A DNA stretch of 64,000 bases. Origin: Streptacidiphilus albus JL83 (lineage in GTDB: Bacteria; Actinomycetota; Actinomycetes; Streptomycetales; Streptomycetaceae). The stretch covers positions 1,922,001-1,986,000 of the forward strand of contig NZ_JQML01000001.1 in the NCBI RefSeq assembly GCF_000744705.1. The letters are read 5' to 3'. Of this stretch, positions 1-64,000 are shown piece after piece (position 1 is the first letter of the stretch; every line of letters starts with the position of its first letter). The position numbers and the translations under genes are program-made. Under the pieces are notes generated by a model, which worked only from the letters and a program-made list of their open reading frames with translations, was not told where the DNA came from and searched no databases.

Positions 1-1
1 G

Positions 2-994
2 TGGCAGCCGCACGACCGGACCTGGATGGCCTTCCCCACCTCGAACGAGACCTTCGCCGCCGACGAGCTGCACGCCGCCCGCCAGGCCTGGGCGGCCGTG
101 GCCAACACCATCGTCCGCTACGAGCCGGTCACCCTGGTCGTCAACACCGGCGAGACCGAGGACGCCCGCGGCTACCTCTCCCCCGAGGTCGAGATCGTCG
201 AACGGCCGCTGGACGACGCCTGGATGCGCGACATCGGCCCGACCTTCCTGACCGACGGCAAGGGCGGCCTCGCCGCCGCCGACTGGATCTTCAACGGCTG
301 GGGCGCCCAGGAGTGGGCCAGTTGGGAGCACGACCAGCACATCGCCGAGGAGGTCGTCGCCCTGGCCGACGTCCGCCGCTTCGCCTCCCGACTGATCAAC
401 GAGGGCGGCGGCATCCACGTCGACGGCGAGGGCACGGTGCTGCTCACCGAGACCGTGCAGCTCGGCGAGGGCCGCAACGCGGACTGGACCAAGGAGCAGG
501 TCGAGGCCGAGATCCACGCCCACCTCGGCACCACGAAGGCGATCTGGGTGCCGCGCGGCCTGACCCGCGACTACCAGCGCTTCGGCACCCGCGGCCACAT
601 CGACATCGTCGCGGCCTTCCTCAAGCCGGGCACCGTCGCCGTCCACACCCAGCCCGACCCGGCCCACCCCGACCACGAGGTGACCAAGGAGATCGCCGCG
701 CTGCTCCGCGCCTCCACCGACGCCGGCGGCCGACAGCTGGAGGTCGTCGAACTCCTGGCCCCGACCGTCCTGTTCGAGGAGGACGGCGAGCCCGTCGACT
801 ACTCCTACATCAACCACTACCTGTGCAACGGCGCGGTGGTCCTCTGCGCCTTCGACGACGAGCGCGACCAGCAGGCGGCGGAGGTCTTCGCCCAGTACTT
901 CCCCGACCGCAAGGTCGAACTCGTCGACGCCCGCGAGATCTTCGCCAACGGCGGCGGCATCCACTGCATCACCCAGCAGCAGCCCAGGGCCTAG
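2..994 (+). CDS. aguA: Agmatine deiminase, 5' end outside window
   Basis: The product hydrolyses agmatine to N-carbamoylputrescine and ammonia in polyamine or arginine breakdown (peptidyl-arginine deiminase/agmatine deiminase family). The frame is already open at base 2 and reads WQPHDRTW before the first internal Met at 26, which matches the family N-terminus, so about 15-25 residues are missing upstream. Visible signatures include an MRDIGPTF motif near the start, GTRGHID in the middle, and the C-terminal NGGGIHCITQQQ motif that carries the catalytic Cys about ten residues from the end. The stop codon lies inside a 45 bp repeat that recurs 4.3 kb downstream, and the gene's likely native terminator now sits at 5318-5350. 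The family call is secure; only the start is unseen. Confidence 0.93.
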   Translation, partial: WQPHDRTWMAFPTSNETFAADELHAARQAWAAVANTIVRYEPVTLVVNTGETEDARGYLSPEVEIVERPLDDAWMRDIGPTFLTDGKGGLAAADWIFNGWGAQEWASWEHDQHIAEEVVALADVRRFASRLINEGGGIHVDGEGTVLLTETVQLGEGRNADWTKEQVEAEIHAHLGTTKAIWVPRGLTRDYQRFGTRGHIDIVAAFLKPGTVAVHTQPDPAHPDHEVTKEIAALLRASTDAGGRQLEVVELLAPTVLFEEDGEPVDYSYINHYLCNGAVVLCAFDDERDQQAAEVFAQYFPDRKVELVDAREIFANGGGIHCITQQQPRA

Positions 995-996
995 CA
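952..996 (+). repeat. Left direct repeat (putative attL) in aguA
   Basis: This 45 bp block includes the codons for GGIHCITQQQPRA, the TAG stop and two further bases. It is identical to 5251-5295 (offset 4299). Sequence similarity stops abruptly on both sides, which argues against a longer gene duplication. Confidence 0.85.
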
Positions 997-1054
997 AGCT
1001 GGCAGCTCACGGGCTTGACCTGCATTGATGATCCAGTTTGCCTAGTACAAGCTG

Positions 1055-1192
1055 CCGGTTCCTGACCCGGTCGCTGGTGCCGCGCTGGACCTGCCGGAAC
1101 TGCACGCCATGGGACTCGGTGGCCGCCTACAGGGCGACGGGCACGGTGACCAGGCCGAACATCAACGCACCGGTCCAGATGGGTCGGGCCAC
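1055..1192 (-). pseudogene. Ku protein N-terminal fragment with nonsense codon
   Basis: Reading leftward from the GTG at 1190-1192 gives ARPIWTGALMFGLVTVPVAL, the conserved beginning of bacterial Ku, the DNA-end-binding partner of LigD in non-homologous end joining. Codon 22, normally Tyr, is TAG (1127-1129). The same frame continues with AATESHGVQFRQVQRGTSDR, clearly Ku, until about 1055 where the similarity ends. A purine-rich GGGAGG ribosome site precedes the GTG. The gene is therefore broken twice, by the nonsense codon and by truncation close to the left repeat. It lies downstream of the PH-like gene on the same strand. About 46 of some 300 residues remain, so no function is expected. 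Confidence 0.85.
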
Positions 1193-1242
1193 AGTCGCCT
1201 CCCTGCCGCAGGTCACACCAGCATGCGACAGGCGCGGCAAGA

Positions 1243-1716
1243 TCACACCTGGGCGGCGATCCGGCCCGTCGCCGTCTCCCAGTCCGCCCGGATCGCTTTC
1301 AGGTCGCTGTTGAACTTCGGGTCGCTGCGCCTGGTCGCCATGACGCCGTACAGCTTTACGGCTGTACCGTCCCTGCGCTCGACCTGGGCAATGTGGACGA
1401 TGCCCTTGTCCTGGGCGTCGACGACCGTCAGGAGGGCGACATCGTGCCAGCGTACGGTGCGCCGGATGACGGTGGACCAGGTGTGGATGCCCTTGCTGTC
1501 CGTGCTGGTCCAGCCGAAGTAGCCGCCGAAGAAGAAGAACGCGTAGGGAATCGCAGCGGCGAACGAAAACGCGGTGGCGCTGAGCACGAAACCGACGGTG
1601 GGGTGCCGGAAGGAGAGGGCTATTCCGGCCGTGAGGGCAGCGGGGACCAGACGGGAGATGGCCCGCCAGCCCATGCGGCGCACCTCGCGGGGGGCCCGGT
1701 AGCGGGTGGTGGTCAC
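1243..1716 (-). CDS. PH-domain-like membrane protein
   Basis: A 157-residue protein. Two adjacent hydrophobic segments (about residues 22-42 and 44-66, the second containing AFFFFGGYFGW) are followed by a soluble region of about 90 residues with a bacterial PH (YdbT/bPH-like) pattern: short strands such as HTWSTVIRRTVRWHDVALL and a terminal amphipathic helix with DLKAIRADWETATG. The role is unknown; such proteins are usually small membrane-anchored accessory proteins. The ku fragment begins 51 bp downstream on the same strand, so the two were probably co-transcribed. The ATG is the first start and is followed by a typical basic N-terminus. The domain assignment is by pattern only. Confidence 0.65.
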   Translation of the reverse strand: MTTTRYRAPREVRRMGWRAISRLVPAALTAGIALSFRHPTVGFVLSATAFSFAAAIPYAFFFFGGYFGWTSTDSKGIHTWSTVIRRTVRWHDVALLTVVDAQDKGIVHIAQVERRDGTAVKLYGVMATRRSDPKFNSDLKAIRADWETATGRIAAQV

Positions 1717-1774
1717 CGGCAGAGCATAGGGGCCGGTGCGACCCGCGAACAGGGCGCATGATCACCTGGCCGTC

Positions 1775-1996
1775 CTACGCCGCGGCGGGTTCCCCATCGT
1801 CCTGCACGTCCCGCCGCCGCGCCCCGTCCCGCACTGCGACGGCCGCGAGGTAGGCGTCGACGAGCTGGTTGTACTCGGCGCGCTGCTTTGCCGTGGCCGG
1901 CGAGCGTTCGGGCAGTCCCAGCAGGTACGCCCGGATTGCCGCATTGGCGCGGTCGACAGCGCACTGCGGGTCCGGGGCGGAGCGGGCTGGGGGCAT
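1775..1996 (-). CDS. Small hypothetical protein
   Basis: A 73-residue protein whose core reads VDRANAAIRAYLLGLPERSPATAKQRAEYNQLVDAYLAA. This looks like the short helical proteins often found near helix-turn-helix regulators in Streptomyces accessory regions: a first helix with a conserved AAIRAYL pattern, then a second starting around RAEYNQLV. It lies inside the repeat-bounded insert on the same strand as the NUDIX and regulator genes, about 240 bp downstream of NUDIX. No function can be given. A GTG slightly upstream (about 2004) reads a different frame and is not preferred. Confidence 0.5.
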   Translation of the reverse strand: MPPARSAPDPQCAVDRANAAIRAYLLGLPERSPATAKQRAEYNQLVDAYLAAVAVRDGARRRDVQDDGEPAAA

Positions 1997-2233
1997 TGAT
2001 CCATTGTCGCAGGACGGGGGCGACTGGGCGGACCGCTACTCGACGGCGGGGCGACTCTTGCCCTCCGGTCGGCCGTCTGACGCCTCCCGTGCCCGCGTCC
2101 TCGGCCTGCCGCGAGACACAGGCAGCGCGGCTGATCTGGACGGCGGTACTCCCGGACTTCCGGCAGTGCTCCGGCTGCTTCGGGGACTCTAGCCGCAAGA
2201 TCGCGGGTGCCAACGACAACCAGCTGATCCGGC

Positions 2234-2809
2234 TCAGCCCCGGGAGAGTCGGTAAGGCCCCAGGTAGTAGGAGAGCGCCGTCAGCGACGGCCCGTCGGCG
2301 ACCTCGCCGTGCGCGATCAGCTTGACCACCTCGGCTTCGGGGATCCATTCGACGCGCTCGGCCTCGCTCCGGTCTGCCGGCGGCCCGATGTACTCGCAGC
2401 CGGTTACGTGGAAGCTGCGGAAGTGCATGGTCGAGATGCCCGCCAGGGCGTCGTATTCGACCATCGGCTGGACGCTCCCGGGGCGCCACCCTGTCTCCTC
2501 TTCGACCTCACGGCAGATCGCGTCGGCCGGTTCCTCACCCGGGTCCGCCCAGCCCGCAGGTACTTCCCAGCCCCAGGTGTCGGTGATGAAGCGGTGCCGC
2601 CAGAGGAGCAGGAAGCGGCCGTGATCATCCGTGACTACTGCTGTCGTCGACGGTCGGGGCATCGTCAGGACGTGGTGTTCAATGTGCCCAACGCCGGGGA
2701 TCTCGACGTCGTGCAGCCATACGTTGACGTAGTCGCTGCCGTAGACGAGGCGGCGCCCGTGGCTGATCCACTGCATCTCAGGGGTCCCTTCGCGTGTTGT
2801 CTCAGCCAT
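2234..2809 (-). CDS. NUDIX hydrolase
   Basis: A 191-residue protein with a full Nudix box at about residues 86-108 (GWADPGEEPADAICREVEEE, then TGW), matching G-x5-E-x7-REVxEExG; the glutamates bind the divalent metal. The preceding TAVVTDDHGRFLLLWRHRF strand and the overall length fit ADP-ribose pyrophosphatase-like NUDIX enzymes that cleave nucleoside diphosphate derivatives. The substrate cannot be read from sequence. Its ATG overlaps the end of the upstream regulator by 8 bp, so the two are probably translationally coupled. NUDIX genes paired with helix-turn-helix regulators are common on Streptomyces integrative elements; pSAM2 has a NUDIX-type immunity factor. That link is by analogy only. 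Confidence 0.88.
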   Translation of the reverse strand: MAETTREGTPEMQWISHGRRLVYGSDYVNVWLHDVEIPGVGHIEHHVLTMPRPSTTAVVTDDHGRFLLLWRHRFITDTWGWEVPAGWADPGEEPADAICREVEEETGWRPGSVQPMVEYDALAGISTMHFRSFHVTGCEYIGPPADRSEAERVEWIPEAEVVKLIAHGEVADGPSLTALSYYLGPYRLSRG

Positions 2810-4055
2810 GCGGCTCTCTCATCCGTTCCGTCAGGGCGGCGACAGGCGCGGCCTGCTGCCAGGGGCGCAGTGCGTGCCCCAGCGCTGTCGCCCGGTTCCG
2901 GGCGGCCTGCACGCTGTTGCTGGCTGAGAGGTCCAGGGCAGCGTGAGCCAGGTGGCATCCCTCGTCGAGTTCACCCTGCCTGATGCGGCACTCGGCCAGG
3001 TCGAACGTGAGGATGGCCCGACCCTTGGTGTCTGCGGCGTCGCGCCGGTCCAGGGCGGTGCGGAGCATGTCCGCTGCCGGATCGTAGTAGCCGAGCAGGA
3101 AGTGTATGGTTCCGGCGATCCCGTCGAGCCGGGGGACCGTGAAGAAGTCGAGGCCAGTGATGTCCTCGTCGGCGCGGTCGAGGTGGGCAGCCGAGCGCTC
3201 AAGCGCGGAGAGGGCCGCAGGCCGGTTCCCGGCCGCGGCGTGCGCCTTGGCGAGGTTGGCGGTGACCCACGCCCGGCGCCGCTGCGGTGCCGCGCCACCG
3301 AGGGCGTCGGCGCGTTGGAGGAGCTCGATTGCTTTCTCCGTCTTGTCGTTCACCGACAGGGTGATGCTCTGCATGGTCAGGAGCCACGCCGTCAGGCCGT
3401 CGTGGTCGGCCTCGTTCGCGGCGACGTGGCCCATGTGGAATAAGGCACTCGACTGCAGGGGGTCGCCGGTGTCCGTGTAGGCGAGACCCATGAGCCCGGA
3501 CAGGACGGCAAGGAGTTCGACGCACCGGCGCCGGGCAGTGACTGCTTGGGGATGGTCCAGGAGCTGGTGGACCTTGGCGAGTTGCCGGGTCATGGTGGGC
3601 AGCAGTTGTCCAGTGCCGGACGAGGGATAGCGTGCGGCGGCCCCGATGACGGCGGCTTCGAGGTGCAGCAGCACTTCGTTGCTCACGGTGGAGCGCGTGA
3701 GGGTGTCCAGAATCTCCCAGGCCTCGGTGCTCAGAGTGCGCTCGGGTACTTCTTCCCAGGGCTGGTCGACTTCCCAGGTTCGGCGTGCGAGGCCGAGGAG
3801 GTGCCCAGGGATGCGCAGGCCATCTGCCACGCGCTCGATGACCTGCATGTTCGACATGACCCGCTGGGTGCTCATGTGCTCGGAGACGCGACTGGTGGTC
3901 AGTCCGGTGAGGCGGGCGATGCGAGCGGGGAAGAATCCGGCGTGGAGCTTCGCGAGGCGGAACACGGCGCCGATGTCCCGCCGGGTGCAGGCGGACAAGA
4001 AGTCGGGGTGGGCCAATAGTTGGGGCGGCAGTCCCGGCGTCTCGGTGTCGGTCAT
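2802..4055 (-). CDS. Helix-turn-helix regulator with TPR-like C-terminus
   Basis: A 417-residue protein. An N-terminal HTH lies at about residues 30-75 (FPARIARLTGLTTSRVSEHM, then a QVIERVADGLRIP helix), as in XRE-type regulators of Streptomyces. The remaining 300 or so residues are helical repeats rich in Ala and Leu, consistent with TPR units (for example NLAKAHAAAGNRPAALSALE). I chose the ATG at 4055 because GGTAGGAG lies upstream at proper spacing; the open frame extends to 4121 without a better site. It is divergent from the 4178 gene and overlaps the NUDIX gene by 8 bp. It probably controls the insert's own promoters, which is an inference. Confidence 0.82.
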   Translation of the reverse strand: MTDTETPGLPPQLLAHPDFLSACTRRDIGAVFRLAKLHAGFFPARIARLTGLTTSRVSEHMSTQRVMSNMQVIERVADGLRIPGHLLGLARRTWEVDQPWEEVPERTLSTEAWEILDTLTRSTVSNEVLLHLEAAVIGAAARYPSSGTGQLLPTMTRQLAKVHQLLDHPQAVTARRRCVELLAVLSGLMGLAYTDTGDPLQSSALFHMGHVAANEADHDGLTAWLLTMQSITLSVNDKTEKAIELLQRADALGGAAPQRRRAWVTANLAKAHAAAGNRPAALSALERSAAHLDRADEDITGLDFFTVPRLDGIAGTIHFLLGYYDPAADMLRTALDRRDAADTKGRAILTFDLAECRIRQGELDEGCHLAHAALDLSASNSVQAARNRATALGHALRPWQQAAPVAALTERMREPHG

Positions 4056-4177
4056 GCTGCGTACTCCTACCAGATTGCCCGGGGCCTGGTGGCGGTTCAT
4101 CCCCCTTTGACGATAGTCCACGGTGAGTACCCACCGTGGCCCTGTGGAGATTCCGCCATGGTGCCGATCCTGTGGGC
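4056..4177. promoter_or_regulatory. Divergent intergenic region of the insert
   Basis: These 122 bp separate the leftward regulator/NUDIX operon from the rightward 4178 operon and must contain both promoters. The stretch TGACGATAGTCCACGGTGAG lies near the centre. The short imperfect symmetry around CCACGGTGAGTACCCACCGTGG (CCACGGTG and CACCGTGG arms, about 4119-4140) is a plausible regulator site. No firm -35/-10 pair can be assigned. Confidence 0.4.
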
Positions 4178-4378
4178 ATGGCTCCTACCCCGCAGGTGGG
4201 CGCTGGTTCGCCGCACCTCTATACGGACGACCAGTTGCACGCCCGCGCTTGCATCGTTTGCAGTCGCACCGACGGCGTGCTCCTCCGTGACGGTTACGTC
4301 TCCATCGAGGTCCGCCCCGGCGAACCCCTTGCGTGGGTCGTCGTCGCCTGCCCCGAACACCAGGGGAGCCCGTCGTGA
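4178..4378 (+). CDS. Small hypothetical protein with CxxC
   Basis: A 66-residue protein with one CxxC (ACIVCSRTDG) and a later Cys-containing ACPEH, a pattern seen in very small zinc-ribbon-like proteins of actinobacterial mobile elements. The ATG at 4178 was preferred over the upstream GTG at 4136 because the extra residues are low-complexity. The TGA overlaps the next gene's GTG (GTGA), so the genes are coupled. Function unknown. Confidence 0.6.
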   Translation: MAPTPQVGAGSPHLYTDDQLHARACIVCSRTDGVLLRDGYVSIEVRPGEPLAWVVVACPEHQGSPS

Positions 4379-5055
4379 CGCCCCTGACGGTCGCCCCCGA
4401 CGCGACGTGGCTGATGAGCGCCTACGACGAGTACCCGCCCAGGTCCTCGGTGGTCCTCCTCGCGGCCGGCTACGCGTGGGAGGCGGTCCGGACCCCGCAG
4501 GACCTCGGACTCGCCACGGCCGAGCGGCTCCTCGCCGACCGGGACGACCGCACGCTCCTCGGCCCGGTCCTGCAGTCCCGCCGCTCCGAATGCCTGTACT
4601 GGCTCATCCGGCCCGGCTCCACAGCCGACTACCCCGACGGCTGCCAGCACCTCGGCGTCGGCAACTGGATCGCCGCACCCTGCGACCGCGCCCTGCACCC
4701 CGACACCGTCCGCTGGCTGCACCTCCCCGAGCCCGGCATCCTCACCTCAGCCGCATGGCTCGCCGCCGCACTCCACGACACCCGACACCCGACAGCCGGG
4801 AGGGACCAGATGACGCACTCCGACGACGCAGCCCTCATCGAAGCCGCCCAGGCGCCCATACTGCCGCTCGACGCGCACCGGCCCGAGAAGGTCAGCCCGC
4901 TCCTGTGGGCGGAGTACGTGGAGATCATGTCCGCCGCGCCCTACGGGAAGGTCACACCCGCCGGCGCGGCACGACTGGAAGTCATCTACTCCCAGGCGCC
5001 CGAAATCCTCGCCGCCGGACGCGACCTGGACTTCACGCCGAGGCGCTTCAGATGA
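4375..5055 (+). CDS. Primase/polymerase N-domain-like protein (weak)
   Basis: A 226-residue protein starting at a GTG that overlaps the previous stop. The order of features (GYAWEAVRTPQDLGLATAE, then a LGPVLQ segment, then YWLIRPGS, then WIAAPCDRALHPDTVRWLHLP) resembles the short bifunctional primase/polymerase-like proteins of Streptomyces integrative elements. I see no clear catalytic Asp pair, so an active polymerase is unlikely. The last 80 residues, from MTHSDDAALIEAAQAP, form a separate helical segment. It overlaps the next gene by ATGA. The family call is tentative, but the coding status is well supported by coupling on both sides. Confidence 0.5.
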   Translation: MTPLTVAPDATWLMSAYDEYPPRSSVVLLAAGYAWEAVRTPQDLGLATAERLLADRDDRTLLGPVLQSRRSECLYWLIRPGSTADYPDGCQHLGVGNWIAAPCDRALHPDTVRWLHLPEPGILTSAAWLAAALHDTRHPTAGRDQMTHSDDAALIEAAQAPILPLDAHRPEKVSPLLWAEYVEIMSAAPYGKVTPAGAARLEVIYSQAPEILAAGRDLDFTPRRFR

Positions 5056-5250
5056 CCGACCCAATGCCGGCCAGGCGCAACAGCAAGCTCCCCGCGGCAC
5101 TGACTGCCCCTCAAGCCCCGGAGAAGCTCCGGGATGCCGTCGACGACCTCCGGGGAGCCTGGGTCGCCGTTCAGGACCTCAACGGCGACGTAGACGCCAC
5201 CCTGCAGACCGCCGTCGTCTGCACCGGCACCACCTGGGCCGAGGCCACCA
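5052..5250 (+). pseudogene. Gene truncated at the right repeat
   Basis: The ATG overlaps the preceding stop (ATGA). The first 66 or so residues (starting TDPMPARRNSKLPAALTAP, then EKLRDAVDDLRGAWVAVQDL) look like a normal coding sequence with a helical region. At 5251 the frame enters the 45 bp repeat and then host DNA, where it runs to a stop at 5624 with low-complexity, unnatural residues. The real 3' end is missing. This suggests the right end of the insert was rearranged, or that the element-encoded gene ended elsewhere before integration. Function unknown. Confidence 0.55.
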
Positions 5251-5295
5251 CGGCGGCATCCACTGCATCACCCAGCAGCAGCCCAGGGCCTAGCA
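5251..5295 (+). repeat. Right direct repeat (putative attR)
   Basis: Perfect copy of 952-996, containing the aguA 3' codons and TAG. It is followed at 5318 by the hairpin that would terminate an uninterrupted aguA. Confidence 0.85.
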
Positions 5296-5317
5296 GCCGG
5301 CCTCGTCGACGAGCGCC

Positions 5318-5350
5318 CGAAGACCCCCGCGCCCGCTGCGGGGGTCTTCG
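5318..5350 (+). terminator. Stranded aguA terminator
   Basis: A 13 bp perfect stem (CGAAGACCCCCGC pairing with GCGGGGGTCTTCG) with a 7-base loop. It lies 23 bp after the right repeat, so before insertion it would have sat about 25 bp after the aguA stop codon. Confidence 0.85.
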
Positions 5351-5451
5351 TGCGCCTCAAACGATTTGTGTCATCGACAAAGTGCAACGCCTGACCGACC
5401 TGAAGCGTCTTTACTGTCATGACCGCATCGACATCGACCGAGGGGGGCTCC

Positions 5452-5481
5452 ATGAGCAAGCAGGACACGAGCTGGGACTGA
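5452..5481 (+). other. Nine-codon ORF with strong RBS
   Basis: ATG AGC AAG CAG GAC ACG AGC TGG GAC TGA (MSKQDTSWD) is preceded by GAGGGGGG at ideal spacing and followed by a hairpin at 5495-5525. The spacing of ribosome site, tiny ORF and terminator suggests a short transcript. It could instead be the remnant of a longer gene. The rest of 5351-5605 shows no other gene. Confidence 0.35.
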
Positions 5482-5494
5482 ACCGTACGATCCG

Positions 5495-5525
5495 GGCGCC
5501 CGTCATCCTCGGGAGGGCGGGCGCC
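5495..5525. terminator. Hairpin after the tiny ORF
   Basis: An 8 bp stem (GGCGCCCG with CGGGCGCC, 5495-5502 and 5518-5525) encloses a 15-base loop that itself has CCTC/GAGG complementarity. It lies between the nine-codon ORF and the convergent secreted-protein gene and could stop both. Confidence 0.6.
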
Positions 5526-5605
5526 ACCGATGAAGCCGACATCGGCACATCGGTCCACCCGGGAGCGCCTGCTCGTCAGGGAGGCCCGGACGCCACCACC
5601 GACCG

Positions 5606-6169
5606 TCACTTCACCTGGGTGTAGTAGATCGGATAGTCCACGCTCAGATACCCGTCAACGCTCTGGCCCTTGCTCCCCAGCAGGTCCAACCCCTCCATGG
5701 GCAGCGGCACGATCTGCACCAGCCCCTCGGGGGCGTTGGCCGCGAGGGTGAGCCTGACGTTCAGGTGCTCCCAGTACCCGGGCGTCACCTTGAACGTGAC
5801 GCCGGAGGTCGCCTCGTAGTCCTGGAAGGCGCCGTTGTAGGCCATCTTCTCCCAGCGGTGCGTCACCGGGCTCTGCAGGCTGACCGTGAAACCCCTGGCC
5901 GCCCGGTTGACCGTACCGTTCGCGGCAGTCCCGACGGCCAGCCCGTCGAGCACCGGGTACGCATTGTCCTTCGAGGTCTGGCGGTACCAGATCACCATGG
6001 TGATGGTGGTGCCGCGGTTGACCTTGGCGGGGATGCCGTGGACACCGATCTGCAGGGCCCCCACCGGTGAATACCCTGCAGCCTGCGCGGTGCCGACACC
6101 GCCGGGCAGCAGGGCGAGCAGTCCAACTCCAGCAGCCAGGACGGCAGTACGACGGAAGCGCGTTTTCAA
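5606..6169 (-). CDS. Secreted protein of unknown function
   Basis: A 187-residue protein with a Sec signal peptide (KTRFRRTAVLAAGVGLLALL, cleavage probably after AQA in TAQAAGYSP). The mature part is about 155 residues of predicted beta-rich sequence, including TTITMVIWYRQTSKD and GVTFKVTPGYWEHLNVRLTL. It is probably an extracellular Ig-like or carbohydrate-binding-like fold, but no family is recognised. I favour the TTG at 6169, with GGGGGA four bases upstream; a GTG at 6181 in the same frame is possible. It is convergent with the aguA region and divergent from the 6424 lipoprotein gene, with about 250 bp between them. Confidence 0.7.
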   Translation of the reverse strand: MKTRFRRTAVLAAGVGLLALLPGGVGTAQAAGYSPVGALQIGVHGIPAKVNRGTTITMVIWYRQTSKDNAYPVLDGLAVGTAANGTVNRAARGFTVSLQSPVTHRWEKMAYNGAFQDYEATSGVTFKVTPGYWEHLNVRLTLAANAPEGLVQIVPLPMEGLDLLGSKGQSVDGYLSVDYPIYYTQVK

Positions 6170-6423
6170 GGTGTCCCCCACGATAATGCTGATCACAGGA
6201 GTCGCATAGTAACGTACGGCACCCGTTGAGCTCCTCGGCAACGGTCACCGGCCGCGATGCGGCCATCGATCGCGCCAGAACTCCATGGCGGCATACCAGT
6301 TGGCTCACCCTGGCAGGATCTCGCCGTACCCTCGTGCGATCATGTCTCGCGCGGCACTCGTACACATGGGGAGCGGAAGAGGGCCGGGTCGGCGCCCTCG
6401 CGGACCACTGGGGGACCAGCAAC

Positions 6424-7185
6424 ATGAACACCACGTACAGGGCGCTGAGTGCGGTTGCACTGCTCAGCGCCGTGACATTGGGAACGGGCGCCTGCAGCGG
6501 CGGTGCCGCCAAGCCGACCGCCGTGGCACCCGCAGCCACCGCCACTGCGAGCACCACCCCGACCGCACCCCCCGTCCCCTCGGGTCCGCTGGGCCCACTC
6601 AGCGGCAGCCAGATAGCCGGCAAGGCCACGGCGGGCCTCCTCGCCGCCTCCTCGGTTCACGTCACCGGCCTCGCCGCGGACGCCGCCGAGGACAACATGC
6701 AGATGTCGATCGATCTGCGGGTACTCCCCGGCAAGGGCTGCACAGGGACGTTCTCCACCCTCGGCAGCAACGTCCCTGAACGGCTCCTGGTCATCGGCAG
6801 CACGGTGTGGGTACTCCCGAGCACCGCCTTCTGGCAGTCGACGCCCTCGCTCAGGAGTCTCGAAGGCAAGTACCTCCAGAACCCGAATCCGAGCACAGGT
6901 GAAGCCGCCGTCTCCATCGCGTGCGACCTCCGCGCGGAGCTGAACAACTGGCAGTCCACGGCCGCCATCACCAAGGGCGCCGCCACCACCCTGGACGGCC
7001 AGAAGGTCGTTCCGCTGACCAACACGAACGGCACGGTCGACGTCACGGACACGGCCGCACCCCGAATCGTGCAGATCGCCCTGAGCAACGACAACGGGAG
7101 CACGATGACGTTCAGCGGCTACGACGCGACACCGGCGGTCCTGACCGCACCCCCGGCAAGCGAGACCATGAGCTTCCCCATCTGA
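6424..7185 (+). CDS. Lipoprotein, LppX/LprAFG-like
   Basis: A 253-residue protein with a lipobox ending at Cys24 (LGTGAC) followed by a Ser/Thr/Pro/Ala linker to about residue 60. The folded part begins SGSQIAGKATAGLLAASSVHVTG and alternates strand-like segments (MSIDLRVLPGKGCTGTFS, then LLVIGSTVWVLPSTAFW). This is the layout of actinobacterial LppX/LprAFG lipoproteins, which hold lipids or sit in the cell envelope. The ATG at 6424 follows the sequence GGGGACCAGCAAC. It appears to be monocistronic. The family call rests on layout, not on a diagnostic motif. Confidence 0.72.
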   Translation: MNTTYRALSAVALLSAVTLGTGACSGGAAKPTAVAPAATATASTTPTAPPVPSGPLGPLSGSQIAGKATAGLLAASSVHVTGLAADAAEDNMQMSIDLRVLPGKGCTGTFSTLGSNVPERLLVIGSTVWVLPSTAFWQSTPSLRSLEGKYLQNPNPSTGEAAVSIACDLRAELNNWQSTAAITKGAATTLDGQKVVPLTNTNGTVDVTDTAAPRIVQIALSNDNGSTMTFSGYDATPAVLTAPPASETMSFPI

Positions 7186-7264
7186 CGAATCGACCGGCCC
7201 GCGCCCGAGGGGGTGCCGGCGGAGGACGGCTCCTCGAACGTCGACCCGCTGGTAGGTTCCCCCG

Positions 7265-7906
7265 GTGAGCGAGCAACTGCCCGACGGCGGCACCGTACTG
7301 TCACCCGCCGAGATCGAAGCCCTCGACACCAGGTGGTCATCCTGCTGGAACCCCGGCGACGTCGCACGCCGCCTGGACGGGCTGGACGCGCCCTGGTGCG
7401 TGGCCGGCGGCTGGGCGCTGGATCTGTTCCGTGGCGCGCAGACGCGCGAGCACGGGGACATCGAGGTCGCGATCCCCGCCGCGAGCTTCGCTGAGGTGCG
7501 CAACCGCTTTCCCGGATACGTCTTCGACGGAGCAGGCAGCGGCCGGATCTGGGAGGACGCCACACCCGAGGTGCTGGCCGCTGTACACCAGACCTGGCTG
7601 CGCGATCCGGCCACCGGCAACTACCTGCTGGACGTCTTCCGCGAACCGCACGACGGCGACACCTGGATCTGCAGACGCGATGACACGATCCGGCTTCCCT
7701 ACGGCGACATCATCCACCACGACCGCGACGGCATCCCGTACCTGGCGCCCGAACTGGTCCTGCTGTTCAAGGCCAAGCACGCCCGGCGAAAGGACCGGGC
7801 AGACTTCGAAGCCACCGTCCCGCACATGACCCCGGCTCAGCGCGCCACCCTGACCGAGCTGCTGGCCCGCGTGCACCCAGGCCATCCTTGGCTCGCGGAG
7901 CTGTAG
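7265..7906 (+). CDS. Nucleotidyltransferase, aminoglycoside adenylyltransferase-like
   Basis: A 213-residue protein. The motif CVAGGWALDLFRGAQTREHGDIEVAI at residues 43-68 is the NTP-transferase core (GG, then a D-x-E metal pair) seen in ANT(2'')/LinB-like enzymes that transfer AMP to small molecules. A third acidic position (LLDVFREP) and the C-terminal APELVLLFKAKHARRKDRADFEA helix also fit. A substrate cannot be predicted, and chromosomal copies often have no known drug. The GTG at 7265 is the first start in frame. A 207 bp region before the MerR gene follows, with nothing recognised in it. Confidence 0.8.
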   Translation: MSEQLPDGGTVLSPAEIEALDTRWSSCWNPGDVARRLDGLDAPWCVAGGWALDLFRGAQTREHGDIEVAIPAASFAEVRNRFPGYVFDGAGSGRIWEDATPEVLAAVHQTWLRDPATGNYLLDVFREPHDGDTWICRRDDTIRLPYGDIIHHDRDGIPYLAPELVLLFKAKHARRKDRADFEATVPHMTPAQRATLTELLARVHPGHPWLAEL

Positions 7907-8113
7907 CCCCCGCCTCGGACAGCACGCAGTGACCGAACCTCGCGGGCAGCCGCCGTCGGGCTCAGGCTGCGGCGCGTTCGGCGAGGGGGCGGCGGCGCAT
8001 GGTTGTGTCCCTTACCGGTTCGACCGAGCACCTGGAGCGGCACGGGAGTCGGCCGCACGAGGAACCCCAGGATCCAGACCCGGCTCCAGATCAACCCCGC
8101 TAGTCTGACCTGC

Positions 8114-8584
8114 ATGGTTGAGACCACGACGAGTCTGAGCATCGGACAGGTCGCCGAACGCACCGGCTTGAGCGTGCACGCGCTGCGCTTCTACGAGCGC
8201 GAGGGACTCTTCGTCAATGCCGTCCAACGCGGGCCCGGCGGACGCCGCGTCTACAGCCAGGACGACGTCGACTGGCTGACCGTCTGCATCATTCTCCGCG
8301 CCTCGGGCATGCCCCTCCCCGCGCTCGGCCGGTACGCCGACCTCGTCAGAGCGGGCGCCGGCAACGAGGAGGAACGCCTCGCACTCATGCGTGAGCACCA
8401 GGCACAGGTCACCGCCCAGATCGGCAGGCTCAACGAGTCCCTGGACCTGATCCGGTTCAAGGTCGGCGTGTACGAGGACCTGGTCGACCAGGGCGACGCC
8501 GCCGCCCATCAGTGCCACGCCCCGTCCCCCTCGGCCGGTGAGGAACCCGCGCCGGACCTCCGCCACGAGGCAGTGGTCGGATAA
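8114..8584 (+). CDS. MerR-family transcriptional regulator
   Basis: A 156-residue protein. It opens with the MerR winged helix (LSIGQVAERTGLSVHALRFYEREGL at residues 8-32, then GGRRVYSQDDVDWL) and a dimerisation coiled coil (residues 100-128: REHQAQVTAQIGRLNESLDLI). The C-terminus contains a single Cys near a His (HQCHAP) but no classical metal-binding triad, so the ligand is unknown. The ATG at 8114 has TAGTCT seven bases upstream and no ribosome site, suggesting a leaderless message. The longer frame from 8003 is not supported. The adjacent gene on either side could be the target. Confidence 0.85.
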   Translation: MVETTTSLSIGQVAERTGLSVHALRFYEREGLFVNAVQRGPGGRRVYSQDDVDWLTVCIILRASGMPLPALGRYADLVRAGAGNEEERLALMREHQAQVTAQIGRLNESLDLIRFKVGVYEDLVDQGDAAAHQCHAPSPSAGEEPAPDLRHEAVVG

Positions 8585-8787
8585 CCGGCACCGGTTGCGG
8601 ACGGGCGGTGCTCAGCGCGGCCAGAAGTGTTCCCCCGCTGGTGAACGGGCATGCCGTACTCCCGACAGGTGCACCTTTTCTCCTCAGAAGTCACACAAGG
8701 ATCACCTGTTACTTCATGTTCAGGTCACCCTAGGCTGCGGAGGGCGCCCGCACGGGCCGGCCCCCAGTACTCGGCGTGGAAGACCCC

Positions 8788-9444
8788 ATGAACTACTGCT
8801 CGACCTGCAGACGTCATCTCAACGGCGCCCTGTCCTGCCCCGGTTGCGGACGCCCCGCCGAGGAGACGCTCGGTGCGGCACCCGTCCCCCAGGACGCGGA
8901 CGCACCGGCGGCCGTCTCGTACCGGAGCACCTCGACGGAGTCCCGGGCGCCACGGGCTGCCAACCGGGCCCACCTGCGCCGGAAGGCACAGCGGAGCCGG
9001 GCCCGGCGGCGGGTGCTGGCGCTGACCGGAGCCGCCTGCGTAGCCGTGGCCGGCGTCTGCGCGCTCGTCCTCGACTCCGGGCCCGCCACCGCGACCGTGC
9101 AGGTCACCGTCGCGGGAAGCACCACGGACACCCCCATCGCCACGGGCGTCGGCTCGGCTTCGGCGGGGGCCTCCGCCGCCGACACCCCCGCTGCCCCCTC
9201 GGCGACGGCTCCGCACTCGGCGCACCCCAGTGCCTCTCTCTCCAAGCCCCGGGCGAGCAGCACGCCCACCACGCCCGCGCCCAGCTCCTCGGCGGCCCAG
9301 GGCACGGCCCACCCGCCCGTCGCCACACCCTCCGCCACGCCGTCGGCGACCGCCAGCCCGACGACTGCCGCGCCGACGCCCGGCCCGTCGCCCTCCACCT
9401 CGTCGACCTGCAAGGCCACCTTCCTGTGGTGGTGCACGAGTTGA
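8788..9444 (+). CDS. SCO2400-type zinc-ribbon membrane protein
   Basis: A 218-residue protein. An N-terminal zinc ribbon (MNYCSTCRRHLNGALSCPGCG, Cys4/Cys7/Cys17/Cys20) is followed by a basic stretch, one transmembrane helix (about residues 75-97) and an extracellular Ser/Thr/Pro/Ala tail ending in CKATFLWWCTS. This architecture is that of the SCO2400 family, known mainly from Streptomyces, function unknown. The tail is low-complexity and could be glycosylated. The ATG has GGAAGA upstream. The preceding 200 bp carries no gene. Confidence 0.78.
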   Translation: MNYCSTCRRHLNGALSCPGCGRPAEETLGAAPVPQDADAPAAVSYRSTSTESRAPRAANRAHLRRKAQRSRARRRVLALTGAACVAVAGVCALVLDSGPATATVQVTVAGSTTDTPIATGVGSASAGASAADTPAAPSATAPHSAHPSASLSKPRASSTPTTPAPSSSAAQGTAHPPVATPSATPSATASPTTAAPTPGPSPSTSSTCKATFLWWCTS

Positions 9445-9467
9445 CGTCGCGTACGGACCTGGCATCG

Positions 9468-9514
9468 GCCGGTCCGGGCTGCGCCGGATCCGGGCTGCGC
9501 CGGATCCGGGCTGT
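9468..9514. repeat. Three tandem 15-16 bp repeats
   Basis: The unit GCCGGATCCGGGCTGC occurs twice perfectly (9483-9498, and 9499-9514 with the last base changed) and once with a deleted base (9468-9482). Each perfect unit holds the palindrome CCGGATCCGG. They lie 20 bp before the start of the N-acetyltransferase gene, so they are in its leader or promoter. Confidence 0.8.
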
Positions 9515-9533
9515 AGTGAAGGAGAGTCGACAG

Positions 9534-10376
9534 ATGAACAGCCACACACCCGGGGCCGAGGGCTCCGGATTCCGCCTCGGCGCCTATCTCGCGCGCATCG
9601 GTTGCCCGGGACCGGTCGGCGCCGACCTCGACACCCTGCGCCGCCTGCACCGGGCCCAGGTCATGACGATCCCGTTCGAGAACCTCGACCCGGTGCACGG
9701 GGTCGTGCCGTCCCTGGACCTCGACGACCTCCAGCGGAAGCTCGTCGACGTCCGGCGCGGCGGCTACTGCTTCGAACAGAACCTGCTGCTGGCCGCCGCC
9801 CTCCGGGCAACCGGTCTGACGCTCCGGTACCTCACCGGCCGGGTCGTCATCGGCACCGACCGGCCCGCGACCCGCCCCCGCACCCATATGGCCCTGCTGG
9901 TGGACGTGCCCGGCCGACCCGCCCGCTACCTGGCCGACGTCGGCTTCGGCGCGGTCGGTGCGCTCACCCAGCCCATTCCGCTCGTCCCGGACACGGAACA
10001 CTGGGCCGACGACCGCGGCCACCGGCTGCTGCGCGCCGACGACGACCGGGCCGAGGGGTCGGCGATCTGGACCCTGCAGACCCACGGCCCCGAGGGCTGG
10101 ACCTCCCAGTACGCCTTCACCACCGAACCGGCCGAGCTCCCCGACATCGCCGTCGCCAACTGGTACGTCGCCACCTATCCCAACTCCCCCTTCCGTACCC
10201 GCATCCACGTTCAGCGCACCAGCCCGGACACCCACCTGTCGCTCATCGGCACGGAGCTGACCGTGACCCGGACGAAGGGCGCCACCGACACGCGCACCCT
10301 CACCGACCAGGAGATCCGGTCCTACCTGGTGACGGAGATCGGGCTCCCGGCCGACGAGCTCCCCGCCCCTTCGTGA
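9534..10376 (+). CDS. nat: Arylamine N-acetyltransferase
   Basis: A 280-residue protein. It transfers acetyl (or other acyl) groups from CoA to arylamines and hydrazines. The catalytic triad is visible: Cys79 in RRGGYCFEQN, His118 in RTHMAL and Asp135 in ADVGFG. The N-terminal helical bundle with IPFENLD is also typical, and the length matches the family. The ATG is supported by GAAGGAGA. Related proteins act as amide synthases in ansamycin pathways, but no polyketide genes are here, so a detoxifying or housekeeping role is likelier. Tandem repeats lie in the leader. Confidence 0.93.
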   Translation: MNSHTPGAEGSGFRLGAYLARIGCPGPVGADLDTLRRLHRAQVMTIPFENLDPVHGVVPSLDLDDLQRKLVDVRRGGYCFEQNLLLAAALRATGLTLRYLTGRVVIGTDRPATRPRTHMALLVDVPGRPARYLADVGFGAVGALTQPIPLVPDTEHWADDRGHRLLRADDDRAEGSAIWTLQTHGPEGWTSQYAFTTEPAELPDIAVANWYVATYPNSPFRTRIHVQRTSPDTHLSLIGTELTVTRTKGATDTRTLTDQEIRSYLVTEIGLPADELPAPS

Positions 10377-10437
10377 CCGGGACCCGGCGCGGCGAAAACT
10401 CGTGGCCGAACCGGGTCCGGGCTGCTTGGATCGCTGC

Positions 10438-11040
10438 ATGAGCAACCACGGTGCGAAGCAGATCGGGATCCTGCTGTTTCCCGACGTCGAAGAGCTGGAC
10501 GCGATCGGCCCCTGGGAGGTGCTCTCCTCCTGGACCCGGAACTTCCCCGAGGACGGGTGGCAGGTGTTCTGCTTCTCCGCCGACGGGAAGCCGGTGACCT
10601 GCGCCAAGGGGCTGGTCGTCGGCGCGCACCACTCCATGGCGGATCTGCCGGCGCTGGACGTCCTGCTGCACCCCGGCGGGCAGGGAACCCGGCCGCAACT
10701 CGTCGACGAGCAGCACCTGGACTGGGTGCGCGGCCAGAGCCGGTCCGTGCCGCTGATGACGAGCGTCTGCACCGGCTCGCTGGTCTACGCCGCGGCCGGT
10801 CTGCTGACCGGCCGCCCGGCCACCACCCACTGGGCCTCGCTGGACCGGCTCAAGGAGCTCGATCCGACGATCGACGTCAGGGCCGACGACCGCTTCGTCG
10901 ACGACGGCGACGTGATCACCTCCGCCGGGGTGTCGGCCGGCATCGACATGGCGCTGCACCTGGTCTCCCGGCTGGCGTCACCGGAGCGCGCGCGCCAGGT
11001 GCGCCGCGGCATCCAGTACGACCCGCAGCCGCCGGTGTGA
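10438..11040 (+). CDS. DJ-1/PfpI family protein (isonitrile hydratase-like)
   Basis: A 200-residue protein. The DJ-1/PfpI fold is evident from IGILLFPDVEELDAIGPWEVL at the start, the HPGGQGTR loop, and the nucleophile elbow SVCTGSLVYAAAGLL with Cys111. The Asp-Gly-Pro-Trp-Glu region and length of about 200 are close to isonitrile hydratase InhA and to AraC-type regulators lacking the DNA-binding half. It is a single-domain protein here. The ATG at 10438 has no clear ribosome site. Downstream and convergent lies the oxygenase gene. Confidence 0.85.
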   Translation: MSNHGAKQIGILLFPDVEELDAIGPWEVLSSWTRNFPEDGWQVFCFSADGKPVTCAKGLVVGAHHSMADLPALDVLLHPGGQGTRPQLVDEQHLDWVRGQSRSVPLMTSVCTGSLVYAAAGLLTGRPATTHWASLDRLKELDPTIDVRADDRFVDDGDVITSAGVSAGIDMALHLVSRLASPERARQVRRGIQYDPQPPV

Positions 11041-11781
11041 GTCCGCGCCGAACGGTGCTCCCCCGACAGCTGCGGCGGCGGGAGCGCATCAGCGGCCCGC
11101 GCTGCTCGCTTTGCCGCCCTGCGCGGGGTCGGGGCTGCAGAGCCAGCCGTTGACGGCGAAGCGGCTGTCCGCGTGCCGCCTGCTCGGGCAGTTGACCGGC
11201 CGCACCTCGTGCCAGGCGGTGGGTCGGAAGAAGACGATGCTGTCGTGCTCGGGCTGCCAGTCCCGCCAACTGCGCTCCTCCCATCGGCCGGCGGTCGCGG
11301 TGTGCAGCGGCAGGGCGACGTCGAACACCCGCAGCTCGCCCCCGTAGAACGGCCGCGGCGTCCGATGCAGGTAGTAGACGAAGGTGAGCAGCCGCCGGGG
11401 TGAGAACTCGGTGGTGGTGTCCTGGTGCGCCCGGTAGTAGTCGCCGTCGTTGTGCACATTGAGGCTGTAGTCGGGCTCGGTGTCCTGGCAGGCGACTCCG
11501 AGGGTGTGCTCGACCGCGGGCAGTACCTCCTCGATGGCCGCCAGCAGTTCGGGCGCGGCGAAGTCCTGGCGGGAACGGGACCGGCGGAGGTCGAGGTCGA
11601 GCTCCCGGTCCCGGATCAGGGACGGCTTCAGGGTGTCGTCGGTGGAGGCGACGGCCCGCTCCAGCAGCGCGCCGGAGGTCCGCTCGCCCAGGAACTGGGT
11701 GATCCGGCAGACCGTCACCGGCAGCCGCCAGATCGCGTCGGTGCTCACGGCGCCGGGCCCGGCCACGGCATCGGCCCCGGT

Positions 11782-12820
<1,039 letters not shown>

Positions 12821-13194
12821 GTCCAACTCCCAACTGCCGAGCATGAATTCCGTCCGCTGTGACGGCACGGCCGAGAGTATTGGCACCCGCCCGGCGACAG
12901 TTCGTGAAGGTTCTGCATATGCCGGTGCCAATGGCGCACGGCACACCGACCGCTCGACCCGGTCCGCACTCCCCCGACCTGCGACGCATTCGGCGGCAGC
13001 AGTTCGGCGCCCATGGGCCGACACGCCCACCATCGGCCCATTGCGGTTCACTCGAAAGAAGGGCTCCCCGACACCCGGTCCGGTGCTCTGTACGAACCTG
13101 AACTCCGGCCCCGGGAAGCACTGGTGGAGGGCAGCAGGCCCCGGTCCCGACACCCGTCCCGGTAGGCTGTCGAAAGTCGATCACCTGGGGGTGG
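12821..13194. promoter_or_regulatory. Divergent intergenic region with inverted repeat
   Basis: No gene is seen in these 374 bp. ATTGGCACC (12879-12887) and its exact complement GGTGCCAAT (12924-12932) form a 9 bp inverted repeat about 60 bp upstream of the S74-protein start, with CATATG between the arms. This is a plausible regulator site. The remainder has no recognised signal. Confidence 0.45.
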
Positions 13195-13836
13195 ATGCCG
13201 GTGGCCAAGCGCCGCAGCAGGAAGAACGAACCCACCGGATGCGTACTGGTGGTCGTGGCGTTCGTCATCGTCGCGGTTCTGGGCCGGGCGTTCGAGGCGC
13301 AGCAGCGCGCCCACCCGCTGTACGGGCAGTTGGAGCTGCTGGCGGCGGTGCTGGTGGCGGTCGGCGTGGGCGTCGGCTGGTGGCAGCGGCGGAAGCGGAA
13401 CCGGGCCGCCGCCGCGCAGGAGCACCGGCTCCGGGTCGCCCGATCCACCGAGATCGCGCCGTACCGGCAGATGAACGCAAAGGAGTTCGAACGGGCGCTG
13501 GGGTTCCTGTGCGAGCGCGACGGCTGCACCCGGGTGCGGGTCGTCGGCGGCGGCGGGGACCTCGGCGCGGACGTGCTCGCGGTCGCCCCGGACGGCCGAC
13601 TGATCGTGCTGCAGGCCAAGCGCTACGCGCCGACGACCAAGGTGTCCGGTCCCGACCTGCAGAAGTTCGGCGGGACCTGCTTCGCCGTCCATCAGGCCCA
13701 GGTCGCGGCGGTCGTCACCACGTCCGTCTACACCAAGCAGGCCCGGGAGTACGCCCAGCTCATGGGCATCCGACTGTTCGACGGGGACGCGCTGGCGGGC
13801 TGGGCCTCCCGGACCGGCCCCGCGCCCTGGCACTGA
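13195..13836 (+). CDS. Mrr-type nuclease-fold membrane protein
   Basis: A 213-residue protein with two transmembrane helices near the N-terminus (about residues 15-31 and 46-63), then a cytoplasmic Mrr_cat-like domain. The PD-(D/E)xK core is visible: MNAKEFERALGFLC, then GGGGDLGADVLA (Asp122 and Asp126), then LIVLQAKRY (Gln140-x-Lys142). Membrane-anchored restriction endonuclease-like proteins of this type are widespread in Streptomyces; they may act in DNA defence or repair, but evidence is thin. Start at ATG 13195 after GGGGGTGG; GTG 13201 is an alternative. No methylase is adjacent. Confidence 0.83.
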   Translation: MPVAKRRSRKNEPTGCVLVVVAFVIVAVLGRAFEAQQRAHPLYGQLELLAAVLVAVGVGVGWWQRRKRNRAAAAQEHRLRVARSTEIAPYRQMNAKEFERALGFLCERDGCTRVRVVGGGGDLGADVLAVAPDGRLIVLQAKRYAPTTKVSGPDLQKFGGTCFAVHQAQVAAVVTTSVYTKQAREYAQLMGIRLFDGDALAGWASRTGPAPWH

Positions 13837-13881
13837 GCGGGAGCCGGGGCAGGGCCGGGCACGCGACCGGCCGGGCCCGCG

Positions 13882-14409
13882 CTACGCGTCGACGTCCTCG
13901 GCGAAGCGGTGCCAGTAGGCCGCGTTCTCGCTCGTCCGCCTGACCAGGCGCGGAGGCTCCGGCGGGCTCGGCCAGAACTGCAGCAGGTACCGGTCGAGCG
14001 CGGGTTCTCCGTCGAGCCTGGTGTCCTTCGCGCGCGCCGCGTCCATCCCGGCGGCGCAGTAGCGGACCCGGTAGTCGGCCACCGGCAGGTCGAGCTCCCA
14101 GCACCGCTCGGCCGCCCACTGCATCAGTGTCGAACCCGTGGTGACCGGCCTGAAGGAGACCTCGACGACCTCCTCCCACCCGCCGTCGCCGGCGATCTCG
14201 GGGCGCTCCTCGTGCACTTCTACGGCGAAGGACACGTCGCCCGTGTGCAGGCCGGTGATCAGGAACAGCGAGCCCGCCTCGGCGGCTCCGCACAGTCCGA
14301 TCCCCTGGCCGCGAAACGCCTCGTGCAGATCGGGATACGCGCCCTCCTCGCTCACCACGTAGAGCTGTCCGTAGTGGACGAACACCTCACCGCCGACCGG
14401 CTTCCGCAT
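13882..14409 (-). CDS. Hypothetical protein
   Basis: A 175-residue acidic, soluble protein of no recognised family. It alternates short beta-like segments (GEVFVHYGQLYVVSE, then SLFLITGLHTGDVSFAVEVHEE) and contains WEEVVEVSF and ALDRYLLQFWPSPP. This style resembles immunity-type or SMI1-like small proteins, but no diagnostic motif is present. I chose the ATG at 14409 because GGAGGGGAG precedes it; the longer frame to 14547 adds low-complexity residues. It is convergent with the Mrr-like gene. Confidence 0.6.
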   Translation of the reverse strand: MRKPVGGEVFVHYGQLYVVSEEGAYPDLHEAFRGQGIGLCGAAEAGSLFLITGLHTGDVSFAVEVHEERPEIAGDGGWEEVVEVSFRPVTTGSTLMQWAAERCWELDLPVADYRVRYCAAGMDAARAKDTRLDGEPALDRYLLQFWPSPPEPPRLVRRTSENAAYWHRFAEDVDA

Positions 14410-14701
14410 CGCGCCGCTCCCCTCCGAGCCACCTGCCGACGACCCGACGTCCCCGGCCCTGCGCGACCGAGCCTGCCATCGACCACTGACAGTCGGCCGG
14501 CCGGCGGCCTCGACGAACCGGCCCAAACCGCCCTGACGACCCATCAAACCCCGCTTGGTAACGATCGGATGACAATCGGATTATTTGCCTCAGTCTTGAC
14601 CTTCTCGGACCCGTCGATCAATAGGATGCGGCCGAATAGTTGCGTGGTTGGGAATTCAGGCGGGGTGCGGTCCATCGACCCCCCGCACAAAGGGGATCCG
14701 T

Positions 14702-16060
14702 ATGCTTCGGGGTATAACCCGCTTCTCCGCGGTGCTGCTCGCGGCCGGTCTGGCCGCAGCAGGCACCGCCACTATTGCCGCGGCGGCTCCGTCCGGCGGC
14801 ACCGATGTCGCCACGCTGGGCAACTTCATCGACTACGGGCGGGTGGCGATCTCCGGCCCGCAGGGCAACGAGCAGGTCGACGGCGGCACCGTAGCGCTGA
14901 ACTTCGGCGGCAAGTCGCTCTCGGTCTACTGCATCGACCTGTACCACGGGACCCAGAACGGCGTGCAGTACACGGAGACGGACTGGAACAAGTCCACGCT
15001 CTCCGGCAACCCGAACGCGGGCAAGATCCAGTGGATCCTGAACAACTCCTTCCCTGACCTGACGGTCAGCCAGCTGGAGTCCGCCACGGGCATCTCGGGC
15101 CTCAACGCGAACAGCGCCGCAGCCGGCACCCAGGCCGCCATCTGGCACTACTCCGACAATGTCACCGCCACCCCGGCGAACGGCAAGGCGGCGACGCTGA
15201 CCACCTGGCTGGAGACGCACGCGTCCTCCGCCTCCGAGCCGACGCCGTCGCTGCAGCTCTCGCCCGCCAGCGTGGCCGGCAAGAGCGGCGAGAAGATCGG
15301 CCCGGTGACCGTCACCACCAGTGCCAACAACGTTGGCCTGCAGCTCACCGCGCCGTCCGGGGTGACCGTGGTGGACAGCAAGGGCCAGCCGGCCAGCACC
15401 GCGTCCAACGGTGAGCAGCTCTTCTTCGACGTCCCGGCGGGAACTGCCGCCGGCAGTGCCCAGCTGACCGCCTCCACCACCACCACGGTGCCGGTGGGCC
15501 GCGCCTTCGCCGCCGTCGACGGCACCAGCCAGACCATGATCCTGGCCGGCAGCTCCCCGGTCTCGGTCAGCGCGGTGGCCTCCGCCCAGTGGGCGCCGAT
15601 GGGCGTCATCCCGGCGGCCAACGCCACCGCCAGCTGCGGCAAGGGCGGGGTCGAGGTGACCCTGACCAACGCGGGCGACCAGCCGTGGACCACCACGGTC
15701 GGCGGCCAGAGCGTCACCGTCCAGGGCGGTGCCAGCACCACGGTGCTGGTCAAGGTCGCCGAGGGCGCCGCCTACGACATCACCGTGACCGGCCCGAACG
15801 GCTTCAGCAAGGAGTTCAAGGGCGCGCTGGAGTGCAAGCCGACCAAGCCGGGCGGCCCCTCCGCCTCGGCGTCGGCCTCCGCCGCGCCTTCGACCTCCGC
15901 GTCGGCGTCCTCCTCGGCCTCCCCGGCCGCGGGCGGCGGCAACCTCGCCTCGACCGGTAGCAGCTCCGCGACCCCGATCATCGGCGGCGTGGGCGTGGCG
16001 CTGATCCTCATCGGCGGCGGCACGGTGTTCTTCCTCCGCAAGCGCGGCCGGAACGCCTGA
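14702..16060 (+). CDS. Thioester-domain (TQXA) cell-wall protein with sortase signal
   Basis: A 452-residue surface protein. A signal peptide (cleavage near AAAAP) is followed by a thioester domain: Cys77 in VYCIDLYHGT and Gln144 in GTQAAIWHY can form the internal Cys-Gln thioester that binds host or surface nucleophiles in Gram-positive adhesins. Next come Ig-like repeats (about 180-390), a Pro/Ser/Ala wall-spanning stretch and a C-terminal sorting signal LASTG (415-419) with hydrophobic helix and RKRGRNA tail. LAXTG is the class E sortase form common in Streptomyces. The ATG has AAAGGGGA upstream; TTGACC and TAGGAT lie about 100 bp further up but 20 bases apart. Confidence 0.9.
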   Translation: MLRGITRFSAVLLAAGLAAAGTATIAAAAPSGGTDVATLGNFIDYGRVAISGPQGNEQVDGGTVALNFGGKSLSVYCIDLYHGTQNGVQYTETDWNKSTLSGNPNAGKIQWILNNSFPDLTVSQLESATGISGLNANSAAAGTQAAIWHYSDNVTATPANGKAATLTTWLETHASSASEPTPSLQLSPASVAGKSGEKIGPVTVTTSANNVGLQLTAPSGVTVVDSKGQPASTASNGEQLFFDVPAGTAAGSAQLTASTTTTVPVGRAFAAVDGTSQTMILAGSSPVSVSAVASAQWAPMGVIPAANATASCGKGGVEVTLTNAGDQPWTTTVGGQSVTVQGGASTTVLVKVAEGAAYDITVTGPNGFSKEFKGALECKPTKPGGPSASASASAAPSTSASASSSASPAAGGGNLASTGSSSATPIIGGVGVALILIGGGTVFFLRKRGRNA

Positions 16061-16090
16061 TTCGGCACGATGATCGCTGACTGAGCTCGT

Positions 16091-16136
16091 CCCGCCGGCC
16101 CGTGGCCCTCTCTGGAGGGTCACGGGCCGGCGGCGT
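16091..16136 (+). terminator. Terminator after the thioester protein
   Basis: A long near-perfect stem (CCGCCGGCCCGTGGCCCTC against GAGGGTCACGGGCCGGCGG, one G-T pair) with a 4-base loop is followed by GTTTCC. Two imperfect copies of CCGGGGGCCTCT follow at 16139-16166. Confidence 0.9.
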
Positions 16137-16207
16137 TTCCGGGGGCCTCTCCGGGGGCCTCTCCTGGGGCGGCGACAACGGACAAGTATTCGAACTACTA
16201 TTCGACC

Positions 16208-16660
16208 ATGAGCACTGCGCGCCCCCTCGCCTCCGTCACCCTGCCCGACGGCCAGACGGTGCGGGCCGTCGTCCTCGACCGGCGGCAGGAGGTGGACGGC
16301 TCCTACTGGTACACCCTCGAACTCGTGCTCATCTCGAAGGTGGATCGGTTCGGACAGCCCCGTGCGGAGCCCCAGCCGGTGATCTGGCAGGCGCCCTACC
16401 CGGTGGTGCAGCCGATCGCGGGCGAGGACTACAGCACCGTCACCGTGCGGATCGCGCCGACCGCCGTACAGGTCTGGCTGGTCGAGGAACGCCACTCGGC
16501 GACCGGGACCGTCCACGTGCTGCACCGCCCCAACTGCGCCCAGCCCACCGGCCGCAGCGAGCGCGTCGGGCTGGAGGACGCGGCGGCGCTGCTCGGCCAC
16601 GACGACGCGGTCCCGTGCACCGTCTGCCGACCGGACGCGGGGCTGCGCGGACTGATCTGA
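16208..16660 (+). CDS. DUF6233-like protein
   Basis: A 150-residue protein. The order of an N-terminal LPDGQTVRAVVLDRRQEVDGSYWY segment, a central EPQPVIWQAPYPVVQPI strand region and a C-terminal HRPNCAQPTGR plus VPCTVCRPDAGL is that of DUF6233 proteins, abundant in Streptomyces and of unknown role. The conserved Cys in HRPNC with the CxxC pair could bind a metal. ATG at 16208. It is apparently alone on its transcript. Confidence 0.65.
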   Translation: MSTARPLASVTLPDGQTVRAVVLDRRQEVDGSYWYTLELVLISKVDRFGQPRAEPQPVIWQAPYPVVQPIAGEDYSTVTVRIAPTAVQVWLVEERHSATGTVHVLHRPNCAQPTGRSERVGLEDAAALLGHDDAVPCTVCRPDAGLRGLI

Positions 16661-16752
16661 GCCGGGCGCGGCCACCCGGGGAGCGGGCCGGTCCCGCCCC
16701 GGGTGGCGCGGCTCCGCTGGCCGACTGCGGCGGCAGGGATCACCGTGGAGGC

Positions 16753-17079
16753 ATGACCACGATCGATCCGCACCTGCAGCGCCTCTCCGTCGCCGCCGCC
16801 CGGGCGGGCGAGTCCGGGGGCGACGTCATCCGCTGCGTCGCCCAGGGCGTCGTCTGGCAGGGCCGCCTCGTCGGCCCGACGGTCTGGGCCAACGCCACCG
16901 CCGCCACACCGACCGAGGGCGACGTCCTCGGCGACCTGGACCCCACCGCCGAGGCCTCCGGCTACCTGCACCTCGGCACCGCCTCGTTCCTCACCGGCGA
17001 CACCTGGCACCGCGCGCACGGGGTCCGGATCGCCCTGGACTCGGTCAGCGCCTGGTGGCGCCATCTGGAGGAGGCCTGA
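16753..17079 (+). CDS. Hypothetical protein
   Basis: A 108-residue protein of no recognised family. It starts TTIDPHLQRLSVAAARAGESGG and ends with LDSVSAWWRHLEEA. The middle (VVWQGRLVGPTVWANAT, then SGYLHLGTASFLTGDTWHRAHGVRIAL) looks beta-rich. GTGGAGGC precedes the ATG. The small soluble size gives no clue to function. Confidence 0.6.
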   Translation: MTTIDPHLQRLSVAAARAGESGGDVIRCVAQGVVWQGRLVGPTVWANATAATPTEGDVLGDLDPTAEASGYLHLGTASFLTGDTWHRAHGVRIALDSVSAWWRHLEEA

Positions 17080-17169
17080 GCGGACGCGGCCGAGCACACC
17101 GGCCCGAGCACATCTGGCCCGAGCGGACAGGGCCCGAGGCGGAACCCGCTGCTGAGGGCGACCGGCCGA

Positions 17170-17208
17170 GGAAGGGACCGGCCCCCGTCTGCCGGGGCGG
17201 TCCCTTCC
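17170..17208 (+). terminator. Terminator hairpin
   Basis: GGAAGGGACC pairs with GGTCCCTTCC (17170-17179 and 17199-17208), with a second CCCCG/CGGGG helix inside. It ends the 16753 transcript. The rest of 17080-17436 has no gene; the TAGCGT about 30 bp before 17437 may be a -10. Confidence 0.85.
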
Positions 17209-17436
17209 GCCTGCGCCGTGCCTGCGGACGCCGCTCGGCGGCCCGGTTGCGCAGTCATGACAGTAGGACCCGCCACTGACAATCCCCGCTCCCCCTGCGG
17301 TCGGCAGTGACAGCGGCGCCCACTTCCCGCCCGTCGGTGGGGAGTTCGAGGAGCTCGACGCTGCGGCGGAAAACCGGTCCGCGACGCGGAGCCGACCGTG
17401 CTAGCGTTCGATCAATCTTCAGGGGGGTAAACCGGC

Positions 17437-18168
17437 GTGACCAAGCTCAACCAGATCATCGCGGTGGAGAAGGGTGTCAAGGCGAAGTCCTTCGCCGACC
17501 TCACCCAGGCGCACCACGACGTGCAGAAGACCGCGCTGCTCGCCGGCATCGCGCGGACGTACCAGCCGAAGGACGAGGAGGGCGAGCAGTTCCCGCCCGA
17601 GTCGACCCGGGTGCAGGTCAAGGCCGAGGACGTGCTGCGCTCCACCGGAGCGACGCTGACCCGGCTGTTCGACGTCACCGCGACGAAGGACTGGGCCAAC
17701 TGCACCGCGAAGGCCGATGTCACCATCGACGGCGCGGTCGTCGTCAAGGGCGCCCCGGTCAGCTACCTGCTGTTCCTGGAGAAGCAACTGGTAGACCTGC
17801 ACACCTTCGTGAAGAAGCTGCCGGTGCTGGACGCCTCCGAGGCCTGGTCGCGCGACGAGTCCACCGACTCCTGGCGGACCGAGCCGACCAGGACGATCCG
17901 CACCCGCAAGGTGATGCGGAACCACGTGAAGGCCGAGGCCACCGAGAAGCACCCGGCCCAGGTCGAGGTGTACACCGAGGACATCGCCGTCGGCTACTGG
18001 ACGACGGTCAAGTTCTCCGGAGCGCTTCCCGCCAAGCGCGTCAACGACCTGCTGGAGCGCGTGGAGAAGCTCCAGACGGCCGTCAAGTACGCGCGCGAGG
18101 AGGCCAACGGCGCCGAGGTCGTCGACCAGCGGGTCGGCGACAAGGTGTTCGGCTACCTCTTCGGGTAG
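17437..18168 (+). CDS. DUF7873-like hypothetical protein
   Basis: A 243-residue soluble protein. It begins TKLNQIIAVEKGVKAKSFAD, continues with AHHDVQKTALLAGIARTYQP and ESTRVQVKAEDVLR, and ends ADKVFGYLFG-like (GDKVFGYLFG). I match this to the DUF7873 family from memory; members occur on Streptomyces chromosomes and in phage-like contexts, with no known function. Start GTG 17437 after AGGGGGG. It is followed within 12 bp by a terminator hairpin and then by the permuted tRNA-like locus, so it may be linked to it, which is an inference. Confidence 0.65.
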   Translation: MTKLNQIIAVEKGVKAKSFADLTQAHHDVQKTALLAGIARTYQPKDEEGEQFPPESTRVQVKAEDVLRSTGATLTRLFDVTATKDWANCTAKADVTIDGAVVVKGAPVSYLLFLEKQLVDLHTFVKKLPVLDASEAWSRDESTDSWRTEPTRTIRTRKVMRNHVKAEATEKHPAQVEVYTEDIAVGYWTTVKFSGALPAKRVNDLLERVEKLQTAVKYAREEANGAEVVDQRVGDKVFGYLFG

Positions 18169-18179
18169 CCCCACAGTCC

Positions 18180-18197
18180 CCCCGTCCTCGGGCGGGG
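18180..18197 (+). terminator. Terminator hairpin before the RNA locus
   Basis: CCCCGTC and GGCGGGG form a 7 bp stem (one G-T pair) closed by a CTCG loop, 12 bp after the 17437 stop codon. It separates that gene from the tRNA-like modules. Confidence 0.7.
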
Positions 18198-18241
18198 TGC
18201 GCCAGGAGCGCAAGCTGAAACTGAAGCTTGTCGTGACCGAC

Positions 18242-18316
18242 GCGGTCCAGTGGAGGTTCGAATCCTCCCCCCGGCACCAACAGGCCGGGGTAGCCCAAGC
18301 CGGTAGAGGCAGCCGC
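18242..18316 (+). tRNA. Permuted tRNA-like module 1
   Basis: Parts in order along the DNA: anticodon-stem 3' strand GCGGT (18242-18246), variable loop CCAGT, T-arm GGAGG-TTCGAAT-CCTCC (18252-18268), acceptor 3' strand CCCCGGC (18269-18275), A73 and CCA (18276-18279), spacer ACAG, acceptor 5' strand GCCGGGG (18284-18290), TA, D-arm GCC-loop-GGC with GG in the loop (18293-18310), A26, and anticodon-stem 5' strand GCCGC (18312-18316). All seven acceptor pairs form and all five anticodon-stem pairs form (one G-T), but only in permuted order. The anticodon loop is not contiguous, so identity is unknown. Flanks 18214-18226 and 18336-18348 pair at 11 of 13 positions, extending the anticodon arm. Confidence 0.65.
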
Positions 18317-18390
18317 GATCAATCTCAGACTCTCGCTCCAGATTCAGCATTCGCCGCCGAGCGCCGGATCGCCCGGGTGCGGGCGATGAT

Positions 18391-18461
18391 CGTCGGATGC
18401 CGGTTCAAGTCCGGCCCCGTGCTCCAGTCGTGCGCGGGTCGTCCAAAGGCAGGACACGACG
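18391..18461 (+). tRNA. Permuted tRNA-like module 2
   Basis: Same layout as module 1: anticodon-stem 3' strand CGTCG (18391-18395), short variable GAT, T-arm GCCGG-TTCAAGT-CCGGC (18399-18415), acceptor 3' strand CCCGTGC (18416-18422), U73 and CCA (18423-18426), spacer GTCGT, acceptor 5' strand GCGCGGG (18432-18438), UC, D-arm GTCC-AAAGGCA-GGAC (18441-18455), A26, and anticodon-stem 5' strand CGACG (18457-18461). Acceptor 7/7 (one G-T) and anticodon stem 5/5 pairs form only in this order. GGTGCGGG (18376-18383) pairs perfectly with CCCGCACC (18474-18481), again prolonging the anticodon arm. The T-arm and D-arm sequences differ from module 1, so this is not a recent duplication. Confidence 0.65.
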
Positions 18462-18594
18462 GTATAAGAATGACCCGCACCTTTTAAAAGTGCCGGTGCA
18501 AGCAATTGGGTGGCATCTCAGAGGCCCGGGGGATGGATACAGCCCCCGGGTCTCGTCACGTCCGGGGTCCCGTCACATCCGCAGCGGCGGCGCG
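18462..18594. other. Tail of the RNA locus
   Basis: After module 2 there is an unusually AT-rich palindrome CTTTTAAAAG (18481-18490) within GCAC-CTTTTAAAA-GTGC, which could end the transcript, then the direct stretch to the convergent 18595 gene. No further tRNA part is recognised with confidence; GTGCCGGTGCAAGC (from 18490) only vaguely recalls a T-arm. Confidence 0.35.
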
Positions 18595-18921
18595 TCAGGC
18601 GGCGACGCCGGCCGGACAGGCCGTCGCCCCCTCGCGGGGCGACTCCTCGCGGGCGGCGCGCCACAGCGCCCGCACGGTCACGCTCCAGCGGTGCTCGGCG
18701 ATGGCGGAGGCCATCAGCGGGTGCGTCTCGACCTCGCGCTGAGCCTGCCGCTGGGCGTTGCGCAGCCGCCGGTACTCGGCCTGCCGGGGCAGCGGCCAGT
18801 GGACGACCGGCTGGTCGGGCCCGGCCAGCACGAAAGCGCGTGTCGCCGCCTCGCACGCCCACACCTGACGCTGGGCCTGTACGAGCTCACTAGGAAACCA
18901 GGAAGCTGCCACGGGAAGCAT
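18595..18921 (-). CDS. Hypothetical protein
   Basis: A 108-residue protein with no recognised family. It is helical: WFPSELVQAQRQVWACEAATRAFVL, then QAEYRRLRNAQRQAQREVETHPLM, then a basic-to-acidic tail. The GTG/ATG choice is uncertain. I use the ATG at 18921, where natural-looking sequence begins; the frame stays open to 19044 and an ATG at 19026 is possible. It is divergent from the TetR gene and convergent with the RNA locus. Confidence 0.45.
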   Translation of the reverse strand: MLPVAASWFPSELVQAQRQVWACEAATRAFVLAGPDQPVVHWPLPRQAEYRRLRNAQRQAQREVETHPLMASAIAEHRWSVTVRALWRAAREESPREGATACPAGVAA

Positions 18922-19036
18922 CCTCGCAGCCGCCACTGACAGATCGCCGAGGACTGCATGAACGTCTCGTGAGGATCGGTTGGCAGGGCTCCGGCGCTGC
19001 TGATTAACTGGGACTTCGAACGCCATTCCAACCGCG

Positions 19037-19684
19037 GTGCCCACTGCCCGTGCCCACTGCCCTGCCTACCGAGGAGCGCCTCTGACCGCCGGTCCCGGCC
19101 GCCGTCCGGCGCGGCCCCGCGAGGAGGTGTTCGCCGTGGCCATGGCCGCCATCGCCGAGCGGGGCCTCGCCGCGCTGACCATGGCCGAGCTGGGCCGCCA
19201 GGTCGGGATGAGCGGCGGCCACCTGCTCTACTACTTCGGCAGCAAGGACCAGCTGCTGCTGGAGACCCTGCGCTGGAGCGAGGCCCAGCTCGGCGAGCGC
19301 CGCCGCGCCGCCCTGGCCGAGCCGGTCCCCGCCGCCCGGCGGCTGGCCGCGTACATCGACCTCTACCTGCCCACCGGGGCCGGCGATCCGCGCTGGACGC
19401 TGTGGATCGAGGTGTGGGGCCGCTCCCTCGGCGACGAGCGGATGCGGGTCGGCCAGGCCGAGCTGGAGGCGGCCTGGCGCGGCGAGCTGGCGCCGCTGCT
19501 GCGCGCCGGCATCGCGGCCGGCGAGTTCCGCGCCGTGGACCCCGAGCGGTTCGCGATGCGACTGGGGGCGATGCTGGACGGCTTCGGCACGCCGCTGGTG
19601 ATCGGCCTTCCGGGCATCACCCGGGATCTTGCGCTGGAACACATCGGTGACTATCTGGACGAGGTGCTTCACCTGCACGGATAA
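19037..19684 (+). CDS. TetR-family transcriptional regulator
   Basis: A 215-residue protein. The DNA-binding helices are clear: EEVFAVAMAAIAERGLAALTMAEL, then GRQVGMSGGHLLYYFGSKDQLLLETL. The C-terminal ligand and dimer domain ends with ALEHIGDYLDEVLHLHG, a TetR_C-like helix. The start is uncertain: GTG 19037 is the only standard start, but GAGGAG sits about 30 bp later before a CTG-containing GCCTCTGACC, so a non-canonical start near 19084 is possible. It is divergent from the 18595 gene, its possible target. Confidence 0.88.
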   Translation: MPTARAHCPAYRGAPLTAGPGRRPARPREEVFAVAMAAIAERGLAALTMAELGRQVGMSGGHLLYYFGSKDQLLLETLRWSEAQLGERRRAALAEPVPAARRLAAYIDLYLPTGAGDPRWTLWIEVWGRSLGDERMRVGQAELEAAWRGELAPLLRAGIAAGEFRAVDPERFAMRLGAMLDGFGTPLVIGLPGITRDLALEHIGDYLDEVLHLHG

Positions 19685-19761
19685 GGCGATGCGACGATAT
19701 GTCTATTGCGTGGACGGGCGGCCTGCGACTCGCATAGCATCGGCGGCCTCCCGCCATTCCT

Positions 19762-20973
19762 GTGCGGGCCGAAACGGTGGAGTTCCCGGTGCCCTGTCCG
19801 TCCTGTTCGTCCGCGTACCTGGACCTCTACGGTCGATGCCCGTCCTGTGGGTTTGTCGGCGTACCACCAATGCCGGTGGCGATGGGGCAGGCCCCCAAAG
19901 CCCCGCTCGGGCTCTCGATCGCCAGCCAGATCCTGCTGGCCGTCCAGATATTCGCGGGCGTGCTGGGCATCGTCAGCAGCGTGCTGACCTACAGCTACAT
20001 CGGGTCCGACAGTGTCGGCCCCAACCCCGGCACCGTGGTCGGCGCGTTCGCCACCGTCCTCAACTTCCCGGTCTTCATCGCCACCGTGATCGTCTTCGTC
20101 ATCTGGTTCCACCGGGTCCGCAGCAACGTGGAGATCCTCGCCCCGCAGCAGGGACGCCACTACAGCCGGGGCTGGGCCATCGGCAGCTGGTTCACCCCGG
20201 TCGGCTGGTTCTGGATCCCCCGCAGCGTGGCCCTCGACGTCCACCGGGGCAGCCAGCCGCTCGTGCACGCGGCCGGGCAGCCCGGCGTCAGCCGCCGGGT
20301 GCTGAACAGCTGGTGGATCCTCTGGTGCGCGTTCTGGGGATTCGCCGTGTTCGTCGGGATCATGACCGTCTCCTTCGGTAACCAGCTCGACAGCGACGGC
20401 GTCCGGGTCGCCGAGAGCGACAACCAGCTCCGGGTGCTCCAGGGCCTGGCCGTCGCGGAGACCCTGTTCAGGATCGCGGCGGCGGTGGCACTGCTGCTGC
20501 TGGTGCGTCAGATCACCAGCATGCAGCAGCTGCGCATCCTCCAGGGGCCGGGCGAGGGACACCCGTACGCCGTCCCGCTGCCGCAGCAGATGCTCGCGCC
20601 GATGCCCCTGGCCACCGCACCGCAGTACCCGGCGGCACAGTACCCGGCACCGCAGTACGCCGCGCCGCAGTACGCCGGACAGCCCTACCCCGGACAGCCG
20701 TACCCCGGGCAGCCCTATCCCGGACAGCAGCCCGTGCCCCAGGCCCAGCCGCTGCAGCAGCCGCCGCTTCCGGCTCAGCCGATGCTGCCCCAGCAGCCCG
20801 GCTACGTCGCCGCGCAGCCCTACCAGGCGACGGTGCCGGCGACACCCGCCCCCGAACCGGAGCCGACCGAGGTCGCGCCGACCGACGCCGCGCCGGTGGA
20901 CGCGAAGCCCGTGGACGCGACGCCCGTGGACGCGACGCCGGGCACGCCCGACGCGCCGGAGACGGCCGTCTGA
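19762..20973 (+). CDS. DUF4328 membrane protein with zinc ribbon
   Basis: A 403-residue protein. An N-terminal ribbon (CPSCSSAYLDLYGRCPSCG) precedes a DUF4328 membrane domain with about four helices. Its typical motif is RGWAIGSWFTPVGWFWIPRSVALDV near residue 135. The C-terminal 130 residues are Pro/Gln/Tyr-rich (repeated YPAPQY and YPGQPYPGQP units) and then Asp/Ala-rich repeats of PVDAKPVDATPVDA type, probably disordered. Function unknown; the family is common in Streptomyces. TAGCAT lies upstream, with no clear ribosome site. Confidence 0.85.
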   Translation: MRAETVEFPVPCPSCSSAYLDLYGRCPSCGFVGVPPMPVAMGQAPKAPLGLSIASQILLAVQIFAGVLGIVSSVLTYSYIGSDSVGPNPGTVVGAFATVLNFPVFIATVIVFVIWFHRVRSNVEILAPQQGRHYSRGWAIGSWFTPVGWFWIPRSVALDVHRGSQPLVHAAGQPGVSRRVLNSWWILWCAFWGFAVFVGIMTVSFGNQLDSDGVRVAESDNQLRVLQGLAVAETLFRIAAAVALLLLVRQITSMQQLRILQGPGEGHPYAVPLPQQMLAPMPLATAPQYPAAQYPAPQYAAPQYAGQPYPGQPYPGQPYPGQQPVPQAQPLQQPPLPAQPMLPQQPGYVAAQPYQATVPATPAPEPEPTEVAPTDAAPVDAKPVDATPVDATPGTPDAPETAV

Positions 20974-20980
20974 CGGCGGT

Positions 20981-22548
20981 TCAGTCCTCCCAGACCGCCG
21001 CCGCCGTCCGGTCCGCCGCGTAGCCCTTCGCCCGGACCTGGACGTGGCGGAGGAAGTCCACCATCCCCGGCGGGTGCGGATGCGACCAGTGGTCGGCCAG
21101 GAAGTCGGACACCGCCGGTTCCTCGCGCAGCGGCTGTGCCAGGCCGTCGCTGCAGAGCAGCAGCACGTCGCCGGGCTCCGGCACGACCACCCGGAACCGG
21201 AAGCGGTCGTCGTCCCGCCGCCCGGGCCCGGCGGAGGCCCCCTCCGCCGGCCGCTCCACCGGGGCCAGCCTCCGGCCCGCGTAGGCGTCGTACCAGGCGT
21301 CGTCCCCGAGCAGCAGCAGCCCGCCGGGGCCGACGCCGAAACCGGCCCGCAGCCGACTGGTCGGGTCCAGCGGGGCGATCAGCGCATGCAGAGCTCCACC
21401 CGGACCGGCGCCGTCCGGCTGGATCCGGCACAGCCGGACGGTGGCCCTGGCCATCAGCCGCTGCAACCCGTAGCGCAGACCCTCCTGCGCGCCCATCCGC
21501 AGGTCGCCGAGCAGCTCGGCACGGCTGCGTCCGACCGCTGCGGCGAGCTGGCGGCAGGCGTCCTCGGCCACCCCCGGGTCGTCGCCGTGCCCCGGTGACG
21601 CCAGGGCGACCAGCAGCAGCGCGTCGCTGCCCTCGCCGAAACGCACCGTCAGCAGCCGGTCCCCGCGCACGTCGCCCCGGTAGCGGGCCGAGTCGCCGCG
21701 CACCGAGGCGGCCCGCAGCGTCATCGTCCCGTAGCGCGCGCCGTCCAGGACGGTGTCGGGAGCGAGCGCGGACAGCTGCTCCGGGTCACCGGCGGGGAGG
21801 GCCGTCGGCTCGGGGTCGTAGATCGGGGGCCGCTCACCGATGTGCGGCAGCGGCACGGTGGGCGCGGACTCCACCGGCGGGACCGGCTGCGCGGACGGCG
21901 CGGACGGCGCGGACGCGGGCACGGGCGGCACCACGACCCTCGGGTCCGGCACGGACGACGCAGTCGGCGGAGTGGGCGGAGTCGGCGGAGTCGGCACGGA
22001 CGGCACGGGTGCCGGTGGTGAGGCGGACGGGCTGGGTGAGGCCGGTGACGGCACGCGCGGCGGGCGCACGGGCAGCGGCGGCAGTGCCGGCGGCCTCGGC
22101 ACCCGTGACACCGTCGGCATCGTGGGCGGCCTCGGCACCGTCGGCGGGCGCGGCAGATCCGGTACCGCGTCCTCGATCAGCGTCGGCGGCCCGGAGCTGA
22201 CGACTGCCCCGGACGTGTCCGGCCCGGAGCCGTCCCCGTCGGAGCCGTCCCCGTCCGCCCCCTGCCGGTCCTCCCGGCTCTCCAGGCTCTCCCGGTCCTC
22301 GCGCGGGACGCGCTCCTCGCGCGGGACGCGGTCCCGCACGCCCCCGTCCCAGGTGTCGGCGCGCCCCGCCTCCGACGCCCGGCCCGCGCCCCCGCGCCGG
22401 CCCCGCCGAAGACCCCGCTCACCGCGTCGAACCAGTCGTCGACCGTACCGGTCCCCGAGTCGGCCCGTGGCATGTCAGGGACCTCGTCCCTGGGGCCGAC
22501 GTACACCTCGTCCCACCACGAACCGTCCGCACCACCCTGACTGCTCAC
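20981..22548 (-). pseudogene. PP2C-like serine/threonine phosphatase, apparent frameshift
   Basis: The main frame ends at 20981 and encodes a PP2C-type domain: YRGDVRGDRLLTVRFGEG, then LLLVALASPGH in place of the usual DGxGGH, and DVLLLCSDGLAQPL near the end. A long Pro/Ala/Ser linker precedes it. The natural N-terminus, SSQGGADGSWWDEVYVGPRD then TVDDWFDAVSGVFGG, starts at 22548 with a good start context but in another frame. The two join if one base is gained or lost within the GC-rich run near 22385-22410, where the main frame reads GRASEAGRADTWDGGVRDR. It may be sequence error or mutation. With LLVALASPGH replacing the metal motif, activity may also be reduced. Confidence 0.65.
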
Positions 22549-22858
22549 CGATTCTCCCCCTCAACGTCACGTCGATTGCCCCGGACCGGAATCGACGCTC
22601 ATTCTCCATCGCCCCTACCCAATCTCCGGGGGAAACAGATGGATCGGCGCACGAGTGGCGCAGTCGCAGGCCAGTATCGAGTCAGTACCGGGCCAGAACC
22701 GTCTCACCGCCGGGTCGCCCCGAGCACCGCCGAGCGCACCGTCCGGCTGTCGCCCGGCCGCTCGGACAGGCATGATGACCTGGGACGACTGCACGACACG
22801 GCATGTCTTCACCGCTTCCGGGAGCCGGCCCGGGGCGCGGCGCCAGCGAGGAGATCAG
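22549..22858. promoter_or_regulatory. Divergent intergenic region
   Basis: No gene is supported here. GTCGATT (22571-22577) and AATCGAC (22590-22596) form a 7 bp inverted repeat with a 12-base spacer, 23 bp upstream of the phosphatase start. This is a candidate operator. An open frame from 22655 continues into the 22859 gene but lacks coding character before the GAGGAG ribosome site. Confidence 0.4.
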
Positions 22859-23848
22859 GTGCTCGGCTTCTTCGGATTGGACGAAGAGGGGGAGTCCGTC
22901 TACCGAGTGCTGCTCGGACTCGGAACCGCCTCCACCAGCGACATCGGAACCCGACTGGGCCTCACCGAGATCCAGGTCGCCCGTGCCGTGCGCGGACTCG
23001 CAGAGCTGGGCCTCGCCTCGCCCGTCTCCGCCGCCCCCGGGCACTACGCGGCCGCGCCGCCGGCCATCGCCCTCAACTCGGCGCTCTCGGAGCGCCGGTA
23101 CGAACTCCGCCAGGCCGAGCTGGCGGTGGAGACGCTGACCCAGGAGTACCGGCGGGACGCGGCCAGGCTCGCGCTCACCGACCTGGTCGAGGTGGTCACC
23201 GGGGCCGAGGCGGTCCGCCACCGCTTCGACCAGGTCCAGCTCGGTGCGGAGAAGGAGATGCTGGCCCTGGTCACGGATGCGCCGATAGTGGTCAGCGGGT
23301 ACGAGAACGACTCCGAGCCGGTCGCGGTCGCCCGGGGGGTGACCTACAGGGTGGTGATGCAGCGCTCCGCGCTGGACGCCCCCGGCACCGGGCTGCTGGT
23401 CTCCGAAGCGCTCGGAAGGAACGAGGAGATCCGGGTCGCGGAGCACGTCCCGACGAAGCTGATGATGGCGGACCGCTCGGTCGCGATGCTGCCGCTGCGC
23501 CCGTTGGACTCCCCCGGGGAGCCCTCCGCGCTGCTGGTCCGGGCGGGCGGGCTGCTGGAGGCCATGTCCGGCCTGTTCGAGCTGGTGTGGGCGCACGCGC
23601 TGCCGATCCGGATGATCGGCGCAGAGCAGATGCGGACCGAGGAGGGCGACCAGCCGGACGGAACGGATCTGCAGATCCTCTCGCTGCTGCTGCTCGGGAT
23701 GACCGATGTGAGCGTGGCCAAACAGCTCGACCTCGGCCTGCGCACGGTCCAGCGCCGGGTCAAGCGGCTGCTGGACATGGCCGGGGTGACCACCAGGATG
23801 CAGTTGGGCTGGCACGCCTACGAGCGCGGCTGGGCCGCCCGCCGCTGA
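22859..23848 (+). CDS. LuxR-type HTH regulator with TrmB-like N-terminus
   Basis: A 329-residue protein. The N-terminal winged helix (GLDEEGESVYRVLLGLGTASTSDIGTRLGL, then QVARAVRGLAELGLA) resembles TrmB. A central ligand-like domain follows, with EYRRDAARLALTDLVEVVTGAEAV. The C-terminus is a LuxR helix-turn-helix (LQILSLLLLGMTDVSVAKQLDLGLRTVQRRVKRLLD). This architecture is common in Streptomyces orphan regulators. GTG at 22859 follows GAGGAG directly at the right spacing, so the longer upstream frame is rejected. It is divergent from the phosphatase gene. Confidence 0.87.
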   Translation: MLGFFGLDEEGESVYRVLLGLGTASTSDIGTRLGLTEIQVARAVRGLAELGLASPVSAAPGHYAAAPPAIALNSALSERRYELRQAELAVETLTQEYRRDAARLALTDLVEVVTGAEAVRHRFDQVQLGAEKEMLALVTDAPIVVSGYENDSEPVAVARGVTYRVVMQRSALDAPGTGLLVSEALGRNEEIRVAEHVPTKLMMADRSVAMLPLRPLDSPGEPSALLVRAGGLLEAMSGLFELVWAHALPIRMIGAEQMRTEEGDQPDGTDLQILSLLLLGMTDVSVAKQLDLGLRTVQRRVKRLLDMAGVTTRMQLGWHAYERGWAARR

Positions 23849-23897
23849 TACGACCGGGTGGAACGGACTGTCCGCGCGGGTCGATAGGGTAGGGCGT

Positions 23898-24455
23898 ATG
23901 CCCGAGTCTGCCGCTGCTCCCGCCACCGCCGCCGCTTCCACTCCCGCCGACGCCGTCACCGACGGTGCAGCCCTGCCCGGCCCCGCCCAGGTGCAGCGGC
24001 TCACCGACGTGGTGACCCGGCTGCGCCGCGCGCTGCGCAGCAGTATCCGCACCGACTACCCCTGGGAGTCGTTGCCCATGGCCCAGGTGGAGCTGCTGCA
24101 GACGCTCGCCACCGGGCCGCTCCGGGTCGGCGAGCTGGCGGCCCGTCAGCGGCTGGCGCCCAACACCGTGAGCGGTCTCATCGGCAAGCTGCTGGACTCC
24201 GGTTTCGTCGACCGGCAGGCCGACCCCGGCGACCGGCGCACCGCGCGGATCGCGCTGACCCCGGCCGGCCACCGGCAGCTCGCCGACTGGCAGCGGGCCC
24301 ACGAGCGGCGGATAGCGACCGCTCTCGCCATGCTCTCGGCCGAGGACAGCACCGCGATCATGGACGCCCTCGGCGGCCTGGAGCGGCTGGCCACGGCGTT
24401 GGGCACGGAGACGCCGACGGGGGCCTCCGACGAGCCCGGCGGTACGGCGGGCTGA
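23898..24455 (+). CDS. MarR-family transcriptional regulator
   Basis: A 185-residue protein. The winged-helix core is obvious: LPMAQVELLQTLATGPLRVGELAARQRLAPNTVSGLIGKLLDSGFVDRQADPGDRRTARIALTP in short form, with the DxRR wing typical of MarR. The N-terminal 28 residues are Ala-rich and probably disordered. Start ATG 23898 is preceded by GGGTAGGGCGT. It lies 49 bp after the LuxR-type gene and could be co-transcribed. The target is unknown. Confidence 0.9.
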   Translation: MPESAAAPATAAASTPADAVTDGAALPGPAQVQRLTDVVTRLRRALRSSIRTDYPWESLPMAQVELLQTLATGPLRVGELAARQRLAPNTVSGLIGKLLDSGFVDRQADPGDRRTARIALTPAGHRQLADWQRAHERRIATALAMLSAEDSTAIMDALGGLERLATALGTETPTGASDEPGGTAG

Positions 24456-24503
24456 CCTCCCTCGTCCTTCGTTCCGCCTCCCCCGTCCGTCGTCCCGCCC
24501 GGG

Positions 24504-25001
24504 TCACTGCTCGAACAGCGTCCGGTCCTGGGCTTCGAGCCCGAGCAGCAGCCGCTTGGCGTCCAGTCCGGCCGCGAAGCCGGTGAGCGACCCGTCGGCG
24601 CCGATGATCCGGTGACAGGGGCGGACGATCAGCAGCGGATTGGCGCCGACCGCCCCGGCGACCGCCCGGACCGAGGTCGGCGGCTGACCGGCCGCAGCGG
24701 TGAGTTGGCCGTAGGTGACGGTCCCGCCGTAGGGGACGTCGTCCAGCGCGTCCCAGACCCGGCGCCGGAACTCGCTTCCGTGCGGCGCGATCCGCAGGTC
24801 GAAGTGGGTGAGCCGGCCTGCGAAGTACTCGTCGAGCTGCGTTGCGGCGGCGGCGAACGGCTCCGGGTCCTCCTTCCAGTCGGGGTCGGGGGTGCTCGAC
24901 CGGCCCCGGGTGTTGGGCGCGAGCAGCGCGGTGAGCGCGCCGTCCTCGTCCGCGACCAGCAGCAGCGGGCCGAGCGGGGAGGCCACGGTGGTGTATCGCA
25001 T
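24504..25001 (-). CDS. ogt: Methylated-DNA-protein-cysteine methyltransferase
   Basis: A 165-residue protein. It removes alkyl groups from O6-alkylguanine by suicide transfer to Cys129 in the motif IVRPCHRII. The helix-turn-helix with RRVWDALDDVPYGGTVTYGQL and the C-terminal GFAAGLDAKRLLLGLE are diagnostic. Its ATG at 25001 lies two bases after the stop of the Ada/AlkA-type gene, so the pair form an alkylation-damage operon. The longer frame that reads upstream overlaps that gene and is rejected. Confidence 0.93.
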   Translation of the reverse strand: MRYTTVASPLGPLLLVADEDGALTALLAPNTRGRSSTPDPDWKEDPEPFAAAATQLDEYFAGRLTHFDLRIAPHGSEFRRRVWDALDDVPYGGTVTYGQLTAAAGQPPTSVRAVAGAVGANPLLIVRPCHRIIGADGSLTGFAAGLDAKRLLLGLEAQDRTLFEQ

Positions 25002-25003
25002 CG

Positions 25004-26518
25004 TCAGTTGCTCCTGATGGAACGGGAATCTTCGGTACCGGCAGAGGTCGCGGCGGCGCCGGTGGCCGCCGCCCAGAGGTGGTGCACGGCATAGGAGCGC
25101 CAGGGGCGCCAGCCGTCCGCGTCCAGCCCCTCCGGCGCACCGGCGGCGCGCAGGCCGTGGCGCACGCCGATGTCGGTGGGCAGGTAGGCGTCCGGGTCGC
25201 TGAGGGCGCGCATCCGGACATAGGAGACGGTCCACGGGCCGATCCCGGGCAGGGCCAGCAGGTCGGCCGCCGCCTGCTCGCGGTCCACCCCGGGACGCAG
25301 GTCGACACTGCCCTCGGCCAGCGCCGCGCACAGCCCGCGCAGCGCCCGCTGCCGGGCCCGGGGCATGGCCAGGTCGGCGTCCTCGGCCCCGGCGAGCGCG
25401 GCGGCGCTGGGGAACAGCCTGGTCAGGCCGCCGCTGGGAAGCGGCAGTGGGACGCCGTAGCGCTCGGCCAGCCGCCCCGCGAGGGTCCGCGCGGCGGCGA
25501 CGGTGACCTGCTGCCCGAGCACCGCGCGCACCGCCAGCTCGTGCGGGTCGACATGGCCGGGCGAGCGCAGCCCGGGACGGGCCGCGACCAGCGGTCCGAG
25601 GTGGGGGTCGCCGCCGAGGGCGCGGTCCACCGCCTCGGGATCGGCGTCCAGGTCGAACAGCGCCCGTAGCCGCTGGACGGCGGTGGTGAGGTCACGCAGC
25701 GAGGTCAGCTGCAGTCGGCAGTCCAGCCAGGCCTGGGAACGGCCGGCCCGGTCGGTGCGCGGCTCGTCGACCTCGGCGACGCCGGGGCCGCCGGGCAGGT
25801 CCAGCGTCCGCCGGTAGGTACGCGGTCCGCCCTCGGTCCGGATCGTCTCCTCGACCCCGGGGACGGTGCGCAGCCCGAGGAAGTCGAAGACATGGGCGGC
25901 GTCGAACGGCTCCCGGCAGGCGAGCCGCAGCGGTATGGTCCCCGGCACGGCGGCCCTGCGGGACGGCCGCTGCCGCAGCTCGGTCGGGGTGAGGCCGTAG
26001 ACGGCCCGGATGGTCTCGTTGAACTGGCGGACGCTGGCGAAGCCGGCCGCGAAGGCCGCGTCGGTCGCGCTGAGGTCGGTGGTCTGCAGCAGCAGCCGGG
26101 CGGTGTGGGCACGCTGCGAGCGGGCCAGCGCCTGCGGTCCCGCGCCCAGCTCGGTGACCAGTTCGCGGGTGAGGTGCCGCTCGCTGTAGCCGAGGCGCGC
26201 GGCGAGCCCGGCGACGCCCTCGCGGTCCACCACCCCGTCGCCGATCATCCGCATGGCGCGGGCCACCAGGTCGGCCCGGACGTTCCAGTCCGGCGAGCCG
26301 GGGACCGCGTCCGGGCGGCAGCGCCGGCAGGCCCGGAAGCCGGCGGTCTGCGCGGCGGCGGCGGTCGGGTAGAAGTGCACGTTCTGGCGCTTGGGCGTCA
26401 TCGCCGGGCAGCTCGGTCGGCAGTAGATGCCGGTGGTGCGGACAGCGGTGAAGAACACGCCGTCGAAGCGCGCGTCGCGGCTGCTCACCGCCCGGTAGCT
26501 GGTCTCCTCGTCAATCAC
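25004..26518 (-). CDS. Ada-type regulator fused to AlkA glycosylase
   Basis: A 504-residue fusion. The N-terminus is an Ada zinc-methyltransferase-like domain (Cys33 and Cys37 in IYCRPSC, Cys64 and Cys67 in RACRRC), which can sense methylphosphotriesters. Next comes an AraC HTH (residues 80-180, with GYSERHLTRELVTELG) and then an AlkA-like N-domain and HhH-GPD glycosylase (LLALPGIGPWTVSYVRMRAL, with DIGVRHGL supplying the Asp). It excises 3-methyladenine and related bases and probably self-regulates. GTG 26518 starts at the conserved MIDExxxYRAV position. It is followed by ogt. Confidence 0.92.
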   Translation of the reverse strand: MIDEETSYRAVSSRDARFDGVFFTAVRTTGIYCRPSCPAMTPKRQNVHFYPTAAAAQTAGFRACRRCRPDAVPGSPDWNVRADLVARAMRMIGDGVVDREGVAGLAARLGYSERHLTRELVTELGAGPQALARSQRAHTARLLLQTTDLSATDAAFAAGFASVRQFNETIRAVYGLTPTELRQRPSRRAAVPGTIPLRLACREPFDAAHVFDFLGLRTVPGVEETIRTEGGPRTYRRTLDLPGGPGVAEVDEPRTDRAGRSQAWLDCRLQLTSLRDLTTAVQRLRALFDLDADPEAVDRALGGDPHLGPLVAARPGLRSPGHVDPHELAVRAVLGQQVTVAAARTLAGRLAERYGVPLPLPSGGLTRLFPSAAALAGAEDADLAMPRARQRALRGLCAALAEGSVDLRPGVDREQAAADLLALPGIGPWTVSYVRMRALSDPDAYLPTDIGVRHGLRAAGAPEGLDADGWRPWRSYAVHHLWAAATGAAATSAGTEDSRSIRSN

Positions 26519-26719
26519 AGCTCCAAGTCTGCGGCATCGGCGACCACGGGACTGGCGGGCATCGGACATGGCGGTCAGCGCTCCGGGGCGGCCCCGCTCT
26601 GGCGGTATCTTGACGAATGGCGGCGATCACGCCACTCGTGGCCGGCGGCCCGGCCGGGCCAGACTCGGGGTGACCGCAGCACCCCCGCTCCCAGCCCTCC
26701 CACTCCCCCGGAGCCCGCC

Positions 26720-27205
26720 GTGACCGTTGCCGCCACCAGCTCGCCCGACAGCGCCGTCCTCGGCACCGCCCCGGCCGACCCCGCGCGGGCCGCCGCCCAC
26801 TTCGCCGCGCGGCTGGCCTTCGAGGCGGACGTCTCCGACGTCCACGCGGACCTGCTGGCCGGGGTGGCGGGCCTGGTCGTGGTGGACACCCGCAGCGAGG
26901 CGGCCTGGGCCCAGGGACACCTCCCCGGCGCGCTGCACCTCCCGACCGGGCGGATCGCCGAGCGCGCGCCGGAGCTGATCGACCCCTCGCTCACCGTCGT
27001 CACCTACTGCTGGGGCCCCGGCTGCAACGGCGCGACCCGCGCCGCCCTGGCCTTCGCCCGCCTCGGCTACCGGGCCAAGGAGATGCTCGGCGGCTTCGAG
27101 TACTGGGCCCGCGAGGGCTTCGCCTACGAGACCGTCCAGGGCACCGAACAGCGCCCGGTCGACGACCTCACCGCCCCGCGCTCCGGCCTCGCCTGCGACT
27201 GCTGA
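26720..27205 (+). CDS. Rhodanese-like domain protein
   Basis: A 161-residue single rhodanese domain. VVVDTRSEAAWAQGHLPGALHLP matches the CDC25/rhodanese strand and loop, and TYCWGPGCNGATRAAL holds the active-site loop, with Cys positions in CWGPGC. The domain probably transfers sulfane sulfur or acts as a sulfur/phosphate-relay module. GTG 26720 has GGAG upstream. It stands alone between the repair operon and the DUF4230 gene, with no partner to suggest a substrate. Confidence 0.88.
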   Translation: MTVAATSSPDSAVLGTAPADPARAAAHFAARLAFEADVSDVHADLLAGVAGLVVVDTRSEAAWAQGHLPGALHLPTGRIAERAPELIDPSLTVVTYCWGPGCNGATRAALAFARLGYRAKEMLGGFEYWAREGFAYETVQGTEQRPVDDLTAPRSGLACDC

Positions 27206-27281
27206 AACCGCCTCCCACCTGCACGGACCGCCGCCGAGCAGCACTGAGGGTCGGGCCGCGTGCCCTGCGCCGAGCCCGGCG

Positions 27282-28001
27282 CTACTTGTAGGTGACGGTC
27301 ACCGAGGTGAAGCCGAGGGAGCGGAGCAGGCCGGTCAGCATGAGCTGGGTGTTCTGCTCGGCGCGTTGGGTGAGGCCGCTGGCGGTGGCGGCCGTCTGGA
27401 TCTTCTGGGCGGCCAAGACCAGGAGCTTCTGCTGGTCGTCGGGGTTGCCGGAGAAGAAGTCGCCGATCCGGTTGAACAGGCCGCGGTTCTGCGCGAAGAC
27501 GTAGGACTGCTTGGGGTTGAGCGCGGTCTGGCCGAGTTGGGCGGGCGGCAGCACCAGCGTGGCGGAGCGGCGGTCGGCGGAGACCGTCACCGTGGCCTTG
27601 CCGAGGTCCACGTAGGACTGGACGGTTCCGGCGGCGACATAGAGGGTGTCATTGCCGAGCAGCGCCGAGGGGAGGTAGTTGGCCTCCTGGTCGAGGTCGA
27701 CCACGATCTGGAAGTTGCCGGTGGCGGCGTCGTAGTCGCTCATGTTCTCGATGGACTGGAGCACCGCCGGCTGGCTCCGGTCCACGGTGCTGGTGGCGAA
27801 GGGGTTGGGCAGCCCGGGGAGCCAGTCGAACTTGGCGGCGGCCAGGAACAGCGCCACGATCACCGCGAAGGTGACCGGGATGCTGATGTACCAGGGAATG
27901 CGGCGCGGTTCGCGCCGGATCCTGGTCGCGGAGGCCTGTTCCACGGCATCGCCCTCGTCGGAGCGCCGGCTGCCGCGTACGGAGCCGCGTGCTGATCTCA
28001 T
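27282..28001 (-). CDS. DUF4230 membrane-anchored protein
   Basis: A 239-residue protein with one N-terminal transmembrane helix (IPVTFAVIVALFLAAAKFDWL, about residues 40-61). An extracellular DUF4230 domain follows, marked by LQSIENMSDYDAATGNFQIVVDLDQE and a C-terminal RSLGFTSVTVTYK. The family's function is unknown. It is monocistronic, with rsgA next on the same strand upstream of it. Confidence 0.83.
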   Translation of the reverse strand: MRSARGSVRGSRRSDEGDAVEQASATRIRREPRRIPWYISIPVTFAVIVALFLAAAKFDWLPGLPNPFATSTVDRSQPAVLQSIENMSDYDAATGNFQIVVDLDQEANYLPSALLGNDTLYVAAGTVQSYVDLGKATVTVSADRRSATLVLPPAQLGQTALNPKQSYVFAQNRGLFNRIGDFFSGNPDDQQKLLVLAAQKIQTAATASGLTQRAEQNTQLMLTGLLRSLGFTSVTVTYK

Positions 28002-28128
28002 CGCGATCCTCCCTCACCGTTGGCGTACTGATGAATAATCAGCCGTCCTTCGAGGGCTCCTACCCAGCTCGGGCCGTCCCACCGTCGACTCCTCGGAGGG
28101 ATCGTCGACGACAGGACGGCCGCTGCCG

Positions 28129-29217
28129 TCAGTGGCGTCCGGCCTTCCAGCGCTTGAGCCGTTCGGTCCGCATCCGGGCGTCGCTGCGGGAGGCGATCCA
28201 GGCGTTCTCGCGGACCAGCTTGCGGTGGCTCTCCAGCCGACGCGCCGTCAACCGTCCTTCTGCCAGGGCCTGCTGGACCGCACAGTCGGGTTCGTGGAGG
28301 TGCCGGCAGTCGGCGAAGCGGCAGCCCTCGGCGAGGGCCTCGATCTCCGCGAAGACCTGGCGGACGCCGTCGGCCGCGTCGTAGAGGCCGACGCCGCGCA
28401 GCCCGGGGGTGTCGATCAGCACGCCGCCGCCGGGCAGCGGGTGGAGGTCGCGGCTGGTCGAGGTGTGCCGGCCCTTCCCGTCGACCCGGGTCCGGCGGAC
28501 GTCCATGACCGGGCTGCCGAGCAGGGTGTTGGCGATGGTGGACTTGCCCGCGCCGGACTGGCCGACCAGCACGCCGGTGCCGGTGAGCCGCGCGGCCAGG
28601 GCGTCCATGCCGAGGCCGGTGGGCGCGCTGACGACCAGCACCTCCACCCCCGGGGCGACCGACTCGACGTCCTCACGGATCTGGTCGGCGTCGATGGCCA
28701 GGTCGGCCTTGGTGAGCAGGATCAGCGGCTCGGCGGGACGGGAGCGGCCGGAGCCGGCCAGTGCCAGCGCCAGCAGCCGCTCCACCCGTTCCAGGTCGGG
28801 CACGACCGCGAGCGTCACGCAGATGACGATGTGGTCGACGTTGGCCGCCAGGACCTGGGCCTCGGAGCGCTTGGACGAGGTCGAGCGGACGATCGCGGTC
28901 CGGCGCTGGAGCAGGGTCCGGACGAAGCGCGGATCACCGTGCGGGTCGACGGCGGCCCAGTCCCCGGTGCAGACGATCCGCATCGGGTCGCGCGGCGTGA
29001 CGAAGGCGGTGTCGGCCTGGACGGTGCCGTCCTGGGTGACCAGGTCGCAGCGGCCGCGGTCGACCCGGACGACCCGCCCGGGCAGCAGCCCCTGGGCGGC
29101 GTACGGGGCGAACTCGGCCGCCAGCCCGGCGTCCCAGCCGTAGCGGGTCAGCGGATGGGCGTGGGGGGACGGAGCACAGGGGGAAGGAGCGTGGGAGGAC
29201 GGAGCGTGGGAGGACAA
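28129..29217 (-). CDS. rsgA: Ribosome small-subunit GTPase RsgA
   Basis: A 362-residue circularly permuted GTPase for late 30S maturation. An OB-like N-domain (GRVVRVDRGRCDLVT) precedes the G-motifs in permuted order: TKADLAID (G4), SAPTGLGMDAL (G5), GQSGAGKSTIANTLLG (G1) and DTPGLRGVGL (G3). The C-terminal zinc domain has CRFADCRHLHEPDC. The first residues SSHAPSSHAPS come from a short tandem DNA repeat, so the true start may be a few codons later. Confidence 0.95.
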   Translation of the reverse strand: MSSHAPSSHAPSPCAPSPHAHPLTRYGWDAGLAAEFAPYAAQGLLPGRVVRVDRGRCDLVTQDGTVQADTAFVTPRDPMRIVCTGDWAAVDPHGDPRFVRTLLQRRTAIVRSTSSKRSEAQVLAANVDHIVICVTLAVVPDLERVERLLALALAGSGRSRPAEPLILLTKADLAIDADQIREDVESVAPGVEVLVVSAPTGLGMDALAARLTGTGVLVGQSGAGKSTIANTLLGSPVMDVRRTRVDGKGRHTSTSRDLHPLPGGGVLIDTPGLRGVGLYDAADGVRQVFAEIEALAEGCRFADCRHLHEPDCAVQQALAEGRLTARRLESHRKLVRENAWIASRSDARMRTERLKRWKAGRH

Positions 29218-29377
29218 GGGGAACCCTTCGAGGGGCGGCCCCGGCGGTGCGCCGTCGACAGGGAGCGGAGCGGTGTCAGCCGGAGGCCGGGGAAGTGGGC
29301 ACGGTGTGCTGCGGGATGCGGGCGGAGCCCGGTGCGGCAGAGGTCATCGCGGTCCTCGCTTCCTGGGGGTCGAAGGG

Positions 29378-29407
29378 CGGCGTCGGCAGCGGCCGTTGCC
29401 GACGCCG
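29378..29407. terminator. Hairpin between lacI-type and rsgA genes
   Basis: CGGCGTCGGCA pairs with TGCCGACGCCG (29378-29388, 29397-29407), an 11 bp stem with an 8-base loop. It lies about 85 bp after the LacI-type stop codon on the minus strand. The rest of 29218-29491 shows no gene. Confidence 0.8.
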
Positions 29408-29491
29408 TCACCGTAGCCGGGCAGCTCGCCGTGCCGCCAGTGGATTTCCGGCAGGCCCCGTCGGCCCCGTCCACCCCGTCCACCCCGTCGA

Positions 29492-30541
29492 CTACGCGGA
29501 CTCCCGTACCACCAGCGTGGGTTCGAAGAGGACCGGTGTCTGCTCCCCGTCCGGGTCGGCGATCTGTTCGAGCAGCAGCTCGGCCATCCGCGCGGCCATC
29601 TCCTCCAGCGGCTGCCGGACGGTGGTCAGCGGCGGGTCGCAGGCCAGCGCGGCGCTGCTGTCGTCGAAGCCCAGCAGGGCCACGTCCTCCGGGACCCGGC
29701 GGCCGGCCCGGCCGAGGACCGGGATCGCGCCCAGCGCCATCAGGTCGGAGGCGACGAAGACGGCGTCGAAGTCGGGGGTCTCGGCCAGCAGTCGGCGCAT
29801 CGCCGCGGCTCCGCCGGTCTGGGTGAAGTCGCCCTCGACCATCCCCGCCTCGGTGAGCCCGTGCCGGGCCAGCGCCGCCCGGAAGCCGGTCAGCCGCTCC
29901 TGGCTGGAGGGCATGTCCAAGGGGCCGGCCAGGGTGGCGATCCGGCGCCGCCCGACCGCGACCAGGTGGTCCACCGCCAGTTCCGCGCCCGCCCGTTGGT
30001 CGGCCTCGACCACGCTGATCGGCGTCGGCCGTCCCGGGCGGCCGGACAGCACGGCCGGCAGCCCCGCCCGGGCCAGCAGCTCCGGCAGCGGGTCGGCGGC
30101 GTCACCGCAGATCAGCACGACCCCGTCGACGTGGCCCTGGCGCAGGTAGCTGACCAGGTTGGCGCGCGAGGGGCCGTCGTCCACCAGCATCAGCACCAGC
30201 TGCACCCCGCGCGGACGGATCACCTCCAGCACACCGGTGACGACCCGTCCGAAGAAGGGGTCGGTGAAGACCCGGCCCAGGAAGGGGTCGGCCACCGCGC
30301 GCTGCTCGGGCTCGGAGACGACCAGGGCGATGGAGTCGGTGCGCCGGGTCACCAGCGAACGGGCGGCCCGGTTCGGCACGTAGTCGGTCTCCAGCACCGC
30401 CTGCTCCACCAGCGCGCGCATGGCGGGGTCGACGGTGGTGCGGCCGTTGATGACCCGGGAGACGGTGGCGCGGGAGACCCCGGCCACCCGGGCCACGTCC
30501 TCCAGCGTGGCCGGCGCGGCCGACGTCGGCTTTCTGCTCAT
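29492..30541 (-). CDS. LacI-family transcriptional regulator
   Basis: A 349-residue protein. The N-terminal HTH and hinge are standard (LEDVARVAGVSRATVSRVIN, then VPNRAARSLVTRRT), followed by a periplasmic-binding-like sugar-sensing domain (SIALVVSEPEQ, then DGVVLICGDAADP, and DVALLGFDDSSAALACDPPLTTVRQPLEEM). The effector is unknown; no sugar transporter is adjacent. The ATG 30541 has TATAAC seven bases upstream (30549-30554) and no ribosome site, consistent with a leaderless message. YihY lies directly upstream on the same strand. Confidence 0.93.
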   Translation of the reverse strand: MSRKPTSAAPATLEDVARVAGVSRATVSRVINGRTTVDPAMRALVEQAVLETDYVPNRAARSLVTRRTDSIALVVSEPEQRAVADPFLGRVFTDPFFGRVVTGVLEVIRPRGVQLVLMLVDDGPSRANLVSYLRQGHVDGVVLICGDAADPLPELLARAGLPAVLSGRPGRPTPISVVEADQRAGAELAVDHLVAVGRRRIATLAGPLDMPSSQERLTGFRAALARHGLTEAGMVEGDFTQTGGAAAMRRLLAETPDFDAVFVASDLMALGAIPVLGRAGRRVPEDVALLGFDDSSAALACDPPLTTVRQPLEEMAARMAELLLEQIADPDGEQTPVLFEPTLVVRESA

Positions 30542-30621
30542 GGTTGCAGTTATACCGCCGCCGTTCACCGCCGCGCGGCCCTGCGCCGAAGATCGACCGC
30601 TCAGTGGTCGCTCGGCCGCGC

Positions 30622-31857
30622 TCAGTACCCGGAGCCGCCGGGGTCCTCGGGGCCGTCGGGGCCCTTCGGACCGCCGGGCGTCGGGCCGTCGTCCTCCGGG
30701 GGCGGGTATCGGTGGCGGCGGAGGCCGGGGCCCCGGGTCTGGATCCGGCCGCGGATGTCCTTGTGCGGCAGGAAGTCGGCCCAGCGCTCCGGGTACTCGG
30801 CGGGCGCCTCGCCCTCGGCCTCCTCGCCGGCCGGCGGCGGATTGGCGGCGCGGTTGCGGACGGCGGAGCGGCGGGCCTCGGCCCGGCGCACCAACTCGGC
30901 CGCCGCCTCCTCCCGGGCCCGCTCGTTCTGGGCGCGGGCCGCCTCGGTGGCACGGCTCGGCCACATCCGGTCGACCGAGGCGTTCATCGCCGCGCCGATC
31001 AGCACCGCCAGCGCGGTGACCCCGATCCACAGCAGCACCGCGACCGGCGCGGCCAGCGAGCTGTAGACGGTCGGCCCCTCGACCGAGTGCACCAGGTAGA
31101 AGCGCAGCACGCCACTGCCGACGGCGAGCACCAGCAGGGCGACCAACGCACCCGGGAGGTCCTCCTTCCACGGCGTCCTGACCGGGACGGAGACGTGGTA
31201 GAGCGTGGTCATGAAGACCACCGAGAGCACCACCGCGGAGGGCCAGTACAGCGCGTGGACCAGTCCGGCGGACATCGGCAGCGCGTCGACCACCAGCCCG
31301 GGGCCGGCCACCAGCAGCGGCAGCACGATGGTGCCGACGATCAGCGCGACGATGTAGAGGCCGAGCGACAGCACCCGGGTGTGGATGATGCCGCGGTTGC
31401 CCTCCAGCCCGTACATGATGGTGACGGTCTCGACGAAGACGTAGAGGGCGCGCGATCCCGACCAGAGCGCGAGCATGAAGCCGATGGAGATCAGGTCGGG
31501 TCTGCCGCCGCTGAAGACACTGTGCAGCAGCGGGGTGACCACCTGGTTGATGGAGGACTGGGAGAGCACCACGCCGGCCGCGTTGAGGATGTCCCGCTCG
31601 ACGACGGCGATGGTGGACCGGCTGAGGTAGCCGAGGGTGCCGGCCAGGCAGAGCAGCAGCGGGGGCACCGACATCAGGGTGAAGAAGGCGACCTCGGCGG
31701 CGAGCCCGGTGACCCGGTACTCCATGCAGGTGTTGGTGGTGTCCTTGATCAGTTTCCAGACGATCGTCCGGTAGGTCGGGCCGGCCCGGCGCCCCGACCG
31801 TCGGGAGCGTCGGGCCCGGTGGCGGGACGGTCGTGGGGCTTCACCTGCTGGCTGCAC
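30622..31857 (-). CDS. YihY/BrkB-family membrane protein
   Basis: A 411-residue inner-membrane protein. The family core with about six helices begins TNTCMEYRVTGLAAEVAFFTLMSVPPLLLCLAGTLG and contains GFMLALWSGSRALYVFVETVTIMYGL and DLPGALVALLVLAVGSGVLRFYLVHS. The C-terminal 100 residues are charged and Pro-rich. Members were once thought to be RNase BN, an assignment since withdrawn; function is unknown. GTG at 31857 is chosen because the basic segment before the first helix belongs to the family, though no clear ribosome site is seen. Confidence 0.87.
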   Translation of the reverse strand: MQPAGEAPRPSRHRARRSRRSGRRAGPTYRTIVWKLIKDTTNTCMEYRVTGLAAEVAFFTLMSVPPLLLCLAGTLGYLSRSTIAVVERDILNAAGVVLSQSSINQVVTPLLHSVFSGGRPDLISIGFMLALWSGSRALYVFVETVTIMYGLEGNRGIIHTRVLSLGLYIVALIVGTIVLPLLVAGPGLVVDALPMSAGLVHALYWPSAVVLSVVFMTTLYHVSVPVRTPWKEDLPGALVALLVLAVGSGVLRFYLVHSVEGPTVYSSLAAPVAVLLWIGVTALAVLIGAAMNASVDRMWPSRATEAARAQNERAREEAAAELVRRAEARRSAVRNRAANPPPAGEEAEGEAPAEYPERWADFLPHKDIRGRIQTRGPGLRRHRYPPPEDDGPTPGGPKGPDGPEDPGGSGY

Positions 31858-32062
31858 AGCAGTGAGCGTATCCAACCCGGGGACCTGTTCCGGCACGGGC
31901 CGGTCGCGGAGGCGGCCGGGAGCCGGTGGGCAGGCGGCGGGGAGACAGCCGGGAGCCGGTCGGCGCCTGCTGACACCTGCTCGGATCAGCCCAGGTCGCC
32001 GGGGCGGCCGGCTCCGGCCATGGTGGGGGGACGGACTTGTCGGACATGTGAGGGCGGACCTG

Positions 32063-32683
32063 GTGCGAACGATCCATGGGCGGGGTACGGAATCCGGCGG
32101 CGGCCGGCGCACCGTCGCGGCGGCGACGGTGCTGCTGCTGGCCGCGGGCGCGGCCGGCGGCCTGGCGGCCTGCAGCAGTTCCAGCAAGAGTTCGTCCGCC
32201 GCCTCGGCGGTGGCGTCGGCGGGCGGCTCCTTCTCCGGCGAGGCGCCGTCGGCGCTGGCCTCGCTGGCGGCCTCGGCCTCGGCGATGGCCTCGGCCCGAT
32301 CGGCCTCGGCGAGCGCGGCGGCGGCCTCCTTCGAGGCCTCGGTCGACGCCGCGGGCGCCTCGGCCAGCGCGTCGGCCTCGGCGGCGCTGGCGGCGGTCAC
32401 CGGCGCCGGGAACGCGGCGGGCGACGTGCTGCTGACGGGCATTCCGCTGGGCTCCACCGGCGGGCTGCACGCGGTGAAGGTGACCATCACCAACCGCACC
32501 GGGAAGACCGCGAACTTCGCGGTGAAGATCGACTGGAACGACAGCTCCGGCAAGACCGTGGACAGCTCGATCGTCGGCACCCACGACCTGGCCGCGGGCG
32601 CGGTGGCCACCCCGGTGGCGTTCAGCCGGGAGCCCGCGACCACCACGCTGGTTCCCCAGGTCGCCAAGGCCCAGCACTACTGA
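32063..32683 (+). CDS. Lipoprotein with Ser/Ala-rich linker
   Basis: A 206-residue lipoprotein: signal with lipobox LAAC at Cys37, a 90-residue low-complexity Ser/Ala stretch (SASAMASARSASASAAAAS), then a 75-residue beta domain (LHAVKVTITNRTGKTANFAVKIDWND, then HDLAAGAVATPVAFSR) like the FxLYD or DUF4352-type extracellular domains. GTG 32063 has AGGGCGG upstream; an earlier GTG at 32048 is possible. It is divergent from the YihY gene and 31 bp upstream of the hydrolase gene, probably one transcript. Confidence 0.7.
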   Translation: MRTIHGRGTESGGGRRTVAAATVLLLAAGAAGGLAACSSSSKSSSAASAVASAGGSFSGEAPSALASLAASASAMASARSASASAAAASFEASVDAAGASASASASAALAAVTGAGNAAGDVLLTGIPLGSTGGLHAVKVTITNRTGKTANFAVKIDWNDSSGKTVDSSIVGTHDLAAGAVATPVAFSREPATTTLVPQVAKAQHY

Positions 32684-32714
32684 CGCGACGGGACCGGGAC
32701 GGAGGAGCGACAGC

Positions 32715-34469
32715 GTGGCGCATGCGTCCAGTGCGGGTCCGGCCCCCGGAACGGGCCCGGGCCGGGGCGCGTCCGGGGTCTCCGGCGGCTCCTGGGTCAG
32801 GGCCTGGCGGCAGCGGGTCTCCAAGCAGCCCCGGGTGGTGCGCCGCGCGCCCTCCGGGGGCGCGGTCGCGGGCGCCTGCCTCTTCTACTGCCTGTCGCTG
32901 ACGCCCTCGCTGCTGCCCCGCTCCTGGTGGTTGCAGGGGCTCTGCGCCGGGATCACCGGTGCCATCGGCTACGGGCTGGGCGCGGCCGTCGGCGCCGGGG
33001 TCGGCTTCGTGCTGGGACGGCTGGACCGGCGTCCGGGGGCGCGGGTGCGCCGGATCGGCTGGGGCGTGCTCGCCGCCGTGGCGCTGCTGGGGATGGTCGC
33101 GATCACCGTGCGCAGCGCGCACTGGCAGAGCGAGGTGCGCCGGGCGGTCGCCGAGTCGCCGCATGTCTCCTGGTGGAGCTGGTGGCTGGTGCCGGTGGTG
33201 GCGCTGCTGGTCGGCGGGGTGCTGGTGCTGGTCGCGCGGCTGCTGCGGCTGGGCACCGGGCTGGTCGCGCACAGTCTCTCGCCGCTGGTGCCGCTGCCGG
33301 TCGCCTACACCATGGGCGTCGCGCTGGTGGTCTTCGTCACCGTCGGCGTGGTGCAGGGCTTCCTGCTGTCGGCCGCGCTGGACGTGGCCGAGAGCGCGGC
33401 CTCGCTCACCGACAGCGGGACGCCGCCGGGGATCGTGCGGCCCGAGCTGGCGACGCTCTCCGGCAGCCCGGCCTCCGGCGAGTCCTGGGACAGCCTGGGC
33501 TCCAAGGGCCGCGAGTTCGTCGGCGAGGCCCCGACCCGGGCCGGGATCACGGCCTTCACCGGGCACCCGGCGATGGATCCGGTCCGGGTCTACACCGGGC
33601 TGCGGTCCGCCGACACCCTGGACGGCCGGGCCGCCAAGGCCGTGGCCGAGCTGGTGCGCACCGGCGGTTTCGACCGCAAGGTGCTCGCGGTGCTGGCGAC
33701 CACCGGCAGCGGCTGGGTCAACCGGCAGTCCGGCACCCCGCTGGAGTACATGTACGGCGGTGACAGCGCGCTGGTCGCGATGCAGTACTCCTATCTGCCG
33801 AGCTGGGTCTCGGTGCTGACCGAGGACGAGGCGGCGGACGCCGGGAAGGCGCTGTTCGACGCGGTCTACGCGAAGTGGTCGACGCTGCCGCCGACGAGCC
33901 GCCCCAAGCTGGTGGTCTACGGCGAGAGCCTCGGCTCCTACGCCACCGAGGAGGCCTTCGGCGGCGACCTGGCGACGCTGAGCGCCCGCACCGACGGCGC
34001 ACTGCTGGTCGGCCCGACCTTCGACAACCCGATGTGGCAGCACCTCACCGAGGAGCGCGAGCCCGGGAGTCCGGCCTGGCGGCCGGTGGTCCAGCAGGGC
34101 CGGACGGTCCGCTTCGCCCAGGTGCCGTCCGACCTGGCCGTCCCGGACGCGCCCTGGCACACCCCGCGCACCGTCTATCTGCAGAACGGCTCGGACCCGA
34201 TCGTCTGGTGGTCCCCCGGGCTGTTCCTGAACCGCCCGGACTGGCTGGACCGTCCCCGGGCCGCCGACGTCTCCTCGGCGATGCGCTTCTACCCGGTGGT
34301 GACCTTCTGGCAGGTGGCCTGCGACCTGGTGGACGCCAACGGTGTGCCCCCGGGCCACGGCCACCGCTACGGCACCATGCCGACCACCGCCTGGGCCGCG
34401 ATGATCCCACCGCCGGGCTGGACGGCGGCGGACACCGCGCGGCTGAAGACGCTGATGGCGGGCCTGTGA
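32715..34469 (+). CDS. Membrane alpha/beta-hydrolase family protein
   Basis: A 584-residue protein with about six N-terminal helices (roughly residues 48-230) and a large extracytoplasmic or cytoplasmic hydrolase domain. The nucleophile elbow is KLVVYGESLGSYATEEAF. WWSPGLFLNRPDWL and the C-terminal WQVACDLVDANGVPPGHGHRYG, with a candidate catalytic His, fit the alpha/beta-hydrolase family known in Rv-type membrane proteins (DUF2319). The substrate is unknown, probably a lipid or ester. GTG 32715 has GGAGGAG upstream. The stop overlaps the next gene (GTGA). Confidence 0.82.
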   Translation: MAHASSAGPAPGTGPGRGASGVSGGSWVRAWRQRVSKQPRVVRRAPSGGAVAGACLFYCLSLTPSLLPRSWWLQGLCAGITGAIGYGLGAAVGAGVGFVLGRLDRRPGARVRRIGWGVLAAVALLGMVAITVRSAHWQSEVRRAVAESPHVSWWSWWLVPVVALLVGGVLVLVARLLRLGTGLVAHSLSPLVPLPVAYTMGVALVVFVTVGVVQGFLLSAALDVAESAASLTDSGTPPGIVRPELATLSGSPASGESWDSLGSKGREFVGEAPTRAGITAFTGHPAMDPVRVYTGLRSADTLDGRAAKAVAELVRTGGFDRKVLAVLATTGSGWVNRQSGTPLEYMYGGDSALVAMQYSYLPSWVSVLTEDEAADAGKALFDAVYAKWSTLPPTSRPKLVVYGESLGSYATEEAFGGDLATLSARTDGALLVGPTFDNPMWQHLTEEREPGSPAWRPVVQQGRTVRFAQVPSDLAVPDAPWHTPRTVYLQNGSDPIVWWSPGLFLNRPDWLDRPRAADVSSAMRFYPVVTFWQVACDLVDANGVPPGHGHRYGTMPTTAWAAMIPPPGWTAADTARLKTLMAGL

Positions 34470-35173
34470 GGGTCGGTCGGACCGATGCCGCGACCGGCGC
34501 CGCGATCGCCGTGCTGGTCGTGGTGAACCTGCTGAACAACCGCTGGGCGCACGGCTGGGGCGTGCCGGTGGCGCTGGTGACCGTGGCGGTGCTGCTGGGC
34601 ATCGTCCGCTGGGGCGGCGGCGACTGGTCCGACCTGGGCCTGGCCCGGGACACCTGGCGGCGCGGGGCGCTCTGGGCGCTGGTGATCGTCGGCGTGATCG
34701 CGGTGGTCTACCTGGGCGCGGCGGTGCTGCCGGGTACCCGCGAGCTGTTCGCGGACTCGCGCACCGACTCGCTCGCCGGCGGTGAGCTGGCGCTGCGGGT
34801 GCTGGTCGACGTGCCGCTGGGGACGGTGCTGCTGGAGGAGTTCGCCTTCCGCGGCACCCTCTACGGGCTGGTCCGGCGGCAGCACGGCACGGTGCCGGCC
34901 ACGGTGCTCTCCTCGCTGCTGTTCGGGCTCTGGCACATCCTGCCCTCGCTGCACCTGGCCACCGACAAGCCGGCCCTGCACTCGGTCTTCGGCGGCTCGG
35001 CCGCCGGCGCGGTCGTCGCGGACGCGGCGGCGGTGCTGTTCACCGCGCTCAGCGGGGTGGTCTTCTGCGAGCTGCGGCGGCGCAGCGGCAGCCTGTTCGC
35101 CCCGATGGGGCTGCACTGGGCGACCAATGCGCTCGGCTACCTCGCCGCCTACCTGACCGTGCACACCCGCTGA
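34466..35173 (+). CDS. CPBP intramembrane glutamic endopeptidase
   Basis: A 235-residue integral membrane protease of the Abi/CAAX (CPBP) family. The active-site motifs are present: LLEEFAFRGTLYG (Glu-Glu-x3-Arg), FGLWHILPSLH (His in motif 2) and the final HWATNALGYL. It is translationally coupled to the preceding hydrolase (GTGA overlap), so the two may share a substrate or localisation, though no peptide substrate is evident nearby. Other CPBP members process prenylated proteins or bacteriocins. Confidence 0.88.
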   Translation: MRVGRTDAATGAAIAVLVVVNLLNNRWAHGWGVPVALVTVAVLLGIVRWGGGDWSDLGLARDTWRRGALWALVIVGVIAVVYLGAAVLPGTRELFADSRTDSLAGGELALRVLVDVPLGTVLLEEFAFRGTLYGLVRRQHGTVPATVLSSLLFGLWHILPSLHLATDKPALHSVFGGSAAGAVVADAAAVLFTALSGVVFCELRRRSGSLFAPMGLHWATNALGYLAAYLTVHTR

Positions 35174-35201
35174 GCCCCTCGCTCCGCCACGCCGCGCTCC
35201 G

Positions 35202-36167
35202 CTACGCCAGCGCGGGGAGCTCCAGCTCCAGGGTGCCGGCGTCCGCGTCCAGCAGCGCCGGCAGGCCCAGCGGGACGGTGAGGCTGCTGGGGCCGTGCCC
35301 GAAGCCCAGCTCGCCGACGACCGGCACCCCCAGCGGCCCGAGCCGGTCCAGCATCAGTTCGTTGATCCGGTAGGCCGGGTGGCAGTCCGCCCAGGAGCCG
35401 AGGGCCACCCCGGCCACCCCGGCCAGCGCGCCGGAGCGCAGCAGCTGGGTCAGCAGCCGGTCCAGGGCGTACAACGGCTCGCCGACGTCCTCCAGCACCA
35501 GGATCGTTCCGGCGAAGTCCGGGCGGGCGGCCGGGGTGCCGCGGTCGGTGGCGAGCAGCGAGAGGCAGCCGCCGGCGGTGGCGCCCCGGGCCCGGCCGGG
35601 GACCAGGCACTCGGCCGAGGGCGAGCCGAGCAGTCTGACCCGCTCGGGCTCGAACAGCGTCCGGCGCAGGTGCTCGGCGGTGGCCGCGTCCTCGGTGAAG
35701 ACCTGGCCGGCGGCCATCGGGCCGTAGAGGGTGGCGAGTCCGAGCCGCAGCGCGAACGCCTCGTGCAGGGCGGTCGCGTCGCTGTAGCCGACGAAGACCT
35801 TGGCCGGGGCGGCACGCAGGGCGTCCCAGTCCAGCAGTTCCACCATCCGCTGGGCGCCGTAGCCGCCCCGGGCGCAGACCACGGCGGCGATCTCCGGGTC
35901 CAGCCAGGCGTCCCGCAGGTCGGCGGCGCGCTCGGCGTCGGTGGCGGCCAGGTGCGGCAGCTGCTGATGGCCGCTCAGCACATGCGGCATCACCCGCACC
36001 CGCAGCCCCCAGGACTCCAGCAGCGCGACACCGGCCGCCAGCCGCTCCGGCACGGTCGGCCCGCTCGGCGCGACCACCGCGACGGTGTCCCCGGGCACCA
36101 GTCGGCGCGGACGCGTCAGCGCCCCCGGACGGCCCGGGGCGTCAGGCGGCAGCGGTGGCAAGGACAT
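35202..36167 (-). CDS. LD-carboxypeptidase, S66 family
   Basis: A 321-residue protein. It resembles LdcA-like enzymes that trim the D-Ala from tetrapeptides in peptidoglycan recycling. Conserved pieces are VCARGGYGAQRMVELLDW, VFVGYSDATALHEAF with the nucleophile Ser, and LVLEDVGEPLYALDRLL with the Glu. The C-terminal GELGFGHGPSSLTVPLG supplies the His. ATG 36167 was chosen because GGGGGAT is upstream; the frame stays open to 36245. Microcin C7-type resistance enzymes belong to the same family. Confidence 0.9.
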   Translation of the reverse strand: MSLPPLPPDAPGRPGALTRPRRLVPGDTVAVVAPSGPTVPERLAAGVALLESWGLRVRVMPHVLSGHQQLPHLAATDAERAADLRDAWLDPEIAAVVCARGGYGAQRMVELLDWDALRAAPAKVFVGYSDATALHEAFALRLGLATLYGPMAAGQVFTEDAATAEHLRRTLFEPERVRLLGSPSAECLVPGRARGATAGGCLSLLATDRGTPAARPDFAGTILVLEDVGEPLYALDRLLTQLLRSGALAGVAGVALGSWADCHPAYRINELMLDRLGPLGVPVVGELGFGHGPSSLTVPLGLPALLDADAGTLELELPALA

Positions 36168-36292
36168 GGCGGGATCCCCCGATCGGTGTGGCGACGCAGC
36201 CACCGTACCTGCAGCGGAACAGCGGGAGGGCCCCTCGGGGGGCAACCGGAGCCGGTGGTACCGTCCCCCATCGCCGACTCCGAGGGGGACAC

Positions 36293-38392
36293 ATGAACGA
36301 CATCGAGGGCAGACCCGGCCGCCGCCGGCCGGGACTGCGCGACCGGCCCTGGTGGAAACTGCTGATCTCCTCGGCCGTCGGGGTGCTCTGCCTGGTGGCG
36401 AGCGGTGTCTGCGGTGTCCTGGCGGTGCAGGACTTCCGGACCGAGCGGGCCTTCGACTCGGCGGTGTCCTGCGGGTCGGCGCAGACCACGACGGCCGAGT
36501 CCTGCCTGACCGACGTGACCGCGACCGTCACCGGCGTCACCGAGGTCGGCGGCAAGTCGTCGTCCTACCGGCTGGCCCTCGACTCCCCGGCCGGGGCGGT
36601 GACGGTCTCCTTCTCCGACGACAACGCCGTCCTCGACTACGCCGACGACGGATCGGCCGTCACCGCCGAGTACTGGCGCGGCCGAGTCGTCTCGGTCACC
36701 GGGACCGGCGGCTCCGCGACGACCACGGACGCCCCGCCGCTCGCCTTCGCCAGGAACCTGGGCGGGACCCTGTTCGCCCTCGGCTTCGCCCTCTACGCCT
36801 TCCTGGTCGCCTGGACCACCCGTGAGCAGCGGGGTCCGCGGAGGCTGGCCCCGGGCTCGCTGGGGCCGCTCGGCTCCTTCCTGGCGATCCTGGTCGGGGT
36901 CGGCGGCCTGGCGCCGATGGGCGTCGGCTGGTACCTGCTCCAGCATCCGCAGTCGCTGGACGGCGCGCTGGTGACCGGGGGCTGCGCCCTGGCCGGGTGC
37001 GCGGGCCTGGCCGGCTGGGGCGCGACGGCGGTCCGTCGGCGGCGTCGCCGCGAGGCCGCGCGCCGGGCCCGGGCCGCCGTGGCTCCCCCGGCCGTGCCCA
37101 CCACCACGCCGGGACAGGCCACCCGAATACCCGAACTCGGCAGCGAGATCGTGCTGCTCGCCCGACCGACCCGCCGGCAGCGCGCCCGCGCGGTGGCCAA
37201 GGGCGGCCCGCGCCCGGCCTTCGAGCGGACCCGGGTCTTCGGCTGGGGCGGCACGGTCCTGTTCGCGCTGCTCTTCTTCGCGGCGCTGATCACCCTCAAC
37301 GACGGCCCGAGCATGCGGGCCTACGACACCGCTCCGGCCTGCCCCGTGCCGGCCACCTCCCCCGGCTGCCGGGGGCTGGTGCCGGTCCAGGTGAACGGGG
37401 TGCGGGCGACCGCCAACGGCGGCGAGGCGGTCGACATCAGCTTCACCACCGGCGACGGCGCGGTCAACGCGTGGAACCAGTTCGACGCCGACGCGCTCAC
37501 CCGGCGGGCACCGCAGCTGCAGCAGGCCGAGACGGTGATCCCGGCCCAGGTCTGGGGCGACCGGGTGCTCGGCGCCCAGCTCGACGGCACCATGTACTGG
37601 GGCCAGGGCGATCCGCCGGACGACTCCTTCGCCGCGGGCTCGCTGGCGGTCCTGGCCGGGCTGGCCCTGGTGCTGAACCGGGTCAGGACCCGGTTCCGCC
37701 ACCCCGAGCGCAGCGTCCTGGCGGGCCGGTGGCTGCTCGACGACGCCGCCCAACTCGTGCTCACGGCGGCCGGGGTGTGGCTGATGGCGGTCGGGATCGG
37801 CTGGGGCGTGCTGCCGCTGCTGGGCGGGCTGGGCTGGTCGCAGTGGTCGGTTCCCAGGGCCGGCGCGCTGCGCCGGCGGCGGGCGCTGGTCCCCGCCCTC
37901 GCTCCCCCGGTCGCCCCGGGACGGGACGGAGCCCCGGCCCGGATCGCCGACCTCGCCCAGGAGGCGCTGTTCCTGGACCCCACCGACCGGCCGACCGAGC
38001 ACACCGTCAACTCCTGGGTCTTCCAGTGCCCCGAGCCGGGCGGCGACGGCCTCCTGGCCGCCGGCACCGTCGCCGAGCTGGAGCAGCTGGCCTCGGCGCT
38101 GCAGACCCGGATCGCGGCCTCCGGCCGGGAGCTGTCGGCCCGCTTCGTGGTCACCGTCAACACCCGCTCCGGACGACTGAGCTGCCACACGGTCACCCTC
38201 AGCGGGTCCGAGCTGCTGGAGAACGACTCCTTCGAACCGGTCGACTCGCTGACCGCCGCCGTGGAGCAGTGGCTGGCCGGTCCGGACCCGGACGACCCCG
38301 ACGACGAGTCCGGGGAAGCGGACAGCGGCGAGGAGCAGCAGCGCTCGCTGCTCTGGCTGCGGGAGGTCGGCACGGAGGCCGACCCCGGCTGA
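36293..38392 (+). CDS. Large membrane protein of unknown function
   Basis: A 699-residue protein with paired transmembrane helices at about residues 24-46, 155-180, 205-250, 310-330 and 445-520, separated by soluble domains. A strand-rich domain between the first helices contains CGSAQTTTAESCLTDVTATVTGV. A repeat of the same organisation in the second half (TAPACPVPATSPGCRGLVPVQVNGV) suggests internal duplication. The C-terminus is soluble and acidic, ending DDESGEADSGEEQQRSL. No family is recognised. The start ATG has GAGGGGGACAC upstream. It stands alone between the LD-carboxypeptidase and hydrolase genes. Confidence 0.65.
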   Translation: MNDIEGRPGRRRPGLRDRPWWKLLISSAVGVLCLVASGVCGVLAVQDFRTERAFDSAVSCGSAQTTTAESCLTDVTATVTGVTEVGGKSSSYRLALDSPAGAVTVSFSDDNAVLDYADDGSAVTAEYWRGRVVSVTGTGGSATTTDAPPLAFARNLGGTLFALGFALYAFLVAWTTREQRGPRRLAPGSLGPLGSFLAILVGVGGLAPMGVGWYLLQHPQSLDGALVTGGCALAGCAGLAGWGATAVRRRRRREAARRARAAVAPPAVPTTTPGQATRIPELGSEIVLLARPTRRQRARAVAKGGPRPAFERTRVFGWGGTVLFALLFFAALITLNDGPSMRAYDTAPACPVPATSPGCRGLVPVQVNGVRATANGGEAVDISFTTGDGAVNAWNQFDADALTRRAPQLQQAETVIPAQVWGDRVLGAQLDGTMYWGQGDPPDDSFAAGSLAVLAGLALVLNRVRTRFRHPERSVLAGRWLLDDAAQLVLTAAGVWLMAVGIGWGVLPLLGGLGWSQWSVPRAGALRRRRALVPALAPPVAPGRDGAPARIADLAQEALFLDPTDRPTEHTVNSWVFQCPEPGGDGLLAAGTVAELEQLASALQTRIAASGRELSARFVVTVNTRSGRLSCHTVTLSGSELLENDSFEPVDSLTAAVEQWLAGPDPDDPDDESGEADSGEEQQRSLLWLREVGTEADPG

Positions 38393-38405
38393 GGCCCCGG
38401 TCCGC

Positions 38406-39245
<840 letters not shown>

Positions 39246-39316
39246 CCGGCCAGGATTCCATCCGCGGGGCGCGACCCGCCACCGCGGCGCGCCTCCAACC
39301 GGATGGCGGTCGCGGC

Positions 39317-39331
39317 GTCCATATAATGGAC
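39317..39331. promoter_or_regulatory. Palindrome overlapping a consensus -10
   Basis: GTCCATATAATGGAC is a perfect 15 bp palindrome whose centre is TATAAT. It lies 72 bp upstream of the hydrolase start, in the divergent region before the sulfur leader peptide. A regulator bound here would block the promoter. No clear -35 accompanies it on either strand. Confidence 0.5.
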
Positions 39332-39541
39332 AGCCGGACGATATTCGCCCGGTTCGCCCGCAGAACCGGAGGTTTCCCGTGCCCCGGGCAGGCCCCCGGC
39401 GGGTCGGCGAGCCCCGCCCCGTCCCGCTCGGCGACCGGTCGCCGCAGCACCTCCGAGCACTGCTTCTCATTCTGTGAGACACATCTGTTCATATTTCGGA
39501 CGCCTGTGGACGTCAAAAGCTCTACGTGCGACTCTTCTGCC

Positions 39542-39625
39542 ATGTCTGGTGCCGGAACTGCCTTGGTCGGTCGACTTCACGTCGATCTCGGCCGCATGTC
39601 CAGCGCCATCTGTCCGGCGACCTGA
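39542..39625 (+). CDS. Cys-containing leader peptide of the sulfur operon
   Basis: A 27-residue peptide whose core RLHVDLGRMSSAIC is the signature of the putative leader peptides that precede sulfur-metabolism genes in Streptomyces (RxHVDLxRxxSAxC). The Cys codon sits near its end, and sulfite reductase starts 150 bp downstream. In actinobacteria such uORFs are linked to cysteine-dependent attenuation; here the role is inferred from position and motif. The start ATG lies in TTCTGCCATGTCT. Confidence 0.8.
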   Translation: MSGAGTALVGRLHVDLGRMSSAICPAT

Positions 39626-39774
39626 AGACCACTGCCGCTCTCCCGCTGCCGCCTGTCGGCCCGGTCAGGTCACCGCCCGCAGCCGACCGCACGTCCGTGC
39701 TGGTCGATGCCGCTGTGCAGACCGGGAACCCGCGCCCACCACCAGGCCCCCGCCTCTTGCCGAAGGACTGCACC

Positions 39775-41487
39775 ATGGCCTCCACACCCGTTCCGGACGA
39801 CGTCGCCGCCGCGCGCCGGCCGACCCCCACCCGCAAGGCGACCCGCCACCGCGGCGAGGGCCAGTGGGCCATGGGCCACTTCACTCCGCTCAACGCCAAC
39901 GAGCAGTTCAAGAAGGACGACGACGCGCTCAATGTGCGGGCGCGGATCGAGGGCATCTACGCCCACCGCGGCTTCGACTCGATCGACCCGGCCGACCTGC
40001 GCGGCCGGATGCGCTGGTGGGGCCTCTACACCCAGCGCAAGGAGGGGATCGACGGCGGCAAGACCGCGATCCTGGAGCCGCACGAGCTGGACGCCGAGTT
40101 CTTCATGCTCCGGATCCGGATCGACGGCGGCCGGCTGACCACCGATCAGCTGCGGGCCATCGGCGAGGTGTCCGAGACCTACGCGCGCGGCACCGCCGAC
40201 ATCACCGACCGGCAGAACATCCAGCTCCACTGGATCCGGATCGAGGACGTCCCGGCGATCTGGGCGAAGCTGGAGGCCGTGGGCCTGTCCACGACCGAGG
40301 CCTGCGGCGACTGCCCGCGCGTCATCATCGGCTCGCCGGTGGCCGGGATCGCCGCCGACGAGATCATCGACGGCACCCCCGCCGTCCACGAGATCCACCG
40401 CCGGTACATCGGCAACAAGGAGTTCTCCAACCTCCCGCGCAAGTTCAAGACCGCGATCTCGGGTTCGCCGGTCCAGGACGTGGTGCACGAGATCAACGAC
40501 GTCGCCTTCGTCGGCGTGGTCCACCCGGAGCACGGCCCCGGCTTCGACCTCTGGGTCGGCGGCGGCCTCTCCACCAACCCCCGGCTGGCCGAGCGGCTCG
40601 GCACCTGGGTCCCGCTGGACGAGGTCGCGGACGTCTGGGCCGGCGTGGTCGGCATCTTCCGCGACTACGGCTACCGCCGGCTGCGCACCCGCGCCCGGCT
40701 CAAGTTCCTGATGGCGGACTGGGGTCCGGCCAAGTTCCGGCAGATCCTGGAGGACGAGTACCTCAAGCGTCCGCTGCTGGACGGCCCCGCCCCGGGCGCG
40801 CCCAGCACCCAGTGGCGCGACCACGTCGGCGTCCACCGGCAGCAGGACGGCAACTTCTACGTCGGCTTCGCGCCCAAGGTCGGCCGGGTCGACGGCACCC
40901 AGCTCACCAAGGTCGCGGACCTCGCCGCCGCGCACGGCTCGGGCCGGCTCAGCACCACCGTCGAGCAGAAGATGATCGTCCTGGACGTCGCCCCGGACCA
41001 GGTCGACTCGTTGGTCGCCGGTCTGGAGGCGCTGGACTTCCAGGTCGCCCCCTCCCCGTTCCGGCGCGGCACCATCGCCTGCACCGGCATCGAGTACTGC
41101 AAGCTCGCCATCGTCGAGACCAAGGGCCGCGCACAGACCCTGATCGCCGAGCTGGAGCAGCGGCTCCCCGGCTTCGACCAGCCGATCAGCATCAATGTCA
41201 ACGGCTGCCCCAACGCCTGCGCCCGGATCCAGACCGGCGACATCGGCCTCAAGGGCCAGCTGCTGCTGAACGACAAGGGCGAGCAGGTCGAGGGCTACCA
41301 GGTGCACCTGGGCGGCAGCCTCGGCTTCGACGCCGCCTTCGGCCGCAAGATCCGCGGCCTGAAGGTCACCGCCGACGAGCTCCCCGACTACGTGGAGCGG
41401 GTGCTGCGCCGCTTCGACGAGCAGCGCACCGAGGGCGAGCGCTTCGCCGAGTGGGCGCTGCGCGCGGAAGAGGGGGCGCTGTCGTGA
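39775..41487 (+). CDS. Ferredoxin-type nitrite/sulfite reductase
   Basis: A 570-residue siroheme and [4Fe-4S] enzyme. The cluster Cys motifs are visible near residues 437-443 (ACTGIEYCK) and 474-480 (NGCPNACAR). The first half contains the partner domain (TDRQNIQLHWIRIEDV, then GDCPRVIIGSPVAG). With cysH, cysC, cysDN and a sulfonate transporter following, it reduces sulfite to sulfide. AAGGA precedes the ATG. It has the full family length, and its stop overlaps the next gene's GTG (GTGA). Confidence 0.94.
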   Translation: MASTPVPDDVAAARRPTPTRKATRHRGEGQWAMGHFTPLNANEQFKKDDDALNVRARIEGIYAHRGFDSIDPADLRGRMRWWGLYTQRKEGIDGGKTAILEPHELDAEFFMLRIRIDGGRLTTDQLRAIGEVSETYARGTADITDRQNIQLHWIRIEDVPAIWAKLEAVGLSTTEACGDCPRVIIGSPVAGIAADEIIDGTPAVHEIHRRYIGNKEFSNLPRKFKTAISGSPVQDVVHEINDVAFVGVVHPEHGPGFDLWVGGGLSTNPRLAERLGTWVPLDEVADVWAGVVGIFRDYGYRRLRTRARLKFLMADWGPAKFRQILEDEYLKRPLLDGPAPGAPSTQWRDHVGVHRQQDGNFYVGFAPKVGRVDGTQLTKVADLAAAHGSGRLSTTVEQKMIVLDVAPDQVDSLVAGLEALDFQVAPSPFRRGTIACTGIEYCKLAIVETKGRAQTLIAELEQRLPGFDQPISINVNGCPNACARIQTGDIGLKGQLLLNDKGEQVEGYQVHLGGSLGFDAAFGRKIRGLKVTADELPDYVERVLRRFDEQRTEGERFAEWALRAEEGALS

Positions 41488-41672
41488 GCGAGCGCGCCGC
41501 CCCCTTCCACTGCCCCTACTGCGGCGACCAGGACCTGCGCCCCAGCGAGGAGGGCGGCCACGGGTCGTGGGAGTGCGCCTCCTGCCGCCGCGCCTTCTCG
41601 CTGAAGTTCCTCGGCCTGCTGACACCGCCTGCCACCGCCCACGGGGGAGCCACGAATGAGCACGGACACTGA
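41484..41672 (+). CDS. Small zinc-ribbon protein between sulfite reductase and cysH
   Basis: A 62-residue protein with two CxxC-type pairs (FHCPYCGDQDL and WECASCRRAF) that form a zinc ribbon. A gene of this kind sits in the same place in Streptomyces sulfur loci. It overlaps sulfite reductase by GTGA and cysH by 17 bp, so all three are tightly coupled. The role is unknown; an accessory or electron-transfer helper is only a guess. Confidence 0.82.
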   Translation: MSERAAPFHCPYCGDQDLRPSEEGGHGSWECASCRRAFSLKFLGLLTPPATAHGGATNEHGH

Positions 41673-42408
41673 CCCCGCGGGCTCAGCGGCTGCGGACTCT
41701 CGAATACCGCAACGGACCCCGGCCGAGCTGGAGGCGCTGGCGCTGACGGCCGGCCGCGAGCTGGAGACGGCCTCCGCCCAGGAGGTGATGCGCTGGGCCG
41801 CCGAGACCTTCGGCCGGCGCTTCGCGGTCACCTCATCGATGGAGGACGCGGTCGTCGCGCACCTGGCCTCGACCGCCCTGCCCGGGGTGGACGTGATCTT
41901 CCTGGACACCGGCTACCACTTCGCCGAGACCCTCGGCACCCGGGACGCGGTCGCCGCCGTCTACCCGGTCAACGTGCTCACGCTGACGCCGCGTCAGACC
42001 GTGGCCGAGCAGGACGCCGAGTACGGGCCCCGGCTGCACGACCGCGACCCGGACCTGTGCTGCTCGCTGCGCAAGGTCGAGCCGCTCAACCGGGGCCTGG
42101 CCGGCTACGACGCCTGGGCCACCGGACTGCGCCGGGACGAGTCGCCGACCAGGGCGAACACCCCGGTCGTCGGCTACGACCCGAAGCGGCGGAAGGTCAA
42201 GATCGCCCCGATCGCCCGCTGGACCCAGGACGATGTCGACGCCTATGTCGCCGAGCACGGAATCCTGCTCAACACCCTGCTGATGGACGGCTACGCCTCG
42301 GTCGGCTGCGCCCCGGAGTCCTGTACCCGGCGGGTCCTGGCCGGCGAGGACGCCCGCTCCGGACGCTGGGCCGGGGCCGGCAAGACCGAGTGCGGCATTC
42401 ACCTCTGA
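41656..42408 (+). CDS. cysH: Adenylyl-sulfate (APS) reductase
   Basis: A 250-residue enzyme that reduces APS to sulfite with thioredoxin. It has the paired Cys135-Cys136 (LCCSLRK) and the Fe-S pair in GCAPESCTR (Cys218 and Cys223), which mark the cluster-containing APS-reductase branch. The catalytic Cys246 lies in the terminal KTECGIHL. The CX4C spacing is unusual, because the family normally reads CAPC. The ATG overlaps the previous gene by 17 bp. Next is cysC. Confidence 0.92.
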   Translation: MSTDTDPAGSAAADSRIPQRTPAELEALALTAGRELETASAQEVMRWAAETFGRRFAVTSSMEDAVVAHLASTALPGVDVIFLDTGYHFAETLGTRDAVAAVYPVNVLTLTPRQTVAEQDAEYGPRLHDRDPDLCCSLRKVEPLNRGLAGYDAWATGLRRDESPTRANTPVVGYDPKRRKVKIAPIARWTQDDVDAYVAEHGILLNTLLMDGYASVGCAPESCTRRVLAGEDARSGRWAGAGKTECGIHL

Positions 42409-42478
42409 CCCAGGTTCGACACAGGTTCATGCACCACTCTTACCCATGGAAGCCCTGCCACCCGATGGAGCAGACCAG

Positions 42479-43060
42479 ATGACCACCATTGACGACGCAC
42501 CGCCCGCCACGGCGGCCGCCGTGCAGGAGTGCGGCGCCACCGTGTGGCTGACCGGCCTGCCCAGCGCCGGGAAGACCACCCTGGCCCTGGCCCTCGCCGA
42601 GCGGCTGCGCGCCGAGGGCCACCGGGTCGAGGTGCTGGACGGCGACGAGGTCCGCGCCTTCCTCTCGGCCGGGCTCGGCTTCACCCCCGAGGACCGGGAC
42701 ACCAACATCCAGCGGATCGGCTTCGTCGCCGAGCTGCTGGCCTCCAACGGCGTGAAGGTGCTGGCGCCGGTCATCGCCCCCTACGCCGCCTCCCGCGCCG
42801 CCGTCGCCGCCCGCCACGCCGACCGGGGCACCACCTACCTGGAGGTCCATGTGGCGACCCCGGTCGAGGTCTGCTCGGTCCGCGACGTCAAGGGCCTCTA
42901 CGCCAGGCAGGCGGCCGGCGAGATCACCGGGCTGACCGGGGTCGACGACCCCTACGAGGCCCCCGCCGCCCCCGACCTGCGCATCGAGGCCCACATCCAG
43001 CCGGTGGCCGACTCGGCCGCCGCCCTGCACGCACTGCTCACCGAGAGGGGACTGGCGTGA
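42479..43060 (+). CDS. cysC: Adenylylsulfate kinase
   Basis: A 193-residue kinase that converts APS to PAPS. The P-loop is WLTGLPSAGKTTLALAL, and DGDEVRAFLS, GFTPEDRDTNIQRIG and VRDVKGLYARQAAG are conserved APS kinase motifs. In a cluster with an APS-type reductase, the kinase may serve sulfation rather than assimilation. ATG 42479 is supported by GGAG; the longer frame from 42446 is rejected. It overlaps cysD by GTGA. Confidence 0.93.
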   Translation: MTTIDDAPPATAAAVQECGATVWLTGLPSAGKTTLALALAERLRAEGHRVEVLDGDEVRAFLSAGLGFTPEDRDTNIQRIGFVAELLASNGVKVLAPVIAPYAASRAAVAARHADRGTTYLEVHVATPVEVCSVRDVKGLYARQAAGEITGLTGVDDPYEAPAAPDLRIEAHIQPVADSAAALHALLTERGLA

Positions 43061-44004
43061 CCACCGCTGCCGACATCCTGCCGTCCGACGCCCACGACCG
43101 CGTCAACCCGTACGCGCTGTCGCACCTGGACGCCCTTGAGGCCGAGGCCGTGCACATCTTCCGCGAGGTCGCGGGCGAGTTCGAACGCCCGGTGATCCTC
43201 TTCTCGGGCGGCAAGGACTCCATCGTCATGCTGCACCTGGCGCTGAAGGCCTTCTGGCCGGCGCCGGTGCCGTTCGCGCTGCTGCACGTCGACACCGGGC
43301 ACAACTTCCCCGAGGTCATCGAGTACCGGGACCGCACCGTCGCCGAGCACGGCCTGCGCCTGCACATGGCCTCGGTCCAGGACTTCATCGACAACGGCCG
43401 GCTGCGCGAGCGCCCGGACGGGCTGCGCAACCCGCTGCAGACCGTGCCGCTGCTCGACGGCATCGAGTCCAACCGCTTCGACGCGGTCTTCGGCGGCGGA
43501 CGCCGCGACGAGGAGAAGGCCCGCGCCAAGGAGCGGGTGTTCTCGCTCCGCGACGAGTTCGGCGCCTGGGACCCGCGCCGCCAGCGCCCCGAGCTGTGGT
43601 CGCTCTACAACGGCCGGCACGCCCCCGGCGAGCACGTCCGGGTGTTCCCGCTGTCCAACTGGACCGAGCTGGACGTCTGGCAGTACATCGAGCGCGAGTC
43701 CATCGAGCTCCCGCAGATCTACTACGCCCACGAGCGCGAGGTCTTCTCCCGCAGCGGGATGTGGCTGACCGCCGGCGACTGGGGCGGCCCCAAGGAGGGC
43801 GAGCCGGTCGAGCGCCGCCTGGTCCGCTACCGCACCGTCGGCGACATGTCCTGCACCGGCGCGGTGGACTCCGACGCGGTGACCGTCGCCGACGTCGTCA
43901 CCGAGATCGCCGCCAGCCGGCTCACCGAACGCGGCGCCACCCGGGCCGACGACAAGGTCTCCGAGGCCGCCATGGAAGACCGCAAGCGCGAGGGGTACTT
44001 CTAA
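43057..44004 (+). CDS. cysD: Sulfate adenylyltransferase small subunit
   Basis: A 315-residue ATP-sulfurylase subunit. The N-type ATP pyrophosphatase loop FSGGKDSIVMLHLALKAF and the GGGRRDEEKARAKERVFS motif are diagnostic, and the C-terminal RKREGYF is conserved. It works with CysN, four bases downstream. GTG 43057 overlaps the cysC stop. Confidence 0.95.
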   Translation: MTTAADILPSDAHDRVNPYALSHLDALEAEAVHIFREVAGEFERPVILFSGGKDSIVMLHLALKAFWPAPVPFALLHVDTGHNFPEVIEYRDRTVAEHGLRLHMASVQDFIDNGRLRERPDGLRNPLQTVPLLDGIESNRFDAVFGGGRRDEEKARAKERVFSLRDEFGAWDPRRQRPELWSLYNGRHAPGEHVRVFPLSNWTELDVWQYIERESIELPQIYYAHEREVFSRSGMWLTAGDWGGPKEGEPVERRLVRYRTVGDMSCTGAVDSDAVTVADVVTEIAASRLTERGATRADDKVSEAAMEDRKREGYF

Positions 44005-44007
44005 CCG

Positions 44008-45306
44008 ATGAGCACCGAACTGCACCCCGTCCCCACCGCGTCGGAGTCAGGGCGGGCGACGGCGCTGCTGCGCTTCGCCACCGCCGGGTCCGTCGACGAC
44101 GGCAAGTCCACCCTGGTCGGACGGCTGCTCCACGACTCCAAGTCGGTCCTGGCCGACCAGTTGGAGGCGGTCGCCCACGCCTCCCGCAACCGCGGCCAGG
44201 ACGTCCCCGACCTGGCGCTGCTCACCGACGGCCTGCGGGCCGAGCGCGAGCAGGGCATCACCATCGACGTCGCCTACCGCTACTTCGCCACGCCCCGGCG
44301 CCGGTTCATCCTCGCCGACACCCCCGGGCACGTGCAGTACACCCGCAACATGGTCACCGGCGCCTCCACCGCCGAGCTGGCCGTGGTGCTGGTCGACGCC
44401 CGCAACGGCGTGGTCGAGCAGACCCGCCGGCACGCCGCCGTCGCCGCGCTGCTGCGGGTCCCGCACGTGGTGCTGGCGGTCAACAAGATGGACCTGGTCG
44501 ACTACGCCGAGCCGGTCTTCGCGGCCATCGCCGCCGAGTTCACCGCCTACGCGGCCTCGCTGGGCGTCCACGACATCGTCGCGATCCCGATCTCGGCGCT
44601 GGCCGGGGACAACGTGGTCGAGCCCTCCGCCCACATGGACTGGTACGGCGGCCCGACCATGCTGGAGCACCTGGAGACCGTCCCGGTCGGCGGCGACCCG
44701 TCCGCCGAGCCGGCCCGGTTCCCGGTCCAGTACGTGATCCGGCCGCAGAGCGGCGAGCACCGGGACTACCGCGGCTACGCCGGACAGCTGGCCTCCGGCG
44801 TGCTCCGGACCGGCGACCCGGTCACCGTCCTGCCCTCCGGGCTGACCAGCACCGTCGCCGGGATCGACGTCCTGGGCCGGGAGACCGCCATCGCCTGGGC
44901 GCCGCAGTCGGTCACCGTCCGCCTCAGCGACGACATCGACGTCTCCCGCGGCGACCTGATCGCGGCCGGCCCGGCGGCCGAGCCGACCCAGGACGTCACC
45001 GCGACCGTCTCCCACCTCAACGAGCGCCCGCTGCGGGTCGGCGACCGGGTGCTGCTCAAGCACACCACCCGTACCGTGCGGGCGATCGTCAAGGACATCC
45101 CCTACCTGATCGACATCGACACCCTGGCGCACGTCGAGGCACCCGGAAGCCTCCAGGTCAACGACATCGGCCGGGTGGTGCTGCGCACCGCCGAGCCGCT
45201 CGCGCTGGACCCGTACGCGACCAACCGCCGCACCGGATCGTTCCTGCTGATCGATCCGGCCGACGGCACCACTCTGACCGCCGGCATGGCCGGCGAGTCC
45301 TTCTGA
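44008..45306 (+). CDS. cysN: Sulfate adenylyltransferase large subunit (GTPase)
   Basis: A 432-residue GTPase that drives APS synthesis by CysD. The G-motifs are AGSVDDGKSTLVGRLL (G1), ADTPGHVQYTRNM (G3) and VNKMDLVDY (G4). Two beta-barrel domains follow, as in EF-Tu. No CysC fusion is present. It starts four bases after cysD and closes the core assimilation genes before a 240 bp leader region. Confidence 0.95.
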   Translation: MSTELHPVPTASESGRATALLRFATAGSVDDGKSTLVGRLLHDSKSVLADQLEAVAHASRNRGQDVPDLALLTDGLRAEREQGITIDVAYRYFATPRRRFILADTPGHVQYTRNMVTGASTAELAVVLVDARNGVVEQTRRHAAVAALLRVPHVVLAVNKMDLVDYAEPVFAAIAAEFTAYAASLGVHDIVAIPISALAGDNVVEPSAHMDWYGGPTMLEHLETVPVGGDPSAEPARFPVQYVIRPQSGEHRDYRGYAGQLASGVLRTGDPVTVLPSGLTSTVAGIDVLGRETAIAWAPQSVTVRLSDDIDVSRGDLIAAGPAAEPTQDVTATVSHLNERPLRVGDRVLLKHTTRTVRAIVKDIPYLIDIDTLAHVEAPGSLQVNDIGRVVLRTAEPLALDPYATNRRTGSFLLIDPADGTTLTAGMAGESF

Positions 45307-45328
45307 GCGCCGGCAGCGGGCCGGACTC

Positions 45329-45451
45329 ATGACGAAGGGATCCACCACGATGAGCGGCGAGGCATTCTCCCGCATGGCGAAGGAAGGCGGGCGCGTCGGC
45401 AGCGGCGCGCTCGGCGCGGGCCGGGGCGGCGTCGCCCGATGTGGGTGCTGA
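45329..45451 (+). CDS. uORF ending in Cys codons before ssuA
   Basis: A 40-residue reading frame (starting TKGSTTMSGEAFSRMAKEGG) ends RCGC before its TGA. The stop codon forms the first bases of a strong hairpin at 45449-45472. This arrangement, with Cys codons abutting a hairpin in front of a sulfur transporter, suggests ribosome-mediated attenuation. A second ATG (45462) opens a 24-codon frame with one Cys. No ribosome site was demonstrated for either. Confidence 0.4.
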   Translation: MTKGSTTMSGEAFSRMAKEGGRVGSGALGAGRGGVARCGC

Positions 45452-45472
45452 CGGGCTTCTGAATGCCCGTCA
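45449..45472 (+). promoter_or_regulatory. Attenuator-like hairpin
   Basis: TGACGGGC and GCCCGTCA pair perfectly (8 bp, 8-base loop). The 5' arm carries the uORF stop codon. It lies 77 bp upstream of ssuA and can act as a terminator or leader structure. Confidence 0.55.
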
Positions 45473-45548
45473 CCGTGCCGCACCTGGGCCCGGCTTGCCG
45501 CACTGCCGTCCGCGCACCACTTCACCTGTCATCGTGAGGACTCCACCC

Positions 45549-46697
45549 ATGACCGTCTCCGCTGCCACCTCCCGTTCGCGCGTCCGCACCAGACGGACCG
45601 TCGTCACCGCCGCCACCGCGCTCGCCGCCGCCGTGCTGCTCAGCGCCTGCGGCGGATACGGCTCCAAGGCCTCTACGAACAGCGCCGCCACTCCCGCTGC
45701 GGGGAGCTCCAGCAGCAGCGGTGCGGCGGCACTGTCCGCGAGCACGGTGCGGATCGGCTACTACGCCAACCTGACCCACGCGACCCCGCTGATCGGCATA
45801 GAGAACGGGCAGTTCGCCAAGGACCTGGGCTCGACCACCATCAAGACCCAGATCTTCAACGCCGGCCCGGCCGAGATCGAGGCGCTGAACGCCGGCGCCA
45901 TCGACATCGCCTGGATCGGCCCCTCGGCCGCGATCACCGGCTACACCCAGTCGCACGGCGCCTCGCTGAAGATCATCTCCGGGGCCACCACCGGCGGCGC
46001 GGAGCTGGTGGTCAACCCGGCGAAGATCAAGAGTATCGCGGACCTCAAGGGCAAGAAGATCGCCACCCCGCAGCTGGGCAACACCCAGGACGTGGCGCTG
46101 CTCAACTACCTGGACACCCACGGCTTCAAGGAGAACGCCGAGACCGGCGCGGGCGACGTCTCGGTCATCCGGACGGACAACTCGATCACCCCGACCGCCT
46201 ACTCCACCGGCCAGATCGACGGCGCCTGGGTGCCCGAGCCGACCGCCTCGAAGCTGGTGGCCGAGGGCGCGAAGATCCTCATCGACGAGCGCTCGCTCTG
46301 GCCGAACGGCCAGTTCGCGACCACCAACGTGATCGTCTCCCAGTCCTTCCTCAAGGCCCACCCGGACGTGGTCAAGGCCGTCCTCCAGGCCTCGGTCGAC
46401 ACCAACGCCTGGATCCTGGCCAACCCGGCCCAGGCCAAGACCGACGCCAACGCCGCGCTGAAGCAGCTCAGCGGCAAGGCCCTGCCGACCAAGGTCCTCG
46501 ACAACGCCTGGGCCGAGCTGGCGGTCACCAACGACCCGCTGGCGTCCACCCTGCAGACCGAGGCCCAGCACGCGGTCACCGCCGGCTTCCTCAAGCAGCC
46601 CGACCTGAGCGGGATCTACGACCTGTCGATCCTCAACCAGATCCTGGCCGCCGGCGGCCAGACCGCCGTCTCCGCCGACGGGCTCGGCCAGCAGTAG
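45549..46697 (+). CDS. ABC transporter substrate-binding lipoprotein, SsuA-like
   Basis: A 382-residue lipoprotein. Lipobox LLSAC places Cys34 at the mature start. The fold is a type 2 periplasmic-binding protein: VRIGYYANLTHATPLIGIENG, then GAIDIAWIGPSAAITGY and GQIDGAWVPEPTASKLV. Such proteins bind sulfonates or nitrate/taurine-type anions; with sulfur genes on both sides, aliphatic sulfonate is likeliest. The start ATG at 45549 sits in CTCCACCCATG. It is followed by the ATPase and permease. Confidence 0.9.
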   Translation: MTVSAATSRSRVRTRRTVVTAATALAAAVLLSACGGYGSKASTNSAATPAAGSSSSSGAAALSASTVRIGYYANLTHATPLIGIENGQFAKDLGSTTIKTQIFNAGPAEIEALNAGAIDIAWIGPSAAITGYTQSHGASLKIISGATTGGAELVVNPAKIKSIADLKGKKIATPQLGNTQDVALLNYLDTHGFKENAETGAGDVSVIRTDNSITPTAYSTGQIDGAWVPEPTASKLVAEGAKILIDERSLWPNGQFATTNVIVSQSFLKAHPDVVKAVLQASVDTNAWILANPAQAKTDANAALKQLSGKALPTKVLDNAWAELAVTNDPLASTLQTEAQHAVTAGFLKQPDLSGIYDLSILNQILAAGGQTAVSADGLGQQ

Positions 46698-46805
46698 CAG
46701 GCCCCCGCCCGCCCACCCACTCCGGAGTCCGTCCCGGTCCTCGTCGATGCCCAATCACCAGGGACCGGGACGGGCCCCGGCTCAACCCGCCAAGGAGGTG
46801 TCCGG

Positions 46806-47624
46806 ATGGCTCCGGCAGCAACACGACAACCGGCCGAGGACACGCTCGGCACGCCCGCAGAGTCAGCCGCGCCGGCAACGGCAGCGGTCACCCTCGACCA
46901 CGTCTCCAAGTCCTTCGGCCGGGCCGACCGCGCCAACCCGGTCCTGGACGACATCAGCCTGACCGTCGCCCCCGGCGAGTTCGTCTGCCTGCTGGGCGCC
47001 TCCGGCTGCGGCAAGTCCACCCTGCTCAACCTGGTCGCCGGGCTCGACCGGCCCAGCAGCGGCACCATCACCGTCCCCGGCGGCCGGGCCGCGCTGATGT
47101 TCCAGGAGCACGCGCTCTTCCCCTGGCTCACCGCCGGGCAGAACATCGAGCTGGCGCTCAGGCTGCGCGGCCTGCCGCGCGCCGAACGCCGCACCGAGGC
47201 CGAACGGCTGCTGGCGCTGGTCCGGCTGGAGGGCGCGCACCGCAAGCGGGTGCACGAGCTCTCCGGCGGCATGCGCCAGCGCGTCGCCCTGGCCCGCGCC
47301 CTGGCCCAGGACGCCGACGTCCTGCTGATGGACGAGCCCTTCGCCGCCCTGGACGCCATCACCCGCGACGTCCTCCACGAGGAGCTCACCCGCATCTGGG
47401 CCGAGACCAACCTCTCCGTCGTCTTCGTCACCCACAACGTCCGCGAGGCCGTCCGGCTCGCCCAGCGCGTGGTGCTGCTGTCCTCCCGTCCCGGGCGGAT
47501 CGCCCGCGAGTGGCGGATCGACCTGCCGCAGCCGCGCCGGATCGAGTCCCCCGGCGTCGCGGACCTGTCCGTCGAGATCACCGACCAGCTCCGTGGGGAG
47601 ATCCGCCGCCATGTCCAGCACTGA
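46806..47624 (+). CDS. ABC transporter ATP-binding protein, SsuB-like
   Basis: A 272-residue ATPase. Walker A is LLGASGCGKSTLLNL, the Q-loop ALMFQEHALFPWL, the signature LSGGMRQRVALARAL, Walker B VLLMDEPFAALD and the switch His VVFVTHNVREA. It energises import by the neighbouring SsuA/SsuC-like pair. The first 28 residues are Ala/Pro/Thr-rich. AAGGAGG lies before the ATG. It overlaps the permease gene by 14 bp. Confidence 0.93.
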   Translation: MAPAATRQPAEDTLGTPAESAAPATAAVTLDHVSKSFGRADRANPVLDDISLTVAPGEFVCLLGASGCGKSTLLNLVAGLDRPSSGTITVPGGRAALMFQEHALFPWLTAGQNIELALRLRGLPRAERRTEAERLLALVRLEGAHRKRVHELSGGMRQRVALARALAQDADVLLMDEPFAALDAITRDVLHEELTRIWAETNLSVVFVTHNVREAVRLAQRVVLLSSRPGRIAREWRIDLPQPRRIESPGVADLSVEITDQLRGEIRRHVQH

Positions 47625-48561
47625 GACCGCCCCCACCGACGCCGTGACCGGGACCGAGGCCGTGACCGGGACCGACGCCGCAGCCGAGGCCGCCGACAGC
47701 ACCGCCGAGGCCGCCGCACTCGGCGCGGGCCTCGACGCGCTGGAGACCCACGACGTCGAACGCACCTCCCTCGGCCGGGTGCTGCTGACCAAGGTCGTCC
47801 CGCCGCTGGTCGCCATCCTCATCGTGCTCGCGCTCTGGCAGGCGGCCTGGGCCGCCCACCTCAAGCCCGACTACCTGCTGCCCAGCCCGCTGGAGGTGTG
47901 GGACAGCCTGTACGACCAGTGGCTGCAGGGGACCATCCTCAGCACCATCTGGACCTCGCTCTCCCGGGGCATCCTCGGCTTCCTCGCCTCCGTGGCCATC
48001 GGCACCCCGATCGGGCTGCTGGTCGCCAGGAACAAGGTGGTCAGGGCCGCCGTCGGACCGATCCTCTCCGGCCTCCAGTCGATCCCCTCGGTGGCCTGGG
48101 TCCCCGCCGCGGTGATCTGGTTCGGCCTCAGCAACGCCACCATCTACGCGGTGGTGCTGCTCGGCGCGGTCCCCTCCATCGCCAACGGCCTGGTGGCCGG
48201 CATCGACCAGGTCCAGCCGCTCTACCTGCGCGCCGGACGGACCCTGGGCGCGACCGGGCTGCGCGGCATCTGGTTCGTGCTGCTGCCGGCCGCGCTGCCC
48301 GGCTACGTCGCCGGGCTCAAGCAGGGCTGGGCCTTCGCCTGGCGCTCGCTGATGGCGGCCGAGCTGATCGCCAGCTCCCCCGCCCTCGGCCTCGGCCTCG
48401 GCCAGGCGCTGGAGAACGCCCGCGAGATGCAGGACATGCCGACCGTGCTGGCGACGATCATCCTGATCCTGCTGGTCGGCGTCGGCATCGACCTGCTCTG
48501 CTTCGCCCCGGTCGAGCGCCGGGTGCTGCGCTCGCGCGGCCTGCTGGTGACCCGCCGATGA
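47611..48561 (+). CDS. ABC transporter permease, SsuC-like
   Basis: A 316-residue membrane component with six helices. The coupling motif AWAFAWRSLMAAELIASSPALGLGLG (EAA loop) is visible, and ILSGLQSIPSVAWVPAAVIWFGLS is typical of sulfonate/nitrate permeases. The N-terminal 45 residues are Thr/Ala-rich and acidic. It overlaps the previous gene by 14 bp and the next by four (ATGA), so all are coupled. Confidence 0.92.
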   Translation: MSSTETAPTDAVTGTEAVTGTDAAAEAADSTAEAAALGAGLDALETHDVERTSLGRVLLTKVVPPLVAILIVLALWQAAWAAHLKPDYLLPSPLEVWDSLYDQWLQGTILSTIWTSLSRGILGFLASVAIGTPIGLLVARNKVVRAAVGPILSGLQSIPSVAWVPAAVIWFGLSNATIYAVVLLGAVPSIANGLVAGIDQVQPLYLRAGRTLGATGLRGIWFVLLPAALPGYVAGLKQGWAFAWRSLMAAELIASSPALGLGLGQALENAREMQDMPTVLATIILILLVGVGIDLLCFAPVERRVLRSRGLLVTRR

Positions 48562-49316
48562 GCACGGCAGCGGGCAGCACCCTGCTGCTGGTCGCCCACG
48601 GCAGCCGCGACCCCCGCCACGCGGCGGTCGCGGCCGAACTCGCCGAGCGGGTGCGCGCCCTGCGCCCCGGCCTGCCGGTGGCCGTCGGCTACCTGGACCA
48701 CTGCGCGCCCCGGGTCGAGCAGCAGCTGGACCGGCTGGAGGGCGAGGTGGTCGCGCTGCCGCTGCTGCTCAACCGCGCCTTCCACGCCAAGCACGACATC
48801 CCCGGGGTGCTGGCCGCCGCGAGCGGCCGCAACCCCCGGGTGACCGTCCGTCAGGGGGCGGTCCTGGGACCGTCCCCGCTGCTGCTGGACGCCCTCACCC
48901 GGCGGCTGGCCGAGGCGGGCGTCCGCCCCGACCGGCGGACCGGCGTCGTCCTGGCCGCCGCCGGCTCCTCCGACGAGGCGGCCAACGCGGTCACCCGCGG
49001 GGTCGCCGCCGACTGGCAGCGCTCCCACGGCTGGGCCGCGGTCGAGGTCGCCCACGCCTCCGCCGCCCCGCCCCGGGTCGCCGACGCGGTGGCCGCGCTC
49101 CGTGCCCGGGGCGCCCGCCGCATCGCCGTCGCCCCCTACCTGCTGGCCCCCGGCCTGCTCCCGGACCGCATCGCCGCCGAGGCCGCCGCGGCCGGCGCCG
49201 ACGCCCTGGCCGACCCGCTGGGCGCCGCCCCGGAGCTCGCCCGGCTGCTCCTGCTCCGCCACGACCAGTCGCTCCGCAGCAGGGCCGGCAGCGCGGGCCT
49301 GGCCCTCAGCGCGTGA
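48558..49316 (+). CDS. Sirohydrochlorin chelatase
   Basis: A 252-residue CbiX/SirB-like enzyme that inserts iron (siroheme) or cobalt into sirohydrochlorin. LLLVAHGSRDPRHAAV and the later LPLLLNRAFHAKHDIP carry the conserved His residues. The second half repeats the fold (GVVLAAAGSSDEAANA). As the last gene of the sulfur locus, it very probably supplies siroheme for the sulfite reductase. It overlaps the permease stop by ATGA. Confidence 0.92.
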   Translation: MSTAAGSTLLLVAHGSRDPRHAAVAAELAERVRALRPGLPVAVGYLDHCAPRVEQQLDRLEGEVVALPLLLNRAFHAKHDIPGVLAAASGRNPRVTVRQGAVLGPSPLLLDALTRRLAEAGVRPDRRTGVVLAAAGSSDEAANAVTRGVAADWQRSHGWAAVEVAHASAAPPRVADAVAALRARGARRIAVAPYLLAPGLLPDRIAAEAAAAGADALADPLGAAPELARLLLLRHDQSLRSRAGSAGLALSA

Positions 49317-49325
49317 CCGGCCGGG

Positions 49326-50045
49326 TCAGCCGCCGTGCAGCCAGATGCGCAGCGGGCCGATCGCGCTGAAACCGCTGTCGAGGGCGGCGGCCAGCGCGCC
49401 ACCGTGCTCGTAGCCGACGACCGGCAGGCCGGGGAAGTGCCCGGCGGCAGCGCGCAGCACGCAGGAGCGGACCTCGGCCTCGTCGGCGTCGTCGGTGGCG
49501 AAGAGGTTGGAGAGCCCGACCAGACCCGCGCCGCTGTTCAGCACGGCGCCCCCGACGAGGGCCTCCCCCTGGTGCACCGCCAGCACCAGCACGGTCGCGT
49601 CGGCCAGCAGCGCCGGCCGGAAGACGTCCGGGGCCTCGCCCTCCCCGTGCCAGGCGGCCTGCCAGGCCTCCAGTGTCCCGGCCGAGCGCACCGGCTCGGC
49701 GCGCAGCCGCGGCGTCGCCGGAACCGGGACGCCCGCCGGGCGGTGGATCCACTGGGCGCTGAACAGCTCGGTGAAGCCGTCGGGGGTCAGTTCGAGCGCG
49801 GCGAAGCTGTCCTTGACCGAGCAGCCCGGTGACGCCGTGTCGATTCGCGGCAGGAAGTCGGCCGGCACCGCACCGGGGTGCAGCGTGACCGCGTCCGGGT
49901 AGTACGGCGGCGTCCGGTCGGAACTGGTCCAGACCGCCTCGCCGAAGGCTCCCGGGAGGCCGTGGGACCGGGAGACCGCGGCGCACCAGTCGGCGTTGTT
50001 CCGGGCCGCGGCGAGAACGAGGGTGTGCGTGGAGGGTGAGGTCAC
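49326..50045 (-). CDS. GNAT-like protein beside the HExxH gene
   Basis: A 239-residue protein. The N-terminal half (HTLVLAAARNNADWCAAVSRSHGLPG) and the C-terminal GNAT-like segment (ATVLVLAVHQGEALVGGAVLN, then AAAGHFPGLPVVGYEHGGALAAAL) match the actinobacterial GNAT-like proteins whose second half covers the acetyl-CoA fold. It starts at a GTG three bases after the stop of the HExxH gene, so it is in the same transcript and probably part of the same peptide system. Its own activity is unknown. Confidence 0.72.
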   Translation of the reverse strand: MTSPSTHTLVLAAARNNADWCAAVSRSHGLPGAFGEAVWTSSDRTPPYYPDAVTLHPGAVPADFLPRIDTASPGCSVKDSFAALELTPDGFTELFSAQWIHRPAGVPVPATPRLRAEPVRSAGTLEAWQAAWHGEGEAPDVFRPALLADATVLVLAVHQGEALVGGAVLNSGAGLVGLSNLFATDDADEAEVRSCVLRAAAGHFPGLPVVGYEHGGALAAALDSGFSAIGPLRIWLHGG

Positions 50046-50048
50046 GTG

Positions 50049-51275
50049 CTACATGGTCACCTCGATCACCGCCGGACGCACCTGCTTTTGCGGCCGCCCC
50101 CGGGCCGGCGGCCGCGCGGCCGCCTCCGGGCCGGCCGACCGGTCCAGGGCGTGGAGCACATCACCGGTGAACTCCCGTCCGATCGGCGTCAGTTCGTCGC
50201 CGGCGAGGAGCGTGCGGGCGGCCTCGGCGGCGTGGGTGCGCCAACGGAGCGACTCCCGGGCGGACTCCGTGTCCCCGGGCTCGGCCAGGTGCTCCTGGTG
50301 CTGGAAGTCCGCGACGCCCAGGTGCGCGTAGAGGCCCTGGAGCAGCGCCCCGGCCGGGCGCGGGTCCGGGCGCCAGGGGGCGTGGAAGCGCGCCCCCGAG
50401 TCGGGCCGGTGGAGCGGCACCAGGTCCATCAGCGCCCCCAGTTGGACGTGGAGGAACTCGTGGACCAGGGTCAGCGCCAACTGCACCGGCCCCGCCGGCC
50501 GGGAGGCCGCGACGGCTCCGTAGGCGCGGCGCGCGGCGGCGCTGACCGGGCTGCCGTCGGCCGCCGGGCGCAGCGGCACCAGTGTGGTGACGGCGGCGCC
50601 GACCGCCTCGGCGTGCCAGGGGTGGCGGTGCACCAGGACCTCCCAGGCGCCGTCCAGGGCGGCGGTCCAGGCGCCGAGGTCGGCCGCGCCGAGCGGGCCG
50701 GTGGGGGCGTACCCGAAGATGTCCCGGTAGGGCCCGCGGTCCTGGAGGGTGAGCCGCCAGCGGCGGCCCCGCGACTCGAAGGCCAGCTCGTGGCCGCCGA
50801 CGGCCTCCGTCGAACCCGGCGGCGGCTCGGGCGGCAGCAGGTCCGGCGGCAGCTCGGCGAAGTCCGCCAGCCCGGTCAGCCGGCCCGGCCGCCCGGAGCC
50901 GAGCTCCTGCAGGCACTGGGTGGCCCAGACGTCGAACTGGGGGCGCAGCAGCAGCCGTTCCCAACGCGAGGGGTCGTTCCGCTGCCAGCCGGAGGCCTCC
51001 CGGTAGACCCGGTCGAACCAGTCGCGGCGGTCGGACCCCACGGCTCCGGCCGCTGCCGGTGCGGTGCCGGCGACGCGGCCGTGCAGGGCCACCAGCAGCA
51101 GACAGCGCTTGCTCAGCTGGCCGGACCGCAGCAGTTCGACCCCGGCCGCGCCGCCGCGTCCCCCGGCGATCGCCCGGAAGAGCTCACACGGCGATCTCCT
51201 CGAACAGCCGGATCCCGGCCTCCCGGCGCGGTGCGCCGTACCAGGACCTGCGATGTTGGCCTGATTGCCGTGCAC
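50049..51275 (-). CDS. HExxH peptide-modification protein (FxsB C-domain-like)
   Basis: About 408 residues. The motif ALTLVHEFLHVQLGALMDL, with a late His-rich YAHLGVADFQHQEHL, matches the HExxH domain normally fused to the radical SAM enzyme FxsB. The N-terminus of that domain (ELFRAIAGGRGGAAGVELLR, then LSKRCLLLVAL) is also present. The rSAM half is absent. The start is uncertain: the only in-frame candidates are GTG 51275 and GTG 51329, neither with a good ribosome site. Its upstream neighbour is the FxSxx precursor. Related aKG-HExxH enzymes hydroxylate peptides. Confidence 0.72.
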   Translation of the reverse strand: MHGNQANIAGPGTAHRAGRPGSGCSRRSPCELFRAIAGGRGGAAGVELLRSGQLSKRCLLLVALHGRVAGTAPAAAGAVGSDRRDWFDRVYREASGWQRNDPSRWERLLLRPQFDVWATQCLQELGSGRPGRLTGLADFAELPPDLLPPEPPPGSTEAVGGHELAFESRGRRWRLTLQDRGPYRDIFGYAPTGPLGAADLGAWTAALDGAWEVLVHRHPWHAEAVGAAVTTLVPLRPAADGSPVSAAARRAYGAVAASRPAGPVQLALTLVHEFLHVQLGALMDLVPLHRPDSGARFHAPWRPDPRPAGALLQGLYAHLGVADFQHQEHLAEPGDTESARESLRWRTHAAEAARTLLAGDELTPIGREFTGDVLHALDRSAGPEAAARPPARGRPQKQVRPAVIEVTM

Positions 51276-51294
51276 ATGTCTGACTGACGATACC

Positions 51295-51468
51295 TCAAAG
51301 TGCGGACTGGAATGCCGAAACCGGCTCACAGGAAGGAGTGAGCGCCTCGTCGACCACGCGGCGCAGCAGGTGTGCCAGCACCGAATCGGGCAGGTCGGCG
51401 AGATCGTCGAGCAGCACCTGACGGGTGTCCAAGAGATCGGTCGCGATCACCTGGTCGCCAGCGTTCAT
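51295..51468 (-). CDS. FxSxx-type RiPP precursor peptide
   Basis: A 57-residue peptide with the FxSxx-COOH end FQSAL. The leader holds TDLLDTRQVLLDDLADLPDS and VLAHLLRRVVDEA, as in other FxsA precursors, in which the radical SAM enzyme FxsB crosslinks the C-terminal aromatic and Ser side. ATG 51468 is preferred; GTG 51480 is possible. The downstream HExxH protein fits this family, but no rSAM gene is in the window. Confidence 0.78.
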   Translation of the reverse strand: MNAGDQVIATDLLDTRQVLLDDLADLPDSVLAHLLRRVVDEALTPSCEPVSAFQSAL

Positions 51469-51739
51469 CCTGTGCCCCACCGTTCACCCTGCTCCCGTCG
51501 GCCACCGCAGGCGAGGCGCGCTGACGTGGCGCGGGGAGGGTTTGGTCAGGGACACCCGACCCGCGCGCAGCAGCATACCGGCGGCACCAGGACGCCACCG
51601 GCGGAATCGTCGGGCGGGCTCGACGGCGGCCCGTCGCGTCCCCCGGTCGGCCTAACCGGAAGCGCGGCCGCCCGGGAGGGGGGCTATACCGGGAAGGCAA
51701 GTCCTTCCTACGAGGTTCCGACGACGACTGGAGCCCGCG

Positions 51740-52216
51740 ATGATCGACAGTACCCACTCCCACCTGCCCGCCTCCGGAACCCTGGCCCGGCGCCCCGCCA
51801 TGTCGCCGGGCACCCTCGCGGTACGCGCCCTGACCGCCTGCGCCAGCGCCATCGCGGCCGGGTTCGTCATCACCTACCTGGTCCGCAGCATGCTGAACCT
51901 GGACGCCTTCCAGGACGGCGCGCAGACCGGAGGCGGCGGCTTCCCCAACTCCGGCGCACTGACCGTCGGCGTCATCACCGCCACCCTGATCGCGGTGGCG
52001 CTGCTGGCACTGCTGGAACGGTCCGTCCCCCGCCCGCTGCCGGTCTTCGCGGCGATCATGACGCTGGGCTACGTCGTCTTCTTCGCGGTCACCGCCGCCG
52101 GCAGTCTCACCGGCTCGCAGATGGCCGGACAGATGCTGGTGTGCCTGCCACTCGCGGCCGTCATCGGCCTGCTCGCGATCTGGGCCGTCGGCAGCATCTC
52201 GGAGCTGGAGGTGTAG
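51740..52216 (+). CDS. DUF6069 membrane protein
   Basis: A 158-residue protein with four predicted helices (about residues 30-52, 76-92, 102-122 and 128-150). The segment LTACASAIAAGFVITYLVRSML and the final IGLLAIWAVGSISELEV fit DUF6069 proteins of Streptomyces. Function unknown. The 259 bp between it and the FxSxx gene shows no other gene. ATG 51740 stands in GGAGCCCGCGATG. Confidence 0.75.
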   Translation: MIDSTHSHLPASGTLARRPAMSPGTLAVRALTACASAIAAGFVITYLVRSMLNLDAFQDGAQTGGGGFPNSGALTVGVITATLIAVALLALLERSVPRPLPVFAAIMTLGYVVFFAVTAAGSLTGSQMAGQMLVCLPLAAVIGLLAIWAVGSISELEV

Positions 52217-52320
52217 CCGCTCCGGCCGGGGCCCGTGCGGCGCAGCAGCGCCGCGCGGGCCCCGGCCGCTGTGGGCGCGACTACCATGGACTTCATGGCA
52301 GAGCGCCCGGCGGACCTCCG

Positions 52321-53040
52321 GTGAGCGGAGTCCTGCCGCTGTTCGCGGACGGGAGCGGAGAGCCCGGCAGCCCCCGCGCCCGGGTCGAGGTCGCGCCCGG
52401 GGCGGTGCACCTGCCCGGCTGGCTGACGCTCGATCAGCAGCGGGCGCTGGTCACCGCCTGCCGGGGCTGGGCGACCGGACCGGTGCCGATCAGGCACACC
52501 CGACTGCCGCGCGGGGGTGTGATGTCGGTGCAGACCGTCTGCATCGGCTGGCACTGGCAGCCGTACCGGTACACCCGCACCGCGGACGACGTCAACGGGG
52601 CCCGGGTGGCGCCCTTCCCGGACTGGATGCTGGAGTTGGGCCGCCGGGCCCTGGTCGACGCCTACCGCGACCCGGGGGCCGGGGACGGCTACTCCCCCGA
52701 CACCGCGCTGATCAACTTCTACGACGGCCGGGCCGCGATGGGGCTGCACCAGGACCAGGACGAGCGCTCCGACGCGCCCGTGGTCTCGCTCACCGTCGGC
52801 GACAGCTGCACCTTCCGCTTCGGCAACACCGAGAACCGCAACCGGCCGTGGACCGACGTCACCCTCGCCTCCGGCGACCTGTTCGTCTTCGGCGGCCCCT
52901 CCCGGTTCGCCTACCACGGGGTGCCGAAGGTCCGGCCCGGCACCGGCGACCCGGCCACCGGGCTGGCCTCGGGCCGGTTGAACATCACCATCCGGGTCAC
53001 CGGGCTGACCGAGGCCGGCGAGCCGTCGGTCCGGCCCTGA
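52321..53040 (+). CDS. alkB: AlkB-type 2OG-Fe(II) dioxygenase
   Basis: A 239-residue enzyme that oxidatively reverses N-alkyl adenine and cytosine lesions. The iron motif MGLHQDQDERSDAPVVSLTVGD (HxD), a second His in RFAYHGVPKV and RLNITIRV with the 2OG Arg match AlkB. GTG 52321 overlaps a 12-codon frame ending in TGA (ADLR then stop). Its 3' end overlaps the convergent PASTA gene by 44 bp. Confidence 0.92.
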   Translation: MSGVLPLFADGSGEPGSPRARVEVAPGAVHLPGWLTLDQQRALVTACRGWATGPVPIRHTRLPRGGVMSVQTVCIGWHWQPYRYTRTADDVNGARVAPFPDWMLELGRRALVDAYRDPGAGDGYSPDTALINFYDGRAAMGLHQDQDERSDAPVVSLTVGDSCTFRFGNTENRNRPWTDVTLASGDLFVFGGPSRFAYHGVPKVRPGTGDPATGLASGRLNITIRVTGLTEAGEPSVRP

Positions 53041-55480
53041 CCGGCACGGCCACCTCGCCGAGCAGGCCGCCCCGACGGTCGTCCTGGGCGCCGGCCGAGG
53101 CGCTGTCGCCGCCGGTGGCGGCCGGCGGCCCGGTGGAGATGTTGATGGTCACCGTCGAACCGACCGCCACCGTCGCGCCGGGTCCCGGGACCTGGTCGAC
53201 CACCAGCCCGGTGGCGACCAGCGTCGAGCCCTCGTCGACCTGCAGCACCACCAGCCCGCAGGCCGTGCCGCTGCTGGAGGTCGCCGCAGCGAACTGGCCG
53301 GTGGCGCCGGCCGCGGTCAGTCCGGCGACGTTCGGCAGCGAGCAGGTCACCGGAGCCCTGCCGACGGAGGACGCGCTGACGGCCGTCGAGGACGAGGGCC
53401 CGCCGGGGGCGCCGCCGGTCGACGGGCTGCCCGTGGGCGGCGGGGTCGTCGCCGACGGCGAGCCGGCCGGGGGCGAACTCGGCGGCGAACTCGGCGGCGG
53501 GGTCGTGCCGTCGGGGCCGTCGGAGACGTCGAGGGTGACCACCGCTCCCGGGGCGACGGCGGTGGCGGCGGCCGGGCTCTGGGAGACGACCGTGCCGACC
53601 GGGACGGTCGCCGAGGGGACCGCGACCGTCGCCGCCGCCAGTCGGCAGGCACTGCCGTCCGCCGCCCTGACCTGGCCGAGCAGCGTCGTGGCCGAGGCCG
53701 AGGCAGCACCGACGACCTCGGGCAGGACGCAGCTGGGCGCGCCCAGCGAGACGGTGATGATCACTGCCGAGCCCACCCCCACCTGGGTGCCGGGAAGCGG
53801 GTTCTCCCCGATCACCCGGCCGGCCGGGACCGTGGCCGAGTAGCCGGTCATCCCGGTCACCAGCAGGCCACAGCGGGTGCGGTGGTCACCGGCGACCAGT
53901 GAGCGCAGTTCGCCGAGCACCGCCGTCGCGGCGCCCTCGGCGGCCGGGAGGGTGCACAGCGGCGCCGCCGTGGCCGGGGTCCCGGCGGTGGTCACGGGGG
54001 TCGGCCCGGCCGAGTAGACCAGGGTGACCTGCGCGCCGCAGGACTGCCGCGAGCCCTGGGCCGGGCTGACCGAGATCGTGCGGCCGGCGGTGAGGGTCGC
54101 CGAGTGCTCCGCGATGTCCAGTCCCGGGAACCCGGCGTCCAGCAGGGCCTGCGAGGAGGCGGGGTAGGCCAGCCGGGAGACGTCGGGGACGGCCGCCGAG
54201 CCCTGGCAGCCGGTGTCGGCCGACACCCTGCGCGCGGTCGTGGTCACCGGCCCCTTGAGCGGGACGGCGGCGCCGCCCCCGCCGTCCCGGGGGCTGCCGG
54301 AGGAGGTGCCCGACACCGGCGGCCCGTTGTTGTCCACGGCGTTCAGCGGGGGCGTCCCGGTCGTGGTGGCCACGGGTCGGCCGAGCGCGGAGCGGCCGGG
54401 TTCCACGGTGCTGCCGGCGGCCAGGGTCAGCCCGCCGAAGGCGAGTCCGGCGACGACCACCGCGCCCAGCGCGGTGACCACCGGCGCGGGCAGCCGCAGC
54501 AGTCGCCGGGCGTGCGCGGGCGAGGTGCTGATCCGGCGCGGCGGGTTCGCGGCGTAGCCGCCGGCGCCGAGGGTGACCGTCGACCGGCCGGCCTCGGCCG
54601 CCGACCTGCCGCCGCTCCGGACAGCGGCGCCGGCCGCGAACCCGGCCCGGCCGCCGTGGCCGAACCAGCGCCGCACGGACGGGCTGAGCAGCCACAGCAG
54701 CGGCAGCGGCAGCACCGGCCAGTGGGCTATCGCCAGCACCGGGCCGCCCTCGGCCGCTGTGCTGGAGACCCGGCACTCCACCCACTCGGGCGGCCGGAGC
54801 CAGTGCCGGGGCAGTCGCAGCCGGACCCGGGCGGTCGCCGTCGTCCCGGGCTGGACCAGCAGCGAGGGGGGCGTGAGCCGGAGTACCGCCTCCGGCGAGG
54901 AGCAGGCCGCCGCGAGGGTGATCCGCTCCGCCGCCGGGCCGGCGCCGACCAGCCGGAGCGGCACCGTCACCACCCGCCGCCAGCGGAGCCGGCGCTCGGT
55001 CGCCGCGCCGCCGACGCTCACCGGCGGGGCCGGCACCGCCCCGGCCGGGGCCGGGGAAGCCGGCAGCCGGGGACGCAGCCGGGCGCGCGCCGCCGCCCCG
55101 GCGGCGGAGCGCGAGACCGCGACGACCAGACAGGGCAGGGTGCCGACCGGCAGGCTCAGCGCCTCCGGCGGGTGGAGCGTGATCCGGACCGGCGCCTCCG
55201 CCCCGGCGGCGAGGGCGAGTTGCGCCGGGTCGACCGAGACGCAGCCCGGCGGCAGCCCCTGGACGGCGACGGCGACGGTGTCAGGACGGGTCCCGGCATT
55301 GCGGACGGTCGCGGTCAGCACGACCGTCCGGCCGGGGACCAGCTCCGGGGTCCAGTCCGGCAACGACAGCTGGACGCCGAGCCCCTGGGGCAGTGGGCCG
55401 AGCCGGGAGCCGCAGTTCCAGGCCACGCAGTAGTGCGCGGCGTCGTCGTTCGGCGTGCCGCACAGCTGGCACTCGATCAT
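52997..55480 (-). CDS. PASTA-repeat membrane protein with zinc ribbon
   Basis: An 827-residue protein. The N-terminus is a zinc ribbon (IECQLCGTPN, then YCVAWNCGSRL), then two Ig-like segments, a transmembrane helix near residue 370 (VVTALGAVVVAGLAFGGLTLAAG), and an extracellular part with at least four PASTA-like repeats (for example GCQGSAAVPDVSRLAYPASS, then VLPEVVGAASASATTLL). PASTA repeats bind muropeptides in serine/threonine kinases, but no kinase domain is present. ATG 55480 has GGGGGTACC upstream. It ends inside the AlkB gene on the other strand. Confidence 0.82.
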   Translation of the reverse strand: MIECQLCGTPNDDAAHYCVAWNCGSRLGPLPQGLGVQLSLPDWTPELVPGRTVVLTATVRNAGTRPDTVAVAVQGLPPGCVSVDPAQLALAAGAEAPVRITLHPPEALSLPVGTLPCLVVAVSRSAAGAAARARLRPRLPASPAPAGAVPAPPVSVGGAATERRLRWRRVVTVPLRLVGAGPAAERITLAAACSSPEAVLRLTPPSLLVQPGTTATARVRLRLPRHWLRPPEWVECRVSSTAAEGGPVLAIAHWPVLPLPLLWLLSPSVRRWFGHGGRAGFAAGAAVRSGGRSAAEAGRSTVTLGAGGYAANPPRRISTSPAHARRLLRLPAPVVTALGAVVVAGLAFGGLTLAAGSTVEPGRSALGRPVATTTGTPPLNAVDNNGPPVSGTSSGSPRDGGGGAAVPLKGPVTTTARRVSADTGCQGSAAVPDVSRLAYPASSQALLDAGFPGLDIAEHSATLTAGRTISVSPAQGSRQSCGAQVTLVYSAGPTPVTTAGTPATAAPLCTLPAAEGAATAVLGELRSLVAGDHRTRCGLLVTGMTGYSATVPAGRVIGENPLPGTQVGVGSAVIITVSLGAPSCVLPEVVGAASASATTLLGQVRAADGSACRLAAATVAVPSATVPVGTVVSQSPAAATAVAPGAVVTLDVSDGPDGTTPPPSSPPSSPPAGSPSATTPPPTGSPSTGGAPGGPSSSTAVSASSVGRAPVTCSLPNVAGLTAAGATGQFAAATSSSGTACGLVVLQVDEGSTLVATGLVVDQVPGPGATVAVGSTVTINISTGPPAATGGDSASAGAQDDRRGGLLGEVAVPVRAGPTARRPRSAR

Positions 55481-55586
55481 CGCGGTACCCCCACGCCCCG
55501 CTCGCGGTCCCGTCCCCTCGGTGCCTGGGGAGGCTACCCGCTCCCTCCCGATGCACGCGCGGGGCGACCGGCGCACGGAAGCACGG

Positions 55587-55629
55587 CGGCGGGGCCGGAC
55601 GCGCCCTGTGCGCACGTCCGGCCCCGCCG
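55587..55629. terminator. Bidirectional terminator after the MMPL gene
   Basis: A 15 bp perfect stem (CGGCGGGGCCGGACG with its complement at 55615-55629) and a 13-base loop, followed on the plus strand by TTT. It ends the minus-strand MMPL transcript, 23 bp past its stop codon. Confidence 0.9.
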
Positions 55630-55651
55630 TTTCTGCTCCGCTACAACTGCC

Positions 55652-57841
55652 TCACTGCCGCGTGGAGTCCAGCTCCTCCGCCTCGTCCACGGCCCGGAGG
55701 CCGGGGTTGGCGGGGTTGCTCGCGACGACGGTGCTGGCGTGCTCCCCGTTGCGGTCCGCGTGGCCGGGCCACCAGGCGGCGTGCCCGATCAGCGCGGTGA
55801 GCGAGGGGGTGAAGAACATCGCCATGACGAAGGCCGCGAGGAAGATGCCGAAGCTCAGCGCGAAGCCCATCTCGGCCAGGAAGGAGTTCCCGCCCAGGGT
55901 CAGCATGGCGAAGGTCGCGGCCAGGATGAAGCCGGCGGCGGCCACGGTCGGTCCGGCGTGGCGCAGCGCCTCGGCCGCCGCCTCGCGCGGGGCCCGGCCC
56001 TCCCGGGCCTCCTCCCGCAGTCGGGCGATCATCAGGATGTTGTAGTCCGTTCCGATCGCGACCACGAACAGATACATGATCACCGGCAGCATGAACATCA
56101 GGCCGCTCTGGCCCTGGAGGTTCTGGAAGATCAGCACGGTCGCACCGAGGGTGGCGCCGAAGCCGAGGGCGACCGAGGCCATCAGGTACCAGGGGGCGAC
56201 GATGCTGCGCAGCAGCAGCCCCAGGATGATCATGATGAGGATCGCCGCCACCGGGAAGACGGTGCGGTAGTCGTGGTTGATCGCCGCGTTGAAGTCGGTG
56301 TAGATCGCGGTCATGCCGCCGACCAGGGCCACGGTGCCGTTGGGCGCGTTGGCGTGGGCCACGTCCCGGATCCCGCTGATGGAGCTCAGCGCCTGGTTGC
56401 TGGCGGCGGCGTACTTCAGCTCGACGGAGAAGTCGGCGGTCGTACCGGCCTGGTTGACCTTGGCCGGGGCGACGCTGGCGACGCCGGGGGCGGTCTGCAG
56501 CTTCTGGGCGTAGGTGGCGAGCTCCGAGGTGTTCAGCGGCTGACCGTTGGTGCTGTTCAGCATGATCTCGGTGGGCTCGGCGGCGCCGGCCGAGTAGGCG
56601 GCGGCCATCTCGTTCTGGACGATCATCGACTCGGCGGTCTTGGGCACCGCTCCGGCCGACATGTCGAAGGTGGCCTTGAAGCCGAAGGTGCCGAGCGCGA
56701 GGGCGATCATGAGCACCCCGGAGACGGCCGCGACCAGGGCCGGGCGGCGCTGGACGGTGCGGCCGATGGCGGCGAACTTCGCGCCCTCGGGCTCCTTCTG
56801 CCACTTCTTGGACGGCCAGAACAGCACCCGCGGCGGGATCAGCGAGCAGATCGCCGGGAACAGGGTGAGGCCGGCCAGCAGGGTGACCGCGACGGCGATG
56901 GCCAGCGCGGGGCCCATCTGCTTGAGGAAGCCGACGCTGGAGAGCAGCAGGGCCAGGAAGGCGATGATGACGGCGCCGGCGGCGGAGGCGATGGCCTCAC
57001 CGACCCGGGAGACCGCGTTGATCATGGCCGTCTTGGCGTCCTCGCCCGCCCGCAGCCGTTCCCGGTAGCGGAACATCAGGAAGAGGAAGTAGTCGGTGCC
57101 GACACCGAGCAGCACCACCAGCAGGATCTCCGAGACCGAGCTGTTCGCCTGGAGGCCGAAGAGCTTGGTGGCATCGGCGATCAGACCGTCCGCCGTGGTG
57201 GAGACCAGCGCGAAGATCGAGATGAGTGGCAGCAGCGCCAGGATCGGCGAGCGGAAGATCAGCAGCAGCGAGATCAGGATGACCAGCACGGTCCCGATCC
57301 CGGTCAGCGCCATGCCCTTGGAGGAGGCGTTCTGCTGGTCGAGCGCGGTCGGGGCGCTGCCGCCCACCTTGGCGGTCAGGTCCGTCCCCTGCACCAGCTG
57401 GGTGACGTCGGTGCGCAGCGTCTTGGACGCGTCGTTCTGGGCCGGCTGGCCGGCGGTGGCACTGTTCATCTGGACCAGCGCCAGGCCGTACTTGCCGTCC
57501 GGCGAGGGCGGGCCGGGGATGACCAGCTGCACCTGGTCGATCTTCTTGGCCTCGATCTGCTTGGCGATCGTGGCGATCTCCGCCTTGTCGGCGGCGGTGA
57601 GCTGCCCGCCGTCGGCGCGCTGGAAGAGGACGTCGGCCGAGGGCGTGAACGCCTGCGGGAACGCCTTCGTCTGCAGGTCGGCAGCCTGGATCGACTCGTA
57701 GCTCTTCGGCAGGAAGGAGCTCTGGTTGCTGTTCGAGGGCAGCGCGGGCGCCGTTATCCCGATGACGACGGCGGCGATGAGCCACGCCACGATCGTCCAG
57801 ATCGGGTGGCGGACGACGGTGCGTCCTATCCGGTGGAACAT
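55652..57841 (-). CDS. MMPL-family transporter
   Basis: A 729-residue RND-type exporter with twelve helices in two halves. Each half contains the GTDYFLFLMFRYRERLR or GTDYNILMIARLREEAREG motif typical of MMPL proteins (loop after helix 4/10). The extracellular domain lies at about residues 40-200. Such proteins export lipids or small metabolites. ATG 57841 has GGAGG nine bases upstream. Two operator-like repeats precede it, so a TetR-type regulator elsewhere probably controls it. Confidence 0.93.
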   Translation of the reverse strand: MFHRIGRTVVRHPIWTIVAWLIAAVVIGITAPALPSNSNQSSFLPKSYESIQAADLQTKAFPQAFTPSADVLFQRADGGQLTAADKAEIATIAKQIEAKKIDQVQLVIPGPPSPDGKYGLALVQMNSATAGQPAQNDASKTLRTDVTQLVQGTDLTAKVGGSAPTALDQQNASSKGMALTGIGTVLVILISLLLIFRSPILALLPLISIFALVSTTADGLIADATKLFGLQANSSVSEILLVVLLGVGTDYFLFLMFRYRERLRAGEDAKTAMINAVSRVGEAIASAAGAVIIAFLALLLSSVGFLKQMGPALAIAVAVTLLAGLTLFPAICSLIPPRVLFWPSKKWQKEPEGAKFAAIGRTVQRRPALVAAVSGVLMIALALGTFGFKATFDMSAGAVPKTAESMIVQNEMAAAYSAGAAEPTEIMLNSTNGQPLNTSELATYAQKLQTAPGVASVAPAKVNQAGTTADFSVELKYAAASNQALSSISGIRDVAHANAPNGTVALVGGMTAIYTDFNAAINHDYRTVFPVAAILIMIILGLLLRSIVAPWYLMASVALGFGATLGATVLIFQNLQGQSGLMFMLPVIMYLFVVAIGTDYNILMIARLREEAREGRAPREAAAEALRHAGPTVAAAGFILAATFAMLTLGGNSFLAEMGFALSFGIFLAAFVMAMFFTPSLTALIGHAAWWPGHADRNGEHASTVVASNPANPGLRAVDEAEELDSTRQ

Positions 57842-57914
57842 ACGGGAAGGCCTCCAGGGCAGAGATCGCCCCACCACGGCTTCGGTGCACGGGCAGCGCG
57901 ATCGGACCGACTAC

Positions 57915-57983
57915 CTAGCCGGTCGACAAGTAAGTTCGGTGTCAGGTCTGCATCCTAGGAAAGCAACTAGCCGTCCGGCAAGT
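57915..57983. promoter_or_regulatory. Two operator-like repeats upstream of MMPL
   Basis: CTAGCCGGTCGACAAGT (57915-57931) and CTAGCCGTCCGGCAAGT (57967-57983) are spaced 52 bp apart, five helical turns. Between them, on the minus strand, TTGCCG and TAGGAT 18 bp apart form a plausible promoter that overlaps the farther repeat. The rest of 57842-58295 has no gene. Confidence 0.6.
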
Positions 57984-58295
57984 CAGATATCCGGGGCCCG
58001 AAACGCTCTCACGGAACGCCTACGTCCGACGTGGACCATCTTCACCCACGCCCACAGCGCCTTTCCTCGTCCCCCGGGTGGAAGCTCCTCCCCCTCAGGG
58101 CGGAGATCGGGCCCTCGGAGCTAGGGGAAACCCCCGACTACCTCCGGGGCAGGGAGCAGGGTGAACCCGTCCGCCGACCAGATGTCCGGCTCCGGCGCCG
58201 ATCCGTAGCGTCCGGTGTGCGCTTCATCACAGTCGGCGTCCGGATCCGGGCCCGACCTCCACCGCCCGGGTCCACCGGTCCACCGTGACCACCCG

Positions 58296-59000
58296 TCAGC
58301 GCGAGGGCCAGCCGCCGTCCACCACCGCGGCCGGGTCCTTCTTCCGGCGCAGGAACGCCTGCAGGTCCGCCGCCCAGGCCCGGTGCCAGTCCACCTGGCG
58401 GTCGTGCAGCTGCTCCGGCGCTATCCCGCCGACCTCGGCCGGGTAGGCCCGGCCCAGCGCCAGCGCGACCCGCAGCGCCGCCAGCGCGTCGCTGCCGGCC
58501 CGGTGCGCGTCGGCCAGCTCGACCCCGTAGACCGCGCAGGCGTTCTGCAGGGTCCGGGAGCCCTTGCGGTACTTGTCCACCGCCCGGTCGACCGTCAGCG
58601 GGTCGAACACCGGGCCCGGCCGGACGCCCGCGCGGCGGTGCGCCAGCGTCGGCCGCCCGTGGCGGGCCAGCTCGGCGTCGAGCAGGCTCAGGTCGAACGG
58701 GGCGTTGAAGACCACCACCGGGACGCCCGCCCGCCAGTACTCGGCCAGCGCCGTGGCGACCTCCTCCGCGACCTCGGCGACCGGGCGGCCCTCGGCGACG
58801 GCCCGCTCGGTGCTGACGCCGTGGATCGCGGCGGCCTCGGCCGGGATCGGCACCCCCGGGTCGGCCAGCCAGCCGAGCTCCCGGACGACCTCGCCGCCCT
58901 TGGCCTCCACCAGCGCGGCGGTGACGATGCGGGACTCGGCCGGGTCCGTCCCCGTGGTCTCCAGATCGAAGCCGACCATGGTCTCGTTCAACCAGCTCAT
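58296..59000 (-). CDS. DnaQ-like 3'-5' exonuclease
   Basis: A 234-residue DEDD exonuclease. Exo I is VGFDLETTGTDP (Asp12, Glu14), Exo II VVFNAPFDLSLLDAEL and Exo III AHRAGSDALAALRVAL. This is the proofreading-subunit type, though single-domain proteins like this may act in repair. The ATG 59000 is the obvious start. A 126 bp gap before the HEPN gene holds nothing. Confidence 0.9.
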   Translation of the reverse strand: MSWLNETMVGFDLETTGTDPAESRIVTAALVEAKGGEVVRELGWLADPGVPIPAEAAAIHGVSTERAVAEGRPVAEVAEEVATALAEYWRAGVPVVVFNAPFDLSLLDAELARHGRPTLAHRRAGVRPGPVFDPLTVDRAVDKYRKGSRTLQNACAVYGVELADAHRAGSDALAALRVALALGRAYPAEVGGIAPEQLHDRQVDWHRAWAADLQAFLRRKKDPAAVVDGGWPSR

Positions 59001-59126
59001 GTCGTGAAGTCCTCTCGTCCTGTGGCTGCACCATCATCCCGCGCCCCACTGACAACGAACGGGCGGTCCGGTCGCCGGGACGGGGCGGGGGCGGTCACCG
59101 GGACGGCGGCGGGGCCGGGCGACGGC

Positions 59127-60362
59127 TCAGGACACCGGGCGCGAGTCGCCCCAGACGCCCTCGAACTCCTCCTGGTAGACCTGGAACAGCCCGGCCTCCG
59201 GTGGCCGGCCGGCCACGATCGGGCCCGGCGCGGCCCCGCGCACCACCAGGGCGGGCGACTCCATCCCCCGGGCCCGGCGCAGGTAGGGCTGGACCACGCC
59301 GAGCCCGTCCGGGCCGTCGCCGTCCACCAGGTACGCGCTGCAGCGCGGCAGTTCGTCGTAGACCCGGATCTCGAACGCCCCGGCGTCCCGCAGCCGGGCC
59401 CGGACCCGGCGGACGTGCATGATGTTGGTCTCCACCGACTTCGCCAGCTCGCCGCGGCCGATCCCCAGCTCCCGCTCCCGGCGGCGGACCGCGCTGCTGG
59501 CCGGGTTCAGGAAGAGCAGCCGGACCCGGCAGCCCGAGTCGGCCAGGCCGACCAGCCGCCGCCCGGTGAAGTTCTGGCACAGCAGGTTGAGGCTGATGCC
59601 CAGCGCGTCCAGCCGCCGCGCGCCCGCCAGCAGGTCCTCCACCGGCAGGTCCCGCAGCAGCCTGACCCGGTCCGGATGGACCCCGATCAGGTCCGCGTAG
59701 CGGTCGCCGACCAGCTCCTCGACCACGTCCACCGGCGCCCGCAGCCCCGGCGCGCCGGCCTCGCCGTCCAGCAGCTGCAGCAGCCGCGCCGCCGCCCGCT
59801 CGGCCTGCGCCAGCACGTTCTCGGACAGCGCCCGGTTGCGGGAGACCACGTGCCGGGCGACCTCCAGCTCGTCCAGCGCCAGCTCGACCTCGCGACGGTC
59901 GCTCAGGAACGGTTCGAAGCACGGCCAGTGCTGCACCATCAGCTCCCGCAGCTGCGGGAGGGTCAGGAAGACCACCAGGCTGTCGTCGTCCGGGTCCAGC
60001 AGGTAGCCCTTGCGCCGGCTGACCTCGCGGACCGCGCCCGCGCGCTGGGCCCACTCCTCGCCGGCCGGGCCGGCCGCGGCCAGCACCCAGTCCTCGCCGT
60101 GCACCGGCTCGTAGACCGGGCGCAGCACCTCGGAGACGACCGACCGCAGCCGCTGCTCGACGAGGTTCAGCCAGACGTAGGCCCGGCCCGCCCGGCGGAC
60201 CCGTATCCGGGCCTCGTCCCAGGCTCCGGGGGGCCAGGCGAGCGAGGGTTCGAGCGGCCCCGGCTGGTTCGGAGCGGTCCGACCGGCTCCGGTCCGGACG
60301 ACGATGGTCGGGGCCTCTCCCCGCGCTGCGCCTCCTGCGGCACCCCCGTCGGGGACGACCAT
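59127..60362 (-). CDS. SAV2148-type HEPN-domain protein
   Basis: A 411-residue protein whose body (from WPPGAWDEARIRVRRAGRAYVWLNLVE) matches the SAV2148 family HEPN domain found in Streptomyces. The charged RRVRARLRDAGAFEIRVYDELPRCSAYLVDGD region and RLLFLNPASSAVRRRERELG are conserved. HEPN domains often act as RNases, but no Rx4-6H is evident. ATG 60362 follows GTGAGG; two upstream starts are possible. It is divergent from glgX. Confidence 0.78.
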   Translation of the reverse strand: MVVPDGGAAGGAARGEAPTIVVRTGAGRTAPNQPGPLEPSLAWPPGAWDEARIRVRRAGRAYVWLNLVEQRLRSVVSEVLRPVYEPVHGEDWVLAAAGPAGEEWAQRAGAVREVSRRKGYLLDPDDDSLVVFLTLPQLRELMVQHWPCFEPFLSDRREVELALDELEVARHVVSRNRALSENVLAQAERAAARLLQLLDGEAGAPGLRAPVDVVEELVGDRYADLIGVHPDRVRLLRDLPVEDLLAGARRLDALGISLNLLCQNFTGRRLVGLADSGCRVRLLFLNPASSAVRRRERELGIGRGELAKSVETNIMHVRRVRARLRDAGAFEIRVYDELPRCSAYLVDGDGPDGLGVVQPYLRRARGMESPALVVRGAAPGPIVAGRPPEAGLFQVYQEEFEGVWGDSRPVS

Positions 60363-60705
60363 CCCGGACCTCACCATCCCTCGCGTGCTCGGTCTGCCCC
60401 GCCCGCCGAGGAGGGAGGGGCGCGCCCACAACGTACCCTGTCGAGCCGTCAGCGGTAGGCCATCCGGGTGACTCCGGACGATCAAGGGTACTTCGCTGCC
60501 ACGCTGAGCGCAGCAGTTCCGCGCCTGCTCCCCCGGGGCAGGAGACCGGGGCAGGAGACCGGTGGCGGACCGTCACCGGCCGCGGCCGGTGGTCCCTTTC
60601 GGGCGAACCGGCCCGGATGTCGCACGGTCCGGGCCCGAGCTGCGAGACCATGCAGGGTGCGGAGTCATGCTGGAGCGCCGACGGCAGTGGGAGTGGTGGA
60701 GGACG
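60363..60705. other. Intergenic region upstream of glgX
   Basis: No gene is supported here. Two tandem copies of CCGGGGCAGGAGA lie at 60533-60558. Upstream in-frame ATG 60667 would add 13 residues to GlgX, but GGAGG before 60706 favours the later start. No clear promoter pair was recognised. Confidence 0.4.
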
Positions 60706-62958
<2,253 letters not shown>

Positions 62959-62989
62959 TACCGGAGCCACTGGTGGGTACACGTCCCAC

Positions 62990-64000
62990 ATGACCGAGAC
63001 CGCCGTCCCCACCGCCAGCTACCGGCTCCAGCTCCAGCCCGGCTTCGGCTTCGCCGAGGCCGGGCAGGCCGTCCCGCACCTCGCCCGGCTCGGCGTGTCC
63101 CACCTCCACCTCTCCCCCGTGCTCCAGGCGGTCCCCGGCTCCACCCACGGCTACGACGTCACCGACCACGGCCGGATCAGCGAGCAGCTCGGCGGCGAGG
63201 CCGGGCTGCGCGCCCTCGCCGCCACCGCCCACGGCCACGGCCTGCACCTGATCGTCGACACGGTGCCGAACCACATGGCCGCCCCGGTCCCGGCCCACCT
63301 CAACCGGGCCTGGTGGGAGCTGCTCCGCTCGGGCCCCGACTCGCCCAGCGCCCGCTGGTTCGACGTCGACTGGGCCGCCCAGGACGGACGGCTGCTGCTG
63401 CCCGTCCTCGGCGCGCCGCCGGCCGAGGAGCTGTCCCGGATCACCGTGGACCGCGAGGCCGACCCGCCGCTGCTGCACTACTACGACCATGTGCTGCCGC
63501 TGCGTCCCGGTACCGAGCAGCTGCCGCTGCCCGCCCTGCTCGACGCCCAGTGGTACCGGCTCGCCTGGTGGCGCACCGCCCGCACCGAGCTGAACTACCG
63601 GCGCTTCTTCACCGTCTCCGACCTGGTCGGCCTCCGGGTAGAGCACGAGGAGGTCTTCGCCGCCACCCACGCCCTGCTGCTGCGGCTGCACGCGGAGGGA
63701 ATCGTCGACGGGCTCCGGGTCGACCACCCCGACGGGCTGGCCGACCCGCGCGGCTACCTGCGCCGGCTCGCCGCCGAGACCGGCGGCGCCTACGTGGTGG
63801 TGGAGAAGATCCTCACCGGCGAGGAGCGGCTGCCGGAGGACTGGGCCTGCGCGGGCACCACCGGCTACGACGCGCTGCGCCGGATCGACGGCGTGCTCAC
63901 CGACGGTGCGGGCGTGGCCGCGCTGACCGCCGTCTACGCCGAGCACCTGGGGCTGCCGGGCCCGGAGGCGGTCCCGGGGGCCGACGCCTTCGCCCTGGAC
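62990..64000 (+). CDS. treY: Malto-oligosyltrehalose synthase, 3' end outside window
   Basis: The first 337 residues of a GH13 TreY enzyme, which converts the reducing end of maltodextrins to trehalose. TASYRLQLQPGFGFAEAG, HLHLSPVLQAVPGSTHGYDV, IVDTVPNHMA, LNYRRFFTVSDLVGLRVE and VDGLRVDHPDGLADP are diagnostic, with the nucleophile Asp in RVDHPDG. GGTGGG precedes the ATG. It starts 31 bp after glgX, so the two form the start of a glycogen-to-trehalose operon. Confidence 0.95.
   Translation, partial: MTETAVPTASYRLQLQPGFGFAEAGQAVPHLARLGVSHLHLSPVLQAVPGSTHGYDVTDHGRISEQLGGEAGLRALAATAHGHGLHLIVDTVPNHMAAPVPAHLNRAWWELLRSGPDSPSARWFDVDWAAQDGRLLLPVLGAPPAEELSRITVDREADPPLLHYYDHVLPLRPGTEQLPLPALLDAQWYRLAWWRTARTELNYRRFFTVSDLVGLRVEHEEVFAATHALLLRLHAEGIVDGLRVDHPDGLADPRGYLRRLAAETGGAYVVVEKILTGEERLPEDWACAGTTGYDALRRIDGVLTDGAGVAALTAVYAEHLGLPGPEAVPGADAFALD

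Follow-up and report, generated by a model that had tools for sequence, protein, structure and literature searches.

The bacterial Y RNA YrlA is described as a tRNA mimic in the excerpts of PMC11472068 and PMC8394870 on which we draw. According to the excerpt of PMC8394870, YrlA combines a tRNA-like domain with a basal stem, is modified by DusA and TruB, binds Ro60, and tethers PNPase. Of the 99 permuted pairs in a survey of RNA structures, 81 were superpositions of one bacterial Y RNA on tRNAs (excerpt of PMC11472068), and competitive inhibition of an anticodon nuclease has been suggested as a role for YrlA (excerpt of PMC7790460). The open-access literature that we searched contained no paper treating Y RNA, Streptomyces, and Ro60 together. 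Two further systems bear on the element reported here. tmRNA also carries a tRNA-like part within a larger RNA, and permuted two-piece tmRNA genes exist. The circularly permuted tRNA genes of algae and archaea share with our element the order of 3' half, intervening loop, and 5' half; in the algal ones U33 is kept, and a splicing endonuclease acts at a bulge-helix-bulge motif (excerpt of PMC3978253).

The window analyzed here is the whole stretch of 64,000 nucleotides from Streptacidiphilus albus JL83 (NZ_JQML01000001.1, 1,922,001-1,986,000), lying within a 9.9-Mb single-contig genome. An earlier note, drawn up from the letters of the window alone, described two tandem tRNA-like modules in circularly permuted order and knew of no established bacterial case. 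For tRNA mimics, circular permutation already has a bacterial precedent in Y RNA (excerpts of PMC11472068 and PMC8394870). The neighboring gene, the conserved blocks outside the tRNA-like folds, and the related phage loci described below go beyond that note. We consider it about 65% probable that the locus specifies an RNA element of ~380 nt in which two YrlA-like tRNA-mimic domains, each circularly permuted, stand in tandem, and that this RNA and the product of the adjacent DUF7873 gene act together as a ribonucleoprotein. Comparison of sequences establishes that both modules fold and covary in permuted order, that module 2 has outer stems, that a 6-nt tract and a 3' hairpin with a GGNUA loop belong to the element, and that it co-occurs with DUF7873. 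The element itself would be transcribed as a noncoding RNA.

Permuted folds of the two modules

Both modules of the window are confirmed: each folds into a permuted tRNA-like domain and forms the stems described in the earlier note, and our finder reproduced their coordinates and pair counts (Table 1). Anticodon stem, T-arm, and acceptor form 5 of 5, 5 of 5, and 7 of 7 pairs in each module, and the D-stem forms 3 of 3 pairs in module 1 and 4 of 4 in module 2; for the acceptor and anticodon stems these are the counts that the earlier note had given. When the acceptor is read in canonical order, GCCGGGG (18284-18290) against CCCGTGC (18416-18422), our hand count of 5 of 7 pairs also agrees with it. 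The T-loops and the GG of the D-loops are intact, as had been stated, and the two modules do differ in sequence, having diverged from each other. RNA folding gave z-scores of -2.92 for 18214-18347 and -3.97 for 18361-18500 but +0.20 for the canonical-order stretch 18284-18426, and thus favors the permuted order over the canonical one. CCA directly follows the acceptor in both modules of the window, as ACCA in module 1 and as TCCA in module 2.

The only call that ARAGORN made here was a tRNA-Phe(gaa) at 18191-18279, over the 3' half of module 1, and it made the same kind of call at two related loci (L036 3754-3842 and L045 3762-3848). These calls are probably spurious, and such a tRNA-Phe may have entered the public annotations of such genomes. 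We give this probably false tRNA-Phe over module 1 as a practical warning.

Table 1. Features of the element and its neighboring gene, in window positions
Feature	Position	Strand	Basis
DUF7873 gene (PF25283), 243 aa from a GTG start; its product is the presumed partner of the RNA	17437..18168	+	Pfam E 1.6e-117; tblastn relatives
5' hairpin, between DUF7873 gene and 6-nt tract	18180..18197	+	minimum-energy fold, window sequence alone
6-nt-periodic tract, GAGCGC AAGCTG AAACTG AAGCTT	18206..18229	+	autocorrelation, phased composition
Module 1, permuted tRNA-like domain	18242..18316	+	finder, covariation, YrlA alignment 18228-18335
Module 1, order: anticodon-stem 3' strand, T-arm, acceptor 3' strand (18269-18275), ACCA and loop, acceptor 5' strand (18284-18290), D-arm, anticodon-stem 5' strand		+	
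Inter-module block with conserved CTCAGACTCTCGCTCCAGATTCAGCATT	18317..18390	+	alignment
5' strands of module 2 outer helices, inside inter-module block	18361-18367, 18375-18383	+	covariation, window fold
Module 2, permuted tRNA-like domain; acceptor 3' strand 18416-18422, 5' strand 18432-18438	18391..18461	+	finder, covariation, YrlA alignment 18377-18483
3' strands of module 2 outer helices	18474..18499	+	window fold; double changes in 36 sequences
Outer helix pairing of module 2, with CUUAAACG-type internal loop between the two helices	18474-18482 with 18375-18383; 18493-18499 with 18361-18367	+	window fold
3' hairpin, loop UGGAUAC (GGNUA class); probable 3' end of element	18521..18554	+	folding z -4.96

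Conservation and covariation in relatives

Loci for comparison were chosen by DUF7873 alone, and the 900 nt after each gene were scanned for modules. The resulting 174 loci comprised the best 80 of 547 genome stretches, the best 80 of 397 viral stretches, and 14 more, including the window, with some duplicates among them (e.g., L131 and L132). The finder required at least 4 of 5 pairs in the T-arm, 6 of 7 in the acceptor, and 4 of 5 in the anticodon stem, and modules scoring at least 24.5 were counted as strong. Two or more permuted modules were found after the gene in 118 of the 174 loci, one in 50, and none in 6; a strong module was present in 161. Dinucleotide shuffles of the same downstream sequences, by comparison, yielded any module in 5 of 522 cases and a strong one in 0 of 522. 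Of the two other controls, upstream stretches gave any module in 12 of 170 cases and a strong one in 1, and the DUF7873 gene copies gave 7 of 174 and 1, respectively.

A model of module 2 with its outer stems (model R1) accounts for some of the exceptions. Two of the six loci without a module (L146 and L180) carry the element by this model, and L179, where the finder also saw none, matches it at only 18.4 bits. L131 has DUF7873 but neither a module nor an R1 match, and the printed sequence of L132 is the same as that of L131. At L182, R1 places the element on the strand opposite to DUF7873, so the element is not merely the 3' end of the DUF7873 mRNA.

Across 57 nonredundant two-module loci, the permuted acceptors average 6.95 (module 1) and 6.96 (module 2) of 7 pairs, compared to 4.35 for the canonical reading; since the finder itself demands at least 6 of these 7 pairs, part of the two high averages is built in, and it is the shuffles that offer a fair comparison. 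Module 1 was aligned by sequence alone with MAFFT in 38 of the 57 loci, and the alignment of module 2 covered 36, the rows being picked for similar length and ordinary loops. Because all 57 loci had already passed the pairing finder, the pairing percentages from these alignments are somewhat inflated, yet with modules in just 5 of the 522 shuffles, selection cannot produce the pattern.

In the module 1 alignment, 99.1% of cells pair across the permuted T-arm, acceptor, and D-arm, with double changes at 11 of 15 pairs; 0 of 500 shuffles reached the observed values, and no slide came near them. From the module 2 alignment RNAalifold, unaided, returned the permuted T-arm, acceptor, and D-arm together with two outer helices. 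Here 94.7% of cells pair, double changes occur at 29 of 31 pairs, and the covariation score is 0.741, compared to 0.236 for shuffled and at most 0.172 for slid alignments. The outer helices have double changes at all 15 of their 15 pairs in the 36 sequences, and past the anticodon stem of module 2 the sequence forms a conserved double stem in which an internal loop AUCGACC lies opposite the CUUAAACG type. For module 1, RNAalifold gave no outer helix on its alignment; only a single-sequence fold supports one.

The earlier note had proposed looking for compensatory changes in the acceptor and anticodon stems. In the acceptors they are plentiful, with double changes in relatives at 7 of 7 pairs of each module. 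The anticodon stem is less well kept: it is complete (5 of 5 pairs) in 41 of 57 loci for module 1 and 45 of 57 for module 2, above the 17.3 and 23.2 expected by chance but weaker than the other stems.

Double changes at every acceptor pair within each module contradict an origin in a decayed array of ordinary tRNA genes, where the 3' half of one tRNA would precede the 5' half of the next and look permuted. Tandem tRNAs do give weak matches to YrlA and to R1, as such an origin would lead one to expect, but canonical pairing averages only the 4.35 of 7 given above, and the alignment shows the non-tRNA blocks of the element to be conserved between phages and genomes. We regard a decayed array as extremely improbable.

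The permuted order, with its intact T-loops, D-loops, and acceptor stems, could also belong to true circularly permuted tRNA genes, as the earlier note implied. Their transcripts would be cut and ligated at the anticodon, and RNase P and a 3' processing enzyme would remove the acceptor loop to leave functional tRNAs. Such genes would fit the ACCA after module 1, although it occurs in only 33 of the 115 two-module loci (TCCA follows module 2 in 24), and the position of the element inside a dense tRNA cluster in 4 of 11 phage records (L011, L012, L013, and L032). In the finder's register, however, position 33 is T in just 25 of the 115 loci for module 1 and 32 for module 2, compared to the U33 kept in algal permuted tRNAs, which also have the bulge-helix-bulge motif (excerpt of PMC3978253). 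Here there is no evident anticodon loop; the anticodon side of module 2 runs on into conserved, covarying outer helices, leaving no loop to join, and the acceptor stems vary freely between relatives. Maturation of the algal kind uses a splicing endonuclease, an enzyme that is not known from bacteria. We think permuted tRNA genes very improbable at this locus and prefer the reading of a Y-RNA-type element with two tRNA-mimic domains.

Flanking parts of the element and its distribution

The conserved element, ~380 nt long, takes in both modules, a tract with 6-nt periodicity, and, on its 3' side, a GGNUA-loop hairpin. Over the 40 nt before module 1 in the 57 loci, autocorrelation was 0.443 at 6 nt and 0.392 at 12 nt, compared to 0.257 and 0.252 after shuffling, and phased composition gave ARRYUN as the unit of the tract. 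A GGNUA-loop hairpin of at least 6 pairs lies no more than 200 nt after module 2 in 45 of the 57 loci, against 30 occurrences over 373,408 bases from other parts of these loci. As for the 5' hairpin of the window, 17 of 57 loci have a hairpin whose loop contains GAGC. A candidate helix joins GGAGC before module 1 to GCUCC in the inter-module block, where the motif was located in 49 of 57 loci; the two can pair in 29 of the 49 (21.0 expected) and in 7 of 11 variant cases (3.0 expected), which is suggestive only. A scan for sigma-70 promoters and U-tract terminators found none. Group I intron elements were considered by eye and set aside.

The 6-nt tract and its flanks might instead be coding, with alternating Lys/Arg and Leu codons, in which case the tRNA-like folds would be incidental or part of a tmRNA-like device. 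The tract does read as alternating basic and Leu/Phe codons, and a 96-aa frame (18197-18487) spans both modules in the window. This frame is not conserved among loci, however. After 10 of the 57 loci had been set aside for weak hexads, 19 of the 47 with clear hexads had no in-frame start, and the open lengths ranged from 0 to 224 codons; moreover, no frame is open across the element in 35 of 41 viral two-module loci. Unlike tmRNA, the element has paired D-stems, two modules, and no conserved tag frame, and neither ARAGORN nor Rfam called a tmRNA in the window. The coding reading was therefore dropped, and we hold both it and the tmRNA-like variant to be highly doubtful.

Relatives of DUF7873 were found by tblastn in 73 phage records and in 12 of 14 congeners; among the matches listed, the nearest named relatives of the gene in the window are in Streptacidiphilus carbonis and S. 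jeojiense (93% protein identity). The element is present in Streptomycetaceae, in Nonomuraea, and in phages of Gordonia, Arthrobacter, Rhodococcus, Pseudanabaena, and Klebsiella, and the Nonomuraea copy and some Streptomyces copies come from records that are labeled plasmids. Klebsiella-group jumbo phages (L031, L202, and L203) and Pseudanabaena phages (L029 and L035) carry two modules, and a single module was seen in a Rhizobium (L032) and a Vibrio (L030) phage. The finder's one weak match in a Microcoleus phage (L028) is doubtful. Around 6700-6950 of this record, several T-arms and acceptor strands appear by eye to be nested or interleaved, and R1 scores 33.4 bits at 6792-6942.

Full-length matches to R1 track DUF7873 closely. 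They occur in 12 of 14 congeners, exactly the 12 with DUF7873. Of 296 Actinomycetota genomes, 132 have some R1 match at an E value of 0.001 or below; among the matches listed, those of full length fall in 6 genomes, exactly the 6 with DUF7873, and the rest are partial. Besides the 4 of 11 phage records in which a dense tRNA cluster encloses the element, tRNAs are close to it in 3 (L030, L033, and L034) and ~3 kb off in 1 (L031), and none were seen in the stretch around the element in the other 3 (L028, L029, and L035).

Relation to YrlA and the DUF7873 protein

Rfam at gathering level had no match at the element. With relaxed limits on 17800-18900, YrlA (RF02553) aligned with both modules over model positions 1 to 114, at 26.5 and 24.2 bits (E values of 0.0034 and 0.015), far below its gathering score of 69. 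That cutoff is not decisive here, because the Ro60-linked Y RNAs of the family to which Streptacidiphilus belongs likewise fall short of it (best, 56.2 bits). A YrlA score alone proves little, since ordinary tandem tRNAs also match weakly (13 of 14 control genomes at an E value of 1 or below); in the S. albus genome itself, YrlA matches in L005, L006, L007, and L010 overlap tRNA genes. What the element shares with YrlA is a tRNA-like domain in circularly permuted order, made up of T-arm, closed acceptor hairpin, and D-arm, and, on module 2, a basal stem that extends past the stem on the anticodon side and has internal loops. The element differs from YrlA in its two modules, its extra 6-nt tract, its GGNUA hairpin, and its score, and it is linked to DUF7873 rather than Ro60, with a stem motif unlike that of the family's Ro60-linked Y RNAs. 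Judged by Rfam at gathering level and by the open-access literature searched, this DUF7873-linked dual-module form is undescribed.

The S. albus genome has a TROVE gene near 8.213 Mb, 6.3 Mb from the element, with its own YrlA ~0.9 kb away. The element could be seen as a further Ro60-binding Y RNA, with Ro60 of host or phage binding the outer stem of module 2 and DUF7873 as a mere neighbor or accessory. The overall plan is the same as that of YrlA, and TROVE is also present in 5 of the 6 DUF7873 genomes of the Actinomycetota sample. DUF7873 and TROVE are both present in Deinobacterium chartae and in Rhizobium phage RHph_TM21B (L032; MN988560.1 107514-114106), where DUF7873 with one module and, ~5 kb further on, TROVE lie in a single tRNA cluster. 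Against this, TROVE is absent from 10 of the 11 phage records with DUF7873 and from genome G184. It is also found in 2 of the 3 genomes of the Streptacidiphilus family that lack DUF7873 in the sample, so the overlap of DUF7873 and TROVE may reflect shared ancestry. The TROVE-side Y RNAs of the family have, by eye, another stem motif, near CGGWUACUUC with CCGUCGCCG, and they match R1 only over the tRNA-like core. Taking both sides together, we think it unlikely that the element is such an Ro60-binding Y RNA with DUF7873 in no more than a neighboring or accessory part, though Ro60 may be a partner besides DUF7873.

Further YrlA-like RNAs were noticed in these comparisons. One in the S. albus genome (L237 197-301; G000:C1:1443396-1443500) scores 46.7 bits, lies away from both TROVE and DUF7873, and has by eye a stem motif of the Ro60 type. 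Four TROVE-side loci of the family (L231, L233, L234, and L236) each have two YrlA-like RNAs ~230 to 260 nt apart; tandem pairs may thus be a wider habit of such RNAs.

If the element does act as a ribonucleoprotein with DUF7873, the protein would bind its non-tRNA parts, in the manner of Ro60/Rsr on the YrlA basal stem, and would take or share the role of Ro60. The two tRNA-shaped domains would then offer elbow and acceptor stem to tRNA-recognizing enzymes, as bait or adaptor. By analogy with the tethering of PNPase by YrlA, a tether is close to an even bet under this reading; a decoy for tRNA-directed nucleases or modifiers is possible, though we would wager against it. The position of the element in or near phage tRNA clusters fits tether and decoy alike. 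More speculatively, and at odds somewhat short of even, the element may represent a second, Ro60-independent class of Y-RNA-type ribonucleoprotein, built on an RNA with two tRNA mimics whose 6-nt repeats and stem loops are coated or read by DUF7873. Phages would use it to occupy or redirect host tRNA-acting enzymes (tRNA-directed defense nucleases or RNA decay), and Streptomycetaceae would have domesticated it.

Bacterial Y RNAs are known through Ro60, whereas here a doubled permuted tRNA mimic accompanies an unrelated, uncharacterized protein family, in bacterial genomes and in phages of several host phyla. If our reading is true, tRNA-mimic ribonucleoproteins arose, or changed partner, more than once; DUF7873 would gain a testable function, and there would be a phage-borne tRNA mimic to study against tRNA-directed defense.

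The DUF7873 protein shows no recognized fold or RNA-binding domain by Pfam or PDB comparison. A Pfam search at E values of up to 10 returned only DUF7873 itself and a weak coiled-coil match, with no TROVE domain. The AlphaFold2 model is confident (pLDDT, 91.5; pTM, 0.62), with long helices and long strands, and comparison of it with PDB structures gave no match at an E value of 0.001 or below; the best match on a second look was 3kdq, a protein of unknown function. None of the 11 proteins in set A1 could be placed in a PHROGs family, and we found no mention of DUF7873 in the open-access literature searched. The DUF7873 consensus contains a conserved basic stretch, RTKKVPRNHVKAEATDKHPAQV, which is a candidate RNA contact. 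Two members have weak matches to other families: the Vibrio phage protein to KwaB (E value of 4.5e-4) and the protein of locus L212 to PDC-S02 (E value of 0.0026).

Elsewhere in the window, an open frame at 14648-16060 combines a thioester domain (PF08341) with a phospholipase C C-terminal domain (PF05506) and perhaps encodes a surface protein.
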